The translations under genes and the position numbers were made by a program. From positions 1 to 54,738 of IMG/VR virus record IMGVR_UViG_3300027719_000273: DNA of 54,738 bases. One strand, written 5' to 3'. Of the stretch, positions 1 to 54,738 are shown one piece after another. Each line of letters starts with the position of its first letter. Within the stretch, counting starts at the first letter, position 1. The notes under the pieces are model-generated. The model did not search any database and had not been told where the DNA came from. It was given only the letters and a program-made list of their open reading frames with translations. Source of the DNA: a virus.

Positions 1-1290
1 TTATTCCTTCTTTTTCTTATCTTTAGCAGCGTGCATGGGTACTACATTGCTATTCACGGCTTCTTTTAATATGTCCCCCATGACACCAGCAGCTTCCTTC
101 TTCATTTTCTTTGTAACATGTCCATATTGTTCAGCTGTAAAGGTTGGGCTATAGTGTCCCAGCTGTTCCTGTACAGCGTTAAGGGAAACGCCGCCTTCCA
201 GCAGCATTGTAGCGTAAGTATGCCGGAGGTCATGGAAACGTACCTTTTCAAGCCCTGCCTGTTTTAAGCAGCCCTGGAAGTCTCTCACAAAGCTTCGCGG
301 ATTAACCAAATTACCTAACCCTGTGCAGAAGACAAGGCGTTCCTTTTCTTCACCTTCACACTGGTATGCTTCCCCGACTTCCAGCTTTTCAGCATTTTGC
401 TTCGCTCTGTGCGATTTTAGGACCTGTATAACTTCTTCCGTTATCTCTACAGATCTCTTTGACTTTTCGGTCTTTGGTTCCTGGATTGCCAGGCCGCCTT
501 TTACACGTACCAGGTGCCGTGCTACTCTAACAGTGCCCGCTTTAAAGTCTATGTCCTTCCACCGTAGGGCCAGTATTTCACCCCTTCTTAATCCGGTTGC
601 CAGATCAAGAAAATACGCTGCATAGTATCGGTATGTTTTAGCCTTGTCTAAAAATATACCTATGTCGTCGCGGCTTAACGTCTTCATTTCCTTCTTTGGA
701 TTGCGGGGCAGCTTGACTGCTTCTGCCGGATTAACAACCAGCTTATGTTCTGACACCGCCTGCTTAAGCGCTGTATTAATTATTCCGTGTATATACCTTA
801 CGGTTTTAGGAGATAAGCCGCCTTCCCTGGGCACCAGTTCGCCTTTTTCATTCTTCATTTTATCGGCCCTACCACCTTCCAGCTTTGCATTATATAGCCG
901 CTGTAGGTCTGCTGTCTGTAAGTCCTTAAGCTTTATTTTTCCTATAGTCGGTATGATGTGCTTATATACTTGGACTTCGTAGCTTTCGTAGGTAGTCTGG
1001 CGAAGGCTGTTTTTCATGGTTACAGTCAACCAGGTTTCGATCCATTCGCTAAAGGTAAGCTTGCCGGGATCTGCGTAAGTTTGTGTCTGCAGCTGATTTT
1101 GTACTTCTATCAATTTGTCCCTTACTTCTTCACGCTTCTTACCGTATACTGTTTTCCTGATCGGTGTACCCTTAAGTGGATCTATGCCAGTGCTTATTTG
1201 TGCGCACCAGGTCCCGTCTTTACGTTGGTATATTGTGCCCTCACCATTGCCGCGCTTGTTTTTCTTATCGGTCTTCTTCGGCCTTGCCAT
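1..1290 (-). CDS. int: Tyrosine site-specific integrase
   Basis: Catalyses integration and, with a directionality factor, excision of the phage at att sites. The 429-residue protein has an N-terminal arm-site (AP2-like) domain around residues 14-70, a SAM-like core-binding domain around 80-190 and a catalytic domain. Visible catalytic residues are R235 (in GLRRGE), H353 and R356 (in FHDLRHTYAT), H379 (in LGHYS) and the nucleophile Y389 (in AEQYGHV). This is the Tn916/phage integrase type usual in Firmicutes prophages. The length is normal and the C-terminus is a lysine-rich tail. The start codon overlaps the stop of the upstream small gene (TAATG), so the two are probably translationally coupled. 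The stop codon is the first triplet of the window, so any attP beyond it is not visible. Confidence 0.96.
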   Translation of the reverse strand: MARPKKTDKKNKRGNGEGTIYQRKDGTWCAQISTGIDPLKGTPIRKTVYGKKREEVRDKLIEVQNQLQTQTYADPGKLTFSEWIETWLTVTMKNSLRQTTYESYEVQVYKHIIPTIGKIKLKDLQTADLQRLYNAKLEGGRADKMKNEKGELVPREGGLSPKTVRYIHGIINTALKQAVSEHKLVVNPAEAVKLPRNPKKEMKTLSRDDIGIFLDKAKTYRYYAAYFLDLATGLRRGEILALRWKDIDFKAGTVRVARHLVRVKGGLAIQEPKTEKSKRSVEITEEVIQVLKSHRAKQNAEKLEVGEAYQCEGEEKERLVFCTGLGNLVNPRSFVRDFQGCLKQAGLEKVRFHDLRHTYATMLLEGGVSLNAVQEQLGHYSPTFTAEQYGHVTKKMKKEAAGVMGDILKEAVNSNVVPMHAAKDKKKKE

Positions 1291-1544
1291 TACTTTACCC
1301 CCTGTTCTGCTTTCGCAAGCATAAGTTTTTCTTGGACTTCTCTTTTGGTATGTCCATACACATACTTACGGATATATTTACTTGTTTCCGGGTCTTTGCC
1401 TACGTATAAGGTCCCCATCCATCTACCATCTTTACGCTTTACTACGCTTCCGCTGCCCTTGATTTTATGTTCGATCCGATAATGCGGCTCCGGCTGGATA
1501 AGCTTCAACGGCTTATCTAATGCCTGCTGTTGTCCTCGATCCAT
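1290..1544 (-). CDS. Stand-alone integrase arm-type DNA-binding domain
   Basis: An 84-residue protein whose C-terminal 60 residues repeat the layout of the integrase N-terminal domain next door: G-x-G-S/T, then RKDGxW, then a VYG and KREV/KREE segment. It lacks any core-binding or catalytic part. In integrases of this kind the domain binds arm-type repeats in att DNA, so this protein may occupy the same sites and act as a competitor or directionality factor; that role is inferred. The ATG at 1544 is preferred over the upstream TTG at 1559 because GGAGGGTG sits five bases before it. Its stop overlaps the integrase start. The basic pI fits DNA binding. Confidence 0.75.
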   Translation of the reverse strand: MDRGQQQALDKPLKLIQPEPHYRIEHKIKGSGSVVKRKDGRWMGTLYVGKDPETSKYIRKYVYGHTKREVQEKLMLAKAEQGVK

Positions 1545-1570
1545 GTTCGCACCCTCCAATACTTCAATTT

Positions 1571-1864
1571 TTAAAACCCCAGCAATGTATCCAGTGCCGT
1601 ATTTATGTCCTGCGGCATTTCTTTTTTATCAACGGGTACCAGATCCGGCTTTACAGATTTCAAAGGTACAGAACGTGCTGGACGTTCTGTAGACTGCTGC
1701 CTTTTCCTTAGTACCCTGCCTTGACCTTCCAGCTCAAAATAAAGCCGTAAGGCTGCTCGTACTATGTCGCTTTCATCCTGTGTCCGGGTAGCTTCGTTTA
1801 ATGCAGCCTGTATATCGTCGTCCTTGCCGGGGCGCAGGCGTGCCCGTGCTACGCCGTCCGCCAT
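1571..1864 (-). CDS. parR: ParR-like ribbon-helix-helix partition adaptor
   Basis: A 97-residue protein with an N-terminal RHH-type segment (residues about 7-45: a strand ARARLRPG followed by two helices ending in SDIVRAALRLYF), then a basic proline-containing linker and a short hydrophobic tail (DINTALDTLLGF). In ParMRC systems the RHH part binds the centromere repeats and the C-terminal tail binds the ParM filament; this architecture matches. It overlaps the end of the actin-like gene by 16 bp, the usual parM-parR arrangement. There is no strong Shine-Dalgarno, only CAGGA directly before ATG, so coupling to parM is likely. It could also be a generic CopG-type regulator, but the neighbour argues for ParR. 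Confidence 0.72.
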   Translation of the reverse strand: MADGVARARLRPGKDDDIQAALNEATRTQDESDIVRAALRLYFELEGQGRVLRKRQQSTERPARSVPLKSVKPDLVPVDKKEMPQDINTALDTLLGF

Positions 1865-2856
1865 TTCCTGCGCCCTATCTTTCCATAGCCCTTAAGGTTT
1901 CCCAGCTGGTCCATGATGTGCGTATTTTCCGGTAGCTTAAGCCTGCGCGCCATTTCATCAGCCCAGCCACCCGTTACTATGCAGCCATGAAAGCGGCGGT
2001 TAATACTGTCAATTTCGTTCTGCGCCTGAGCTGCTATTGAATTAAACGCCCATTCCTTAAGAGGTGCCAGGTCGTACCCGTCATAAGGCAGGCCCTTAAG
2101 TATATAGTGGTCCAGGGTATATATGTCCGGTGCCTGCCCCAGCTGCCCGGTCAGTTCGTCACGGATCAGGCGGTAAGCTTCACCTATACCCAAGTTCGGC
2201 GGGCTGCCGCTACCTGGCTTGATTTCCAACCCTTCAAGTACCAGTATGTCGAAGGTGTGAAAGCCGAAGTCAAGGACCAGCCAAAGCTTACGGGCGTCCG
2301 CTGCGTCGATAAGGTCGCCCTGGTCGTTCGCGTGAAGGTTCATAAAAGCGCCCAGCGGCTGCGGGACTATGTGAAAGTCTGCTATCCATGGGCGTACAGC
2401 CTTCGGCCAGTTCCTAGTCCCTTCTATTGCGCCGTATATGGGTTCAGTATTGAAGTTTTCAAGCATAGCCTGAAAGTCGGCCCGCTGTTTAAAGTAGAAG
2501 TCTACCGGAAGCCCTGTTACCAGGTTTACGTTATTATTCCCAGCTGTAAGCGCCAGGCCTGTTTCCAAAAGTACGCGGGTTATCCAGGCTTTCGCCCTGT
2601 CCTGCCCGGTGCTGGTGTATTTTACGCGGCTGTGTCGTATAGCCAGGTTTCCTATGAAGTACTTTACTTTTGACAAGTCCCCGTCCGGTACGAAATACCT
2701 TACATCGTCACGGTGTATGTCTTCGTCCCTTATCTGCCTGGGTTCGCCTACGACCGCAGGCTGCCGCCAGGTCTTACCGCATGCGCTTATTTTCGGCCAG
2801 CCATAGCCCAGGTCGGCTGCACCTATTACTGGCGTGTTCAAAGTCTTGTTTATCAC
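1849..2856 (-). CDS. parM: ParM-like actin-family segregation ATPase
   Basis: A 335-residue actin-fold protein. Visible nucleotide-binding motifs are phosphate 1 (GAADLGYGWPK, near residue 12), phosphate 2 (WLVLDFGFHTFDIL, near 190) and the adenosine loop (CIVTGGWADEMAR, near 295). Such proteins polymerise with ATP and push plasmid or phage copies apart through ParR bound to a centromere. With the downstream RHH gene it makes a complete ParM/ParR pair, which suggests the phage can persist as a low-copy extrachromosomal element even though it also carries an integrase. Domain order and length fit the plasmid ParM/Alp group. Which subgroup it belongs to cannot be told by eye. Confidence 0.85.
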   Translation of the reverse strand: MINKTLNTPVIGAADLGYGWPKISACGKTWRQPAVVGEPRQIRDEDIHRDDVRYFVPDGDLSKVKYFIGNLAIRHSRVKYTSTGQDRAKAWITRVLLETGLALTAGNNNVNLVTGLPVDFYFKQRADFQAMLENFNTEPIYGAIEGTRNWPKAVRPWIADFHIVPQPLGAFMNLHANDQGDLIDAADARKLWLVLDFGFHTFDILVLEGLEIKPGSGSPPNLGIGEAYRLIRDELTGQLGQAPDIYTLDHYILKGLPYDGYDLAPLKEWAFNSIAAQAQNEIDSINRRFHGCIVTGGWADEMARRLKLPENTHIMDQLGNLKGYGKIGRRKWRTA

Positions 2857-2869
2857 GGTTATTTACCCC

Positions 2870-2897
2870 TTTCGTTTTTGTGCCACAATGTGCTACA
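2870..2897 (-). promoter_or_regulatory. Short direct repeats upstream of parM (possible parC/operator)
   Basis: The interval between parM and the upstream gene carries two adjacent 10-bp direct repeats, TGTGCCACAA and TGTGCTACAT on the plus strand. ParR often binds repeats just upstream of parM, where they serve as both centromere and operator. Only two copies are visible, fewer than in known centromeres, so this may be only an operator half or chance. Confidence 0.3.
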
Positions 2898-2899
2898 TT

Positions 2900-3304
2900 T
2901 TATAAGTCTTTTAAACTTTTGGGTTTTTTCATACTAAAATCAAAATATGGGCAGTGTCTGGCTGCATCGTTTTGTTCTTCCAGTGTCATAAAGTTACCCG
3001 GGTCCAGTGTGTCCTTATAACAATAGCACCGTATATCGTAAAGTATGCCAAAGATATTACCATATCCCGACCAAGTGTATTTTGCTGCATAATCCTTTAC
3101 TTTGTGGTAATCTACGAACAGATCCAGGATTTTTACATACACATCACCAATATGGGCACTTATATGTTTCGCTATAGGGAGGTACCTTATATATTCCTGG
3201 TTTATACGCACCTGACCGTTATCCCCTACCATATGGCAGTAATTCGCCATAAGTACTTGGAAAGCCCTTATGTATTCGTCCCGGTTAAGCTTGTTAAGCT
3301 TCAT
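2900..3304 (-). CDS. Hypothetical protein (134 aa)
   Basis: Not recognised. A 134-residue soluble protein rich in tyrosine, with cysteines near the C-terminal half (CYCYK, near 92-96, and HCPYF, near 117-121) but no clear metal-site spacing. It is mostly helical in appearance, without signal peptide or membrane segment. AAGGGGGT lies seven bases upstream of the ATG at 3304. It is the last gene of the early-left group before parM and is one base from the gene upstream, so it is probably co-transcribed from the operator-controlled promoter near 4.75 kb. Confidence 0.7.
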   Translation of the reverse strand: MKLNKLNRDEYIRAFQVLMANYCHMVGDNGQVRINQEYIRYLPIAKHISAHIGDVYVKILDLFVDYHKVKDYAAKYTWSGYGNIFGILYDIRCYCYKDTLDPGNFMTLEEQNDAARHCPYFDFSMKKPKSLKDL

Positions 3305-3305
3305 A

Positions 3306-3521
3306 CTAAACCCCCTTCCTTTCGTCCAGCCACTTATCCCTGGCGATTCGGCAAGCTTCCAGCGTTGGCTTTACGCAGCTGAAAAGTTCGCCGTCATCTG
3401 CTCTGAATTCGTACTGGACATACTTCTTACGGTTTATGCGGCTTGTGAAGCCTTTATATTTCTCCTGACCTATCTTACAAGTGCTTACAGCGTCTAAATT
3501 GTAACCTTCTAATGGTTCCAT
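3306..3521 (-). CDS. Small DUF3873-like protein
   Basis: A 71-residue protein with the pattern CKIGQEKY...YVQYEFRADDGELFSCV...TLEACRIARDKWL. From memory this resembles the DUF3873 family, small proteins of unknown function found on mobile elements; that match should be confirmed by search. Likely soluble, with two cysteines (C16 and C49) and a further one near 57. A purine-rich AAAGGAAGT sits before ATG. It lies one base upstream of the next gene in the early-left operon. Confidence 0.65.
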   Translation of the reverse strand: MEPLEGYNLDAVSTCKIGQEKYKGFTSRINRKKYVQYEFRADDGELFSCVKPTLEACRIARDKWLDERKGV

Positions 3522-3563
3522 ACTTTACACTTCCTTTCGTGTGGCTTTATAGCCTTAAACGAA

Positions 3564-3581
3564 GCCCGGAAGGTTCCGGGC
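3564..3581 (-). terminator. Hairpin between early-left genes
   Basis: A perfect inverted repeat, GCCCGGAA-GG-TTCCGGGC, in the 90-bp gap between the 51-aa gene and the DUF3873-like gene. On the minus strand it is followed only by a short T-rich stretch (TTCGTTT), so it may be a weak terminator or an RNA-processing/stabilising hairpin, not a strong stop. Confidence 0.35.
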
Positions 3582-3611
3582 CTGCGGTCCTGCCCCGCAT
3601 TGACTTAGCGG

Positions 3612-3767
3612 CTATTCGTTAAGATTATACAGCTTAAGGTCCTCTATGGCTGCTTTCAGTCGTTCTTCGGTACCTATAAGCCTAGGGTATGTGGTAGCTG
3701 GTAGATTACTCTTTACTACGTTGTGTATTAGTTCCAGGGCTGTTTCCAGCTGCTTAACTCTATTCAT
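3612..3767 (-). CDS. Small helical protein (51 aa)
   Basis: A 51-residue gene. It starts MNRVKQLETALELIHN and ends with a helical segment ending KLYNLNE. It is highly charged and probably one or two helices; function unknown. The start overlaps the stop of the upstream gene as ATGA, which is strong evidence for translation by coupling. It belongs to the early-left operon and is followed by a hairpin at 3564-3581. Confidence 0.65.
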   Translation of the reverse strand: MNRVKQLETALELIHNVVKSNLPATTYPRLIGTEERLKAAIEDLKLYNLNE

Positions 3768-4162
3768 GCTTTTTGTCCTCCTGGTTGTCTGTTTACATCT
3801 ATAACCTTATCAATTACAGCATTGCCGTCTACCAGCTTTATGATCGCTTGCTTACCCCGCTTTCTAAGTCCGTCCATTTCGTGAAGCATATCCCAGTTTT
3901 TCGCGCCCTTGTATTCGATCGGGTAGCTGTGAAATTGCTCTATATAGTTTACTATCCTGTCTTCCGGACTAAATATGTCCTTTGCAAAGTATCTGCCTAT
4001 GTACTTATGATCCGGTGCGTATTCCTTCTTAAGTGCTATACCTGTCGATACGTGGTATTCGCCATACTCAAATATTACGTTAACTTCGTCGAATGCCTTC
4101 AAAGTGTTTATAGCCTTGTCCTGCACGTCCTGGGGTAATTCCTTAAAGTTTGTGTTTGTCAT
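3764..4162 (-). CDS. Hypothetical protein (132 aa)
   Basis: Not recognised. A 132-residue soluble protein with an N-terminal helical part (residues 1-30) followed by a likely beta-rich region (NVIFEYGEYHVSTGIAL) and a lysine/arginine-containing C-terminal part. No cysteines, signal peptide or membrane segment. GGCAGG lies somewhat far (about 10 bases) from the ATG. Its stop overlaps the start of the next gene (ATGA). It is the second gene of the operon controlled by the repeats near 4.75 kb. Confidence 0.65.
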   Translation of the reverse strand: MTNTNFKELPQDVQDKAINTLKAFDEVNVIFEYGEYHVSTGIALKKEYAPDHKYIGRYFAKDIFSPEDRIVNYIEQFHSYPIEYKGAKNWDMLHEMDGLRKRGKQAIIKLVDGNAVIDKVIDVNRQPGGQKA

Positions 4163-4196
4163 TCTAACATTACCTGCCTTTCTTTCCGGCCAGGGC

Positions 4197-4700
4197 TTAA
4201 GCCCCAGCCTGTTCCTTTGTCATATAATCGAATAACCGCGCTTTAAGATCCTTCATGGTATCGCGGTCTACCATTGCCCGACCTTCCAGCTGGTGTTTTG
4301 CTACCGTTAATTCCTTTATGTCGTCGTAGGCTGCGTCCAGCTTCTTTTCGTTCCCCGTGTAGCTTTCTTGCCATTCCTGGGCTGCCCGTTTGAAGTTATC
4401 GCGCTGCCTGTTGGCTTCTGCTAGTTGATCTTCCAGCTGTTTTACCTTGATAATGTACGGGTCTACGGCGGCTTCTACATCCCTTTTAAGCTGGGATATT
4501 TCGCGGTAGTTGTGGTCGATAGTGTCCTGCGGGTCTATCCCGAAGTCGTCCTGTATTTGCTGTTCTGCATAAGCCGGGAAACGTGCCAGCATACGCTTAA
4601 GGTAGCTGTCCTGCGGTAGCACCTGGTAAAAATCATATATAAGTGCTATTTCCTGGTCTTTTCCCATGTTTTCAGGTATTGTAAGTCTTTTATCTGCCAT
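4197..4700 (-). CDS. Coiled-coil protein, first gene of early-left operon
   Basis: A 167-residue protein. Residues 60-150 form a long charged heptad-rich region (QLEDQLAEANRQRDNFKRA) consistent with a coiled coil; the N-terminal 60 residues are more globular. The start at 4700 (MADKRLT) is chosen over the upstream codon at 4745 because AGGGGGT lies nine bases before it, and because the longer version would overlap the operator and the -10 element. It is the first gene after the promoter carrying four TGTC-N5-GACA sites, so it is probably an early or lysogeny-regulated gene. Function unknown. Confidence 0.75.
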   Translation of the reverse strand: MADKRLTIPENMGKDQEIALIYDFYQVLPQDSYLKRMLARFPAYAEQQIQDDFGIDPQDTIDHNYREISQLKRDVEAAVDPYIIKVKQLEDQLAEANRQRDNFKRAAQEWQESYTGNEKKLDAAYDDIKELTVAKHQLEGRAMVDRDTMKDLKARLFDYMTKEQAGA

Positions 4701-4728
4701 TTGTACGACCCCCTGATTTTTATAAATT

Positions 4729-4827
4729 TGTCTGTATGACAACATTATAATCCTTGATTTGTCTATAAGACAAAGTTAAAATACTGTCATATAGACAAGA
4801 GGTCGTTTACTATCTGTCTTTGCGACA
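4729..4827. promoter_or_regulatory. Operator cluster: four TGTC-N5-GACA palindromes
   Basis: Four 13-bp inverted repeats of the form TGTC-N5-GACA lie at 4729-4741, 4760-4772, 4785-4797 and 4815-4827, spaced 25-31 bp apart. Flanking bases often extend the dyad; at 4815 the arms are ATCTGTC/GACAGAT. The same motif recurs near 32.2 kb and 42.0-42.1 kb. The regulator is unknown; the phage repressor, the 133-aa protein at 32190 or a host protein are candidates. Confidence 0.75.
4744..4773 (-). promoter_or_regulatory. Promoter of the early-left operon
   Basis: On the minus strand a -35-like TTGTCT (4773-4768) is followed by 18 bases and a perfect -10 TATAAT (4749-4744), 45-50 bases before the ATG at 4700. 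Two palindromic sites flank the -10 box: one covers the -35 and spacer, the other the start-site region. That geometry is expected for repression. Confidence 0.65.
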
Positions 4828-4921
4828 GATTTTCTTTTGTTTTCTTCGTTTTTCACGGCGCTATATTTAATAGAAGAAACAGGGTAAAAAAAAAATATAT
4901 AAGGCAGGCAAAATTAAAAGA

Positions 4922-4969
4922 GGGTTATTAAACTTTCACACCCCCAGCGGTGTAGAAGTTTAATAACCC
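4922..4969 (-). terminator. Long stem-loop, probable terminator
   Basis: Arms GGGTTATTAAACTT (4922-4935) and AAGTTTAATAACCC (4956-4969) are fully complementary, and an inner ACACC/GGTGT adds five pairs after a two-base mismatch. On the minus strand it is followed by CTCTTTTAATTTTG, so it can end transcription from the 122-aa gene before the operator cluster. Confidence 0.6.
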
Positions 4970-5064
4970 CTTAAGAAAAAACAATATACTATATATTATA
5001 TAAATAATAATATATTTATTTTATTATTATTTATTATTATAGTAGTATTATTTATACTACTATA
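4956..5064. repeat. AT-rich intergenic element, copy A
   Basis: This 110-bp stretch is almost pure A/T between 4980 and 5065. It shares an identical 21-bp segment (4990-5010) and wider similarity with the gap at 32669-32723. Next to the gene end it has a perfect 11-bp-arm hairpin (5038-5048 with 5054-5064) that overlaps the stop codon. Copy B at 32.7 kb has the same order: gene end, hairpin, AT tract, T-run, GGG-rich block. Role unknown: terminator array, nucleoid-protein site or unwinding element. Confidence 0.55.
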
Positions 5065-5428
5065 ATAAGACTGTAAGTTCTTCGTAGGTATCCCGCAATT
5101 CGTTTATCTGATCCGTGGGTATTTCCCCGTCCAGCCGATCCAGTATTTCGTCAAGCCTTCGCCTGTATTCCAGGGCCATATTCTTACGCCGCAGCCATTC
5201 CAACCATTCTATGTAGTGGGTACATTCCTTAGATTCTGTGAAAGATTTTGCGTTATCCCGTGATTCCTCAAAGCTGACAATTAGCCAGTAAAAAGATTCG
5301 TCCGGGTATTCTATTTTATGCCTTAGAATGTTTGTTTCCATGGCTGCTATAAGGGATATTTTGTCTTCGTGCAATAAATTACCTGTTTCAGCCCAGATTT
5401 TGGTACCGACTTTGTAACTCATATTCAT
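5060..5428 (-). CDS. Hypothetical protein (122 aa)
   Basis: Not recognised. A 122-residue acidic, helix-rich protein with tryptophans in the middle (YIEWLEWLRRKN) and a C-terminal charged helical region (RRRLDEILDRLDG). No membrane segments. AGGGGGT, which overlaps the remnant of the XRE pseudogene upstream, lies seven bases before the ATG at 5428. Because it is the first intact gene leftward of the repressor, it sits where a cro-like or early regulatory gene often lies. A hairpin overlapping its stop codon and the long stem-loop beyond suggest it forms its own short transcription unit. Confidence 0.65.
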   Translation of the reverse strand: MNMSYKVGTKIWAETGNLLHEDKISLIAAMETNILRHKIEYPDESFYWLIVSFEESRDNAKSFTESKECTHYIEWLEWLRRKNMALEYRRRLDEILDRLDGEIPTDQINELRDTYEELTVLL

Positions 5429-5439
5429 TTATTTACCCC

Positions 5440-5630
5440 CTATCCACATTTAAATAATTTCCCGGCGTCTATCCCCAGGGCTTTTGCAAGCTTGCATATA
5501 CTTCGAAGCATTGAAATTCTAAACCCATGTTTTATATAACTTTATATACGCCTTCTTTACTCTTGATCTCTTTAAGCCTACAAATTTATTTTCAAACACT
5601 TTCCTTTATTGTAACACTGTTTCCGTTCAT
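5440..5630 (-). pseudogene. Decayed XRE/Cro-type regulator
   Basis: On the minus strand, opposite the repressor, the translation starting at 5630 reads as an XRE protein broken by TGA and TAA in the first helix (ESV*K*ICRLKEIKS). A different frame then gives a typical end, ISMLRSICKLAKALGIDAG, finishing at 5440. The spacing between the two recognisable parts is too short for a full helix-turn-helix, so a deletion and a frame change are also needed. There is no good ribosome site. Position fits a lost cro gene. The relict reading is inference from the hallmark KLAKALGI motif and location. Confidence 0.45.
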
Positions 5631-5656
5631 TAGGGTGAAATATCCAGGTTATTATT

Positions 5657-5700
5657 TGTATATACGGAAATTATATTATGTTTGTCATTCCATATATACA
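5657..5700. promoter_or_regulatory. Inverted operator pair in the immunity region
   Basis: TGTATATACGGAA (5657-5669) and, inverted, TTCCATATATACA (5688-5700) differ at one base and are separated by 18 bp. They lie in the divergent gap between the repressor and the decayed leftward gene, and overlap a possible leftward promoter (ATGACA, 18 bases, TATATA on the minus strand). A third related element, TGTATACGAGG, reaches the repressor ribosome site. Best read as repressor operators distinct from the TGTC-N5-GACA motif. Confidence 0.55.
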
Positions 5701-5770
5701 CAAATTATGACATTTTATAGCAATTACACCTAAATATCTATTACAATATATGTATACGAGGGGTGATACT

Positions 5771-6124
5771 ATGAATCCGGGGGAAAATATGCGTAGGATT
5801 AGAGAAACTTTTAAATTGTCAAGGGCAGAAGTAAGCGCAATGACTGGAGTGAACGATCAGTATATAGGGGATATAGAACGTGACGAAAGCAGCCCTACGT
5901 TAGAGGTGCTTCAAAAGCTAGCTTCTGCTTATAATATAACTATCTCGGAATTAGTAGGTGAGGTATCATTATATAATGAGAAGCTTAACGGTCTTATTAA
6001 GAAATTGAAATATACAAATAAGAATGATGTGTATAGGTTACTCAAAACCTTTGAAAAGCTGTCTAAAAAGGAAATAGACTTGCTTATAGACTTAATAAAT
6101 GAAATGAAGAAAAGCCCAGTTTAA
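5771..6124 (+). CDS. XRE-family lysogeny repressor (CI/C2-like)
   Basis: The only plus-strand gene. A 117-residue protein with an N-terminal XRE helix-turn-helix (residues about 5-63: NMRRIRETFKLSRAEVSAMTG, recognition helix near NDQYIGDIERD, then PTLEVLQKLASAYNI) and a short lysine-rich helical C-terminal part likely used for dimerisation. There is no peptidase domain, so it is of the short repressor type and not LexA-like cleavable. The start at 5771 is chosen over 5750 because GAGGGGTG lies just before it. It faces an inverted operator pair and a decayed XRE gene, the classic switch arrangement. Its own terminator follows directly. Confidence 0.88.
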   Translation: MNPGENMRRIRETFKLSRAEVSAMTGVNDQYIGDIERDESSPTLEVLQKLASAYNITISELVGEVSLYNEKLNGLIKKLKYTNKNDVYRLLKTFEKLSKKEIDLLIDLINEMKKSPV

Positions 6125-6142
6125 CTAGGCTTTTTGTTTTTT
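6110..6142 (+). terminator. Repressor terminator
   Basis: The repressor stop codon lies in the loop side of a hairpin, AAAAGCC...GGCTTTTT, followed by TTTTTGTTTTTT on the plus strand. It is a typical intrinsic terminator. Confidence 0.8.
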
Positions 6143-6151
6143 ATTCACACC

Positions 6152-6529
6152 TTATAATAAGCCAGTAAGTGCTTCGTATTGCTTGCCATTACAGCGTATG
6201 TATATACTGCTCTGTATACCGTTATCCAGGATCGTTATAACAGCTGTAGAAGTATCTTTACGCTTTCCACCTATGGCTGCACCAGCTACCAGGCCAATAC
6301 CGCCAGTAAGTACGCCGCCGATAATAGCCCCAGCTGCCGCTTTTCCAGCGCTTCTTTTTGCGCTCTCCTGCCAGCCAATCCCTGCTACCTCATATTCCAC
6401 TGTTTTACCCAGAAGTCCTGAATTTATAAATTTCAAAACATGCAGGTCTTTGCCTTTTGCAATTGTAATGCTTTTGCCTTTTATATCCTTATACCCTGCC
6501 ACCAGTTCCAGCGTAATACTCAACAACAT
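6152..6529 (-). CDS. Glycine-zipper membrane-associated protein
   Basis: A 125-residue protein with a central glycine/alanine zipper (GAIIGGVLTGGIGLVAGAAI, near residues 66-86) that could insert in a membrane as a hairpin. It is flanked by a basic KRSAGKA segment before and GKRKD after. N-terminal and C-terminal parts look beta-rich and could fold together like a PH-type domain. It lies between the lysis genes and the repressor, converging on the repressor, with its own RBS. Such a place between late and immunity genes suggests a lysogenic-conversion or superinfection gene, but this is inference. The ATG is only two bases after AAAGGGGG, so one of the two following TTG codons may be the true start. 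Confidence 0.65.
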   Translation of the reverse strand: MLLSITLELVAGYKDIKGKSITIAKGKDLHVLKFINSGLLGKTVEYEVAGIGWQESAKRSAGKAAAGAIIGGVLTGGIGLVAGAAIGGKRKDTSTAVITILDNGIQSSIYIRCNGKQYEALTGLL

Positions 6530-6584
6530 AACCCCCTTTATTACCTGTTTTTATCCATTATATTACATACTTGTCTGTTAGTAA

Positions 6585-6632
6585 ATAAAAGAAAAAAGCC
6601 CCTGCGGTCCTTTCCAGGATTCCGTAGGGGCT
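6585..6632 (-). terminator. Terminator of the late operon
   Basis: Downstream of the holin stop, AGCCCCT...AGGGGCT (6597-6632) forms a long hairpin, with an inner TCCT/AGGA pairing, followed on the minus strand by TTTTTTCTTTT. It is a strong intrinsic terminator ending the late transcript. Confidence 0.85.
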
Positions 6633-6641
6633 GGGGTAAAA

Positions 6642-7025
6642 CTACCTTATGGAGTTTTTGGTTTTGGTTTCCAGCTGTATTACTTCTTCTGCATATGTAA
6701 GTAGGTTCGCTTCTGCCTTCGCCAGCTGGTCGTCTAACCATTTGACGGCATCCTTTATCAGTTGGTCGATTTCTTCCGGTGTCCATAGCGTCCGGATCAG
6801 CCAGGGCAGGCTGGCGTATACAGCATTCCACTTAATAGGCCCGGTCTTGCTGCCGTAGGCCTGTTCTGCCTTTGCTACCAGGTTCCGAATTATCCTTATG
6901 ACGGCTTTTCTGCGGCCGATTTTCCACAGCCAGGCAAGGACGGCCAGGAATATTAGGACCAGCAGGACGTCCAGCCAGTGGAGTTTAAGGAACGTTAATA
7001 ATATTGTTACAAGTGTCATAATCAT
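6642..7025 (-). CDS. Phage holin, LLH type
   Basis: A 127-residue protein with one N-terminal transmembrane segment (residues about 3-34, LVTILLTFLKLHWLDVLLVL and following) and a basic stretch (KIGRRKAVIRIIR). The cytoplasmic helical region includes AEQAYGSKTG. Family LLH holins have the same layout: one membrane helix and a conserved AEQ-G-x-K-segment. It would permeabilise the membrane at the time of lysis. It is one base from the amidase gene and is the last gene before the strong late terminator. Confidence 0.78.
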   Translation of the reverse strand: MIMTLVTILLTFLKLHWLDVLLVLIFLAVLAWLWKIGRRKAVIRIIRNLVAKAEQAYGSKTGPIKWNAVYASLPWLIRTLWTPEEIDQLIKDAVKWLDDQLAKAEANLLTYAEEVIQLETKTKNSIR

Positions 7026-7026
7026 T

Positions 7027-7845
7027 TTACCCCCTTCTTAAGCCTTTGGCATTTGTAAAGGCTTTTGTTAAATTAGTAAGACTTACAGGTATTTCCCCGT
7101 TAAGGACTTTAAGCCAGTAAACCCGGTCGGTTATTAACCTGGCAGCCAGGGCAGCGTCTACAGCCCTTTCCTGATTCGTTGGTTCCACTTCCGGCTTGAC
7201 TTCGTAAACCAGGCCGTAAAACTCACAAACGCCCATAAGTATCTGGGTTGCAGTTTCTAGCTGGAAAGCAGCCGATGTCATAAGTACGGCTTCCCTAGGG
7301 TCGTCCATAAAACCCGCTTCAATAAGTACCGCGGGCATATTAGTTTCGCGTAGTACATGCAAGTCGCCCATTTTTACCCCGCGGTTTTTCTGTACAGTCC
7401 CGCGTAGTATGTGTTTATGTATTAATCTGGCTAACAGTTCACTTTCACCGCCAAACTTGAAACAGAAGGTTTCTACACCTTCGGCGCTGTTGCCTTCGAA
7501 AGTGTTTAGTATTGCGTTATAATGTTCGCTGATAAATAAGCTTATGGGCTTGCCGCCGATAAGTGCGCTTCCCAGCTGTTTTTTATAGGCAGCGTGGGCC
7601 GCGTTCGCCTTGTCTGTCCTGGTCTGTAGTGGTACGTTATTGTCGCCTGGTGCGACTTGTAACGTCTTAAAGCCCAGGCGCAGGGCGTCAGCTTCCAGTA
7701 GGTCAATAACTGCTCTATTGAATTCGTTTTCGTGGGTGAAGTGCCCGTCCGCGAATTTTGGAGTACGTTTACCTGGTGTTTCCATACCATGGCCGTCGTC
7801 GAGTATAAGCAGCGGTATAAATCCCAGTTTTGCTTTAATATCCAA
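7027..7845 (-). CDS. N-acetylmuramoyl-L-alanine amidase endolysin
   Basis: A 272-residue endolysin with an N-terminal amidase_3 fold. Zinc ligands visible are H19 (in LDDGHG), E39 (in THENEFNRAV) and the H in SEHYNA near 107, and the catalytic glutamate is in LIEAGFMDDP near 174. It cuts the amide bond between muramic acid and L-alanine in peptidoglycan. The C-terminal 65 residues are a small helical region with repeated charged and leucine-rich segments and are likely a cell-wall-binding or spacer part. There is no signal peptide, so export depends on the holin. The start is TTG, with AAAGGAGG eight bases upstream, one base after the XhlA stop. Confidence 0.93.
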   Translation of the reverse strand: MDIKAKLGFIPLLILDDGHGMETPGKRTPKFADGHFTHENEFNRAVIDLLEADALRLGFKTLQVAPGDNNVPLQTRTDKANAAHAAYKKQLGSALIGGKPISLFISEHYNAILNTFEGNSAEGVETFCFKFGGESELLARLIHKHILRGTVQKNRGVKMGDLHVLRETNMPAVLIEAGFMDDPREAVLMTSAAFQLETATQILMGVCEFYGLVYEVKPEVEPTNQERAVDAALAARLITDRVYWLKVLNGEIPVSLTNLTKAFTNAKGLRRG

Positions 7846-7846
7846 T

Positions 7847-8284
7847 TTATGGCCCTCCTTTACTTGCCAGGTAGCCGACTACAGCGGCCGCCAGCAGTTT
7901 AACAATTTCCTTTATAGTATTAAGCAGTTTTTCCCATTTCTGCGTTGTTACTTTTGCATTTGTAGCCGCCAGGGCTTCCGCCTTCTTTGCTTCGGTTACA
8001 GTTTCCGTTTCTTCCTTTCTGGTAAGGTTAGTTACCAGGTCCCCCATGAAGGCAAAAAGCCGTTCTTCCAGCCTGTTAAGTTGATCCTTTATTTCACAGA
8101 CATAAACCTTTGTACCGCCCTGGAATTCCATTATGTCTGCCAGATCTTGAGCGTGTTCTTTTACCTGGTAATTTATTTCGTCTACTTGCTTTTTCAATTC
8201 TATCATCTCTACTTTAAGCTTTTTTACGTCGTCACATTGTCCCTCTGGTCCGTGCGCCCCCTTGTTATCGTTATCCCCTGTCAT
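7847..8284 (-). CDS. xhlA: XhlA-type hemolysin/lysis accessory protein
   Basis: A 145-residue protein with a long coiled-coil region (residues about 18-85, including KDQLNRLEERL) and a C-terminal membrane segment (KLLAAAVVGYLASKG). XhlA proteins of PBSX-like phages have this order, a coiled coil followed by a C-terminal hydrophobic helix, and work with a holin and amidase in lysis. It precedes the amidase in the lysis cassette. It is longer than the usual 80-90 residues because of an extended N-terminus and an Ala/Thr-rich segment. The start is ATG with GGGGGT upstream. Confidence 0.7.
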   Translation of the reverse strand: MTGDNDNKGAHGPEGQCDDVKKLKVEMIELKKQVDEINYQVKEHAQDLADIMEFQGGTKVYVCEIKDQLNRLEERLFAFMGDLVTNLTRKEETETVTEAKKAEALAATNAKVTTQKWEKLLNTIKEIVKLLAAAVVGYLASKGGP

Positions 8285-8331
8285 TATGTTTACCCCCGTA
8301 TTCTATTTTCTTGATACTTTTCGTCTAACGT

Positions 8332-10317
8332 TTATACAAATACTTGTACAATATTTGATGATACTCTTTTCATAACTCTATAGCCGCTTTCACTATTTGT
8401 TGCTACTCCATTGTCGTTAGACTTACAGTATCCATTTACAATACACGTACCATCATCGCGCACTAATAATTTACCCATTAATCCTATTGCAGCCCACTCT
8501 TTTCTTTTTTCTCTAGGGGTATAATATACTGTACTATCCCAATCAGGATTATATATCTGTTGAATTTCTGCATGTTCTGGTGTAATTATATTTCCTTCGC
8601 TATCCAATTCATCAGGTATTATTACTTCATGATACTGTACCCTGCCCCAATCATCAGTTAAATATTTACCTTGCCAATGGTCATCCTGATTATCACCTAT
8701 AATTGACGGAGTAGCCGAAACAATACCTAATATGTAATTATCAAGTGAATTAGCTTTTCTTAGCTTATCCCCATCAAGTGTAACGAAGTAACCTACTCTG
8801 TCTTCATTACCTGGATTACTGTCAAGCCATTCGAAGTACTCTGCATAATCGGCCCCTGTAGAAGTATACGCCCCATCAGCATATGTTTGTCCATTGAATA
8901 GCACTTTAAATGCTAAACCCCTTGTGCTTGAATTTGTTCCATTGCCTATCATAAAAGCCTCTGTGGTCGCGTCATATGCGGTATCAGAAGCAGAGGAAAC
9001 AGTACCACATCGTCCTATTGCAGTTTGTGCATATTTTGATTGAGTATAATAGCCACCTGCCTGTGAATAATTTCCACTTGCTATTGTGCTATAGCCACCT
9101 GCATGTGAATCAATACCACTAGCAGTTGTATCGTAACCTTCAGCATGTGCTCTATCCGCGGTAGCCTCTGTGTTTCGTCCTTCTGTATATGAATACGCAC
9201 CACTTGCTGTTGTGTTATAACCACCTGCATGTGAGTAGTCTCCACTAGCAGTTGAGGCATCACCTTCAGCATGTGAGCTATATCCGGTAGCAAAACTAGC
9301 ATTACCCTCCGCATGTGAATAAGCACCACTTGCAGTTGTACTAGTACCTTCTGCATGCGAACTATCACCAGTTGCTAAAGTACCAATGCCTTCTGAATGC
9401 GAATTTAGGCCACTAGCTATTGTATTATTACCTTCTGCATGAGAAGATTCACCACTTGCTAAAGTATTATATCCTTCTGCATGCACTGGATAATATTGCG
9501 CTGTAATAAGTTCAATAGCGTACTTCCAGTCAGATGTTATTGTAGCTGTTGTATTCAAAGTTACTATTAAGCCATTTATTGCGGTTATAGGTATATTAAT
9601 TTTTGAAGTACTAAGGCTTACTTTTATCTGTAGTAAATCACCAACAGATAATCCTGTCACTGTATCTAAAGTTATTGTTTTAGAGGTATTATTATATTCT
9701 GTTATTTTATATGTTTTGCCGTAAGCTCCTAAAGAATACCGCCCTTCTGTATGTGAATAGTTACTTACCGCTACCGTATTATAACCCTCTGCATTTGCAT
9801 TTGTACCCGTTTCAATACAATCGGTGGCATTAACGTGTTTTGATGTATCTGTTTCGTGAGACTTAGCCGCATATGCTGTATCATGATTATGATTACCTAC
9901 CGAAACAGTACTTGAAGTAGTACCCGTAGGAACATTTGCTATAGGAACTTTAGCAGAAGCATCAAGTACAACTAAATTATTTGCTGTGCTATCTGCATGT
10001 TTACCATCAACCATGTCTGCATCAATAGTTGAACCAGAACCATCTATGGTCAATAATTTTGCTTTAACATCTGCGGCAGTATAAGAACTTGCAGGCAAAG
10101 CTGCATCTGCCTTTACCCCCTGCGCGGCTGTTGCATATACACCGTCGTGATTATGATCGCCTTCTGCTGCTGTTCCGGCTGTAGTGCCTAACTGCACATG
10201 CCCTGCATCAATTTTATCCCAGTTGTCGTTAAGCATTGTGGCAACATTAAAACTGTCGTTGCCCTCTGTTTCTGGATCTTTTTTAAGTAAATTCAAATTA
10301 GTTGTATAGCTTGCCAA
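8332..10317 (-). CDS. Tail fibre with YadA-head-like repeats and Peptidase_G2 domain
   Basis: A 661-residue receptor-binding or fibre protein. Residues 1-150 look like a phage attachment part. Residues about 279-426 hold about ten repeats of a 14-residue motif, SHAEGxxTxASGxx, as in YadA-like trimeric heads. Residues about 488-661 look like the Peptidase_G2 autoprocessing domain of phage appendages (GADYAEYFEWLDS, GIVSATPSIIG, WGRVQYHEVI). In that family the domain is an intramolecular chaperone that trimerises and cuts itself off. Its base composition is visibly more AT-rich than neighbouring genes, consistent with exchange by recombination. The start is TTG, with AAGGGGAT seven bases upstream. 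Confidence 0.82.
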   Translation of the reverse strand: MASYTTNLNLLKKDPETEGNDSFNVATMLNDNWDKIDAGHVQLGTTAGTAAEGDHNHDGVYATAAQGVKADAALPASSYTAADVKAKLLTIDGSGSTIDADMVDGKHADSTANNLVVLDASAKVPIANVPTGTTSSTVSVGNHNHDTAYAAKSHETDTSKHVNATDCIETGTNANAEGYNTVAVSNYSHTEGRYSLGAYGKTYKITEYNNTSKTITLDTVTGLSVGDLLQIKVSLSTSKINIPITAINGLIVTLNTTATITSDWKYAIELITAQYYPVHAEGYNTLASGESSHAEGNNTIASGLNSHSEGIGTLATGDSSHAEGTSTTASGAYSHAEGNASFATGYSSHAEGDASTASGDYSHAGGYNTTASGAYSYTEGRNTEATADRAHAEGYDTTASGIDSHAGGYSTIASGNYSQAGGYYTQSKYAQTAIGRCGTVSSASDTAYDATTEAFMIGNGTNSSTRGLAFKVLFNGQTYADGAYTSTGADYAEYFEWLDSNPGNEDRVGYFVTLDGDKLRKANSLDNYILGIVSATPSIIGDNQDDHWQGKYLTDDWGRVQYHEVIIPDELDSEGNIITPEHAEIQQIYNPDWDSTVYYTPREKRKEWAAIGLMGKLLVRDDGTCIVNGYCKSNDNGVATNSESGYRVMKRVSSNIVQVFV

Positions 10318-10338
10318 TGTATTAATCCCCTTCCTTTT

Positions 10339-10887
10339 CTATAGAAACGGCGCGAAGTTGTTTAGTGGCGTCGCGTTCATTTCTGTTATTGTTTTAATAC
10401 TAACTTGGTATAGCGTTAAATATTTAAAAGTATAACCTATACCTAAATGTGCGTGTATTATATCGCCTATCTCTGCTTCCAGGTCAAAAAGGTTCGGTGG
10501 TATGCCAAAAGCTCCGTTAAAAGTTATTTGTACTATCTGGTTCGGTATATCTATTGTTACGAATACTTCACCATTAGTAAAGGCTTCACATACCGACTTT
10601 ATCAGTTCGGCACTAAAATTACCCACGCCACGCCATTTGCTTAGTACGCGGCTTCTTCTTATATCGTATGGATCAGCTTCTAAGGTTGTTATCCCCAGAG
10701 CTGCTTCCCAGTACTTAAGTCCCCAGGTTGCCGTTTTTATATACAATTGATTCTGTAGGTCCTGATCCTTCAGATCTTGGCTATCGAATTCGTCTGCCTG
10801 GGCTGCCTGTAGAGCTTCAAATATAGCACTAGTTTGGTAATAATCCGGAGCACTGTTCATCATTCTTTCAGTTCTTAGCGTAGCCAT
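10339..10887 (-). CDS. Baseplate protein, YmfQ/DUF2313-like (XkdU position)
   Basis: A 182-residue protein. Its N-terminal half has the pattern typical of YmfQ/DUF2313 tail proteins: an LQAAQADEFDSQ helix, then WGLKYWEAALG and YDIRRSRVLSKWRG. It probably sits at the baseplate between the J-like wedge protein and the fibre. The start codon overlaps the stop of the preceding gene in TAATG form, so the two are co-translated; the nearest purine-rich site is about 14 bases back. Confidence 0.8.
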   Translation of the reverse strand: MATLRTERMMNSAPDYYQTSAIFEALQAAQADEFDSQDLKDQDLQNQLYIKTATWGLKYWEAALGITTLEADPYDIRRSRVLSKWRGVGNFSAELIKSVCEAFTNGEVFVTIDIPNQIVQITFNGAFGIPPNLFDLEAEIGDIIHAHLGIGYTFKYLTLYQVSIKTITEMNATPLNNFAPFL

Positions 10888-12005
10888 TAATTAAAAGTCA
10901 CCGCCTCTAGCGTTGCTATAGCTTCGGTACCTACTGGCAAATCTGCCGTTCCGTCGTTTACCGTAAGTCCGGAAAAATTGCTTACGCCGTCTGTAAAGGC
11001 TAAAAGCGCCGTTATTTTATTGTAGACGACGTTAGGAACTTCCGCGAATACCAGGCCTTTTAAGTAGTTTGTTACAGCAGTCTCAAAAGCCGTTTTAGCT
11101 GCTACCTGGTCCGCACCTGCTGACCAAGTGATAGTTACCGCAATGGTTAGGGCCACGTTTGAAGCTGCTATAACTGTTACCGCTGCCCCACAGGGTGCCT
11201 TTCCATTCCCCAGGCCTTCACTATTTGGGTCCAGATATTCCTGTGCGTCTGCAACTACCAGGGACGTAGCAGGCTTATAGTCTGAACCTGCCAAAACTAC
11301 CTTTACAGTGCCATTACCGTTCCACCGGGGTACGCATTTCGCTTTCCCTACACCTGTAACTTCCTGCGCCCAACGTACATAATCATTCTTATTCCCGCCC
11401 GTATCAGGATTTTTTACTTTGAAGTCGTACCGCGCCCAGGCTGCGGCATCGCTTTCCTTATCCGTGCCCGGTACCGTCGTCCCTGCGTCCACTATAAGGC
11501 GTATGCCAGGTATAGACGGCTGGAATATAAACTGGGTACCGTTCGGTACGTTACTTTCAGCTCCCAGGGTCTTACAGGTAAGGCTTACTGTCTGAGAGCC
11601 GGATTCTGCAAATACCACGACAGCATCTACCGTAAATTCGTACGGGTTTCCATCCCCGTCCACCACCACGCTGAAAGCACTATGCCCCAACGGTATAGTT
11701 ACTCCGGCATCAGCTGTCACAGTAAGCGCCCGCTTATTTGCAGAAGCAGGTATACGCTTAAGTCCCACCTCGTCCAGTAACAAGTCCAGGTAGTCACCTT
11801 CCGCGTACTGTGCAAAGCTGTTTTTGAGAATAAAGTCCCGCTGTATTTGCCCTTCTTTAACTTCAAGGGGTGCAGCAGCTACTGCATCATAAATATAGTC
11901 GCCGGGTTCCTTACGCCAGTCGTCACTTATCCGACCCAGCATACGTTCCCGTATTACGCTTTCTTCTTCTTCAAATACGGATACAAATACCGGCCTATCA
12001 GACAT
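10887..12005 (-). CDS. Baseplate J-like (gp47/XkdT) wedge protein
   Basis: A 372-residue baseplate_J family protein. Features are an early RISDDWRKEPGDYIYDAVAA segment, the typical AEGDYLDLLLDEVGLKR motif near residue 70 and a C-terminal region with repeats of beta strands. In contractile tails it forms the baseplate wedges that trigger sheath contraction. The start overlaps the end of the DUF2634-like gene by 8 bp and GGGGGC is upstream. The length is close to that of XkdT (348 aa). Confidence 0.9.
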   Translation of the reverse strand: MSDRPVFVSVFEEEESVIRERMLGRISDDWRKEPGDYIYDAVAAAPLEVKEGQIQRDFILKNSFAQYAEGDYLDLLLDEVGLKRIPASANKRALTVTADAGVTIPLGHSAFSVVVDGDGNPYEFTVDAVVVFAESGSQTVSLTCKTLGAESNVPNGTQFIFQPSIPGIRLIVDAGTTVPGTDKESDAAAWARYDFKVKNPDTGGNKNDYVRWAQEVTGVGKAKCVPRWNGNGTVKVVLAGSDYKPATSLVVADAQEYLDPNSEGLGNGKAPCGAAVTVIAASNVALTIAVTITWSAGADQVAAKTAFETAVTNYLKGLVFAEVPNVVYNKITALLAFTDGVSNFSGLTVNDGTADLPVGTEAIATLEAVTFN

Positions 12006-12426
12006 CTATTACCGCCCCCTTTACGTATAATTCGTTATCAAAAACAGTAGTAAGGGTATAATCAGCATAGCGGCCTTTTACCCCTTCTATTATTGACTCG
12101 TACGCATTTATATCCTGTACGTCTGTTATCCATGGATCATACACCAGGGCCTCCCTAATCGCCCTTTTTATCTCACTTATTCGGACGTCTTCGCTTACAT
12201 TCTTCCGGGTCATAATTTCCGGTACGTCTGTGCCGTACTTGTGGTTCTTCTCCGGGTTTACAGGGTCTGCATATATCAGAAATATACCCCTGGGTGTGCT
12301 ACTTGCTTTAATTACAACTTGCTCCAGTGCTTCCCCTCCGGTAGCTGTTAGTACGCGGCCCTGGCTGTCTGTTTTGAATTCGCCTGTTTCCCAGTCAAAT
12401 ATCGGTGTCTTTCTACTATCAACCAT
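11998..12426 (-). CDS. Baseplate wedge protein, DUF2634/XkdS-like (gp25 role)
   Basis: A 142-residue protein with the pattern of XkdS/DUF2634: an N-terminal DWETGEFK, a central TSAPRGIF-like segment (SSTPRGIFLIYADPVNPEKN) and a helical EDVRISEIKRAIREALVYDPWI. It resembles gp25-like lysozyme-fold wedge components. It overlaps the following J-like gene by 8 bp. The start is ATG, with AAGGGGGT about ten bases upstream. Confidence 0.85.
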   Translation of the reverse strand: MVDSRKTPIFDWETGEFKTDSQGRVLTATGGEALEQVVIKASSTPRGIFLIYADPVNPEKNHKYGTDVPEIMTRKNVSEDVRISEIKRAIREALVYDPWITDVQDINAYESIIEGVKGRYADYTLTTVFDNELYVKGAVIDV

Positions 12427-12441
12427 TACCCACTTACCCCC

Positions 12442-12903
12442 TTATTCGTAAACATGTATTACTGCGTATTTTATACTACCACTGTCGTAAATCGGGGCTA
12501 CGCTTACCCTTTTCCCAGCTGTAAGGCCGGAAGATACTACCAGGTCGTCAGTGGTATAAGTCTTCGCTATGCCGTCTATAATAAGGCTTGTAGGTCCTTG
12601 CATGGTCGCCAGATTTACCGTACAGCCGTTTATTTTCTGTATCAGCGTCCAGCGGGAAGCTGCCCCATTGTTAATTATAGGATATGTAAGGAAACGGTCG
12701 TCTTTTTTTATCGGATACATGTTATAGGGTATCTCGAATATTTCTGAACCTAGAGCCAGCTTTGTACCTTCAAATATGAATGTAGCTGCATCTGGTTCAG
12801 CGGTTACAGCCCGTACTATTTTGATACCGTTAACCACCCCAGCCCCTTTTCCTTTCGGATTAAGAAGCTTATAAAGGTCTACGCTTTTGTCTGTTCCTGC
12901 CAT
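12442..12903 (-). CDS. Baseplate-associated protein, XkdR/DUF2577 position
   Basis: A 153-residue, beta-rich protein with glycine-rich turns and few charges in the middle. It lies where PBSX-type phages have XkdR (DUF2577), between the late-control-D-like protein and XkdS. I do not recognise the sequence itself beyond this synteny. It has a clear RBS (AGGGGGC) and is separated from its neighbours by 12-16 bases. It probably forms part of the baseplate hub or spike. Confidence 0.5.
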   Translation of the reverse strand: MAGTDKSVDLYKLLNPKGKGAGVVNGIKIVRAVTAEPDAATFIFEGTKLALGSEIFEIPYNMYPIKKDDRFLTYPIINNGAASRWTLIQKINGCTVNLATMQGPTSLIIDGIAKTYTTDDLVVSSGLTAGKRVSVAPIYDSGSIKYAVIHVYE

Positions 12904-12914
12904 GTTACCGCCCC

Positions 12915-13991
12915 CTATATTCCGTAGTCTGACATAACCTTTTTTAGTTCTGGGCTATAGTTTTGTTGGACACCTGTAGTACTCTCTTTTGTATTTGGCT
13001 TCTTTTCGGCGTCCGTAAATTGTATTTCTGGTACGTATGGGTCTACTTCAAGGTCTGCGCTTATACTGATAAGGTTGCTATTTTCAAAACTATGCGTAAT
13101 ATTTCGAACGTGATAGCCACCAATAATACGCGTATATTTTTCTTCGGCGTAGATATAGTCACCGCTATAAAGCTGAGGCATTATTCCGTCAGGGTTTATT
13201 CCTTCTATTTGCTGGGTTATGTTCAGCTTTGCCAGGTTCTTTAAAAGAGTCTGGGCTTTCGTTTCCATTGTGGTCGCTTCGTCCTTGTCCACTTCTTCAA
13301 AATGGACAGCTTTACCGTAGGCTTTAAGCTTTACGTCGTCAATTCTGGTTACTATCTTGCCCGTGTCCCTATTTACCAGCTTTACTACTGTTATTGTGTC
13401 TTCTATGCTTTCTTCGTAGCTTGCGCCTGTAAGGTTTACCCCGACCTGGAAAGCCCACAGCTTCGAAGGTATTACCCTTTCGAAAAGGTCCAAGCCTTCA
13501 GCTGTATGGTCTGGCTTGTAGTTAAACCAGAATTTTTTCTTATTCTTTTGGTAAGTTCTACTTAATTGGTCTATCGCTACTGCGTCCGCAGCTTTTCCCT
13601 GGTAGTATAACGGCGGTAATACCACCCCCGTATTTGCCAGATTCTTTATTCGTATCCCGGACTTTTCGGCCAGAGTCTTTATGCCCTGGGTCGCTGTTAC
13701 TCCAGTAAAATACCAGTCGTCGATGTTCTTTACCAGGAATATTAAGGGGTCGTATACCAGGTATGTAATTACCCCATCGTGTTTTCGGCCGCGTTTTCGT
13801 AGGAAGCCCACAAACCAACGGCTACCGTTGTACCACAGTTCTACCTTTTGGCCAGGGTAGTTTTCCAGGCCTTCGGTGTCCCTTACGGAAAATTCCATGG
13901 TACGACAAACAGCTTCTAGCTGGTCGTTTATCTTCGGCGGTCCTACTAGTATCGGCTGTAAGTCCCGGCTGTTTAATGTGACTTGTATCAT
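12915..13991 (-). CDS. Tail hub protein, XkdQ/late control D-like
   Basis: A 358-residue protein fitting XkdQ of PBSX phages: an N-terminal beta region with RTMEFSVRD, a segment GKKVELWYNGSRWF-like (GQKVELWYNGSRWFVGFL) and a later GDYIYAEEKYTRIIGGYHV. XkdQ is related to gpD/gp27 hub proteins that hold the central spike. The start ATG overlaps the LysM gene's TGA; no SD is needed if the genes are coupled. The length is near that of XkdQ (325 aa). Confidence 0.8.
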   Translation of the reverse strand: MIQVTLNSRDLQPILVGPPKINDQLEAVCRTMEFSVRDTEGLENYPGQKVELWYNGSRWFVGFLRKRGRKHDGVITYLVYDPLIFLVKNIDDWYFTGVTATQGIKTLAEKSGIRIKNLANTGVVLPPLYYQGKAADAVAIDQLSRTYQKNKKKFWFNYKPDHTAEGLDLFERVIPSKLWAFQVGVNLTGASYEESIEDTITVVKLVNRDTGKIVTRIDDVKLKAYGKAVHFEEVDKDEATTMETKAQTLLKNLAKLNITQQIEGINPDGIMPQLYSGDYIYAEEKYTRIIGGYHVRNITHSFENSNLISISADLEVDPYVPEIQFTDAEKKPNTKESTTGVQQNYSPELKKVMSDYGI

Positions 13992-14656
13992 ACAGTCAGT
14001 ACCTGGCCTACTTTTATTAAACTGGGATTCGTTCCTATTACCGCTTTATTTTTTTCGTATAGCGTTTTCCAACCTGTGGTTACTGGTATTTTTTTCGCTA
14101 TAAACGTGAGCGTATCCCCAGCGTTTACTGTGTACGTTGCTGGTTTTGCTTTCTGCGGTATAGGTTCCCTGTTCTGCGGTCCTGGCTTCGCTTGCTGCGG
14201 TATTGCAGCTGCTAAAGCTACCTGTACAGGGCGCAGTACCTTTTTTTCTTTGAATTGGACCGTATAGTATATGTCGCCTTCGAAGCCTTGCAGCTGCCAT
14301 TTAAAGCTGTTTAAGGTCATGTTCTTATTTATGCCAGCAGCTGGACAAATAAGCTGTAAGCTGGTCGCCTGGTCCTTCCAGGTGCTGAATAGGTCCCGGT
14401 ATTCTATTGGCGTCAGTAAGTCCGACGTCGTACAGTAGCCGGGGTCATATCTGACAGGAAAGAAGCTGGACCATTCCATACTATCCAGTTCCACACCACT
14501 ATGGAAGTCAACGCTACCCAGGTCTATTATCTTTATCGTGTCCTTAATAGCGTCGCCGTCGCTGTAGGGGATTTCTTCCGGTAGCACGGGGACACGGTAA
14601 TACTGTCCGGTATCATTGTTAAGTATTGTTATGTCTACGTTTATACCACTAACCAT
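13988..14656 (-). CDS. LysM-domain tail protein, XkdP-like
   Basis: A 222-residue protein with a C-terminal LysM domain (residues about 176-222: YTVNAGDTLTFIAKK...LIKVGQVLTV) after an N-terminal virion part. XkdP has the same layout; it anchors the spike to the hub and binds peptidoglycan or glycan. Between the two lies an Ala/Pro/Gln-rich linker. Its start overlaps the tape-measure stop and its stop overlaps the XkdQ-like start, the tight packing usual in tail operons. Confidence 0.87.
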   Translation of the reverse strand: MVSGINVDITILNNDTGQYYRVPVLPEEIPYSDGDAIKDTIKIIDLGSVDFHSGVELDSMEWSSFFPVRYDPGYCTTSDLLTPIEYRDLFSTWKDQATSLQLICPAAGINKNMTLNSFKWQLQGFEGDIYYTVQFKEKKVLRPVQVALAAAIPQQAKPGPQNREPIPQKAKPATYTVNAGDTLTFIAKKIPVTTGWKTLYEKNKAVIGTNPSLIKVGQVLTV

Positions 14657-16838
14657 TTACCAGCGCCCCCATTTCGTCGTTATTAGCTATTTCTGCCGCA
14701 TTACTTAGTTTTTCGAAAAGTATATTTATTACCCGCTGCGCGAAGCTTTCGCTATCTTCGCCAGGCTGTTGGTGAATTTCCAGCTTTCCTATAAGGTTCT
14801 GTATGTTTACCCCGCCTTTGCCTTCCAGGATCTTGTCGGTCTTGTCTGAGGGTATCACCTGACTGCCACCTGGTAGTATAGCAAGTTCGCCGCCGCGTTC
14901 GTTCATGTATGCTGGACCACCTTGCCAGTTCTTTGTACCTTTCGCCAGGTACGGAATTTCTTTTATGTTGAAAGTGAACTGTTTACCACCTATAAGGGGT
15001 ACCCATTTCGGTATCTTTATGTCCATACCGTTAAGGCCTTCTATTAGTGTGTTAACAGCTTTTATTAAGAAGTTTACAGGGGCTTTTATGATTGATACCA
15101 GGCCCTTAAAAACAGCTGCTATACCCAGCCCTACTCCTTTAAAAGCGTCTTTAATCCATACAACGGCAGTACTTAACAACGCCTTTACTTTGTCCCAGTT
15201 TTTATATATAACATAGGCTACCATACCAAAAGGCCCAGATATTACAGCCAGTGCAAGCAGGCCCCATTTTTTTATAAAGCCTAATAGACTATTAAAGACG
15301 TTTATAGCGGTGGTTTTTATTCCGGTCCACAAATTTACAAAAAAGGTACCTACTACTTGGGCGCCACTCTTAAACACAGCTACTACAGTGTCCCAGTTCT
15401 TTACCAGCAGTATTATTAAGCCTATCAGTAAACCTACCCCTGTAATAATAAGTCCTACAGGGTTCATATTCATTATGACATTAAGTGCCGCCTGTGCCAT
15501 TGCCCAGCCTTTCGTAGCCAGCGTTACAGCTTTCGTATACAGTAGCGCGGTCGCCCCTATACCCAGATACACGCCCCAGGCTGCCGCTATGCCCAGTATT
15601 AAAGGACCTATCCAGCCCGAGTTTTCAGTAAACCAGCCAGATATTTTTAGTACCCAGTCAGCGACCAGGGAAAGTCCACTTATTAACAGTGGGATACCTG
15701 TACCTGTAAGCCAGTTAAATACTGGCGGTATGCTTGTCTTAAGCCACGTTACAGCCGCAAAGAATGCCCCTACCAGCTTGTCTATAAATGGCTTGTTACT
15801 TGTGTATACCTGGCTGAATTTCTGCCGTATAAGTGATACCAGGCCTGTTATATATGTACGGACCTTATTAAACGCAGCCCCGGCCATTGACACAGCCTTT
15901 ACTGCTTCCTTCCCCCACTTTCCCAGGGTTCCGTTATCGTTCAACTTTTGCGTGAAGTCCATTACCTTCTGTAGTTGGCCTTTAAGCGCTTCAAATACTG
16001 GCGCGCCCAGTGTCCGGCCCATGCTGCCCATGAAGTCCTTAAGATTCGATAGCATACCTTTCCAGGTCTTAGCCTGCATTGCCATACCGCCCTTGAAACG
16101 CTTTTCCATAAGCGTAAACAGTACAGCGTTAAAGGCCTTCTGGTCTGTTATCTGGCCCTTATTATTTGTTACTGTTACCTTCATGACTTTGGCCTGGTCT
16201 TCTATCATTTTCTTAGTTATACCGAATTCCTTAAGCCGTTCCAGTTCTCCGGTCTGGGCGTCCGCGACGGCTTCTACAGCCTGCATTAAGTCCTTTCTCA
16301 TTACCGCCGCCATATCCCCGACTATGCCCATGGTCTTCTGTGCGTTGATACCGTAGGCAGACATTCGGGTAGTCGCTTCTACTATCTGAGGTATTTCAAA
16401 AGGTGTCTGCGCTGCAAATTTTGTAGCCCATGCCAGCATTTCTACTGCCTTTTTTTCATTTTTTAAGACGACGGTAAGCGTGTTTTTATAGGTTTCCATG
16501 TCCGCGTTAGAATCTATCAGCCAGTTTTTAGCCTTATATAGCCCGAAGGCCGCGGCTGCTGCTTGTATGCCCCTGGTTACTAAACTAAATGAAGTAGTCA
16601 GTTTGCCATTTGCGTTTATCCAAGTTCTAGTCATTGCTGAAGCTTTATTGCCGGACGCCACATACCGGCCTTGAGCGTCACGAAGTCGGCCCATACTGTC
16701 TGTATATGTTTTTACGCTGCGGTTAGTACTGTCTACATTCTTCTTAAAATCACGGGTGCTATTTATTATTTTGCTAATGGTACCTTTAAACTGGTCTTTA
16801 AGAGTCATTCTAGCCCCCATTTGAAAGGTACGTGCCAT
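14649..16838 (-). CDS. Tail tape measure protein
   Basis: A 729-residue protein with the features of tape measures: a basic helical N-terminus (GARMTLKDQFKGTISKI), a phage-related tape-measure core with GYAMEKEAE-like conserved segments (TQTPFEIPQIVEATTRMSAYG-like, near residue 140-160), and several hydrophobic helices between about 370 and 580 that may cross the host membrane during DNA injection. Length is set by the tail; 729 residues fits a tail of roughly 100 nm by the usual 1.5 angstrom per residue rule. AAAGGGGGT lies ten bases upstream of the ATG at 16838. It follows the frameshifted chaperone, as in other contractile phages. Confidence 0.9.
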   Translation of the reverse strand: MARTFQMGARMTLKDQFKGTISKIINSTRDFKKNVDSTNRSVKTYTDSMGRLRDAQGRYVASGNKASAMTRTWINANGKLTTSFSLVTRGIQAAAAAFGLYKAKNWLIDSNADMETYKNTLTVVLKNEKKAVEMLAWATKFAAQTPFEIPQIVEATTRMSAYGINAQKTMGIVGDMAAVMRKDLMQAVEAVADAQTGELERLKEFGITKKMIEDQAKVMKVTVTNNKGQITDQKAFNAVLFTLMEKRFKGGMAMQAKTWKGMLSNLKDFMGSMGRTLGAPVFEALKGQLQKVMDFTQKLNDNGTLGKWGKEAVKAVSMAGAAFNKVRTYITGLVSLIRQKFSQVYTSNKPFIDKLVGAFFAAVTWLKTSIPPVFNWLTGTGIPLLISGLSLVADWVLKISGWFTENSGWIGPLILGIAAAWGVYLGIGATALLYTKAVTLATKGWAMAQAALNVIMNMNPVGLIITGVGLLIGLIILLVKNWDTVVAVFKSGAQVVGTFFVNLWTGIKTTAINVFNSLLGFIKKWGLLALAVISGPFGMVAYVIYKNWDKVKALLSTAVVWIKDAFKGVGLGIAAVFKGLVSIIKAPVNFLIKAVNTLIEGLNGMDIKIPKWVPLIGGKQFTFNIKEIPYLAKGTKNWQGGPAYMNERGGELAILPGGSQVIPSDKTDKILEGKGGVNIQNLIGKLEIHQQPGEDSESFAQRVINILFEKLSNAAEIANNDEMGALVNG

Positions 16839-16840
16839 GT

Positions 16841-17493
16841 TTATCTTTTACCCCCTTTCGTTGCTGGTTTTTTCGCCAGCTTCTTATTTTCCTTTTCCCT
16901 TTGTTTTATTGCTTTGTCAGTAGCTGCATATATGAAAAGCTTTTCACGGTGTGATCTATTGTACACGTCCCCAGGGAATACATGATATTCATTCCAGATA
17001 TACGTTAGTATTGAAGCTTCCGGGTCCGTGTCTATTAGTTTTTTATGTTTTCTGCTTCTTCTTCCGCTGATTTGTCAGTAAAGCCGCAAACTTCCTGTAT
17101 GTCCATGGCTGCGTTGTATATCTCACCGATACTCATAAGCTTTGTTACTGCCTGATCCGCTGTGACTACTCCCAGCTTTTCCAGCAGCGCCTTGTTCGCA
17201 AAAGTAAAGTTACTTCTAGCGTCGGCCTGCTTGCTTTCCTTGTCTACAGCGGCGACTACCAGTTGTACCATAAGCTTATCGTCGTCCAGTTCTGATACCT
17301 GGGCGCCCCTGGTTCCCTTCGGGTCCGGTACCATACGCATACAGTCGTGTTTTATGGTCTTGTATTCCTTCGCGTCGATTTCACAAAAGGGTACGTTCCC
17401 CAGCTTTTCAGCTGTAAATTCACCTCTGCCCAGCGCTGTAAGTTCTTCTTGGTCCTTGCCCAATATGGCTTCCAATGTTAAAAATGTCTTCAT
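16841..17493 (-). CDS. Tail assembly chaperone, -1 frameshift fusion product (XkdN-N')
   Basis: The chaperone frame ends at a TAA directly after a canonical slippery heptamer, A AAA AAC (plus-strand GTTTTTT at 17038-17044), placed in the right phase for -1 slippage. The -1 frame then stays open for about 65 codons, through KLIDTDPEASILTYIWNEY and a lysine-rich tail, to a TAA at 16841-16843, two bases before the tape measure. The product is about 217 residues. This gpG/gpGT-type arrangement is conserved in tailed phages, where the extended form binds the tape measure and the short form is made in excess. The purine-rich sequence before the heptamer may help, as in other cases. Confidence 0.78.
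17035..17493 (-). CDS. Tail assembly chaperone (XkdN-like, zero-frame product)
   Basis: A 152-residue protein, MKTFLTLEAILGKDQEEL and onward, with the length and position of the XkdN-like phage tail assembly chaperone: acidic, helical, lying between the tail tube and tape-measure genes. It would coat or help fold the tape measure and aid tube polymerisation. The gene ends ENIKN at a slippery heptamer with a TAA following immediately; see the frameshift fusion. GGGGGT lies upstream of the ATG. Confidence 0.82.
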   Translation of the reverse strand: MKTFLTLEAILGKDQEELTALGRGEFTAEKLGNVPFCEIDAKEYKTIKHDCMRMVPDPKGTRGAQVSELDDDKLMVQLVVAAVDKESKQADARSNFTFANKALLEKLGVVTADQAVTKLMSIGEIYNAAMDIQEVCGFTDKSAEEEAENIKN

Positions 17494-17536
17494 AAAAAAT
17501 TTACCCCCAATAGTGTTATTTTCTGATAGAGGAAAA

Positions 17537-17562
17537 AAGGGCAGGCCCGAAAGCCTACCCTT
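17537..17562 (-). terminator. Terminator after the tail tube gene
   Basis: AAGGGCAGGC (17537-17546) pairs with GCCTACCCTT (17553-17562) with one mismatch; on the minus strand it is followed by TTTTTT. An intrinsic terminator in the 77-bp gap after the tube gene, which can cut tube/sheath mRNA levels off from the less abundant tape measure and baseplate products. Confidence 0.7.
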
Positions 17563-17570
17563 ATATACCT

Positions 17571-17999
17571 TTAGTCGATATAATCCGTATAACGGAAGTC
17601 GTCAGCAGTAAAGTCCAGTTCTACTTCTGCGGTTTCTCCTAGCGCCCATTTTATTATGTCGTTGCCATCGAAGCTTAAGCCCAGGATAAGTACAGCTTCA
17701 TTTCCCTTTGCGTCAGGGTCCGCAAGTTTACCCATATAATTAAATTTAGCCGTAGGATTTTCGCCTATTTTCTTCTGCAAGCGACTGTCTTTCTTATTCA
17801 ATCTCATGCTACCCGAAAGACTGCCACCAATTACCTTATGAACATTGTAAAATTTCCCAGGCACTTTTATTTCTGCTTTTTCGAATTCTGCAGAAAATTC
17901 AAATTCCTGGGTTTCCTGCATATGCTGACCGTTTTCATCATACAGATACCCGTACAGCCCGTTTATGACTTCGTTTGCGTTGTATGTTACGTTATCCAC
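17571..17999 (-). CDS. Tail tube protein (XkdM-like)
   Basis: A 142-residue protein fitting XkdM, the tube of contractile PBSX-type tails: an N-terminal ANEVINGLYGYLY segment, a beta-rich core (GKFYNVHKVIGGSLSGSMRL) and an acidic C-terminus (AEVELDFTADDFRY). It forms the hexameric rings inside the sheath. The start is GTG at 17999, with AAGGGGGC about nine bases upstream. The gene is followed by an intrinsic terminator. Confidence 0.88.
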   Translation of the reverse strand: MDNVTYNANEVINGLYGYLYDENGQHMQETQEFEFSAEFEKAEIKVPGKFYNVHKVIGGSLSGSMRLNKKDSRLQKKIGENPTAKFNYMGKLADPDAKGNEAVLILGLSFDGNDIIKWALGETAEVELDFTADDFRYTDYID

Positions 18000-18016
18000 T
18001 TGTTAAGCCCCCTTCC

Positions 18017-19420
18017 CTAAAAGTTTACGCCGATTTTCTGGTAGATACGTTCCATACTGTCCACGGGTGTAATATCCGCGAAGAAGTAGGCTTCGTCTAT
18101 CTTCGGCGTAAAAATAGCGTCCTTACCATGCCAGTCCGGATCCGGTCTATAGAAAAAGCCCAGCTTTATGATTTCCAGGGCTGCCAATGGCCCCAGGTAT
18201 TCCTTTTCCACTATGGACGCGTATATTTCGCGGGCTTCTTGGGTATTACTCTTGTCCCTCTTGTACGCGTCGCCGAAAGCTTCCAGGTCCTTACTGGTAT
18301 AGTCCAAGGCGTTACTTATTCTTATCTTCCCGAATTCGGCCGTTTCGCCTTCTAATACAGGGGTAGTCAATGTATTTACACCTTCGTCGATAAGGATATT
18401 ATCGCCGACCTGGACGAATACCAAGGTACCCGCTTCTTTGCAGGCGATACGCTGGGACGGTTTCAGTTTCTTGTTTATAGCCGTATACGGTACAGGTTCG
18501 TCCGTAAGGGTCCTGTTTAAGCCGACAGCTGCTACCCTGGCCGCTATGAAAAGGGCCATTTCCGCAGCTGTGTATCCGTCGCAGCCGTTCCCGACATTGA
18601 CTACGCCGCGATAGTTGACCGCCTTACTTTTCGTATTGGCAGCAGTACCGCCGTCGTTATCCCAAGCGCCGCCCCCGCCACGTACGAAGGTTACGTAGAA
18701 GCCTTCGCCCCTTACCCTTTTTACAAAGGTTTCAGCCGTCGTAAGTATGGTTTCGTCGGTTACAGCGTCCAGCGTAAAGCTGTTCGCGGTTCCATCCGCT
18801 TCCAGGGAGTCCAGGAAGGCCGCGTATTCTGTAGCAGTCGATACGTCGCCGTTATTGCCGCCCGCGAAGTCTGTCCCTGCCGTTACAGCTGGAAGGTTTG
18901 CGCCCTTCGCCGATACTCTTACGTAGTCGGAAGCGTTAAGCTTTGCTTCCAGGCCTGACAGAGTAGTATCTTCGACTTCGACCAGGATTACCCCGGCTTC
19001 TATGATCTGGACTATAGTACCTACGGTTCCAGCCTTTACTACTGCCTTGAAAGCCCTTGCCGACTTATACAGCGTTTGTAATGTCAGTGACATAGCAGCG
19101 CCCGCGTCGTTAAGTATGCAGCTGCCTTTCGCGCCTGCTGCTGTTACCATACGATAGCCCAAAACCTTGTACGGGTTCCCTTTGTATGCATGTTTATAGA
19201 CTTTCCCGGCGGTAAGTGCGGTTTTATCCGCATTATAAAGGGCCTTGAATTCGTTAGACTGTACACTTACAGTCAGTTCGTTTTCCGGCCCCCAGTCGCT
19301 TGTAAAGCTGTAAGCAGCTATACCCCTTTCGCCCCTGGTAATAGTACTTATTACCGACTTAATAAGGGTATAGACGCCGCTTAATACCTTGCTTATACCT
19401 TCAATGTATGTTCCGGCCAT
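18017..19420 (-). CDS. Tail sheath protein (XkdK-like)
   Basis: A 467-residue contractile sheath protein of the phage_sheath_1 family. The N-terminal segment PGVYTLIKSV-like (LSGVYTLIKSVISTITRG), the central domain containing AAEMALFIAARVAAVGLNRTLTD and the C-terminal domain with conserved PVDSMERIYQKIGV are characteristic. It makes the sheath rings that contract on attachment. Upstream AAGGGGGT. The neighbouring tube gene follows at 17 bases. Confidence 0.92.
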   Translation of the reverse strand: MAGTYIEGISKVLSGVYTLIKSVISTITRGERGIAAYSFTSDWGPENELTVSVQSNEFKALYNADKTALTAGKVYKHAYKGNPYKVLGYRMVTAAGAKGSCILNDAGAAMSLTLQTLYKSARAFKAVVKAGTVGTIVQIIEAGVILVEVEDTTLSGLEAKLNASDYVRVSAKGANLPAVTAGTDFAGGNNGDVSTATEYAAFLDSLEADGTANSFTLDAVTDETILTTAETFVKRVRGEGFYVTFVRGGGGAWDNDGGTAANTKSKAVNYRGVVNVGNGCDGYTAAEMALFIAARVAAVGLNRTLTDEPVPYTAINKKLKPSQRIACKEAGTLVFVQVGDNILIDEGVNTLTTPVLEGETAEFGKIRISNALDYTSKDLEAFGDAYKRDKSNTQEAREIYASIVEKEYLGPLAALEIIKLGFFYRPDPDWHGKDAIFTPKIDEAYFFADITPVDSMERIYQKIGVNF

Positions 19421-19423
19421 GGT

Positions 19424-19633
19424 TTACTTACCCCCTTCTTTCTGTATTGGCCTGGTTAAGAAGTCTTCGACCTTTTCCCTGGCCTGATCTATTGTTATAG
19501 GTTCTTCGACTGCATACAGCGCGCCCGCTATAACTTCGGGCGGCTGGTTGAAAAGCTTCTGCGCCTGGGCTATAAGTGTATCCTTCGGAAAGGTCGGCTT
19601 TTCGCCTGCGCCAGCTTGCTTTTTATTGATCAT
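19424..19633 (-). CDS. Hypothetical small protein upstream of tail sheath (69 aa)
   Basis: Not recognised. A 69-residue protein with helix-forming segments (DTLIAQAQKLFNQPPEVIAGAL and DQAREKVEDFLTRPI, shown here in shorter parts). Small proteins of unknown role at this place are frequent in Firmicutes myophages. AGGGGGT lies eight bases before its ATG, and it is followed by the sheath gene three bases on, so it is almost certainly translated with the tail cluster. Confidence 0.6.
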   Translation of the reverse strand: MINKKQAGAGEKPTFPKDTLIAQAQKLFNQPPEVIAGALYAVEEPITIDQAREKVEDFLTRPIQKEGGK

Positions 19634-19637
19634 AGAC

Positions 19638-20108
19638 TTATACCCCCTGTTCGTAGTCCGTTCTTACTGTGTTGATTATCTTTGTAGCATGTGGTACCGG
19701 GTCTGGCTGCTGCCTGTAATATGTTACTTCATACGACAGGGTAAAGCCGCCTTCTAGGTCCTGCCCCATAAATTCCAGCTGTACATTACGAAGCTTACGT
19801 ATAATGTCGCTGCCTTCCATTACGGGTATTACGCCGCAGCGTTCTTCCAGGTCAGTAAGCAGCTGATCCTGGTACGTAAGGGCATCTTCGACGCTGCTTA
19901 CGCATAGGCGCCCGTACTGCTGTACAGCCGTTACATATTCGTAGCGGCTTACATTTCTGGTCCTGGTCCGGCTGGGCGTTTCCCATATGATAACAGGCCG
20001 GGGTAATTTCGTCGGCGCTTCTTTAAGCTTCCAGGACGGTAGCCCAGCGACCGACTTTACCCAGGTCTGTATTGCGGTAAGTTCTTTGCCGTATGTCATT
20101 GTCGCCAT
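19638..20108 (-). CDS. Tail completion/neck protein (gp17/XkdJ position)
   Basis: A 156-residue protein with a WVKSVAGLPSW start, a conserved RYEYVTAVQQYGRLCVSSVE region and a beta-rich TLSYEVTYYRQQP part near the C-terminus. It resembles the tail completion (neck-to-tail) proteins placed before the sheath in contractile phages. The gene order, between the HK97-gp10-like protein and the sheath cluster, supports this. AGGGGGT lies upstream. Confidence 0.6.
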   Translation of the reverse strand: MATMTYGKELTAIQTWVKSVAGLPSWKLKEAPTKLPRPVIIWETPSRTRTRNVSRYEYVTAVQQYGRLCVSSVEDALTYQDQLLTDLEERCGVIPVMEGSDIIRKLRNVQLEFMGQDLEGGFTLSYEVTYYRQQPDPVPHATKIINTVRTDYEQGV

Positions 20109-20112
20109 ATCT

Positions 20113-20613
20113 CTACCCCCTAAATAGTTCCGCGTAAAGACGCCGGAATTCGAATTCTACAATTCTGTCAACGTCGCCAGCTTCCAGAGCTTGTATACCC
20201 TTTTCAAACATGTGCGCCCCTTCTATGATTTTACCTGTAAGGATCATTCCTTTATCGTACCCAGGCTGGTAGTGGAAGGTATCCCCCTGCCAGAAGCCAG
20301 GTACGAAGCGACCCCGTTCCTGCTGGTGTCCATCGTTTACGGCAGCTGCATAACTTACGGCGGTGCCATAAAATACGTAGCTTGTCTTCCCTACGGATAC
20401 CTTAAAAAGATTGTCTTTGTCGCCCATAGACATACTTCCTGCCAGGCGTGAAGTCTTCCTGGGCGTGTTGTCCTGGGTTACTTCCAGGCCCCGAAGGCCT
20501 ATACTGCGAAGTACGCGACCCTTCATTCTGTCGACGTCTTTAGCTTCCAGCTTTTCCAGCCATTTAAGCCACTGGTTCAGTTCCGGTATCTGTAGTCCGT
20601 CTTTGCTACTCAT
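20113..20613 (-). CDS. HK97 gp10-like tail-head joining protein (XkdI position)
   Basis: A 166-residue protein of the HK97-gp10/XkdI type: helix-rich N-terminus (LNQWLKWLEKLEAKDVDRM), a short conserved GLEVTQDNTPRKTSRLAGS segment, a beta region (KTSYVFYGTAVSYAAAVNDG) and an RFVPGFWQG motif. Proteins of this group cap the head-tail junction. Its start overlaps the stop of the gene upstream (ATGA). Confidence 0.78.
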   Translation of the reverse strand: MSSKDGLQIPELNQWLKWLEKLEAKDVDRMKGRVLRSIGLRGLEVTQDNTPRKTSRLAGSMSMGDKDNLFKVSVGKTSYVFYGTAVSYAAAVNDGHQQERGRFVPGFWQGDTFHYQPGYDKGMILTGKIIEGAHMFEKGIQALEAGDVDRIVEFEFRRLYAELFRG

Positions 20614-20993
20614 AGGAATTTTACGCCCCGGTCGGACTTCGTCACATTCGCCGCCTTGTATGCGTCCGCGTAAGGCTTAAGCATACCGTCGACTATCGCC
20701 CAGGGGTCCCGTGCTTTGTCCCTGACGAAAGCGCCTGCCGGGGCTGCTTCTGTGATATCCCCAGTGGTAGTGTTTACCTGGGCTGTGTCTGCTTTTGCGA
20801 ATAGCTGAAAGGCTAGTGATACAGCAGACTTAAGGCTTTTTCCGTCGTCCTTTGGTATAGCTGGAGGTATCCCGCCTATTTGCCCGAAGGCGTGGGCGTT
20901 TGCCTGTGCTAAAAACTGGGTAACGTCGTCCGCGTCCATATCTACGGCTTTCTTGTAGTACGTGGTCTTAAGTTCGTCTTCCGTTAAAAACAT
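20610..20993 (-). CDS. Head-tail connector protein (XkdH position)
   Basis: A 127-residue protein, mostly helical (VTQFLAQANAHAFGQIGG...SLKSAVSLAFQLFAKA), located between the capsid-proximal protein and the HK97-gp10-like protein, where connector adaptors lie. No recognisable motif ties it to one family. AAAGGGGGA lies upstream and the gene ends in ATGA overlap with the next. Confidence 0.55.
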   Translation of the reverse strand: MFLTEDELKTTYYKKAVDMDADDVTQFLAQANAHAFGQIGGIPPAIPKDDGKSLKSAVSLAFQLFAKADTAQVNTTTGDITEAAPAGAFVRDKARDPWAIVDGMLKPYADAYKAANVTKSDRGVKFL

Positions 20994-21007
20994 GACGTAA
21001 TCCCCCT

Positions 21008-21523
21008 TTACTTAAGTAATGACGCAGCCTTACCCTGTGCTATGACAGCTTCCACTATATCGGCCTTCTTAGCGTCGTACGCTATTTCTACGCCTACCTT
21101 TATGGCGGCATCGTAAAGTTCGTCCCTTTTGTACTGACCGTTAAGTGTTTTCCTGATTTTCGTCAGTTCTTCTTCGACCTGCTTTGCTGCTGCGTTCGGG
21201 TCCTGGTTTCCAGTGTTGTTACTTCCGTCGGTATTTTTTCCATCTTCCGTACCTGTCCCTGTACCCTCATTTGTACCCGTATCGTTCGCGTCATTGGCAT
21301 CTGTCTGCCTGCTGCCCTCTTCCGCGGGTAACTTATCCCCTGACGGGTTTGAATTGATTGTGGGCGATTTAAACGCATTTTCGGCGACGGTTTTTACTAT
21401 TTCCCGGGCGTAGCCGTCCGCAATAAGACTTTTTCCGCTGACTGCGTCGGTTTCTCTCTGTTCACCTACAGGGACGTCCTTACCGTTGTGAGTTACCCCT
21501 GTTTTGATTATTTCTAATAACAT
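21008..21523 (-). CDS. Head-tail joining protein with low-complexity linker and HeH/LEM-like end
   Basis: A 171-residue protein. An N-terminal beta-rich segment (KTGVTHNGKDVPVGEQ) is followed by a long Asn/Thr/Gly/Asp-rich linker (residues about 75-115) and a C-terminal helix-extended-loop-helix segment (YDAAIKVGVEIAYDAKKAD, then EAVIAQGK). HeH/LEM-like domains are frequent at the C-termini of head-tail joining proteins in Firmicutes phages. The linker is probably flexible and may place the C-terminal domain on the outside of the neck. Confidence 0.6.
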   Translation of the reverse strand: MLLEIIKTGVTHNGKDVPVGEQRETDAVSGKSLIADGYAREIVKTVAENAFKSPTINSNPSGDKLPAEEGSRQTDANDANDTGTNEGTGTGTEDGKNTDGSNNTGNQDPNAAAKQVEEELTKIRKTLNGQYKRDELYDAAIKVGVEIAYDAKKADIVEAVIAQGKAASLLK

Positions 21524-21550
21524 ACATTTACCCCCAATTCGTTCTTATTG

Positions 21551-21581
21551 GAAATAGGAATAAAAAGGGACGCCTACTGCA
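21551..21581 (-). terminator. Terminator behind the capsid gene
   Basis: On the minus strand GGGGTGC-AGTAG-GCGTCCC can pair with two G-U pairs, followed by TTTTTATT. It lies in the gap after the capsid gene and would end capsid-only transcripts. Confidence 0.55.
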
Positions 21582-21605
21582 CCCCGTTATCCTATATAAG
21601 CCGCC

Positions 21606-21630
21606 CGACTGTACTAGCTTAGTACAGTCG
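21606..21630 (-). terminator. Perfect hairpin across the capsid stop codon
   Basis: CGACTGTACTA (21606-21616) and TAGTACAGTCG (21620-21630) form an 11-bp stem with a 3-base loop that includes the capsid stop codon. There is no T-run directly after it, so it may protect the capsid mRNA 3' end; a separate terminator follows about 25 bases later. Confidence 0.6.
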
Positions 21631-22630
21631 CTATTTTGATAAGGTCCGGTTCCATAACCTTCGGGAAGGAAGCCGCTACGACTTCTATTACCTGTCTGTA
21701 TGGTCTTTCCATTTGGAAAGTCCTGCCGAATATACCAGGTTCCATGTTGTTTTCAACGGTAGGACCGAGAAGCTGGCTGCCGATTGCGCCGCCTTCTTTG
21801 AGGAAGACACCGACCTTTTCGGAAAGCAGTCGCTGGGATACCCTAACGCCGCCATTGTCTACGTCCCTGTATGTTACCTGGGCGTCGAAGGCTTCCATAG
21901 GCGGCAGTTTTCTACCCCTTAAGAAGGTGTTAAGTTCGTCTATGGTTATAAGCGCCTTCGTAGCATTGTCGCCCTTTATAGCGGCAATTACGCCTGGGTC
22001 GGAAAGTACTTCGTAGATTACAGTAAGGGACGTTACGAATACTTCCGGCATTTCCCCATTAAGAGCTACATAGGCCTGTACCCAGCCCTGGTAGTCTGAC
22101 AGTATAGTAGCGTTGTTCTGGTCCCATTTAACCAGCGGTGCTACCTTATTGCCTGCGGGTATCCCGAAGTCTACGCCCAGTATGATACCGCCTTTATTGT
22201 AAACCAGTTGTCCGGTACCCAGTGCCTGCCAACGAAGCCACTCCATCCTGGCGTCGACATTCTGTTTTATCCTTGCGGACTTGTTCAACAGCTGCTTTTC
22301 AGCTATCTTCCTCTTACCGTCGTTTCCTTTGTCAGACAATGCCGCCAGTTCCTTCTTTGTAACGATGTGGGACTGACCTATGTCTGTGATTTCCCCGGAT
22401 ACCCTTCTCATTGGGTCCCCGTCAGTAAGTGGAAGTTCTGCGCCCCTGTCCACTATGTCGGCCATATCTGCCTGCCTGGACAGTACAGTTTCATGGAAGT
22501 CTATATCGTAGGTCGTGTCTATAGGCAGAAAGCGCTGTCCTATATACTTCGTGTCTACTGGTACTTCATTGATAATTTCTGTAAACAACGGATTCGCGAA
22601 TAATTCGCTAAACTGATCTAATCCTGCCAT
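21614..22630 (-). CDS. Major capsid protein (phage lambda gpE-like family)
   Basis: A 338-residue major capsid protein of the gpE type (HK97 fold). Recognisable regions are an N-terminal EIINEVPVDTKYIGQRFLP segment, GEITDIGQSHIVTKKEL, a helix with RIKQNVDARMEWLRWQAL, and the P-domain end TFQMERPYRQVIEVVAA. It follows a decoration gene and scaffold, the order seen in gpE/gpD phages. AAGGGGGT is nine bases upstream of ATG. The gene is bracketed by terminators before (22669-22685) and after (21551-21581), so its expression level is probably set separately. Confidence 0.9.
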   Translation of the reverse strand: MAGLDQFSELFANPLFTEIINEVPVDTKYIGQRFLPIDTTYDIDFHETVLSRQADMADIVDRGAELPLTDGDPMRRVSGEITDIGQSHIVTKKELAALSDKGNDGKRKIAEKQLLNKSARIKQNVDARMEWLRWQALGTGQLVYNKGGIILGVDFGIPAGNKVAPLVKWDQNNATILSDYQGWVQAYVALNGEMPEVFVTSLTVIYEVLSDPGVIAAIKGDNATKALITIDELNTFLRGRKLPPMEAFDAQVTYRDVDNGGVRVSQRLLSEKVGVFLKEGGAIGSQLLGPTVENNMEPGIFGRTFQMERPYRQVIEVVAASFPKVMEPDLIKIATVLS

Positions 22631-22668
22631 GTTGTTTATACCCCCTTATTATTTTTGTGCATAAAAAT

Positions 22669-22685
22669 GACGCTTAGAAAGCGTC
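22669..22685 (-). terminator. Terminator between decoration and capsid genes
   Basis: GACGCTT...AAGCGTC forms a 7-bp stem with a 3-base loop, followed on the minus strand by ATTTTTAT. Short but typical, in the 78-bp gap between two structural genes. Confidence 0.55.
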
Positions 22686-22708
22686 TTTAGATAATTTGCA
22701 GCGCGAAT

Positions 22709-23884
22709 CTAGCTTCTGAAAAGGATTGCACCTGCCAGTTTTGCCTTAAAGGCTTCTGTACAGCCGATAAGCATACCCGTAAGTACGCTTCCCCTTATTA
22801 ATACCTGGCCTGCTGTTACGTCAACATTTGCACCCAGTTCGTCTACGGGTATCTTTATGCTTTCGTCCAGTATCACCGGGTCAGACTTCCCTGCCGGGAA
22901 ATACGTTGCAGTTTGTCCTGCTACCGCTGCCGGAATAGCTACGCCCAGAATACCTTCTACTGTAGCTTCGTCCCCGGCTGCACCCCATGTTCCGCTAATA
23001 TTGACGGAGGTACCCGCCCCACTGTCTTTTGTAACTATGCGAAGTTTGCCGCCTACTACGTCTACGTTTGCCAGGTCAGTTACTTTCAGCCCGCTTGCTA
23101 TTGACAAGGCGCCTATAGCTGCGGCCATTTGTTCGGCTGCGGAAGCTGCGCCCACGACAGTTTCTACAGGGAATGAAATACCAAAAATGCCCTCAAAAAG
23201 TACTTCGTCCCCTGCTGCACCCCAAGTTCCGGCTAGGGCTACTGACTGACTAGCGCCTACGTCCTTCGTGGCTATGTGTATTACGCTACCCACCAGAAAG
23301 AGGTCTGCCACTGCTTGAACACTTGCGCCGTCAGCTGCGGCGGCCGCTGCTAAAGCTGCAAGTATTACTGCGTCAGTACTATCCGCAGCCAAGGCTGCTA
23401 AATTAGCGTTAGGTACTATATAATCCTTGCCGTTTACAGTGATTTTAATTACTGTAGCAGCGTTCGCGCCAGAGGCATCTGCATTATTTATGGCTGCGCC
23501 CCCTGCTACTTCCGCGGGTTTTGCGACTGCTGCGGCTATTGGTAAAGCTTTCAGTCCTGCGTTACTCATTTCAAAAGTATTCCCGTTAACTTTTACCGTT
23601 AATCTTGTACCAGCGTTTAAACCAGCTACAGCCACAGGTGTTATTGCGTTCGCCCCTAATAAAATAGCGGGCGCAGCCTGTACTGCGCTGTCTGCGTATT
23701 TTTCATATTTCCCTGTTACATCGTCTTTCATAAGACACTGACCTTCTAACAGGAGTTCGCCCGTAGCAAATTTACTGCCGTCCAGGGTTATACCACGGTT
23801 AACATAGTCAAAGTTTGCGCTGGCTTTAATTTCCCTGGGCGCTGTGTAGCTGGTCTTTCTAATCGTTATATCGTTGTTATACAT
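22709..23884 (-). CDS. Enlarged head decoration protein (gpD-like) with internal repeats
   Basis: A 391-residue protein. N-terminal part (1-75) and C-terminal part (about 325-391: ESIKIPVDELGANVDVTAGQVLIRG...) resemble lambda gpD-type head decoration proteins, which are usually 110-150 residues. The middle, about 250 residues long, is an Ala-rich insertion made of repeats: a short pair near 93-115 and 143-165, and a longer pair near 164-241 and 245-318 sharing TKDxGA, GTWGAAGDE and EGIxG. The repeats look like small beta domains displayed on the capsid. The start is ATG with AAGGGGGT. It might help attach virions to surfaces or add stability; that is inference. Confidence 0.75.
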   Translation of the reverse strand: MYNNDITIRKTSYTAPREIKASANFDYVNRGITLDGSKFATGELLLEGQCLMKDDVTGKYEKYADSAVQAAPAILLGANAITPVAVAGLNAGTRLTVKVNGNTFEMSNAGLKALPIAAAVAKPAEVAGGAAINNADASGANAATVIKITVNGKDYIVPNANLAALAADSTDAVILAALAAAAAADGASVQAVADLFLVGSVIHIATKDVGASQSVALAGTWGAAGDEVLFEGIFGISFPVETVVGAASAAEQMAAAIGALSIASGLKVTDLANVDVVGGKLRIVTKDSGAGTSVNISGTWGAAGDEATVEGILGVAIPAAVAGQTATYFPAGKSDPVILDESIKIPVDELGANVDVTAGQVLIRGSVLTGMLIGCTEAFKAKLAGAILFRS

Positions 23885-23903
23885 GGATTCTTATACCCCC
23901 TTG

Positions 23904-24653
23904 TTATTTTTTGGTTTCGTCTTTCTTGATATTGAGTAATTCCCTGGCGCGGCTTAAGTTCGCGTCATGACCTTTATCTTCTGCGCCAGCTGCGCCAACG
24001 CCACCCGGACCTTTGCCGCGAAAGTCGTTACCCTTGTTTTTGTCATCCCCCTTGCCGTCGTCGGTTTTGAACAGTGTAGGTTCGTCCAGTTGTAGCTTTT
24101 TTACGGCCCTGTCCACGCTCTTAAGGTCGACTTCTCCGGTCGTTTCGTCCACAAAGTCGATAAGGTACGCATAGTCAGATCTCATAAGCGCTATTACTGG
24201 CCCCTTGCTTACAGGGTTGTACTTGCCTACTGTCTTAAGTAGTGCATTTTCCAGCCTTAAGGTCTTCATTTCCGCGGTCAATGTATCGACCTTTCCAGCC
24301 TTTACTTTCAGCGCTTCTACTTCCTGGCCTTCGGGTACTTTCATTTTTCCAGTTCCAACTTTAACAAATTCTACCACCTTGCCGGGTAGGTCCTTGTTAG
24401 ACGCGTCGACTTCTACGCCTGCGTCCTTAAGAATTTTACGCAGCTGCTGGGTAGTTTTCCTGGCTATCATACCATCTACGTCGGCCTGGGTGTATATTGG
24501 CTTATCGGCTTCCGGGTTATAGTCGGCCGCGTCGTCTGCTTCTTCCTGGGTTATGTCTTTGCTTTCTACAAGCTTCGTCAGTTCTGCCAGGTATGCGCCC
24601 TTCTTGATTTCCCCCTTTTTGTACTTTTCCTGTAATTCCTTTAACTTGTTCAT
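23904..24653 (-). CDS. Capsid scaffolding protein
   Basis: A 249-residue acidic-basic, helix-rich protein, with many lysine and aspartate residues, a central coiled coil (VDTLTAEMKTLRLENALL) and a short C-terminal positively charged helix (ARELLNIKKDETKK). Phage scaffolds with C-terminal basic helices bind the capsid protein. It lies just upstream of the decoration and capsid genes, as usual. The ATG has a canonical AAAGGAGA. No protease domain is visible. The glycine-rich segment near 210-235 is unstructured. Confidence 0.8.
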   Translation of the reverse strand: MNKLKELQEKYKKGEIKKGAYLAELTKLVESKDITQEEADDAADYNPEADKPIYTQADVDGMIARKTTQQLRKILKDAGVEVDASNKDLPGKVVEFVKVGTGKMKVPEGQEVEALKVKAGKVDTLTAEMKTLRLENALLKTVGKYNPVSKGPVIALMRSDYAYLIDFVDETTGEVDLKSVDRAVKKLQLDEPTLFKTDDGKGDDKNKGNDFRGKGPGGVGAAGAEDKGHDANLSRARELLNIKKDETKK

Positions 24654-24659
24654 TTCTCT

Positions 24660-24760
24660 CCTTTCAGTTTCAGCCCTGCGGCTTCTCCGGTTTGTACGAT
24701 ACCGTTAAACGCATTTTGTCAGCGGCCAGTATTATAGGCCCTGGCTACTGTACGGCACGA
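24660..24760 (-). promoter_or_regulatory. Leader with possible promoter before scaffold gene
   Basis: The 150-bp gap before the scaffold gene contains a perfect -10 hexamer TATAAT on the minus strand (in CCTATAATACTGG, about 80 bases before the ATG) downstream of a terminator. No good -35 is visible 17 bases ahead, so a promoter here is only possible. Confidence 0.3.
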
Positions 24761-24764
24761 AAAA

Positions 24765-24784
24765 AGGACGCCCGTAAGCGTCCT
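24765..24784 (-). terminator. Terminator between the MuF module and scaffold gene
   Basis: AGGACGC (24765-24771) and GCGTCCT (24778-24784) form a perfect 7-bp stem with a 6-base loop, followed on the minus strand by TTTTTTC. It lies just behind the 61-aa gene, separating terminase/portal/minor head from scaffold/capsid. Confidence 0.75.
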
Positions 24785-24804
24785 ATAATCACTTTATAAA
24801 GCTT

Positions 24805-24990
24805 TTATCCTATCTGTCTTAGTATTTCCGCGTGTACCCTGTCTTCCCCCAGGTCCAGTATCTGCTGTAAGACGACAATCTTCTGCTGCTGTATGTCTTC
24901 TCCTACGTCTACTTCGAAGTCCGTAAGCAGCTGCGATACCTTCGCTTCGTTATTCGGGTTCCTGTATAAGGTCTTAGGAATAAAAAACAT
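24805..24990 (-). CDS. Small protein downstream of MuF fusion, possible immunity protein
   Basis: A 61-residue acidic, leucine-rich helical protein (LLTDFEVDVGEDIQQQKIVV). Its start is only two bases after the MuF fusion stop, with GGGGGT nine bases upstream, so it is co-translated with that gene and is followed by a terminator. Polymorphic MuF toxins often have a cognate immunity gene in this place, so this is the obvious candidate. It could equally be an unrelated head protein. The sequence itself is not recognised. Confidence 0.5.
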   Translation of the reverse strand: MFFIPKTLYRNPNNEAKVSQLLTDFEVDVGEDIQQQKIVVLQQILDLGEDRVHAEILRQIG

Positions 24991-24992
24991 TG

Positions 24993-27029
24993 TTACAATA
25001 CCCCCACTTCCCGCATGGCCGCAGCCAACACGTTATTAAATACCCAAGCTTCGTTACCCATAGTCGGAGCTGGGCCGCCGTTCTTTATGACGTCCCATAC
25101 TGTCCTGGCGTCGTTAAGTATAAAGCTTCTAGCGCTTCTGCTTTCCGGCGAATTTTCCAGTACCTTGTCTACCAGGTCTTCCAGGTTGTTCTGTATATAG
25201 TCTACGTAATTCTTTCTAGCGTAGTCTTCTATATCCCAGAACTTATTCGCGCTATCCATGTCTATCTTGATGTTGTGCCATAAACTAGTCTTCCGGTCTA
25301 TCATTCTATATTTTACCATAACTTCCCCGAAGTCTTCTATAGTCTGGCAATCTTTGAACATATCCAATTTTTTGAGTCGTGGAAGGTTACGCACTAGTTT
25401 ATCAGGATAAGCAGGCTGTAGTTTTTTCATTATGCCTGCTTCACGTGTCAGGTAATGGGAAGCGCTTTCTGCGTAAGTTTCTTCTATGTCTACCCAAGCG
25501 TCAAAGTCCCAGCCATGTACGCCTGTCATGTAATCATGTTCCAGGCCGTCAGCTGTTGCGTGGAACAGTTCATGGAAAGTCGTTTTAACTTTGTATAAAT
25601 CGTCGCGCGTATCCGTAGACTGTAGCGAATACTTCGCTATTCCAATCTTTCCGCTTGCCCTAGTAGTGCTGGTATATGCACAGTAGCCGCGGCTACTCTG
25701 CTTTTCTATATATTCTGGTACACGCTTAAGGTCCACATTATCCAACAAATCGCGGGCCATTTTCCGACGGTCTGTTATAGCGCCTTTGTCCATGTGCTTA
25801 TTTACCACATCAACTAGTTTCTGTACCAGCATAGGCCGTTGCGGCGTCGGTGCTGGTGCCGGGGTCTTCGGTTTACGCTGCGCCCTGGGCTTCTTTACTG
25901 CCGTGGCTATCGGCGGTATGACTTCCGGCGGCTTTACCCAATCTGGGGTCGGTACTTGTATCGTCTTACCCCGGTACGTCCAGCGTCGTACTTCTTTATT
26001 TAAGTCTACTACGCTTTCCCCAGGACGTAGATAGCTTTTCAGATAGTCGTTACTTAAGCGATCATCCAAGTTTGGCAGCCCGTATTCTTTCGCATACTCC
26101 CGGTAGCTGCCTGCCTTCGTGTAGGTCCTGCTGTTTCCGTCCCTGGCTATGCGATCCTTGTCGTTTATGCCCAGGGCTGAAAGTATCGGGGACCAGATAC
26201 AACGACAGTTCGGGTGGTTCGGTATCCTCTTACCAGGTACGCCGGGGTTCTCCGGGGTATCGTAGTCCAGGTCAAATACCTTTGTATCGTTAGCAGCGTC
26301 CTTCGCGGCCGTATAGTTATCTAAGGTCGCGTTCCAGCGCTTACCGTCCAGTACGTCCTGGTTCTGTAAGTAGCTGTAGGAAGCGCCCAGGGCAGCCGCC
26401 CGGTTCAATTCGGTACGGGCCAGCCTTACAGCCCTAAAATAACCTTCCCCGGTACGCGTCTGTATGTTTCGGGCTACTGTGTTCCAGTCCAGGCCTTCTT
26501 CGACGGCCTGCTGTATGGTTTCTTTCATTTCCTGGGCTAGTAAGGCTGTATTCGCCCTTATTCGGTCGCTGTAGTTCGCCTTATCCGGTAGCCAGGGATT
26601 CGCCAGTACCCCCAGAACTTGCGCCGGGGTCAGTACTGGGACCGTCGCCGTTACCTTCGCCGCCTGTTCAAGCCCCCAGGCGTTCATGTAGTAGGCCTTT
26701 TCGAATTGATGCTTAAGTATCCCCGTGTAGTACGGCTGTTGCTGTGCGCCTGTACTTATTATGTCCCTTTGTATCTGTGCTATGAAAGCTTCCAGGCGGT
26801 CAGCCTTGCCTTTAAGGGCTTTTATCTTATTCGGGTCCTGCAAGGCGCCCATTTCCTTGTATAGCGCCTTTAATTGTGCCTGTAATCGACGATCCAGCTG
26901 GCGCCATATGTCACCCATGGTCGCCATTTTCTGGCCTGCCAGACGTTCGAAGTATTTCTGTAGGTCTGCGGTACGCTTATCCAGGTCCAGCTGGCGCCGT
27001 CTTAGTACCGCGTCATCTATTCCTGCCAT
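24993..27029 (-). CDS. MuF/SPP1 gp7-like minor head protein fused to a zinc metallopeptidase domain
   Basis: A 678-residue two-part protein. Residues about 60-285 (in the shorter numbering) are the MuF/gp7-like minor head domain (including YFRAVRLARTELNRAAALG and the NHPNCRCIWSP motif); a linker (about 365-405) is rich in P/A/K. The C-terminal part holds a HELFH motif (HExxH zinc-binding site, residues 486-490) preceded by TT and followed about 27 residues later by IEETYAESASHY, where E could be the third ligand. MuF fusions with C-terminal toxin or enzyme domains are known in Firmicutes prophages. The start at 27029 is preferred over 27107 because AAAGGGGGC lies upstream and the longer form overlaps the portal. 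The domain may act on host or head proteins; which is unknown. Confidence 0.82.
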   Translation of the reverse strand: MAGIDDAVLRRRQLDLDKRTADLQKYFERLAGQKMATMGDIWRQLDRRLQAQLKALYKEMGALQDPNKIKALKGKADRLEAFIAQIQRDIISTGAQQQPYYTGILKHQFEKAYYMNAWGLEQAAKVTATVPVLTPAQVLGVLANPWLPDKANYSDRIRANTALLAQEMKETIQQAVEEGLDWNTVARNIQTRTGEGYFRAVRLARTELNRAAALGASYSYLQNQDVLDGKRWNATLDNYTAAKDAANDTKVFDLDYDTPENPGVPGKRIPNHPNCRCIWSPILSALGINDKDRIARDGNSRTYTKAGSYREYAKEYGLPNLDDRLSNDYLKSYLRPGESVVDLNKEVRRWTYRGKTIQVPTPDWVKPPEVIPPIATAVKKPRAQRKPKTPAPAPTPQRPMLVQKLVDVVNKHMDKGAITDRRKMARDLLDNVDLKRVPEYIEKQSSRGYCAYTSTTRASGKIGIAKYSLQSTDTRDDLYKVKTTFHELFHATADGLEHDYMTGVHGWDFDAWVDIEETYAESASHYLTREAGIMKKLQPAYPDKLVRNLPRLKKLDMFKDCQTIEDFGEVMVKYRMIDRKTSLWHNIKIDMDSANKFWDIEDYARKNYVDYIQNNLEDLVDKVLENSPESRSARSFILNDARTVWDVIKNGGPAPTMGNEAWVFNNVLAAAMREVGVL

Positions 27030-27048
27030 AAAGTACCGCCCCCTTTCG

Positions 27049-28701
27049 TTATTCGTCGCCTGTGTCGCCGCCTTCGCCGCCTTCGCCTCCGGTACTATTA
27101 AATTCACCGTTAGCAGAAGAATTGTATAACGTGTCCATGGTCGCCTTTTGTTGTGCGTCGCGCTGTGCTTTCATTTCTTTCTGAGCTTGTTTCGGGTTCT
27201 CAATAAACCACAGCAATTCATACAGATAGCTTTCCGGTACAATGTCCTTAAGAATTCTGACAATATCCGCAATTTCCTTATAATTTTGCGGAAGGTTACG
27301 GGTTAAAGTCGTCGCCAGCCAGTCAGCCTGATACAGTTCTACCGGGCTGTCTGCATTGCCCGCCAGAATGTCGTAAACGTCTTCCCTGGCTATCCTGGAT
27401 TCTATAAGGCGCTTCGCATTAAGTAAATCTGTAAGCACCTGGATAAATTGCTTTATAGCGCCCATAAAGTAGATTTCCTTCTTACCTACCTTTATGTCAA
27501 GGTTCGCGTACTTCATTTTTACTTCTGTCGCTGTCGCTCCAGCAAGGTCCTTAAGCTTCGGCGTAAATGTCTGGTCGTATGCCAGATTTTCCAGCCGATC
27601 CAGGTAATGTTCTATTGCGTCGTCTTCCTGGTCCTGGGCTATAAATGACGCGTCGCTGTTTTCGCCTTTAAGTGCCAAGGCACGGGCCTTCCTCATTTTC
27701 AGTACTTCGTCTTCGTCTACATCGACGCCCTTAAGCAATAGGTACTGATCCTGTAAGTATTCGGCCAGGTTTGCCTTGTCGCTTACGCCATGCGCCAGGG
27801 CTTCCAGCAGGCTTAAGACGCCGTTACCCAGATCGGACGTTCCGGCCCTTTTAATGCGTTTTTTATAGCTTGCGGCCTGCCCGTTCACGAATAAGCTTAC
27901 CGGAATACGCCCCGCCAGGTGCGGTACCGGGTTCCCATCATAGACATACAGCCCTTTTTCTTCGTCAGACGCTACCAGGTTTTCCTGATCCATTTCTCGA
28001 TCGTCAAGTTCGAAGCCGTCGCCTGTTTCATTAGCCAAGTAGTAGGTTATATACTTGTCATCGTATACCTCTACCCTGATTTTTGTGGTTACGGTTACGC
28101 CATCAGCAGCTAGTACTTCGTCCTGGTAGTACCGTATAAGCATAATAAAACGGCCCCTGGTATCCATTACCGCGATACATTCATTTACCGGGAATTCTTC
28201 ATAGTCGATATTTCCCTTTTCGTCTACCCAGAATATTACGACACTATAACCCGCTATACCGCCCTGGCGCAGTTGTTCAGCAAGGACACGCTGAGCGTCT
28301 TCCGTCGTAAGCAGTTTTACTATTTCCTTCCGGTACTCTACAACTATGTCCCTTTCGCTTATTTCTCCGGTTTTAGGGTCTGTTACTGCTTCCGGATCTT
28401 CGACAGTCCAGACAGGCGGCTTACCTAGCATATAGTCTACGGGTGTATCTATAATCACCTGGGCCAGATTTACCTGTAATTTGTGTTCGGTTCCGTCGCC
28501 CCTGGCCTTTTTCCGTTCTATTATGGTCGGCAGTTCGCCATCATAGGCAGCCTGAAAGACTTCTACCTGGGATTCCTTTAGGTCTGCCTTATGCTTTTCA
28601 ATAATACGCTTTAACCAGGCGCCGTTATCCTTCGCCCAGTTCGGCGCTGCCAGTATTCCCAGCTGCGATATTGTGCTGGGCGTTTTGCTTACTACGGCCA
28701 T
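27049..28701 (-). CDS. Portal protein (SPP1 gp6-like)
   Basis: A 550-residue portal of the SPP1 gp6 family: N-terminal RIIEKHKADLKESQVEV segment, then the QVNLAQVIIDTPVDYMLGKPP motif, and the core region with RRFHGC-like segments replaced by a PVHLAGRIPVSLFV region (PVPHLAGRIPVSLFVNG). The C-terminal acidic glycine tail (GGEGGEGGDTGDE) is typical of a flexible end. The start at 28701 (ATG, seven bases after AAAGGGGGT) is preferred over TTG at 28707. It overlaps the end of the upstream 75-aa gene by 77 bp. Confidence 0.92.
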   Translation of the reverse strand: MAVVSKTPSTISQLGILAAPNWAKDNGAWLKRIIEKHKADLKESQVEVFQAAYDGELPTIIERKKARGDGTEHKLQVNLAQVIIDTPVDYMLGKPPVWTVEDPEAVTDPKTGEISERDIVVEYRKEIVKLLTTEDAQRVLAEQLRQGGIAGYSVVIFWVDEKGNIDYEEFPVNECIAVMDTRGRFIMLIRYYQDEVLAADGVTVTTKIRVEVYDDKYITYYLANETGDGFELDDREMDQENLVASDEEKGLYVYDGNPVPHLAGRIPVSLFVNGQAASYKKRIKRAGTSDLGNGVLSLLEALAHGVSDKANLAEYLQDQYLLLKGVDVDEDEVLKMRKARALALKGENSDASFIAQDQEDDAIEHYLDRLENLAYDQTFTPKLKDLAGATATEVKMKYANLDIKVGKKEIYFMGAIKQFIQVLTDLLNAKRLIESRIAREDVYDILAGNADSPVELYQADWLATTLTRNLPQNYKEIADIVRILKDIVPESYLYELLWFIENPKQAQKEMKAQRDAQQKATMDTLYNSSANGEFNSTGGEGGEGGDTGDE

Positions 28702-28852
28702 TATCAATACCCCCTTTCTGTATAGCTGTTTCTGCCACGTCCAGGGTTATGCCCGCAGCTGCTACCATGCTATCATCGTCTATGATAGCTAAAAAATTTC
28801 CCTCTTTGTCTAGGACACGTATCTGATATATTTCCTTATCGGCTATAACCAC
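28625..28852 (-). CDS. Small protein overlapping portal gene (75 aa)
   Basis: A 75-residue gene with GTG start, preceded by AAGGGGGT at a spacing of six. It overlaps the start of the portal by 77 bp in another frame, an unusually long overlap for this operon. The first half looks beta-rich (KEIYQIRVLDKEGNFLAII), the second half is glycine/asparagine-rich, consistent with a short tail shaped by the overlap. It is between terminase and portal genes. Function unknown. Confidence 0.6.
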   Translation of the reverse strand: MVIADKEIYQIRVLDKEGNFLAIIDDDSMVAAAGITLDVAETAIQKGGIDNGRSKQNAQHNIAAGNTGSAELGEG

Positions 28853-28867
28853 AGTTGCACCCCCTTC

Positions 28868-30571
28868 CTATACGCCCGTCTTACCGCGATCTAGTGCCGA
28901 AGCCTGCCGCTTGTTCGGGTCTGTTATATATTGGGCTGCTCTAAGCAATAAAAAAACGACCGTCGCCAGGTCGTCGTGGGGTATGTGCCCAGGCTTACGC
29001 GGTTCCGCATTGCTGGGTACATACCAGTTTATTTGCTGCTGCTTTTTCGCTACCCTTATCAGCTGTTCAAGCTGCCATTTTACCTCCCGCCACAATTCCA
29101 ACTGCTGCGGGTCCTGCGGCGGCCTTGCTGATATCTTTAACAGGTCGCCCATGCAGTAAGTATAAGCCAGGTACCCCAGCTTACTTTTGTTTTCGTCCCC
29201 GGTCGCCTTGAATTTATAGGCTTCAATCTCCATCTTGCCCCTAAAGTATTCGACCAGGTAATATGCCAATGGTTCACCGATACCTGTAGCATCACATACA
29301 CCGCCAACGGTTCCCCAGTGCTTTAATATTTTCGGTATCACTTCACGGGCTTTTGTGTGTGCCAGTCCTACCCATTCGTAAAAGCATACGGGTATTACCG
29401 TTCCGTCCCGTTCAAGCTCTGCAATGCCCAGCGCCAAGCTGTCACGCTTATTCGTACCTATTTTGGCTGTGTTGCCGTTATTGTCCTCCGCGTTTTCTTC
29501 TTGCCCGGCTACGTCTGTACTGAAAATATACACTTTTCCAGGTTCAGGACCTACGCGCATACTGAAAGTATTGGCATATATCCGCGCCAGCTGTTCACTG
29601 CCGAAGAAACGCCCGATACTGTCAATAAAATTAAGCTTGTACTGGGTCTGTATTGCTATATGATCTTCGCCCAGTCTTGCTACCTGATTCCTATACGCCT
29701 TTTCATAGTTCTTATTACCGGATCGTATTACAGCTTCGGCGTCGACCCTAAATACCAGCTTCGGACGGTACCCCATTTCGTCTTCCACGCGGGCTTCCAT
29801 TTCGTAAGCCTGATTCATTGCCTGGAATATGTGGCTTTCCTTTGTCCATGCGACGCCCCAGAATACCGTCGTTGCATTGTTGTAAGTTCCCATAGGCTGC
29901 GCGTCACGTTCCCATTTATTTGTATCAATGTCCTGGGCTTCGTCACCTTCCAGCAGGGTAAAAGCTGTCTGGCTGGCGACGTTAGCCGAAGGGTTAATAG
30001 ACAAGAAGACGTACTGGTTCGACTGCCTGGGCTTCCCTATGTGGTACTTATAACCGTCCGACTTTTTCCATATCTTCCGGGTTACTACGCTGCCAGCCAG
30101 ACCGCCGCTGTCGTCAGCTTCTGCGCCTTCAAGCCTGTCCATGCTGGCCTGTAACTGTGGCTTATGTACCGGTGCGAATTTTACGCCGGATACCCGCTTC
30201 CCGAAATACCAGCCATACAGTAGAATATACTGCTGGATAAATGCGCTTATTTCGTTCTTTCCAGCTTGCCTGCTTATCATTACCACGAAAAGCCAGCCCA
30301 GACCTTGAATTGCGCTGTATAGTATCGCGTCGGCTATTTCTATCTGATAGTCGTACGGATCATTCCTACGGAAAACGCGCCAGGCTTCCCGTAGGTTTTC
30401 CCGCTTGAATAGGTTGCCAAAGTCACTTATAACCGTGTATGGTACGCCTTCCCTTGCTGCCCTGGCTGTTTTCGGTACTGCGGTTATTACAGGCGCCCCG
30501 CTTACGTCGTCTATTCCTTCCAGGTAATCGAATTCCGTTAGTTTGTACGCGCTGGTCCCGTCGGTTATCAT
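28868..30571 (-). CDS. terL: Terminase large subunit
   Basis: A 567-residue packaging motor. Walker A-like RQAGKNE (101-107), Walker B FTLLEGDEAQ (204-213), a coupling motif near 236-240 (TVFWG) and C-terminal RNase H-like nuclease acids D353 (IFSTDVAG), D in CDATGIGEP near 420 and the HDDLATVV pair near 540. It translocates DNA into the head and cuts the concatemer. The ATG overlaps the upstream cysteine-rich gene as ATGA and has GGAGG upstream. Confidence 0.95.
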   Translation of the reverse strand: MITDGTSAYKLTEFDYLEGIDDVSGAPVITAVPKTARAAREGVPYTVISDFGNLFKRENLREAWRVFRRNDPYDYQIEIADAILYSAIQGLGWLFVVMISRQAGKNEISAFIQQYILLYGWYFGKRVSGVKFAPVHKPQLQASMDRLEGAEADDSGGLAGSVVTRKIWKKSDGYKYHIGKPRQSNQYVFLSINPSANVASQTAFTLLEGDEAQDIDTNKWERDAQPMGTYNNATTVFWGVAWTKESHIFQAMNQAYEMEARVEDEMGYRPKLVFRVDAEAVIRSGNKNYEKAYRNQVARLGEDHIAIQTQYKLNFIDSIGRFFGSEQLARIYANTFSMRVGPEPGKVYIFSTDVAGQEENAEDNNGNTAKIGTNKRDSLALGIAELERDGTVIPVCFYEWVGLAHTKAREVIPKILKHWGTVGGVCDATGIGEPLAYYLVEYFRGKMEIEAYKFKATGDENKSKLGYLAYTYCMGDLLKISARPPQDPQQLELWREVKWQLEQLIRVAKKQQQINWYVPSNAEPRKPGHIPHDDLATVVFLLLRAAQYITDPNKRQASALDRGKTGV

Positions 30572-30750
30572 AGCCGCAAGCCTCCCAGCTGGTCTTTATC
30601 TTCCTGGGGTTGGGACTTGTCGCAGTTCGAAAGGCAAATACTGCCGCAAGTACTACAGCGATTACAACCGCTGTACACATTACCCTGCTTTTCTGATAGT
30701 TTGCACGTACTACATATGCAGCCTTTACATCTGTCTTTCTCCTTTTCCAA
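30568..30750 (-). CDS. Cysteine-rich zinc-ribbon-like small protein
   Basis: A 60-residue protein with ten cysteines in CxxC-type pairs (CKGCICSTC, then CNRCSTCGSIC), so likely to bind one or two zinc ions. The start is a TTG at 30750 with AAAGGGGGT six bases upstream; the longer GTG version would include its own ribosome site. It is directly before and overlapping the terminase large subunit. Small zinc ribbons in this location are frequent in Firmicutes phages, but the role is unknown. Confidence 0.7.
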   Translation of the reverse strand: MEKEKDRCKGCICSTCKLSEKQGNVYSGCNRCSTCGSICLSNCDKSQPQEDKDQLGGLRL

Positions 30751-30782
30751 GTCGTTACCCCCTTTCACGTAAAAAACCGGAA

Positions 30783-30799
30783 GCCTTACTTTTTAAGGC
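30783..30799 (-). terminator. Weak hairpin after the 41-aa gene
   Basis: GCCTTA (30783-30788) and TAAGGC (30794-30799) form a 6-bp stem including the 41-aa gene stop codon; on the minus strand a T-run (TTTTTT) begins about six bases later. Probably a weak terminator or attenuator before terL. Confidence 0.35.
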
Positions 30800-30911
30800 C
30801 TGCCAGCTTAATTATCTGGTCATACGTCATATGCTTGTAGTCTATCGGTTTAAGCCCCCTAGCCGCCAGTATTTCCTTTGCCTGCTGTAGAAGACTTATA
30901 GGCTGTTCCAT
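30786..30911 (-). CDS. Small SAP-like/helical protein (41 aa)
   Basis: A 41-residue protein (MEQPISLLQQAKEILAARGL then YDQIIKLAGLKK). An excellent AGGAGGCGAA Shine-Dalgarno is placed before the ATG at 30911, which is why the upstream extension of the reading frame to 31088, of no coding character, is rejected. Helix-loop-helix pattern with a GL turn; it may bind DNA or partner with the terminase. Function unknown. Confidence 0.6.
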   Translation of the reverse strand: MEQPISLLQQAKEILAARGLKPIDYKHMTYDQIIKLAGLKK

Positions 30912-31232
30912 TTTTTCGCCTCCTGTAAATTTGTTGCCAGTTTGTAGAATTGAAGTTTTAAGCCCTGGTATTTTTTGGCAATGTGTCAGGGCCACGTTTT
31001 CGGTTTTTCGTGAAAGGCCCCCACTTGGACAGCGGCCGCCCCCCCATTTCCGGGGGTGGGGGGTGCCCTGGTCGTGTCTTCCAGGCATAAAACAAGCTGT
31101 AAAAATACGACCGCTTAATAGGTAATCAAGACTCTGTATTAAATAATGTATATGCCGAAAGCTTGCAATATAAGGCTTCCATAATTATAAAGTACTTCGA
31201 TTTTTAGCCTTTACTGCAACGATTTACTGCAA
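30912..31232. other. Gene-free interval between terminase small subunit and 41-aa gene
   Basis: No gene is visible. It contains a GC-rich block (about 31030-31075) with homopolymer runs of C and G able to form a hairpin, an AT-rich stretch (31135-31200) and two direct repeats TTTACTGCAA (about 31211-31232) ending at the terS stop. Cos or pac sites often lie next to terminase genes, so this is the best place in the window to look for the packaging site. Confidence 0.4.
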
Positions 31233-32006
31233 TTACCCTTTATTTTCTTCCCTGGTCTGTGGTTTACCGCCCCAGGAAATACTTACTTGTCCAAAAGAAG
31301 CGCCCCTTAATTCACTGTTTATCTGTTCCAGGATATTATCGGCGTCAGAATTATCCAAGCCTTTAAGTTTCGCATGTTTATCAATAAGGCGGCTTAAAGT
31401 TTCCATCGCTCTTACCAGCGGCTTATCCTCTATAGTACCAGCATGATAGTAGTGCGTTTTCCTGCTTACAGATTCGCCGTCGTCTTCTTCACTTACGACG
31501 CTGTAGAATACCCTGGTTTCCTTATCCGCAGCTTCCGCGGCCTTTATATCGCCCAGGGCTTGCTTTTGTTCATATACCCGCTGCCACTTGTCTCTATTCT
31601 TGTTAAGATAACTTACTATTTTGGACTTCCATAAGTTTATTTCGAATTCCAGGCCTACGTCCTGTTTTGCGAAGTTATCGAATATTTCCTGTTCGTACGG
31701 AAACAGCGCAGCGCGATACAGACCATGTATAACATTATTACCGCCGCTTCGTTCCTTCCCTTCTTTGGTTTTAGGTCCTGTATTACAACCACCATGATAC
31801 TTACAGCGTCCATATCCCGCGTGACCTGTGCCATATCCGGCGGGAAGCTTACACCTGTTACCCCTTTTTGTGGCCCCACACGCTAACATGGGATTTTTAA
31901 ACTTAATCGTAATAAAATTCAAGTCGTCAGCCTTTTCATTTAAGCGTCTTTTTAGGTTAATGTCGTCTGGGTCGAACGTTTCCGGCCAATTAACTGTCTT
32001 TCCCAT
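31233..32006 (-). CDS. Terminase small subunit candidate (HGG-motif zinc protein)
   Basis: A 257-residue protein with a zinc-knuckle-like N-terminal portion (C43 in ACGATKRGNRCKL, then CKYHGG) followed by TGPKTKEGKE and a VIHGLYRA segment, a pattern often seen in phage small terminases or packaging-associated proteins. The rest is helical (ERSGGNN, then a coiled region) with a C-terminal tail. It lies directly upstream of the terL module and opens the late operon behind a promoter and a leader terminator. The assignment rests on this and on the motif. Confidence 0.6.
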   Translation of the reverse strand: MGKTVNWPETFDPDDINLKRRLNEKADDLNFITIKFKNPMLACGATKRGNRCKLPAGYGTGHAGYGRCKYHGGCNTGPKTKEGKERSGGNNVIHGLYRAALFPYEQEIFDNFAKQDVGLEFEINLWKSKIVSYLNKNRDKWQRVYEQKQALGDIKAAEAADKETRVFYSVVSEEDDGESVSRKTHYYHAGTIEDKPLVRAMETLSRLIDKHAKLKGLDNSDADNILEQINSELRGASFGQVSISWGGKPQTREENKG

Positions 32007-32070
32007 ATATGCGCTGCCCCCTTTCCTCTATTTTGTAGCCGTCGTCGCTATGTATGAATTTCTAGTCGTG

Positions 32071-32109
32071 AAAAAAGCCGGGGCAGCGTCGACGTTTGCT
32101 TTTCCCGGC
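32071..32109 (-). terminator. Terminator in the leader of the late operon
   Basis: GCCGGGGCAGC (32077-32087) pairs with GC...CCCGGC (about 32098-32109, 6-bp GC stem plus partial extension), followed on the minus strand by TTTTTT. It lies between the predicted late promoter (TSS about 32158) and terS, so readthrough or antitermination would be needed for late expression. Confidence 0.7.
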
Positions 32110-32138
32110 CAATTCCAAATTATGTATTTTATCCGCTT

Positions 32139-32154
32139 TGACGTAACTACGTCA
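32139..32154. promoter_or_regulatory. Palindrome TGACGTA-N2-TACGTCA near the late start site
   Basis: A perfect 7-bp-arm inverted repeat at about +4 to +20 of the predicted late transcript. A likely operator for a dimeric regulator; the protein is unknown. Confidence 0.4.
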
Positions 32155-32164
32155 TTCTAACATA

Positions 32165-32193
32165 AACTTAGCACACTTTTCGGGTCATTTCAA
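32165..32193 (-). promoter_or_regulatory. Late promoter upstream of terS
   Basis: On the minus strand TTGAAA (32193-32188) is separated by 17 bases from TAAGTT (32170-32165), preceded by TGC as an extended -10 element. A palindrome of the TGTC-N5-GACA family is centred about 50 bases before the start site, where activators commonly bind. Confidence 0.5.
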
Positions 32194-32591
32194 GAAAAAT
32201 TTGTCATAATGACAGATTTACCCTTTAAATCGTCTAAAAATGCCCGTCTATCGTCCTCAAAACCGTTCACGTGGTAATACAAATAGTCTATTGCCCAGTC
32301 GCACCGCTTATAGTACTGGTCCTTCGACAACCCTAGAAGGCGCAATGTAAACAGGAAGCCGTCTTTATCAATCCAGCGCGCCCTACAGCAGCGGTAAAGC
32401 ATCTCAGCTTCCCAGCGCATAGACTTAAGCCCCTGGGCTAATATAATCCGGTTCAGCATAGCGCCCGTTATCCCGTCGTCGGGTTTACAGCCACTATTCC
32501 GTGGCATATCATCAACGCCCCTGCTGTCCTCCAGCAGCCCCTGGTAGTTATCCAGCCAGCTGCGAATAACGTCCCTACCAATCATTCCCAT
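32190..32591 (-). CDS. Candidate late-gene regulator (ArpU/RinA-like HTH)
   Basis: A 133-residue basic-acidic helical protein directly upstream of the terminase operon. The region around 65-110 (ARWIDKDGFLFTLRLLGLS then DQYYKRCDWAIDYLYYHV) resembles the helix-turn-helix end of ArpU/sigma-like late regulators, which activate terminase-operon transcription. Its last codons overlap a 23-bp TGTC-N5-GACA palindrome and the late promoter. The start at ATG 32591 follows AGGGGGT. That it controls the palindrome is inference. Confidence 0.55.
   Translation of the reverse strand: MGMIGRDVIRSWLDNYQGLLEDSRGVDDMPRNSGCKPDDGITGAMLNRIILAQGLKSMRWEAEMLYRCCRARWIDKDGFLFTLRLLGLSKDQYYKRCDWAIDYLYYHVNGFEDDRRAFLDDLKGKSVIMTNFS
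32197..32219. promoter_or_regulatory. TGTC-N5-GACA palindrome upstream of late promoter
   Basis: A single 23-bp dyad with core TGTC-ATAAT-GACA (32202-32214) and near-perfect extended arms (9 of 10 pairs). It lies in the last codons of the 133-aa gene and immediately upstream of the -35 of the late promoter. Same family as the sites at 4.7 and 42.0 kb. Confidence 0.65.
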
Positions 32592-32668
32592 TTTAACCCC
32601 CTAAAATAATATATAAGGGTCGTTTTGAAAGCATAGGGTATTAGAGTAATTTCCAAAGCAAAGAAAAA

Positions 32669-32790
32669 AAAGTAAATACCCCCTTAAAAAAAAGAATACC
32701 CTTATATATTATATAAATAATAAAATTAAATAAATAAAATAAATATTATTATATTATATAGTGTAGTATTACTTACTTTAGTAAGTAATA
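32669..32790. repeat. AT-rich intergenic element, copy B
   Basis: The 204-bp gap between the 423-aa gene and the late regulator holds a hairpin with perfect 10-bp arms (32767-32776 and 32781-32790) just after the stop codon, an AT tract, a 21-bp segment (32703-32723) identical to 4990-5010, a run of T on the minus strand and GGG-rich ends. It follows the same order as copy A at 4956-5064. Confidence 0.55.
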
Positions 32791-32795
32791 GGGTT

Positions 32796-34067
32796 TTACA
32801 AGCCTGTAGGTTCTTTCCTTTTGTCGTCCTTCGGCCCGCGTTCTACTTCGGACGGAAGTTTGATCCGCTTAAGTGTGTCGTCCAGCTCTATTACGCTATG
32901 CGCCAGCCTTTCCACGGTTTGGCTGTTTGCTAGTTTACTGGCTCTTAGTTCTTCTACCGTAGCCCCATATGCGGTTATGACGCCCTGTGCTGCGACTTGC
33001 AGTGTCTTAAACTTAAGGGTCGTATAGCCCACCGGGTCCCCTGCTTCGAAGGTCGGCGCCATGGGTGTAGTTAACAGGTAGTATAAGCGGTTTAGCTTGT
33101 ATATTGGTTCGTACGGGCTTTCACCAGGGGCGCATTGGGCTGGATTGTTATGTATGACTTCTCCTACGGCCTGGGTCAGTGCCGCCAGTTTCGCGCTTAT
33201 GGTCGTGATTACCGCCTTACCCCTTTCGTATACCAGGGCTTCTATTTTCGTGTTCGGTTCCAGCATTGCAACCAGTTCTTTTACATGCGGCGTTATGCTT
33301 ATGTGTGTTACCTCTATCGGTATCATTCGCCCCAGGCCTGCTATAACATCTTTATCCAGCGGTACTTTGGTGCATGGTCCCCAGTCACAGGTCGGATACT
33401 TACTTAAGGCTTTTTCTATCACCTGGAATATTTCCCCATTTGGCTCCAGGCCTTCCCTGTTGCACATTTTCGTTAATGTGTCTTTGCAATAGTACAAAGC
33501 TTCCCTTAGTGTTATATAGTCTGACGCCAGGCGGGTAAAGTCTACAGCTTTGTACGGTCCCATATCTACGGCCTGCTTCGTAAGTGCGACCTGGCGCAAG
33601 TCGGAAAGTGCGCCTATGTGCTTCGTTATTGCTGTGGCCCTGGTGTCGTCGTCTGCATTGCTTATCGCCAGCTGGGTATCACATACCGCCAGGCTGGTCT
33701 TAAAGTACTTAGTTACTTGATTCATAAGCTCGCCTATGGTTTGATTCATCGTCTTTATTACTTCGGCTTGTTCCTGGCAACGGTTATACAACTGCTGCGT
33801 TCTGGCTTTAGGTACAAGGTGCCGCGGGAAGTCTTCGTAGTCGTCCACTATTGTCAGTATGCGGTCGGCTACGGCGTCGCCTACGTACTGGTAGAATTCT
33901 TTCCGGTTTTGGTCTAGTTCTTCCCAAGAAAAAGTAGGGGAAGGTTTCGCGTTCGGCTGGCCTTCGGTCCACCTTATCCATGTGTCCCGGACCAGTGGTC
34001 CCAGCTGCGCCCTATGCAGCGCTGAAATATGTAGCCCCGGCCTGTCTTGTGTTTCCTTGTTTTCCAT
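32796..34067 (-). CDS. Hypothetical protein (423 aa), possible phage early accessory protein
   Basis: Not recognised. A 423-residue soluble, mostly helical protein with three broad regions: an N-terminal part (1-95), a long helical middle (95-180 with ARTQQLYNRCQEQAEVIKTM) and an extended C-terminal part with many helices (KLAALTQAVGEVIHNN). No Walker, zinc or HExxH motifs. The ATG has AGGAGGT upstream. It is the last gene before the AT-rich hairpin gap and is thus probably the end of the right-hand early operon. Confidence 0.65.
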   Translation of the reverse strand: MENKETQDRPGLHISALHRAQLGPLVRDTWIRWTEGQPNAKPSPTFSWEELDQNRKEFYQYVGDAVADRILTIVDDYEDFPRHLVPKARTQQLYNRCQEQAEVIKTMNQTIGELMNQVTKYFKTSLAVCDTQLAISNADDDTRATAITKHIGALSDLRQVALTKQAVDMGPYKAVDFTRLASDYITLREALYYCKDTLTKMCNREGLEPNGEIFQVIEKALSKYPTCDWGPCTKVPLDKDVIAGLGRMIPIEVTHISITPHVKELVAMLEPNTKIEALVYERGKAVITTISAKLAALTQAVGEVIHNNPAQCAPGESPYEPIYKLNRLYYLLTTPMAPTFEAGDPVGYTTLKFKTLQVAAQGVITAYGATVEELRASKLANSQTVERLAHSVIELDDTLKRIKLPSEVERGPKDDKRKEPTGL

Positions 34068-34078
34068 ACAATTACCTC

Positions 34079-34345
34079 CTATCCCTTTCGGTTTAACTCT
34101 TTTGTAAAATGTTCTATGAATTCAGTAAAACTATAGGGGCGGCCGAAGCTTTCCGCTATACATTTACCATTTTTGTACGCCGTAACTATAATGTCCGCTA
34201 TGCTGTCTTTGTGTTTCTTATATTGTCCCTTTAGTTGGTGAACTGTCTTAAATAGCAGGGCTGCGTCGTCGTGATTCATGTCATAGTGTTCCATAAAGTC
34301 CTGTACCGTTTTTTCATTGTCGTCTGGTGTATTTGTGCCTCCCAT
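34079..34345 (-). CDS. Hypothetical protein (88 aa)
   Basis: Not recognised. An 88-residue acidic, helical protein (QDFMEHYDMNHDDAALLFK). It has canonical AAGGAGGT before the ATG and lies in the run of small early genes between 34.1 and 35.4 kb. Confidence 0.6.
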   Translation of the reverse strand: MGGTNTPDDNEKTVQDFMEHYDMNHDDAALLFKTVHQLKGQYKKHKDSIADIIVTAYKNGKCIAESFGRPYSFTEFIEHFTKELNRKG

Positions 34346-34357
34346 GCCCTTACCTCC

Positions 34358-34615
34358 TTAGTGGAAGCCGTCCAGGTCTTCCTTTATAGCGTCTATTATT
34401 TCGCTTGCTTCGTTTAGCGTTAATTCATCCAGTGGTACGTTTGTGTATTCGTCCAGGTCATTTCCCGTCTGATCCAGAAGTAGTTCTATGTAGTCCTTCT
34501 GTGGTTCGGTTATCGGCCCGCCGCCTAGGGCTACTGCTAGGTCGTAGGCTTCCTTTTCTGTCAGTGGTTCACGTTGGGCTTTTTCTTGTAGGTCCAGGAT
34601 TCGTTCTACGTTCAT
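34358..34615 (-). CDS. Small acidic protein with Q-x-x-x-I helical motif
   Basis: An 85-residue acidic protein. The second half, TEPQKDYIELLLDQTG followed by LTLNEASEIIDAIKEDLDG, has the pattern of small DNA/RNA-related helical domains sometimes annotated DUF3072-like; I cannot confirm this here. Its start overlaps the stop of the preceding gene, so it is probably coupled. Confidence 0.6.
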   Translation of the reverse strand: MNVERILDLQEKAQREPLTEKEAYDLAVALGGGPITEPQKDYIELLLDQTGNDLDEYTNVPLDELTLNEASEIIDAIKEDLDGFH

Positions 34616-34824
34616 TGTTTACCGTTGCCCCCTTTCTTTTCGTGGCTTTCTGGTGTCGTAGAAAACCAACGTACGCCACCATTTAACGGGATATGGCGGT
34701 TACCCCCGTCTTTAAGCCGTAACCATAGCAGCGCGTTACCGAAGCGTACTTCTGTGGCTTCAAAAGTTTCCAGATATCCGTCGTACCAACGAACATTTAC
34801 TGTAATTAACTGTTTTTCGTTCAT
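34612..34824 (-). CDS. Hypothetical small beta protein (70 aa)
   Basis: Not recognised. A 70-residue protein with a likely SH3-like or barrel fold (VRWYDGYLETFEATEVRFG then LLWLRLKDGGNRHIPL). It ends with a lysine/asparagine-rich tail. Its ATG overlaps the stop codon of the upstream gene. Confidence 0.6.
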   Translation of the reverse strand: MNEKQLITVNVRWYDGYLETFEATEVRFGNALLWLRLKDGGNRHIPLNGGVRWFSTTPESHEKKGGNGKQ

Positions 34825-35229
34825 TTACTTACCGTCGCCCCCTTCTGCGGTCTGCGTCGCCGTTTGTGCCAGTCTTTCCTTTTTAACACAGTCCGGGCAG
34901 CTGTTGGACGGTACTTCTTCCATAATGTCGTCGCTGTTCATACAAGTTTTAACCAGGCCAGTATCCCGGTCATATACGACGACGTGCTTACGTCTTTTAC
35001 GCTTTATGTCCTCCGGCAGCAGTATAGGTGGCCATGGGACGCCCCAGAAGTCCACGAATACCCCGGCGACGGCGTCGCCTTTCGTTCCCCAGGTTATCGC
35101 CCGCACCGAAGACACTATAACGGTTACAGTACATTCCTTACCGTCGTCGTTTTTCTCATTCACTTGTATTAGCTTGTCAGCCTGTGGAAGCTGGCTGCCT
35201 ATCGGTATCAATACCCTATATTCGTTCAT
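34825..35229 (-). CDS. Hypothetical protein (134 aa)
   Basis: Not recognised. A 134-residue protein with beta strands (VTVIVSSVRAITWG), a KRKRRKHVVV basic segment and a short CPDC motif near residue 112 that may bind metal. RBS AAAGGGGC before ATG 35229; it is overlapped by the gene upstream at 35226. Confidence 0.55.
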   Translation of the reverse strand: MNEYRVLIPIGSQLPQADKLIQVNEKNDDGKECTVTVIVSSVRAITWGTKGDAVAGVFVDFWGVPWPPILLPEDIKRKRRKHVVVYDRDTGLVKTCMNSDDIMEEVPSNSCPDCVKKERLAQTATQTAEGGDGK

Positions 35230-35417
35230 AGTCTTAAGCCCCTTTCTTCCAGGTATTTGTTTGCTTTGTCCGTCAGTTTTGCGACTGGTTCCGTAGTATA
35301 GTCCAGTTCCAGGTGGCCGGATTCTTCCAGCTTCTTAAGCATTGCGGAAAGGGCCAGGGTTCCTATCTGGCCCCCTTCCTGTTTGATAATGCATAGCAGT
35401 GCTTCACTGGTTTTCAT
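35226..35417 (-). CDS. Small winged-helix-like protein (63 aa)
   Basis: A 63-residue protein with a helix-strand layout like a minimal winged helix (GQIGTLALSAMLKKLEESGH then YTTEPVAKLTDKANKYLEE). It overlaps both neighbours. It might be a DNA-binding or adaptor protein; no signature confirms it. Confidence 0.5.
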   Translation of the reverse strand: MKTSEALLCIIKQEGGQIGTLALSAMLKKLEESGHLELDYTTEPVAKLTDKANKYLEERGLRL

Positions 35418-36168
35418 TTTTTGTGTATAGCTCTGGTACGAAGTCGGCAGCGTCTAAACGCTTAAAGGCCGCAGTCGCTCCCATAGGGCGGTTAAGCTCT
35501 AACGCCTGCGCTACAATTTCGTCGCTGGGTTCTTCGTCACACCTAACATATGCAATTTCGTTGTTGCTGTCTTTATACATTAAGTAGACACGCCATACGG
35601 GTTCCTTTTGTGAATTATGCGAACGAGTTCCAGCCCTTACCATAGTTCTATGGTATTCCTGCCAGTTTGTACGAAATAGGCCCATGTAGACGACGTCCCA
35701 GTACTGCCCGTTTCGGTAACATTCTTCTAGTACACGGCCTTCCTCTTTAAAGCCCACAGACTGGTATAAGTGCATAGCCCTTTCATTGAAGCTGTAGACG
35801 GTTATCGCTATTTTCCGACAGTTCACTTCCTGAAAGGCTACATACATAAGCAAAGCCATGAGCTGCTTTCCGTAGCCCTTATCGCGGAAGGCCTTACCTA
35901 TGAATAACATAGGATGGGCTGTGTGCGTTATCCAGTTCACAGTAAGGCTACAGTACCCTACTACTGCGTCGTCGATTCTCTGCCGGATCAGAAAGCGTAA
36001 GCCATCCCCTGTTATAACTTCTTCCAGCAGCTTATACGTTCTGGGTATTACAAAGTCCGCGGTACCTTCTATTCCTACCTGTACTTCGTAGTCGTTGTAA
36101 AGCTTGTACAATGCCTGGCCGCCTTCGTCGGTTACTGCGTCCAGGTATAAGTCTTTAGTGTAAAACAT
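35404..36168 (-). CDS. GNAT-family N-acetyltransferase with C-terminal extension
   Basis: A 254-residue protein. Residues about 5-165 form a GNAT domain: the acetyl-CoA loop GKAFRDKGYGKQLMALLMYV (Q/R-x-x-G-x-G/A type) and the later AITVYSFNERAMHLYQSVGF strand-helix pair are visible. The family moves acetyl from acetyl-CoA to amines of proteins, nucleotides or antibiotics. The C-terminal 75 residues are unique and carry acidic segments. Start at 36168 is preferred over 36195 because AAAGGGGGT lies six bases before it. It lies next to the radical SAM gene. Substrate unknown. Confidence 0.8.
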   Translation of the reverse strand: MFYTKDLYLDAVTDEGGQALYKLYNDYEVQVGIEGTADFVIPRTYKLLEEVITGDGLRFLIRQRIDDAVVGYCSLTVNWITHTAHPMLFIGKAFRDKGYGKQLMALLMYVAFQEVNCRKIAITVYSFNERAMHLYQSVGFKEEGRVLEECYRNGQYWDVVYMGLFRTNWQEYHRTMVRAGTRSHNSQKEPVWRVYLMYKDSNNEIAYVRCDEEPSDEIVAQALELNRPMGATAAFKRLDAADFVPELYTKNENQ

Positions 36169-36191
36169 TCCCTTACCCCCTTTATTCGTCG

Positions 36192-37025
36192 TCATACTGC
36201 TGTAAAAAACTCTTTATTACTTGAAACAATTGCTGCTACCCTACACCATGATCGTTGAAATGCCGCCCAGGTAGGATCTTGAAAGCCATTATCATCCATG
36301 TGTAGCATTGCGAACGGGATAAACCCAGCTTTCAGCGTGTCCTTGCAGCGCTTTTCTGCTTTTTCGAATGTATCCCCTGGGTATCCCATTAGCACATAGC
36401 AGAATGTTTTACGCTTCCTAAGTGTGTATCCGGCTTCTTGTAGTAATTTTCCGGCTATTATAAGCGGCTCGTAATCGTCCACTGTATCATATGCAAAGAA
36501 CATTTGTGCAGTTTTTACCTTTTGCATTAATTCCACATGCCAGGGTTTCAGTAGTTTAGATTCTAGCCCTCCTGAGAATACTGCCCTTTCGGGCTGCTTG
36601 GAAAGCATATCAAACACAGAAATAATATGATCTTTACTATTAAGCAGAAAGTTATCATCCTGTACTATATTCCCTTCGGTAATAGGCAATGGTCTTAGTT
36701 TTCCTGCTCTCTTATGGACCTTACAAAACCAGCAGCTATTATTACAGCCAACGCTTGTTATTACATAACCTTTATGTAAGTACAAACCGGGTACAAATGT
36801 GTCTGTAACCTGATCATATGCTGGGCCTCCGATTTTTACTGGTATGCCTGTTTTATACCAAGCATTTGCCAGACTCTCTGCATAAGGCTTATCGCCTGTA
36901 AATGATACTGATACGTGTATTTCATCAACTTCCGGTACTAATTTGGCTCTCGGATAACCGAAAAACACAAGCGGATCATCTGGAGTACCTTTTGTTTTTC
37001 TTGGAAAAACTCTTGCTATATTCAT
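36192..37025 (-). CDS. Radical SAM enzyme
   Basis: A 277-residue protein with a radical SAM cluster motif CxxxCxxC near residue 94 (VGCNNSCWFC) and downstream segments typical for SAM enzymes (SGGLESKLL). The family uses a 4Fe-4S cluster and S-adenosylmethionine to make a radical for difficult chemistry. Its base composition is more AT-rich than its neighbours, which suggests separate acquisition. It is between a GNAT and a set of small genes. The substrate cannot be told from the sequence; a phage nucleotide or RNA modification is possible, not shown. Confidence 0.78.
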   Translation of the reverse strand: MNIARVFPRKTKGTPDDPLVFFGYPRAKLVPEVDEIHVSVSFTGDKPYAESLANAWYKTGIPVKIGGPAYDQVTDTFVPGLYLHKGYVITSVGCNNSCWFCKVHKRAGKLRPLPITEGNIVQDDNFLLNSKDHIISVFDMLSKQPERAVFSGGLESKLLKPWHVELMQKVKTAQMFFAYDTVDDYEPLIIAGKLLQEAGYTLRKRKTFCYVLMGYPGDTFEKAEKRCKDTLKAGFIPFAMLHMDDNGFQDPTWAAFQRSWCRVAAIVSSNKEFFTAV

Positions 37026-37039
37026 TTTACTTATACCCC

Positions 37040-37279
37040 CTATTCTTCCGGGCCGTAGATTCCCGCCAGCGCCCCGGCGTTTCTACGGGTTTCTTCGTCC
37101 GATCCTACTAGTAATTTGGCTTCCGCTTGCTTCATTTCGATAAACGCTTTATTCTGTATGTAAAAGTCTGTACAGTTCATGGGATCCGGCGTACAATCCT
37201 TCTTCGCTTTGCCCTTACATTCCCGGCAGCAGGGAAGCGTCCCTGGCTGGTGTGGAAATTCGGATAGCTTTACTTTCAC
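37040..37279 (-). CDS. Cysteine-rich small protein (79 aa)
   Basis: A 79-residue protein with cysteines in CCREC and DCTPDPMNC, probably a metal-binding site, followed by an amphipathic helix. GTG start at 37279; GGGGGC is upstream. It overlaps the start of the 220-aa gene. Function unknown. Confidence 0.6.
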   Translation of the reverse strand: MKVKLSEFPHQPGTLPCCRECKGKAKKDCTPDPMNCTDFYIQNKAFIEMKQAEAKLLVGSDEETRRNAGALAGIYGPEE

Positions 37280-37938
37280 TGGCCCCGCCCCCTGTCCTCG
37301 TTCCAGCCGTGGTACGCCTTTCCGGTCGGTGCGTCCGGCTTCCTAGTCGATGCCGTTTCCTTGATATAGTCTTTAAGGTATTCCATGGCTTCTACCTGGT
37401 CGTCTATGGTACCGTGGGGTATTGCGACGTCCGCGTTGTGTATGTCTAGGCCCGACCTTTGACGCAGCCACAGAGTAACAATACCCGCAAAATTATGAGG
37501 TGCCACGAATTCTTCCGCAGGCCTTCCGTTTATCCTATACAGTAGGAAATGTTCCTGGGTACCGTCCCAGCAGGACAGTACTATAATTTCGTGGTGTCCT
37601 CCTAGGTACTTCACATACTCCCGGTTTACAACCACTTCGCCAGGCCTGCCTGGTATTATCTGCCCCGGTGCCAGGCCCTGTTCCAGCTGTAGGTTGTCGC
37701 CCCCGGCTACCGGGTTCTTATTCCCTACGCTGGTGTCGTTAAATACCCGGTAGCCCTTGATTATTGAAAGGTCTTTAAACCGTACTATACTGTAGTCTTC
37801 CAATTCAACGAAGCGCCCATTTTCGGCCAGGTTTGCGACGTAGTCGCCAGCGCCTGCTATGTCTATTTTCTGGTTAACTTCTTCCGGCGTCGTCGCTATG
37901 AAGCTGCCGACGACGGTAAGAATTTCGACTTTATACAT
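37276..37938 (-). CDS. Hypothetical protein (220 aa)
   Basis: Not recognised. A 220-residue soluble protein with beta-rich segments and a central turn-rich part (GLAPGQIIPGRPGEVVVN), ending in a proline/glycine-rich tail (KPDAPTGKAYHGWNEDRGRG). RBS AGGGGT before ATG 37938. Its stop overlaps the start of the cysteine-rich gene downstream. Confidence 0.6.
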   Translation of the reverse strand: MYKVEILTVVGSFIATTPEEVNQKIDIAGAGDYVANLAENGRFVELEDYSIVRFKDLSIIKGYRVFNDTSVGNKNPVAGGDNLQLEQGLAPGQIIPGRPGEVVVNREYVKYLGGHHEIIVLSCWDGTQEHFLLYRINGRPAEEFVAPHNFAGIVTLWLRQRSGLDIHNADVAIPHGTIDDQVEAMEYLKDYIKETASTRKPDAPTGKAYHGWNEDRGRGQ

Positions 37939-37949
37939 TCAATTCACCC

Positions 37950-38090
37950 CTAACTGATATTTGATAAGGATTCATGCAGTTCTAACCGCTTGCTTTCCAT
38001 GTTTTGCTTGTTTGTATCCGTGGGTTCTCTGTAGAATAATACAATAAACTCGTCCAATTCCTGGGATAGCTTTAACCTTTCATCTGACAT
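37950..38090 (-). CDS. Spo0E-like small protein (46 aa)
   Basis: A 46-residue gene with RBS AAAGGGGGC seven bases before ATG. Its core, ERLKLSQELDEFIVLFYR, has the SQELD motif that characterises Spo0E-like aspartyl-phosphate phosphatases, which remove phosphate from Spo0A-P and block sporulation. The rest is a short acidic/helical tail. The usual N-terminal helix of the family is shortened. If it is functional it would tie the phage to a sporulating Firmicute and delay host sporulation; that is inference. Confidence 0.6.
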   Translation of the reverse strand: MSDERLKLSQELDEFIVLFYREPTDTNKQNMESKRLELHESLSNIS

Positions 38091-38104
38091 AATGTAAGCC
38101 CCCT

Positions 38105-38362
38105 TTATAGTTCTACATAGTCGCCGCCTTCGCCATAATAAACGACGTCGAATACTTCCTGCGCCAGTGATTTTACAGCCTGTAAGTATTCCTTCTGGAT
38201 TTCCCAGCGCTTCTTTTCGTCGTCCCAGCGTCTGGCTTTTGCGGGTACGATGTTCTTAAGGTTCATACGGAAGTTGTCGTTATAGCTTCCTTCTACGTAA
38301 AATATTTCTGGGTTCCTAGCACGAAAATAGGTTATGTATTGATGATTTCCAGTGCTGTTCAT
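38105..38362 (-). CDS. Hypothetical protein (85 aa)
   Basis: An 85-residue protein with a VPAKARRWDDEKKRWEI segment like the small domains at the N-terminus of some SNF2/HARP helicases. GGGGGA is upstream of the ATG. It ends with an acidic GEGGDYVEL tail. Function unknown. Confidence 0.6.
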   Translation of the reverse strand: MNSTGNHQYITYFRARNPEIFYVEGSYNDNFRMNLKNIVPAKARRWDDEKKRWEIQKEYLQAVKSLAQEVFDVVYYGEGGDYVEL

Positions 38363-38368
38363 TGCTGC

Positions 38369-39049
38369 TTATCCCCCATTTCCAGTATGATGATTTTCCG
38401 GTATTGTACGCCCCAGGCTTTCGCGTCGGGTAGTTGGGACATTGTATAAGTCAATATGTTTACCCTTTACAGCGTCGCCTTTGTCCTCTACCGTAAAGAC
38501 GGCGCCTATACCTTCTATAACCACTTTAGTACCCAGCGGCAGTACTCTAAGGTCTGCTGCTATTGTATGGTTTTCTTTCACCATGGCACCGCTGTATGTT
38601 TCGCCGTAGCCTTCGTCGCCGGGGTTCTTACCTGTGCTTTCGTAGCCTGCCTTATAGGCTGTTATCTTGAATTCCTGGCCTAACGAATTAAATAGGTCAG
38701 AAGAAAGCCTATTACTGCGCCCACTGCTGCCCCTACTAGAAAGTTGCGTCGGGCTATTGTCTTCCGTGATTTCCGCATTATTTCCAGGTTGCGAAAACCT
38801 GCTTCTATTAGCTTCTGGGTCTGTTCCCGCAGCTGTAATACTTCTTGTTCTGCTTGTGCCAGCGCCTGGCGTAGCTGTGTATATGTTTTCCCCATTTCGT
38901 ACCTCTCTTTCCGTGTATATGGGCTGGGTTCCCTGCCTGGCCGTTCCCCCTTGTGCTTGTTCGTCATGTGTACAGCCCCCCAGTGCCAGGACTAGTATCG
39001 CCAGAAGGATAAACGCCCGGGGCTGTATTATTCGTCGTACTATTCTCAT
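38369..39049 (-). CDS. Lipoprotein with C-terminal 3D (MltA/RlpA-like) domain
   Basis: A 226-residue exported lipoprotein: arginine-rich n-region, hydrophobic h-region (AFILLAILVLAL) and lipobox LGGC with Cys26. Residues about 27-123 are a disordered Ser/Thr/Gly/Asn/Arg-rich linker. Residues about 127-215 form a 3D domain, with AADLRVLPLGTKVVIEG and FTVEDKGDAVKGKHIDLYN marking the conserved acids; such domains bind or cut glycan. The start is ATG at 39049 with GGAGGAGG upstream; the TTG at 39076 precedes the ribosome site. A second gene is encoded in the linker in another frame. Its role in a phage, possibly cell-wall remodelling or exclusion, is inference. Confidence 0.85.
   Translation of the reverse strand: MRIVRRIIQPRAFILLAILVLALGGCTHDEQAQGGTARQGTQPIYTEREVRNGENIYTATPGAGTSRTRSITAAGTDPEANRSRFSQPGNNAEITEDNSPTQLSSRGSSGRSNRLSSDLFNSLGQEFKITAYKAGYESTGKNPGDEGYGETYSGAMVKENHTIAADLRVLPLGTKVVIEGIGAVFTVEDKGDAVKGKHIDLYNVPTTRRESLGRTIPENHHTGNGG
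38680..38895 (-). CDS. Nested gene: coiled-coil tail-anchored membrane protein
   Basis: A 71-residue protein encoded in the +1 frame inside the lipoprotein gene, covering codons about 52-123. It has its own AGAGAGGT placed five bases before ATG. Residues 3-40 form an amphipathic helix with heptad character (TQLRQALAQAEQEVLQLREQ), then a basic segment (MRKSRKTIARRN) and a C-terminal membrane helix (FLVGAAVGAVIGFLLTYLIR). The layout is that of a real membrane-anchored coiled coil and not of an accidental frame. Like the Rz/Rz1 spanin pair, it combines a membrane protein with an overlapping lipoprotein, although the nesting is reversed. Confidence 0.65.
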   Translation of the reverse strand: MGKTYTQLRQALAQAEQEVLQLREQTQKLIEAGFRNLEIMRKSRKTIARRNFLVGAAVGAVIGFLLTYLIR

Positions 39050-39068
39050 AAGCGCTGCACCTCCTCCT

Positions 39069-40454
39069 TTATACAAAGTACTTAAGTATCGCCTGAGCTA
39101 TTTCTTCGTCGTAAGTGTCTTCGCAGGCGCCGTCTATGGTTATAATGGCATCGCCGTTTATAGCCAGTTCTTCCATATCGAAGGAATTAAGTATCAGCTT
39201 TTCTTCGAATACTCCTACCGTCGTCCTTATAGCCTTTTCAACCTTAAGGGCCATGACTTCCAGGGACCGCTTACGTATGTAGGCTTCTTTTACAAAGGTT
39301 TCGTATTCCGCTGGGTCTACCAGGTTTATAAGGTCCCTTACGAATATGCGGCGTATCTCCGTCGGTTCCAGCGCGTCCAATTCCAGGCCCATAGGTTCGC
39401 CGTCTATACCGCCTGTACGATCCAGCCATTTTTCCAGGTTCGCGGGCTTCGGGCTGTACTTGTTAGCTTCTACCAGGTCGTCGTCCAGCTGGTCCGGTGT
39501 TATGCCCACGCGCTTTACCTCGACGTTTATATGGCTCATACCTTGGGACGCCAGTATGTCCCTTACCTGGGTTTCCAGGGCTTCGGCGATATAGTACCCG
39601 GCCGGGTCGTAGTCTGTCATGGTCAGAATGTAAACTGTGTCGGCCCCGCCGTACAGGTCCTTTTCCTTGTAGTATCTGTCGCAGCCTATTTCCACTATCT
39701 TATGACGGCGTAGGAAGTCGGCGACGTTGCTTTTATACAGCTTTACCAGTTCCACTATCTGCACGTCCGTTTCGTCCAGTTCTTCCGGTTTGTATTCTTT
39801 CAGTAGATATTCGTTGTCTTCTACATACTGCTTCCAGTCGGCGTATTCGCTGCCGTCAAGTGGGAAAAGTTCGCCCTGGCTGTCGGCCTTCGCTAGCTTC
39901 ATACCGCGTATTAAGTCTTCCATGGCGCCCAGGCTGTTCTGTCCTTTACAGGATATGCAGCTACAGCCGAATAGCTGGGCTATGTCCTTTATTATGTTGT
40001 ATACAGTGTCTTTCTCTGTCGCTATGATAATGTTACTGTATGGGGCCAGTGTGGCCTTATAGCAGTATATCGCGCGGTTTACCGTGTAGTAGGTTACGCT
40101 GGGGTTTTCCCTCTGCCTGGAATTGTCCAGTATATGAAGGTCCTTGTAAGTGAGATAGCCACGACGCAGAAGGTCGGCCACGTATCGGGACAGTGTCGCA
40201 TCCCATTTCGTAAGGCTTTCTTCGGTCATATCTTCACTTTTTAGCTTGCCCAGTTTGTCCAGTGTCGGCTTTACGATACTGTACCATAAGCTACGTAGGC
40301 TTCGGTCGTAGTTTACGCTGGGGTAGTTCTTTTCCGACATAATGATGCTACGCATAAGGTAGCTGTTATCCACGTCCGGCGGAAATACTACCTGTAGTTC
40401 AGCCTTCGTTATACTTTTAGCGTTTTGCAATAATCTGTAAAATAAGTCTGCCAT
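39069..40454 (-). CDS. Topoisomerase VI subunit A/Spo11-like TOPRIM protein
   Basis: A 461-residue protein with a winged-helix-like N-terminal half (residues 45-125, including SLRSLWYSIVKPTLDK, where Y is a candidate active-site tyrosine) and a TOPRIM half. TOPRIM signals are the acid in ATEKDTVYN near 150 and DYDPAG near 280, followed by VKRVGITPDQL, all as in TopoVI-A. The CKGQNS segment resembles a conserved Gly loop. The C-terminal helical part has ELDALEP. Archaeal/plant-type TopoVI makes double-strand breaks with a GHKL B subunit, which is not visible here. It may be a mini-A type nicking or break-forming factor; enzyme activity is inference. AAGGAGGT lies upstream. Confidence 0.65.
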   Translation of the reverse strand: MADLFYRLLQNAKSITKAELQVVFPPDVDNSYLMRSIIMSEKNYPSVNYDRSLRSLWYSIVKPTLDKLGKLKSEDMTEESLTKWDATLSRYVADLLRRGYLTYKDLHILDNSRQRENPSVTYYTVNRAIYCYKATLAPYSNIIIATEKDTVYNIIKDIAQLFGCSCISCKGQNSLGAMEDLIRGMKLAKADSQGELFPLDGSEYADWKQYVEDNEYLLKEYKPEELDETDVQIVELVKLYKSNVADFLRRHKIVEIGCDRYYKEKDLYGGADTVYILTMTDYDPAGYYIAEALETQVRDILASQGMSHINVEVKRVGITPDQLDDDLVEANKYSPKPANLEKWLDRTGGIDGEPMGLELDALEPTEIRRIFVRDLINLVDPAEYETFVKEAYIRKRSLEVMALKVEKAIRTTVGVFEEKLILNSFDMEELAINGDAIITIDGACEDTYDEEIAQAILKYFV

Positions 40455-40472
40455 TGTATCTACCTCCTTAAT

Positions 40473-41588
40473 TTAGGCCTGCTTATTGGGTTCTAAAATC
40501 AGATCTTCCCATGCCACCCCAATGTAATCTAATACTTTCCCCCAGCCGTACTTCTCTCTGGTTACTTCGTCAGTGCAGCACCGATACATCCAAAATTCCC
40601 ACTCTTTAGGGTTTCGCTCTCTAAGCCTGTCGAAACGGTGGGGGCGTTTTTCCATATGAATTCCAAACCCACACATGTTGCATCCGGTTCTTTGCGCTAA
40701 TGTGGTGTATAATGTCCCATCAGGTTTCCTTTTTATTTCCCCATAGATTTCCGGTACAGGGGCCTTTAAATCAAGTGCCAGCTGTAATAAATCCTGCCGT
40801 AGAAATGGCGCAAACGGTGCGCTCCTGATAACTGTTTTTCCAAAATAATTGCAGCCATGTTCTATCAATGATTCTTCACGTTGACCACCCTCAGACGCCA
40901 TTAATCCAAGGTATGGATAGCTGTTATTCTTTTTTGCCCAATCGTCGCACGGCTTTTCTTTCATGTGATAACAGCATTTGTTGGACACTGCAAAAGGCGC
41001 CTCCATATAATCGGTTCCGTATTCTTCGTTAGCCATACCGGCAAATAGCTTAAGCCATTTTTGTGGTAGCTGCATTCTACTTTTTTTAGCAAAATGTCCT
41101 TGTTTGCCACACTCCCCGGTTATAATTGCGTGTCGTACAGTCTTGTTTTTCTCTGTTGGGTGTTGCAAAGTGTCAATCCTACCAGCAATTTTCTTCGATA
41201 TAACAGGGAAGCCTATATTATTCAGGACTTCAACTTTAGACTTGTAAGGATCAATCTTAATAAGGCCTAACTGCTCATGAATTCGTTGTATGCTTTTATC
41301 TTCTATTGATGATACAGATATTCCAGGTACATTGATTCCGATACTCTTAAGAAACAAGAATAGTGTTATACTATCCAACCCTCCAATAGACACATGGCAG
41401 TCATGTCCCCGTTTATCCATTTCAGCCCTGAATTCATACGCACGTATTTCTGCCCTACGTACCTTTATTTCATATGGGAGATTTTGTTGCGCTGTAAACT
41501 GATCTCTTTTTTTTGCTTTCTGTAGCTTCCACTCTTCAAGTGAAGTGTCTTTATTTATCGTGTTTTGTTCATCACCCCTCATGTTCAT
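40473..41588 (-). CDS. PAPS-reductase-like (PP-loop) protein
   Basis: A 371-residue protein of the phosphoadenosine-phosphosulfate reductase type, with PP-loop VSIGGLDSIT near 92-99 (SxGGxDS) and later cysteines (CGKQGH, CGFGIH, CYH and RCCTD) that could bind an iron-sulfur cluster. In the family the PP-loop activates ATP or adenylyl substrates; phage members lack a proven role and are sometimes related to DNA phosphorothioation DndC. Its base composition is more AT-rich than neighbouring genes. AGGGGGT lies upstream of ATG 41588. The gene is close to a TopoVI-A-like gene but no further Dnd genes are present. Confidence 0.78.
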   Translation of the reverse strand: MNMRGDEQNTINKDTSLEEWKLQKAKKRDQFTAQQNLPYEIKVRRAEIRAYEFRAEMDKRGHDCHVSIGGLDSITLFLFLKSIGINVPGISVSSIEDKSIQRIHEQLGLIKIDPYKSKVEVLNNIGFPVISKKIAGRIDTLQHPTEKNKTVRHAIITGECGKQGHFAKKSRMQLPQKWLKLFAGMANEEYGTDYMEAPFAVSNKCCYHMKEKPCDDWAKKNNSYPYLGLMASEGGQREESLIEHGCNYFGKTVIRSAPFAPFLRQDLLQLALDLKAPVPEIYGEIKRKPDGTLYTTLAQRTGCNMCGFGIHMEKRPHRFDRLRERNPKEWEFWMYRCCTDEVTREKYGWGKVLDYIGVAWEDLILEPNKQA

Positions 41589-41592
41589 TAAC

Positions 41593-41871
41593 CTACCCCC
41601 TATTCTTAAGCTTCTGTATTAGCCTTTTGGCGTTATCCTTTTCGCCCTGAGTAGCCCCTGGGTCGTTTATAATTGCCTGTAGCTTGCGTATCTTATCCTG
41701 TTTCGGGTCCAATGCTTCTTCCATGGTTACATACTTCTTTTGCTGCTCCTGCTGTTGGCGCTTCTTTTCTTCGTAGCGTTCCTTTGCTGCTTTTACGCCG
41801 CTGGTGTCCATGGTTCCCATAAGAACAGCGTCCAGGGCGTCGTATATACTTTTATACCTTTTCTTGCTCAT
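41593..41871 (-). CDS. Hypothetical charged protein (92 aa)
   Basis: Not recognised. A 92-residue lysine/glutamine-rich helical protein (YEEKKRQQQEQQKKYVTMEEA). Its start overlaps the stop of the upstream 50-aa gene by 20 bp and GGGGGC is upstream. First genes after the operator-controlled promoter at 42.05 kb. Confidence 0.6.
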   Translation of the reverse strand: MSKKRYKSIYDALDAVLMGTMDTSGVKAAKERYEEKKRQQQEQQKKYVTMEEALDPKQDKIRKLQAIINDPGATQGEKDNAKRLIQKLKNRG

Positions 41872-42004
41872 AGTCGCCCCCTGGTTCTTTTACTTGGAGG
41901 CTTTCACATTTGCCCCGGTAATTGATTTTTACAGCTTGCTTATGACATATTCCGTCGATACAATGGGTACATTCTTCGTTTTCGCAGTAGATATTTGTAG
42001 GCAT
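41852..42004 (-). CDS. Cysteine-rich small protein (50 aa)
   Basis: A 50-residue gene with five cysteines in CENEECTHC then CHK and KCES, resembling a small zinc-ribbon or knuckle. AAAGGGGGTT lies eight bases before the ATG, an ideal RBS. It is the first gene after the operator-containing promoter at 42.05 kb and overlaps the next gene by 20 bp. Role unknown; it may be a small regulator. Confidence 0.65.
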   Translation of the reverse strand: MPTNIYCENEECTHCIDGICHKQAVKINYRGKCESLQVKEPGGDYEQEKV

Positions 42005-42024
42005 TTATATAACCCCCTTTGTAT

Positions 42025-42099
42025 CAATCTGTCTGTACGACAGATTGAATTCCTAAAAATAGCCTATACGACAGTCCTTTTAAACGTGTCAGATAGACA
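42025..42099. promoter_or_regulatory. Operator cluster (TGTC-N5-GACA) with promoter after polymerase gene
   Basis: Between the polymerase stop and the 50-aa gene there are three sites: a perfect 9-bp-arm dyad at 42025-42047 (core TGTC-TGTAC-GACA at 42030-42042), a degenerate one at 42061-42073 and one at 42087-42099. They cover a possible minus-strand promoter (CTGACA, 18 bases, TATAGG). Same motif as near 4.75 kb and 32.2 kb. Confidence 0.65.
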
Positions 42100-42102
42100 G
42101 AA

Positions 42103-44703
42103 TTAAGCGGTTTCCTTTTGCCCCAGTCCCTTAAGCCATTTATCATATTCTACCTTACTACCCCAGTTATACCCTATGGCAGCTTCCGCGATTATAGGTA
42201 CAGGGAAGTCGTCTGTAGGCTTTACTTCCATGGCCGCCTTTATCCAGTTGGCCGCAGCCTTTGTTCTTTCTGAATTATCGTCCATTTGAAATAGTATTTC
42301 GTCGTGAATTTGCGCCGCCATATCGTTATGACTGTGTACCAGTACCAGGCCTTCCAGGGCTTTTTCTTCCGGTGCGCCGTCGTCTATGCGCTGGAAGAAT
42401 TCGCGGCTGTCAGTTCCGACCTTATCGTATACCGCGTTCTGCGCCCGCTTCATAAAGTCAGCCGCGCTGCCCTGTATCGGTGTATTCCCGGCCCTTCTTT
42501 CGTCGCTGCCGCGTAGGTAGTTGTTGCTACTGTTGATATTCGGAAGTAACCTTATGTACCCATAGGCAGTAGTTACGTATCCGTTTTCGCGGGCCTGTAG
42601 GACGATATTACGCTGGTATTCCGGGATTCTGGGGTACGCTTCCTTTACGGCCCTTACCAGGGTCGCGCATGTTTCCAGGGACCAGCGCATATCCAATTCA
42701 GTTTTTACGGTCTTCTGTAGGGCGTATTCAGTACCGCCGTAGCATATGCCGAAGTTTGCAGGCTTTGCGCTATACCTTTCATGCTTTGTTACCTGGTCCA
42801 TAGGTTTACCTGTGGCCTTGCTGGCGGTCATTTTGTGCATATCCCCGCCAGTGTTGAATATTTCTATCATAACTTCGTCACCGGACTTCCAGGACATAAT
42901 GCGAAGTTCGAAGCCGGAAAAGTCGATAAAAAAGAATACCTTGCCTTCTTCGGCTTTATACATTGTACGTACGCCCAGTTCGTCATGGTCGGACCGTGGC
43001 ACGTTCTGGCCGTTCGGTCTGAAACAATTACAGCGACTGGTTTCAGTCCATACTCCGTAATTGTGATGTATGCGCTTTGTTACCGGGTGTAAGTACTTTT
43101 CCCTACCGTCTACGTGAGAAGATAGCAGCGTAGCGTATTTCTGTATCTTCTGCATTGTCCTAAGCAACTGTATACCCTGTTCCTTGTGCGGGTGCGGCTG
43201 CCTTCTTTTTATCCTTACGGCCCGGCGTTCATCCTTGCTTAAGTACGGGTCCGTTTCCGGATCCCTGGCTTCCCAGTCGTCCGGTAATGGGGTCGTAAGG
43301 TATTCTTCTTCGTCCAGGGTTTCCAGGTTGTTTTCCAGCATGAATATCATATCCAGAAGGGCTTCTTTATCCAGGCTGGGCGACCTGACCCCATCCTCTT
43401 TAGCCTTACCCCAGCTGGCGGCCGGAAGCTTCATTACGTCGAAGATAAGGTACCGGACGTCGCCAGTCTTACCCGCCTGGCCCGGGTCCACGTCTATACC
43501 GAAAGTGTCTTTAGCCATGTACCGTATTTCGTCCTGGTATTCCTTCTGCTTGTCTTCGGCTTCCTTGCGCTTCTCTGCGGCCAGTTCGGTATCCCAGGAC
43601 ATACCCCAGTATTCCATAAGGCCGATTACGCGCATAAATGGCATTTCGATATTATGCAGCCAGTCGTAGTACCTAGGTATCTGCTTTGCTATCTCTACCC
43701 AGTAGAAGTAGAGCTGTAAAGCGTAGTCGCTGTCCTCTGCGGAATAGCTTATAGTGTCCGGGTCGTCAGTACTGATTTCGTCGAAGAACTCTACTTTATG
43801 CTTATCCAGCAGCTTTTTAAACTCTGTCATTATGACGCCCAGGTATTCCTTTGTCATTTTCTTAAGGCTTTTACCTACGTAGGCTCTTTCGTCTGCCTGT
43901 ACTTTGCTGGGTGCGACTACTTGCAGGCAGCGTATTAACATTATAAACGGGTCGGCTACAGGCATGTTTATGTATTTGCCCTGGTGCGCGCTCTGCTTTG
44001 TTTCGAATGACAGATTATACGCGACCTTTACTATCTTGTCATTGGCGAATATAAGACGATCCAGAACGTCAAAGAATAGCTTACGGGCTGCTGACCTACT
44101 TAAGCCAGGTTCGAACATCAGACGGCCTTCCTTGTGATCTAGATATATTACCCGGGCTTCGTGTACTGCCGCTGCTATGGAAGCCGTACAGACTTTACTA
44201 CGCCACGGATCCAGTGGGCTTAAAAGGTGATCCTTTTGCTTCTCTGTGTATTCTTTAGTCAGTCCTGATATTTCAGCGTTTAGGGCTTTTACTACTGCTT
44301 TGTCCGGCTTCTCCTGGCCTTCTTCTGCTGCTGCCAGGGAAGCATTAAGCTGTGCCAGCTTCTTGTTATACTCTTTAAAGTAGTCAGCCCAGTGCTGCCT
44401 TTCGTCGTCGTCCGGCGCTGTTTCATAGTCGAAGCTGGCGTACCCGGTCAGCTCGCATTTTTTAGCGTATTCAGCTAACTCCTTCGCAGTCGTAATTACC
44501 CGGTAGTCCTTTGGCTGCTGTACGGGCATTTTAGGCCATACTACGGAGAATTCCCCAGGCTTACGCTTTACTACTCCTGTACCGTTGACAACCGCCAAGC
44601 CCTTACCTACGGAAGACGTAGCACTGGCGCTTAAGTTCTGCAATGTTGGCTTTGGTGCCGTCGCTAAGGTCTTCGTCTGTGGAAATAAGCTGCCTAGCCG
44701 CAT
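42103..44703 (-). CDS. Family A DNA polymerase with 3'-5' exonuclease domain
   Basis: An 866-residue polymerase. Exonuclease motifs are FDYET near 92-96 and YNLSFET near 229, YSAEDSDYALQLY near 320. Polymerase motif A FIDFSGFELRIMSW (near 593-605; the usual Gln/Ile are replaced by Gly/Phe), motif B RYSAKPANFGICYGG (near 643-657) and motif C AQIHDEILF near 800. No 5'-3' exonuclease domain is visible, so it is a replicative phage polymerase. AAGGGAG lies before ATG 44703. It lies with the primase-helicase and recombination genes in the right half. Confidence 0.95.
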   Translation of the reverse strand: MRLGSLFPQTKTLATAPKPTLQNLSASATSSVGKGLAVVNGTGVVKRKPGEFSVVWPKMPVQQPKDYRVITTAKELAEYAKKCELTGYASFDYETAPDDDERQHWADYFKEYNKKLAQLNASLAAAEEGQEKPDKAVVKALNAEISGLTKEYTEKQKDHLLSPLDPWRSKVCTASIAAAVHEARVIYLDHKEGRLMFEPGLSRSAARKLFFDVLDRLIFANDKIVKVAYNLSFETKQSAHQGKYINMPVADPFIMLIRCLQVVAPSKVQADERAYVGKSLKKMTKEYLGVIMTEFKKLLDKHKVEFFDEISTDDPDTISYSAEDSDYALQLYFYWVEIAKQIPRYYDWLHNIEMPFMRVIGLMEYWGMSWDTELAAEKRKEAEDKQKEYQDEIRYMAKDTFGIDVDPGQAGKTGDVRYLIFDVMKLPAASWGKAKEDGVRSPSLDKEALLDMIFMLENNLETLDEEEYLTTPLPDDWEARDPETDPYLSKDERRAVRIKRRQPHPHKEQGIQLLRTMQKIQKYATLLSSHVDGREKYLHPVTKRIHHNYGVWTETSRCNCFRPNGQNVPRSDHDELGVRTMYKAEEGKVFFFIDFSGFELRIMSWKSGDEVMIEIFNTGGDMHKMTASKATGKPMDQVTKHERYSAKPANFGICYGGTEYALQKTVKTELDMRWSLETCATLVRAVKEAYPRIPEYQRNIVLQARENGYVTTAYGYIRLLPNINSSNNYLRGSDERRAGNTPIQGSAADFMKRAQNAVYDKVGTDSREFFQRIDDGAPEEKALEGLVLVHSHNDMAAQIHDEILFQMDDNSERTKAAANWIKAAMEVKPTDDFPVPIIAEAAIGYNWGSKVEYDKWLKGLGQKETA

Positions 44704-44705
44704 GA

Positions 44706-45173
44706 TTATTCAGCTCCCTTATATACTTCTATGATGTGGGCCAGGGCGTCGTCCAGGCTATCCCTGTGCGCTGTAAGGTGCCTTTTTACCCAGGGGTAGC
44801 TGTGTACCTTACTATTCGTTCCCCAGGCTATTACAGGCTTCTTAAGTTCTCTGGCAGCTACAACTACTTCGCCTATAGTGCCTATGCTTGTCCGGTTAAA
44901 ATTGAATTCTGCCAGTACTAAGCTGCTGCGGGCTATGTGGTATACGTTGCTGTCTACCACTTCCGGGGCTGGTGTGTTCACTACTTCGGCGCCATGGTAA
45001 GCAATGTCCATAAGCTGCTGGAAGTTACCACCGTCTACGCGTTCGCATGGGTCCAGGACTTCGAAGCCGTGGGACTTTAGTACGCGGGCGGCCTTTATAC
45101 GCCATTCCTTCATTTCCTCATATGTTAAGCCAGTCATGGTTCCGGCGAAATATACTACAGGTTTTTTACTCAT
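44706..45173 (-). CDS. Nucleoside 2-deoxyribosyltransferase-like protein
   Basis: A 155-residue protein of the nucleoside deoxyribosyltransferase type: an N-terminal strand YFAGTMTGLTYEEMKEW, a VDSNVYHIARSSLVLAEF region and a later GTIGEVVVAARELKKPVIAW, which fits the family core (strand, then GxxxEvxxA). Such proteins exchange bases between deoxynucleosides and can remake nucleotide pools. The start at 45173 is preferred over 45194 because AGGGGGT lies nine bases before it. It sits between the DNA polymerase and HNH nuclease genes. Confidence 0.7.
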   Translation of the reverse strand: MSKKPVVYFAGTMTGLTYEEMKEWRIKAARVLKSHGFEVLDPCERVDGGNFQQLMDIAYHGAEVVNTPAPEVVDSNVYHIARSSLVLAEFNFNRTSIGTIGEVVVAARELKKPVIAWGTNSKVHSYPWVKRHLTAHRDSLDDALAHIIEVYKGAE

Positions 45174-45178
45174 TGAAT

Positions 45179-45592
45179 TTATACCCCCTTGCAAAATAAT
45201 GTTTTATAGATACGTTCCGGTGTCTGGGTTTCCTCTACCCTTAGTAAGAATTCGTCTATACTGCTGTCGTTCTTCGAAAGGTTGCAGGGTCCGCAGGCTG
45301 TACACAGGTTTTCTACGGTGTTTTCCCCGCCTTTACTAAGCGGGTCCATATGGTCGAAGTGTACCTGGGCCGGAGTAAGCGGCGTTTTACAGTAGAAACA
45401 GGCTTTATTCGATATTTCGTACAGGTGCTTAAGTTGCTGACCCGTTACCTTTTCAGTACGGCCGTACTTCTCCCGCGCGTTCCGGTTTATGAAGCGCGCC
45501 CGATCGCTAAAGTAAGGTAGGCGACCTTCTTCTTTGTTGCGCTGTTCATACAGCTTTACCCGATCCTTTCGCTTGTGCCAGGGTACAGGCAT
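45179..45592 (-). CDS. HNH endonuclease
   Basis: A 137-residue HNH nuclease: a zinc pair CFYC, then the active site HFDHMDPLSKGGEN, and the second pair CTACGPCN with N in TVENL. It would make nicks or breaks in DNA with a metal-bound histidine. It may be a homing nuclease-type gene inserted among replication genes or a packaging partner. Most HNH packaging partners lie next to terL, so a free-standing or homing role is more likely. AAAGGGGGC lies upstream of ATG 45592. Confidence 0.88.
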   Translation of the reverse strand: MPVPWHKRKDRVKLYEQRNKEEGRLPYFSDRARFINRNAREKYGRTEKVTGQQLKHLYEISNKACFYCKTPLTPAQVHFDHMDPLSKGGENTVENLCTACGPCNLSKNDSSIDEFLLRVEETQTPERIYKTLFCKGV

Positions 45593-45606
45593 ACTACCCG
45601 CCCCCT

Positions 45607-48600
45607 TTATAGTTCGTCTTCGTAGTTATCGAACAGACCCAGTTCGAAGGCCTTTGCAATATACGCATTAAAGCGGGCTGTTTTCCTGTAGCCCCCGGTC
45701 GTTACCTCTACCATCTTAAGCCGGGTAAGTGCTGTCGCTACAGCCTTCGCTTCTTCCTTGCTTATCGCCAGCATAGCTTCCAGGTCTGACTGTCTTAAGT
45801 ACTTTGTTCTGGCGAACAGGTTAAGGAATTCAGTAAACTTAATTTCGCCTTTAAGGGTGTCGACTTCCTTAAGCTTTTCAGTAAGCTTCTGGTACTTTGG
45901 GTCGTCAAGTTCTTCTTCCTTTACGCATAGCTTCGCGTAGTAGTTCAGTCCGCAGCCACCAGCGTTATATACACCTTTAAGGTAGGATATGATAAAATCA
46001 ACGTGTCCCGGCCATACCTGTATACGTTCACCGCTTTCGTCTGTGCTGTGCAGTAGGGCTGACAGGGCGACCGATAAACGGGCGATTTTGTTACGCTGAT
46101 CCGAAGGTGTAACCAGTGGAATGTCCGAAGCGTTCCCGTACAGCCTGGAAAGTTCCGTAGCGCCTTCCAGTATCTTGTCCTGGGCGTCCGCGGTTATTAT
46201 GACGTCGTCGGTCTTCCTGGACCACGCGAAAAGGATATTATCTTTTAGCAGTTCGGCTGTTATCTGTACCGGGTACGTCTTAAGCTTTTGGTTATACAGT
46301 TCCGGGTCTACGTCGCTATATCGCATGAAGGTAGCGAAGTCGAAACGTCTTATATCCTCATTGTTGAAAATGTCTTTAAGCGCTTCTACGCCCTGGGTGT
46401 AGTCGGAAAGTCTTTTACCATGCGGTACGTTACCGGACAGTATGGCCCTTACTCTGCAAGGAGTTTCAGCCGTTACAGCCCTTTTGACTTCCAGTTTTCC
46501 GTCAGATCTTGCCAGGGTCATTTCCCCGTATTCGTCCTTCGTTATTCCGGTATCTTCGTCAATCCAGATAAGTTCCCGGTCCGCAAGCGGCCAGGCGCCC
46601 CATACTATATACCAGGCCCCGCCAGTGCCAGATTGCTCCATTTTGTAGGTTAAGCCTGTACGGCTTGTACTTTCGGCGTTTACCCTGGTGCCCAGGCCTA
46701 CAAATTTCTGGACCTTTTCAATAAGGGCGCTTTTGCCTGTCGCGGTGTCCCCTAGTATCTTCATTTCTACCCAGCCCCTTATCGGTTGATTATCCCAGGG
46801 TACCGTAAAACGTAGGACACTATGATAAGTAAGTAGGACGCCTAGCAGTACTTCGTCCCTTTCGACTATATGGGTTACGTTATAGGTAAGGTCGTCCATA
46901 ATAGCCTGTAGCTTTTCGTATATGGCTTCCTGGGTGTGTTCGTGCGGTCTGAATATCTTAAGGTTTTCCTTGATTTCATCGGTTATTTTGAAGCGTTCTA
47001 CGACGTCCTGCAATGGCTTTGCAGCTTTTATAATTATCGTACCTTCCTGGTTCTTCGGGTGCGGGAATACGTAGCCATCGATTTCGTAGTACTTGTTTTC
47101 CTGTATATTGAGGTCGCCTACGCTGTATATTTTACGTAGTACGTACTTCCCTTCGGTTACGGCTTTTTCGTCGATAGCCCCTATGTCGTTGTCTTCGGCC
47201 ATGGGTATTGTCAGCAGTTCGTCTAGGTTTACACTTTCTACCGTCGTCATATCGAAGCGCTGGCAGGCTGGTATAGTACTTACCTGGCGAAGTATCCCTT
47301 TTATGTTGTCGTCGCCAACGCCGCACATTTGTAAAAGTTCGCGGTCCTGGACATTCAGTGCCTTGTATATAGTCCCATTTTCTATGTTGTACAACGGACA
47401 GTGGACCTTTTTACAGTTCTTCTTACCCCAGCAGCTGTATTCTACTTTCTTCGGAACTATATATGGGGTATGCTTCTTCCCTGCAACCATTATACGAGTC
47501 TTTACAAGCTTCCCGGTAAATTCAGCCTTTCCTGTCTGTGCTAGGTGTAAGGCTGTGGCTTCTTCCTCTACTTCGTTGTTTTGTTTAAGGCAGGGACAAA
47601 GTTCATAAGTACACGCGACACGGTCGTATTCGTCGTTTCCTGGTTGTTTCGGTCCATGCAGTGACCGGATAAACGCGCAGCCGAAACGGTAAGCGTTTTC
47701 CTGTCCGTATACAGCGTCTATAACACTGCGAGTATTGGCTACCCTTTGTTGTGAACTGTATTTCGTATCTGCGCTAGTATGCTTAATCACCCAATCTGTC
47801 AGTACTTCGGCTGTTTCTTCCTTCGTAAAGCCCGCATCTTTGTAATAGCAAGCCAGCTGGACCGTCGCCTGGTTCCTGTCGCCGTCCTTCTTCCAGCCAC
47901 CTTTCAGAATGTCCAGGACACATACGGGCGGGTTTTGTTTATCAAAGTAGTAGACTTCGTTACTGTATCGACTGGTACTTGTTGCTTCTGCCTGTTCGTA
48001 TTCCTTAAGCTTATCTACGTATAAGGCGAAAGCAAACTTACGCAGTTTTAGCGCTTTCTTCCGGTCTTCGCCTGAAAGCCCTACGTCCTTCCGTGGTTGC
48101 TTTGCCAGTTCCTTTATTTGTTCCAAGTTTAAAAGTCTTAATTCCTCTATGGTTAATTCGATTTTAAATAGTCTGGTATTTTGGTGTATGCTATTCGGTA
48201 AACGCAGCATACGGGCGCTGGTGTATACCGCGGGGTCGATACTTTTAAGTGGTATAATCTTTTCCCTGTTTTCCCCGTCCGGTCCTGATTCTGTTATTCT
48301 ATCCCCCAGGCGATACTTAAGGTAGTTCGCGATATGGTTAAAGGCTTTATGTAGGTCGTTCCTGGGTTCTATCCCTATTGCCTGGTTTGCTATGAGGATA
48401 TGGAAGCCCTTACTACCGGAAAAATATACCCATATATCGCTTTCCTTAAGGTCCAGCTCATGTAAGAAAAAGTCTACGATACGTACAGCTTCGTCTTTCG
48501 CTATTTGCGGGTTTTCCTTGTAGTCAAGGTCGAAGAAAAGGGGTGCCGCGTACGACTCCCCTTTTGTCCTTGTACTGTTAGCGTACCGCTGTACCGTTAT

Positions 48601-48756
48601 GAAACAATTGAAATTTAAAGCGTGTTCCTGCTGGTATTTTGCCACTTCTCCGACCTCTATACGGGTCCATTCGTGGTTTTTACCGTTTATATCGGTATAC
48701 CAGAAATCAACATATTTGAAGTCGGCCAGTTTTAGCGTTTTATCTGTGTCACTCAT
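45607..48756 (-). CDS. AEP-type primase fused to MCM-like helicase
   Basis: A 1049-residue replication protein. N-terminal AEP primase: FDLDY (metal acids, near 75-79), SGSKGFH (near 113-119) and the third acid in SIDPAVYTSARMLRLP near 173. Middle zinc positions are CTYELCPC near 382-389 and CWGKKNC...C near 442-453, preceded by a TPYIVPKKVEYSC strand as in MCM N-domains. C-terminal AAA+: Walker A GDTATGKSALIE (669-680), Walker B ELIWIDED (728-735), sensor AILSGNVP near 772 and an arginine-finger-like DIRRFDF near 801. It would prime and unwind at the phage origin. AEP-MCM fusions are known from Bacillus mobile elements. AAGGGGGC lies upstream of ATG. Confidence 0.85.
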   Translation of the reverse strand: MSDTDKTLKLADFKYVDFWYTDINGKNHEWTRIEVGEVAKYQQEHALNFNCFITVQRYANSTRTKGESYAAPLFFDLDYKENPQIAKDEAVRIVDFFLHELDLKESDIWVYFSGSKGFHILIANQAIGIEPRNDLHKAFNHIANYLKYRLGDRITESGPDGENREKIIPLKSIDPAVYTSARMLRLPNSIHQNTRLFKIELTIEELRLLNLEQIKELAKQPRKDVGLSGEDRKKALKLRKFAFALYVDKLKEYEQAEATSTSRYSNEVYYFDKQNPPVCVLDILKGGWKKDGDRNQATVQLACYYKDAGFTKEETAEVLTDWVIKHTSADTKYSSQQRVANTRSVIDAVYGQENAYRFGCAFIRSLHGPKQPGNDEYDRVACTYELCPCLKQNNEVEEEATALHLAQTGKAEFTGKLVKTRIMVAGKKHTPYIVPKKVEYSCWGKKNCKKVHCPLYNIENGTIYKALNVQDRELLQMCGVGDDNIKGILRQVSTIPACQRFDMTTVESVNLDELLTIPMAEDNDIGAIDEKAVTEGKYVLRKIYSVGDLNIQENKYYEIDGYVFPHPKNQEGTIIIKAAKPLQDVVERFKITDEIKENLKIFRPHEHTQEAIYEKLQAIMDDLTYNVTHIVERDEVLLGVLLTYHSVLRFTVPWDNQPIRGWVEMKILGDTATGKSALIEKVQKFVGLGTRVNAESTSRTGLTYKMEQSGTGGAWYIVWGAWPLADRELIWIDEDTGITKDEYGEMTLARSDGKLEVKRAVTAETPCRVRAILSGNVPHGKRLSDYTQGVEALKDIFNNEDIRRFDFATFMRYSDVDPELYNQKLKTYPVQITAELLKDNILFAWSRKTDDVIITADAQDKILEGATELSRLYGNASDIPLVTPSDQRNKIARLSVALSALLHSTDESGERIQVWPGHVDFIISYLKGVYNAGGCGLNYYAKLCVKEEELDDPKYQKLTEKLKEVDTLKGEIKFTEFLNLFARTKYLRQSDLEAMLAISKEEAKAVATALTRLKMVEVTTGGYRKTARFNAYIAKAFELGLFDNYEDEL

Positions 48757-48776
48757 TTACAGCGGCCCCCTTGTGT

Positions 48777-49565
48777 TTATTGTGCAGCATCTTCCTGTAT
48801 ACCATAGTCAGCAGGATTAAACAGGCCTACTGCTGCAAATTCAAGACCTATCCAGCTGGTATTCTTGCCCTTCTTATCTGCGGTCGTAATTCTGGTTACG
48901 ACCTTGTTTACACCTGTCCTTTGGGGGATATCCATAGCCTTGAAATTACCCATATACAACGCCCGGGCGTATTTGCCGTATGCTATGGTGTTCGTAGGCG
49001 CGAACGACATTATATAGATCTTAGGCATTTCGTCGCCTTTTCCAAGGCTTGCGACCGGTACCACATAAGCCATGTACCTTAATTCCAGATCGTCCATGCT
49101 GTAACGGGTAGCCGCATCCGGGTTTGCTTCCAGCCATACAGCCAGGGCAGCTTCGGCGTCTGCCTTTTCTTTGCATGCTACGATAAGCTGGCCGTCTTCC
49201 GGGCTGTCCTGTAGTCCCCATAAGGACCAGTGCTTTTCTCCCTGACCTATAACAACGTCGATATGGTCGCCGTAGGCTACGTCCGGGTTATCCTTTTCAT
49301 GGAATACTCCCTTTTTATTGAATATAAGCCAGCTTCCCATATAGACAAAGTCAAGGTCCAGGCCTTCGTTTGCCAGCATGAAGTCAGCCATAAGGTTTTC
49401 TAGCAGTTGCGTTATGTAAGCAGGCTGTCCGCTTGATATTGCGACTGCATTAAGTTCAGTCGCTACTAATGCGGTAGTTGCATCTGCGCTGCCTTCCTTT
49501 GCGGCTGCGGCTACTATTGCGTTTTGATTGTTCTTTTCCATGTTTACGGTTTGATCGACTTTCAT
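48777..49565 (-). CDS. Hypothetical protein, possible single-strand-binding or replication accessory
   Basis: Not recognised. A 262-residue acidic-C-terminal protein (end QEDAAQ) with a beta-rich middle (GLDLDFVYMGSWLIFNKKGV). It lies directly upstream of the primase-helicase gene, a place where phages often encode a single-strand-binding protein, and no other SSB is evident in the window. This is location-based only. AGGGGGT lies eight bases before ATG. Confidence 0.5.
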   Translation of the reverse strand: MKVDQTVNMEKNNQNAIVAAAAKEGSADATTALVATELNAVAISSGQPAYITQLLENLMADFMLANEGLDLDFVYMGSWLIFNKKGVFHEKDNPDVAYGDHIDVVIGQGEKHWSLWGLQDSPEDGQLIVACKEKADAEAALAVWLEANPDAATRYSMDDLELRYMAYVVPVASLGKGDEMPKIYIMSFAPTNTIAYGKYARALYMGNFKAMDIPQRTGVNKVVTRITTADKKGKNTSWIGLEFAAVGLFNPADYGIQEDAAQ

Positions 49566-49646
49566 TTTGTAACCCCCTATAAATTTGAATTGTGTTTGTG
49601 TTGTATTTCAAAGGTATCTTAATACCCCCAGTACCAGAAAAAAGGT

Positions 49647-51332
49647 CTACTGCATTCCTAAGAATGTATCGATTTCGTCTACTGTTGTCCTTGGCTTCTT
49701 TGGTACTTTGAAGCCAAGGCGCTTATATACTGCCCTACGGCTGTAGTACTGATCCCGGAATACCCCTACATTATAATCCACATAGTCGAATAGTATTGCC
49801 TTCTTGCCTGCGTTATGTGGGTCTGGTCTTTGGATACGTCCGGCTTCCTGTTCTACAGCGCTGCCGTCTTTTCGGCTGTAGTGTGTGTCCCCACGCTTTG
49901 ACATTGTCATATGTTCAATGTTCAGGTGCGGAATGTCCAGTCCTTCACGGGCCAGCTGCGTTGCAAAGAGTATGTCAAGCTTCTTATCCCTTAACGCCTG
50001 TATAGCTGCCGCCCTCTGTGTGGGTGTGCATTTCCAGGCTTCGGCTTCCTGCTCTGTATACTGCTCTATACGGACTTCCCAGCGGCTTTTCCTGTCGTTA
50101 TACCTTGCTTCTACTGCGCTGCCGTCCGCAACCCTTCCCTTTGCTGTACGTTCGTTTTTAACGACCCGCCATACATAACGGGATATACCGCCGTGTACGA
50201 CCGCCATACGGGGTATAGGCCGATTTAGGCTTTTTGCCAGACTTTCTACCTGGTTCATCAAGTAAAAGCAGTACCGGACGTTTTCAGTAAGTACCAGGGT
50301 GTAATTTCCCGGTGCATTGCCCAGAACGTTGCAAGCTATCAGTTCCTTACGCTGCTGATCGTACACTATACGCCTTACCAGGTCTGCGTAGTCCAGGTCT
50401 TCGCCGCCTGCGTCTACAGCCCCAGAAAGTTCGTCTACCGTACTGGCCGGATCATCCCTGAAAGCTGTATAAACAAAGCGTACTTCTGGGATTATCAGCT
50501 GCCCTGCTTTGTGCAGTACGTCCCTAGGTACTTCGTGGCGCTTAGGTCCGATTCCAACATATAAGTAGCGTTCCAGCCCGTCCTTACGATCCGGCGTCGC
50601 TGTCAGCCCAACGAAGTTTTCGGCGTCGAATTGATTAGCGACTTCCATAAACAGCGGGGCCGGGAAGTGGTGCGCTTCGTCAATTACCAGGGTCCCGGCT
50701 ATCTTCGCCAGGGCTTCTACCAGCTGCGGATTTTCTGCCAGGGTCTGGGCCATGCAGATTATCAGCTTACCGTCGCCCCATTCCAGGCGCCCGTCGCCGA
50801 TAAGCCCTACCTTACCGACGCCGCCCAGATACTTTTCCGCGTTTTCCTTCGCCTGCTTCATAAGGTCGCTTGTATGGGTAAGCCATACGGTACAGCGGCC
50901 CTTTTTCCATATGTAGTACATACCCATAAGGGTTTTACCACTTCCGGCAGGCGATACCAGGACGCCGTTACTGTCAATTATGGCGGCCAGGGCTTCCAGC
51001 TGGTATTCACGCGGCGGCCAGCCCTTCCATTCTCCGAAGTCTGCCGCCAGGCCTTCGTTAAGCTGCTTTTCGATAACGGTATAGGGGTTTATCTTATGCG
51101 CCTGTAAAATGGCTGTAAGTTCATTCAGAAAGCCCCTGCCCGTTACTATGTCGCCCTGATCCATGGCGAAAAGCTGTAGCTTATTAGGTATCCCCCAGGT
51201 ACTTTTACGCTTCTTTAGCTTGTCCACGTATTCCGGGTTATCCATTGTAAGCGCTGAAAGTATCGCAAGCTTTACAGGCGAAGCAGTTACTAGTCCCCTT
51301 ATCCGTAGGTTATTCTTTACAAGTATTTGCAA
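49647..51332 (-). CDS. SF2 DEAH-box helicase (UvsW/phage type)
   Basis: A 561-residue superfamily 2 helicase. Motif I SPAGSGKTLMGMYY near 131-144, DEAH in LVIDEAHHFP near 218, SAT-type GLTATPDRKDG near 247, and C-terminal motifs LAREGLDIPHL near 462 and QEAGRIQRPDPH near 493. The N-terminal 100 residues may bind DNA. Such proteins reverse forks or remodel recombination intermediates. The start is TTG (MQILVKN) overlapping the stop of the resolvase gene, with GGAGA upstream. Confidence 0.9.
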   Translation of the reverse strand: MQILVKNNLRIRGLVTASPVKLAILSALTMDNPEYVDKLKKRKSTWGIPNKLQLFAMDQGDIVTGRGFLNELTAILQAHKINPYTVIEKQLNEGLAADFGEWKGWPPREYQLEALAAIIDSNGVLVSPAGSGKTLMGMYYIWKKGRCTVWLTHTSDLMKQAKENAEKYLGGVGKVGLIGDGRLEWGDGKLIICMAQTLAENPQLVEALAKIAGTLVIDEAHHFPAPLFMEVANQFDAENFVGLTATPDRKDGLERYLYVGIGPKRHEVPRDVLHKAGQLIIPEVRFVYTAFRDDPASTVDELSGAVDAGGEDLDYADLVRRIVYDQQRKELIACNVLGNAPGNYTLVLTENVRYCFYLMNQVESLAKSLNRPIPRMAVVHGGISRYVWRVVKNERTAKGRVADGSAVEARYNDRKSRWEVRIEQYTEQEAEAWKCTPTQRAAAIQALRDKKLDILFATQLAREGLDIPHLNIEHMTMSKRGDTHYSRKDGSAVEQEAGRIQRPDPHNAGKKAILFDYVDYNVGVFRDQYYSRRAVYKRLGFKVPKKPRTTVDEIDTFLGMQ

Positions 51333-51823
51333 TGGCTTACCATCTCCTTTAAGTTGTACCCAGGTTTACCGTCCGGCATTACTGCCCTTGATAAATACAC
51401 CCGCGGTATTGCATTGTTATATAGTTCTTCCATGCTTATGTACTTGCGTCTTTTCTGCCGCATGTAGCGCATGGCTGTTACAAGTCGGAAGGCGTAGGCT
51501 ACGTCCCTTTTCAGTTCTTCATTCAGGAAGCTTACGTACACCAGTCCGTAGTTTCGGTCTATTACCTTGTCAAAGTCCAGCAAGCCCTTTATCTGGTGTG
51601 GTTCTAAAAATGCCAGTTCGAAACAATCCCCTTCTGTACGTTTCATTTCTGCCAGAATATTAATATTTTCAAATAGTACCAGTTCGTCAGCTGGACGTGT
51701 ACCGCCCTTACCGTCTGGTATCCTCATGCGCCAGGTGTGGGAAATAAGCCGCCAGCTTCTTCGTATTTCGTCCTGAAAGTCCGTGCCGCGCTGCTGGCGT
51801 TCTTGTTGTTTTACGTCCTTCAT
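51317..51823 (-). CDS. RecU-like Holliday-junction resolvase
   Basis: A 168-residue PD-(D/E)xK nuclease. The pattern RGTDFQDEIRRSW, PADELVLFENINILAEMKR (metal acids and EMK) and LEPHQIKGLLDF matches RecU resolvases of Firmicutes and their phages. It would cut Holliday junctions during recombination and before packaging. Length is close to that of short RecU forms. The stop overlaps the helicase start; the start overlaps the stop of the coiled-coil gene. Confidence 0.75.
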   Translation of the reverse strand: MKDVKQQERQQRGTDFQDEIRRSWRLISHTWRMRIPDGKGGTRPADELVLFENINILAEMKRTEGDCFELAFLEPHQIKGLLDFDKVIDRNYGLVYVSFLNEELKRDVAYAFRLVTAMRYMRQKRRKYISMEELYNNAIPRVYLSRAVMPDGKPGYNLKEMVSHCKYL

Positions 51824-52323
51824 GCTGTCGGTTTTACAGCCAGCCCTGGTTCGTAGGCCTTGCCTATCATCGTCAGTGATGCTGCCTGTACGGCTGCCGC
51901 CGCCTTAAGGCTGTCTGCTGCGTCTGCCGCTGTCCTGTACTTGTCCTTCGCCCTGGCTATCTCGACGTCGATACGGGCCAGCTGGCTTTCTACCTTCGCC
52001 AGTTCTTCCCGCTTGTCTTTGGTTACGGTCCTGCGAAACGCGTCCCTGATCTGTTCATTGCTTAAGTAAGTCGTCTGACCGTTAATTATCACATACTGGC
52101 TTTTTCCTTCGCCCTGTATCTTCATAAGTGCGTCGCTTTCGTCTAGCTTTATTTCAGTTTCCAGCTGAATCCTTTGCGCCACCAGTGTGGACCTGTCCCC
52201 GTATGCTGCATCTATAACCTTGTCGGCTTCCAGGAAGTCCCCAACTACTGCCGTAAGTCTGTCATATACATATTGGACCGCGTCGGGTCCAATAATGCCT
52301 TTAAACTGTGCCGATATGTTCAT
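51820..52323 (-). CDS. Hypothetical coiled-coil protein (167 aa)
   Basis: Not recognised. A 167-residue helical protein with a C-terminal coiled coil (SQLARIDVEIARAKDKYRTA) and an alanine-rich end. Canonical GGAGGAT is before ATG 52323. It lies between zinc-ribbon proteins and RecU-like gene and may be a recombination accessory. Confidence 0.6.
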   Translation of the reverse strand: MNISAQFKGIIGPDAVQYVYDRLTAVVGDFLEADKVIDAAYGDRSTLVAQRIQLETEIKLDESDALMKIQGEGKSQYVIINGQTTYLSNEQIRDAFRRTVTKDKREELAKVESQLARIDVEIARAKDKYRTAADAADSLKAAAAVQAASLTMIGKAYEPGLAVKPTA

Positions 52324-52576
52324 TGTTCTTAATCCTCCGTTTCATATTCGATTCGTTTACCCATTGCCCGCCTACGTAGTCTAGTTCCCCCGCCATTATC
52401 GCGGCGCTTTCTTCCTCAGTCACCGGACGGCCTGGGCAGTCTGTTGGTATTTCTGCTTCGCCTGTTTTGCAAACTGTACAGTATGCCAGGCCCCCGTCAC
52501 ATATTGGGCAGCTGTAACCGTCGTCTATATGCGTCTTACCACATTCTTCTGCTGTCAAAAGCTTATGCCCTGCCAT
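52301..52576 (-). CDS. Zinc-ribbon small protein (91 aa)
   Basis: A 91-residue protein with CPICDGGLAYCTVC, a two-CxxC zinc-binding site, and a further Cys (TDCPG). It is followed by an acidic helix. AGGGGGT lies 11 bases before the ATG. It overlaps the next gene by 23 bp. Zinc ribbons of this kind in phages often bind nucleic acid or partner proteins; the function here is unknown. Confidence 0.65.
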   Translation of the reverse strand: MAGHKLLTAEECGKTHIDDGYSCPICDGGLAYCTVCKTGEAEIPTDCPGRPVTEEESAAIMAGELDYVGGQWVNESNMKRRIKNNEHIGTV

Positions 52577-52787
52577 TTCTATACTTACCCCCTATTCTTA
52601 ACTTTGCCTTAACTACTAGGAATTCGCCGCTATGTAAGCCTGTGCGGTGTGCTATTGCGTAGCTACCGCAGGCCTGGCAACGGGTTATACATACGCCCCA
52701 GTCTGTCATGTAGAAGCCTAGGGCGGCCAGGTCGTCGGTCTGTGGGTGTTCATGCCCACAGTTCAGGCATTTCCAGCCCTTACACAT
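52563..52787 (-). CDS. Zinc-ribbon small protein (74 aa)
   Basis: A 74-residue protein with CLNCGHEH and CQACG pairs, a typical zinc ribbon, ending in a basic tail (KLRIGGKYRNGRA). AGGGGGT lies upstream of ATG 52787. It overlaps the 91-aa gene by 14 bp. Confidence 0.65.
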   Translation of the reverse strand: MCKGWKCLNCGHEHPQTDDLAALGFYMTDWGVCITRCQACGSYAIAHRTGLHSGEFLVVKAKLRIGGKYRNGRA

Positions 52788-52801
52788 AGGACCACCCCCT
52801 A

Positions 52802-52951
52802 CTAAACCCCTACTTGAACATCATTAGTACAGACTGTACCACCAGGAAAGCAGAACACATTTATGTAGCATTTATACTTTTGGGAAACCTCACTTACCAA
52901 TTCTTTCAGAGCTTCAACATCTTCCTCTAGCTGTCTTTGTTTATCGTCCAC
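52802..52951 (-). CDS. Small coiled-coil/cysteine protein (49 aa)
   Basis: A 49-residue gene with GTG start and AGGGGGT six bases before it. The first half is a charged helix (DDKQRQLEEDVEALKELVSE), the second half a beta-like part with three cysteines (YKCYI, FCFPGGTVC). It fills the gap between the SbcD gene and the zinc-ribbon genes. Function unknown. Confidence 0.55.
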   Translation of the reverse strand: MDDKQRQLEEDVEALKELVSEVSQKYKCYINVFCFPGGTVCTNDVQVGV

Positions 52952-52963
52952 TTTATTACCCCC

Positions 52964-53941
52964 TTATGCCCTCATTTTTTCGCGTTCCAGGTCGATAGTT
53001 TCTAGGGCGACCTTTACGACTTCCGGGCTGTACTTTTCCTGTTCTGCTATGGTTTCAACTATCTGCGGCACGTTCAATATTACCTTTTCCCCGGTCTGCT
53101 TCTTAATTAAGGCGCTAAACTGTTCCATAGCATACTGGCGCTTTTCTTCGGCGTCTATAGCGCTGCGATCCAGCACTTCGTCGCCAGGCTTCGCGCACTT
53201 AAGCGGTATAAGCTTTACGTCAGCTTTCCCCTGGTCGACCGTTACCAGGGCTACCTGGGGCCTGCGGTTTATTTCCGCATGGCTGGCCTTGATACGCATA
53301 AGCGCTCCTGGATTACAGAATATCTTCCCGTCCTTTCGCTTTATAACGCCGTACCCTGTATGTTCGTGGCCTGTTAGGATTACGTCAGCCTGGGTCGGTA
53401 CGTCCTGTACCATGGTATAGCGGTCGAAGGGTGGCTTATGATCCAACAGCATACCATGGGCTACATGTATCTTTATGCCTGGAAAGTTCGCCAAGTCGCC
53501 CTGTGGGCTGTAGCCGTGCTGGTTTATGTCTATTTGTGCGCTGTAAGGTTCGAAGGTTATCTGTGTACTTTCACCGTACCGTATGCTGTCTTCTGGTTTG
53601 TATATCACATGAAAGCGCGGCACAAGCTTTTCCAGCAGTCTTAAGGAGGTACGCCAGTACGTTTCCAGGTTGTACCCGTATACGTCATGGTTCCCAATTG
53701 TGGTATAAATAGGTACCGGGGTGTGTTCCAGAAGGGCCGCGAAGTCGAACATTACACCCAGGGTTACTTCCGGGCTATCCCATATATCTCCTGGCAGCAG
53801 TATAGCGTCTACCGCGTGGTCCGCTGCCAGCTGGAATACCTCAGCTATCTTTGCCTTCACGTCTTCGCGGTAGCTGCCTATACGGTTCCTGGGGTTCGTG
53901 CCGCGTAGGTGCAAGTCCCCTACATATAAGAATTTTTCCAT
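52964..53941 (-). CDS. sbcD: SbcD/Mre11-like metallophosphoesterase nuclease
   Basis: A 325-residue calcineurin-type phosphoesterase with VGDLHLRG near 7-14, LLPGDIWDS near 48, TIGNHDVYG near 81 and LTGHEHTGYG near 194, the metal-binding motifs of Mre11/SbcD. The family trims DNA ends and hairpins with an SbcC/Rad50 partner, which is the next gene upstream. It starts where the SbcC-like gene ends (overlapping at 53941). It is somewhat shorter than the full host SbcD; the C-terminal capping part is short. Confidence 0.9.
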   Translation of the reverse strand: MEKFLYVGDLHLRGTNPRNRIGSYREDVKAKIAEVFQLAADHAVDAILLPGDIWDSPEVTLGVMFDFAALLEHTPVPIYTTIGNHDVYGYNLETYWRTSLRLLEKLVPRFHVIYKPEDSIRYGESTQITFEPYSAQIDINQHGYSPQGDLANFPGIKIHVAHGMLLDHKPPFDRYTMVQDVPTQADVILTGHEHTGYGVIKRKDGKIFCNPGALMRIKASHAEINRRPQVALVTVDQGKADVKLIPLKCAKPGDEVLDRSAIDAEEKRQYAMEQFSALIKKQTGEKVILNVPQIVETIAEQEKYSPEVVKVALETIDLEREKMRA

Positions 53942-54738
53942 TAAGCAGTCACCCCCCTTACTATGCTTTCGCCTTTGTCGTTCTGCGTTACTTCCAGACC
54001 TACGTCGCCTATTTCTGCCAGATCGCGGGAATGTGTGATAAGTATTATCTGTCTGTCAAACTGGCTGCTGTACTGCTTTAGGAAGTAAGCTACATTCGGC
54101 GCGTATTCTTTACTTACATGCTTACCGACTTCGTCTAGGTATAGCGGTCCAGGTATCTGTTCCAGTTCTCCGATTGCCAGCTTAAGCGCCAAGCTTATTA
54201 CGTCAATCTTACCGCCGCCCCTGTCGTAGTCTGGCTTTTCCAGCTTCGTTATTACTTGGCCGTCGTCCAGATAATAGTCGGCGACGGGCTGACTGCTGCG
54301 TACGTCCAGCTGGATAAAAAACCTATGATTGCCGCCGAATACCACATTAAGCGCCTGACTTACTATGTCTTCAACGCGGACCTTTATCTGTTCCCTAGCG
54401 AATTCAGAAGTTTTCTGTAGAAGGATCTGGACCAGGTCGAAGGTCGCCAGTGCCTTTTCAGCCTCTGCCTTTTCCTTCTCTGCCGTCGTCCGCTGTTTTA
54501 GCAGCATATCTCTTTTTCCTACCATGGTGTCTACTTTGGTGTGGGCTGCTTTCACGTCGGCCCGGATTTTCCCCAGACGATAAGAGGATGACAGCGGGGC
54601 GTTTCCCTGTATAGCCTGATTCGTTGCCTGCCTTTCGGTTCTGGGCGGTGCTGTCTGGTTCGGGGTCTGTGTCTGTATGCGGCCTGTAGTTGCAGCTTGA
54701 CCGCTGCCCTTTTTGTACATATCGAATAATGAAGACAT
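53941..54738 (-). CDS. SbcC/Rad50-like C-terminal ATPase half
   Basis: A 265-residue protein with a low-complexity Gln/Thr N-terminus (1-45), a coiled-coil stretch (about 50-110) and a C-terminal ABC ATPase lobe: signature-like RGGGKIDVISLALKLA near 191, Walker B GPLYLDEVGKH near 216 and H-loop QIILITHSRDLAEIG near 243. No Walker A P-loop is visible, and the start codon is the last base of the window. So it is either a half-ATPase whose P-loop half is encoded by a separate gene beyond the window, or a shortened protein working as a dimer. It pairs with SbcD next to it. Confidence 0.78.
   Translation of the reverse strand: MSSLFDMYKKGSGQAATTGRIQTQTPNQTAPPRTERQATNQAIQGNAPLSSSYRLGKIRADVKAAHTKVDTMVGKRDMLLKQRTTAEKEKAEAEKALATFDLVQILLQKTSEFAREQIKVRVEDIVSQALNVVFGGNHRFFIQLDVRSSQPVADYYLDDGQVITKLEKPDYDRGGGKIDVISLALKLAIGELEQIPGPLYLDEVGKHVSKEYAPNVAYFLKQYSSQFDRQIILITHSRDLAEIGDVGLEVTQNDKGESIVRGVTA

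Follow-up and report, generated by a model that had tools for sequence, protein, structure and literature searches.

Embedded gene pairs in which one frame lies +1 to the other are already known from phages, the closest described example being lambda, where the +1 frame of Rz contains Rz1 (PMC6139136). The locus described here, found in a 54,738-nucleotide stretch of viral DNA (the window), resembles Rz/Rz1 in that two genes for envelope proteins are fully nested in +1, one product being a coiled-coil protein and the other carrying a low-complexity segment and a lipobox. It differs in that the nested partner is the coiled-coil protein, whose membrane helix is C-terminal and whose coil is predicted to be cytoplasmic, and in that the host gene encodes a domain of muralytic type, the known hosts are monoderm and the pair lies outside the lysis cassette; it is an embedded pair, not a spanin. 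In size and architecture the inner protein also recalls phage proteins of the XhlA type (coiled coil plus C-terminal membrane helix). In contrast to these, its gene adjoins neither holin nor amidase, a separate coil protein lies by the amidase of the window (Table 1), and the match of the 71-aa form to XhlA was not significant (PHROG 937, E = 0.3). The literature searched yielded no account of phage 3D genes with another gene nested inside them.

The outer gene and the frame nested in its stalk

The outer protein matched the Pfam 3D family with E = 4e-9, and a profile of its subfamily matched the YuiC structures 4WLI, 4WLK and 4WJT with E about 7e-28. YuiC D162 is the catalytic carboxylate, and the roles of the residues of the aspartate triad have been described (PMC4499186); the corresponding aspartates of the outer protein (Table 1) are invariant in all 11 outer proteins of the subfamily. 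On the grounds of this triad, which includes the equivalent of YuiC D162, and of the match to the YuiC profile, the outer protein is predicted to be a membrane-anchored lytic transglycosylase of the YuiC/MltA type, which would cleave peptidoglycan to 1,6-anhydro products. The likeness to YuiC and the Sps (stationary-phase survival) 3D proteins of Firmicutes and to YorM of prophage SPbeta comprises the 3D domain, the three aspartates and the motif YTAGxESTGKxPGDP; the phage subfamily differs from them by its long disordered stalk, the +1 frame of which holds a second gene. In the window this linker spans residues 25-124 (about 100 residues) and is disordered in the AlphaFold2 model (mean pLDDT of the outer protein, 46). 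A membrane anchor is present in 11 of 11 outer homologues, and a lipobox in the window's copy only, the other 10 being without one. We know of no role of phage 3D enzymes in phage biology.

Table 1. Positions of the outer and nested genes, their signals and the lysis-cassette genes (window coordinates unless a locus is named)
Feature	Position	Strand	Remarks
Outer 3D-domain gene	38369..39049	-	ORF, 226 aa; signal/anchor, linker and C-terminal 3D (YuiC/MltA-like) domain
Outer lipoprotein signal/anchor	38972..39049	-	ends in lipobox LALGGC (Cys26)
3D domain of outer protein	38441..38674	-	D166, D189, D200 = YuiC D129, D151, D162
Nested gene, long form	38680..38967	-	+1 frame, 95 aa, MTNKHKGERPG...LLTYLIR
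Nested gene, short form	38680..38895	-	+1 frame, internal ATG, 71 aa
Shine-Dalgarno of long start	38976..38981	-	G6 run, -9.4 kcal/mol; overlaps outer Gly-Gly lipobox codons
Shine-Dalgarno of short start	38902..38910	-	AAAGAGAGG, duplex -13.9 kcal/mol
C-terminal transmembrane helix of nested protein	38686..38742	-	FLVGAAVGAVIGFLLTYLI
Internal start, window	38895		
Internal start, L002	L002:4717		
Internal start, L021	L021:7768		
Internal start, L025	L025:8125		
Internal start, L033	L033:1679		
Internal start, L038	L038:1664		
Lysis cassette, small membrane protein	6642-7025	-	
Lysis cassette, Amidase_3	7027-7845	-	
Lysis cassette, coiled-coil-like protein	7847-8284	-	C-terminal hydrophobic stretch

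The initial annotation had pointed to a 71-residue +1 frame that covers the outer linker, has a Shine-Dalgarno of its own and encodes a coil-like helix and a C-terminal membrane helix. All of these features were borne out, the membrane helix having a hydrophobicity of KD 2.35. The start at 38895 stood only in part: it has the strong Shine-Dalgarno, but the open frame also begins at 38967, directly behind the lipobox Cys codon of the outer gene. Judged by the 5th percentile of duplex energies in these genes (-10.3 kcal/mol), the Shine-Dalgarno at 38895 is the stronger of the two; the long start is the conserved one. Based on 11 aligned homologues (the structure-prediction alignments omitted L069), AlphaFold2 modeled the 95-aa form as a single continuous helix over residues 19-94 with a mean pLDDT of 87, which fits a coiled coil followed by a C-terminal membrane helix, the helix being predicted and the coiled-coil pairing putative. 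The 15 residues before the membrane helix carry a net charge of +5, and one Arg follows it. The nested proteins belong to no Pfam or PHROGs family, and none is common to the 12 members.

Conservation and selection of the nested frame

A tblastn search of phage records pointed to Bacillus phage vB_BboS-125 (Elmenteitavirus), with a polymerase 50% and a 3D domain 62% identical to those of the window. Its gene BboS125_00054 is the same 3D gene and contains the same nested +1 ORF (L002:4609-5010), coiled-coil-like and with a C-terminal membrane helix; this ORF is unannotated in the record and, unlike in the window, the outer anchor is without a lipobox. The genome paper of this phage makes no mention of its 3D gene (PMC6375668). 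Further loci were obtained by searching alignments of two and then five 3D proteins against viral contigs and genomes, and one more by a protein search of plasmids. Single-protein queries (P0001 and P0002) had no match in viral contigs, and the inner protein alone had none among phage records; a match in genome G368 (L068) was rejected as a false positive, with stops in frame and a position in a sugar-transporter region.

The subfamily thus collected has 10 members besides the window: L002 (vB_BboS-125), L006, L008, L009, L015 (Paenibacillus sp. L3-i20), L021, L025, L033, L038 and L069 (Bacillus velezensis plasmid p3). The nested frame, whose conservation the initial annotation had proposed to examine in homologues, is present in all 10 of these diverged relatives and so in 11 of 11 genes, and no relative in the subfamily has the outer gene with a broken nested frame. 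When, as a control, the 3D domains of all retrieved loci were scanned (63 distinct ones), the nested ORF was found in 11/11 subfamily members and in 0/52 others; the profile ranking in this control is circular, as the profile was built from the 11, and the absence of the nest in the 52 is not. Known hosts, which are those of relatives only, are Bacillus bogoriensis, B. velezensis and Paenibacillus. In a tree of 3D domains the nested members cluster, with 4 changes against 10.4 in shuffles, the tree being too short to show a single origin.

The boundaries of the nested gene are conserved as well. The frame is +1 in all 11 distinct genes, and its stop lies in every one of them within about 13 nt of where the first 3D-domain motif begins, being in eight a TAA drawn from the Ile-Thr codons of that motif. 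In 10 of the 11 genes the long start falls at outer residue 21-31, just past the membrane anchor; the G-rich run preceding it (TGGGGG, TAGGGGG, GGAGGG etc.) doubles as the codons for the glycines with which the anchor closes. L008 departs from this, having a GTG start behind AAAGGGGG. In seven genes (window, L002, L006, L021, L025, L033 and L038) a second start codon lies further inside the nested frame, behind a strong Shine-Dalgarno (-10.6 to -16.0 kcal/mol), making it plausible that two products, one long and one short, arise from the two starts. The inner proteins themselves are less uniform: the motif Y-x-x-A-W-x-x-x-K is common to those of five nested loci and missing from that of the window, and there is little common sequence outside the Bacillus/Paenibacillus group.

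The nested frame was compared with 5,000 shuffles per gene, in which synonymous codons of the outer gene were permuted across the overlap and the outer protein was kept. No shuffle of the window gene (0/5,000) gave an open +1 frame with an equally strong C-terminal helix, and in 7 of the 11 genes none of the 5,000 matched both the length of the open frame and the helix (P < 2e-4). Frame and helix were matched by 0.02% of the shuffles in L038, 0.5% in L008, 0.7% in L006 and 12.7% in L009; the result is moderately significant for L006 and L008, and L009 alone is not significant (P = 0.13). Identity in the closest pair amounts to 55% for the inner protein, as against 40% for the outer protein across the overlap. 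Substitutions at the three codon positions numbered 9, 5 and 41 in the 3D part and 46, 47 and 39 in the overlap, where the third-position excess is gone, a flat pattern that could alternatively come from a loosely constrained linker. Codon usage was compared at eight loci (L033, L038 and L069 were left out): it is native in the inner frame and not in the outer overlap at four of them (window, L002, L021 and L025) and reversed, with the outer frame native and the inner not, in L006 and L009.

A homologue of the inner protein outside the nest, which the initial annotation had suggested seeking, was found with a profile of inner proteins (E = 1.4e-10) in a Paenibacillaceae genome (G261). This stand-alone gene is intact, has a GTG start with GGAGG, is flanked by the same upstream and downstream neighbors and carries the motif Y-x-x-V-W-E-A-E-K. 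The frame matching the outer gene contains a stop and is without anchor and 3D domain, and no 3D gene was found within 55 kb. The surrounding region is that of a prophage akin to the window, with identities of 63% for the primase, 49% for the polymerase and 36-56% for tail-region proteins; here the 3D gene has been lost and the inner gene retained at the same locus. Since inner and outer genes each occur alone as well, the two are unlikely to be strictly co-dependent, and obligate pairing is contradicted by this prophage. A programmed frameshift joining the two frames is disfavored by the conservation of start codon and Shine-Dalgarno and by the copy in the prophage, which has its own start without an outer gene.

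Taken together, we consider it probable (about 0.7), from sequence comparison, that the inner gene is a real, translated and independently selected gene for a tail-anchored membrane protein overprinted on the linker of an enzyme. Few out-of-frame genes that are fully nested have comparative support, and annotation software excludes such genes. The nest family has been maintained in phages and prophages of Bacillus and Paenibacillus and in a phage-like plasmid, and a stand-alone homologue exists; the reality of the inner frame is therefore directly testable. The family suggests a coding rule for overprinting, in which a coiled coil in one frame is a disordered stalk in another, and it brings a further, unannotated membrane protein to a locus of the replication cluster.

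Topology and possible functions

All 12 inner proteins have a net positive charge before the membrane helix and at most one positive charge after it, and their net charge over the open frame ranges from +3 to +19. Because the positive charge lies on the N side of a C-terminal helix, the coil should face the cytoplasm by the positive-inside rule. Frame 0 would accordingly yield a membrane-anchored, outward-facing 3D enzyme on a disordered stalk, and frame +1 a small basic coiled-coil protein made from its own ribosome-binding site or sites inside the anchor and stalk codons. The last 20 or so residues of the inner protein would form the helix embedded in the cytoplasmic membrane, and the coil would project into the cytoplasm. 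As the stalk would tolerate almost any sequence, the coil could be overprinted on it with both proteins kept, both probably being made from a single mRNA.

The window and the examined relatives all have the locus between the DNA polymerase and the terminase, among genes of replication and nucleotide metabolism. Because of this position, early or middle expression is likely; the position is also the sole clue to function. We tentatively suggest that the inner protein is an early or middle envelope factor at the inner face of the membrane, acting for example in superinfection exclusion or in local remodeling beside the 3D enzyme. A fuller proposal, which we regard as doubtful, is that the locus represents an undescribed nested envelope module of Gram-positive phages, in which an outward muralytic enzyme and an inward tail-anchored coil, the latter made in two lengths from dual starts, would act together at the membrane during infection. 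If true, the module would be a monoderm counterpart of Rz/Rz1 in coding style, not by descent.

In a true two-component envelope system, the coil protein would bind the 3D enzyme, or control it, from the other side of the membrane, in the service of exclusion or of regulated wall cutting, and nesting would ensure that the two are made together. Such a system would accord with two membrane proteins encoded on one mRNA and a nest kept in 11/11 members; other phage 3D proteins (L003, L004, L010, L012, L027 and L074) contain, between their anchor and the 3D domain, a segment in the same frame that resembles a coiled coil. However, the syntenic prophage retains the inner gene with no 3D gene within 55 kb, 3D proteins without a nest are common, and the coil is predicted on the cytoplasmic side, away from the 3D domain, so that we hold such a system to be possible but rather improbable. 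The main alternative to an envelope factor, suggested by the place of the gene in the replication cluster, is that the inner protein anchors or organizes phage DNA replication at the membrane and that nesting is genome economy only. The position between polymerase and terminase, the basic and predictedly cytoplasmic coil and the survival of the inner gene alone agree with it, but the nested proteins have no similarity in Pfam or PHROGs to known replication-membrane proteins, and we consider this role unlikely.

A chance ORF is ruled out by the shuffles, the 0/52 controls and the conservation of the frame. Linker composition does favor open alternative frames (the probability of an open frame alone reaches 0.24 in shuffles of L006 and 0.60 in those of L009), but given that the shuffles fail to reproduce helix and frame together, that start, Shine-Dalgarno and stop are conserved, that a stand-alone homologue exists and that the controls are negative, an untranslated by-product of a low-complexity linker is very improbable. 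Least probable of all, and largely refuted for the family, is the spanin-like or diderm-lysis role raised in the initial annotation, in which the pair would break the outer membrane at lysis: a lipoprotein and a coiled-coil membrane protein are nested out of frame as in lambda (PMC6139136), but a lipobox occurs in only 1/11 outer proteins, the outer gene encodes an enzyme domain in place of an o-spanin, the membrane helix of all 12 inner proteins is C-terminal with the coil predicted to be cytoplasmic, where an i-spanin has an N-terminal helix and a periplasmic coil, the isolated relatives infect Bacillus, and the amidase cassette of the window is about 30 kb from the nest at 38.4-39.0 kb.

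Neighboring genes in the window

The probable lysis cassette of the window occupies 6642-8284 (- strand; Table 1). In vB_BboS-125 the amidase is at 8087-9184 (PMC6375668), and the 3D gene, at 36434-37204, is likewise far from it. Elsewhere, 8332-10317 (-) encodes a tail-side protein with many degenerate SHAEGxxTxASG repeats, like the head repeats of trimeric adhesins.

Directly upstream of the nested pair, 39069-40454 (-) encodes a topoisomerase-like protein of 461 aa (PHROG 6247, E = 4e-10) with no relative in phage records or viral contigs. Genes for a GNAT acetyltransferase and a radical-SAM-like protein stand side by side in the early region (35404-37025, -). The six non-nested phage 3D proteins with a coil-like segment in their own frame are often encoded beside DNA replication genes. 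Finally, 45607-48756 (-) encodes a primase of archaeal/eukaryotic type (DNA_primase_S, E = 2e-9) fused to an MCM helicase domain (E = 6e-13), a fusion that has a relative with 63% identity in the G261 prophage.
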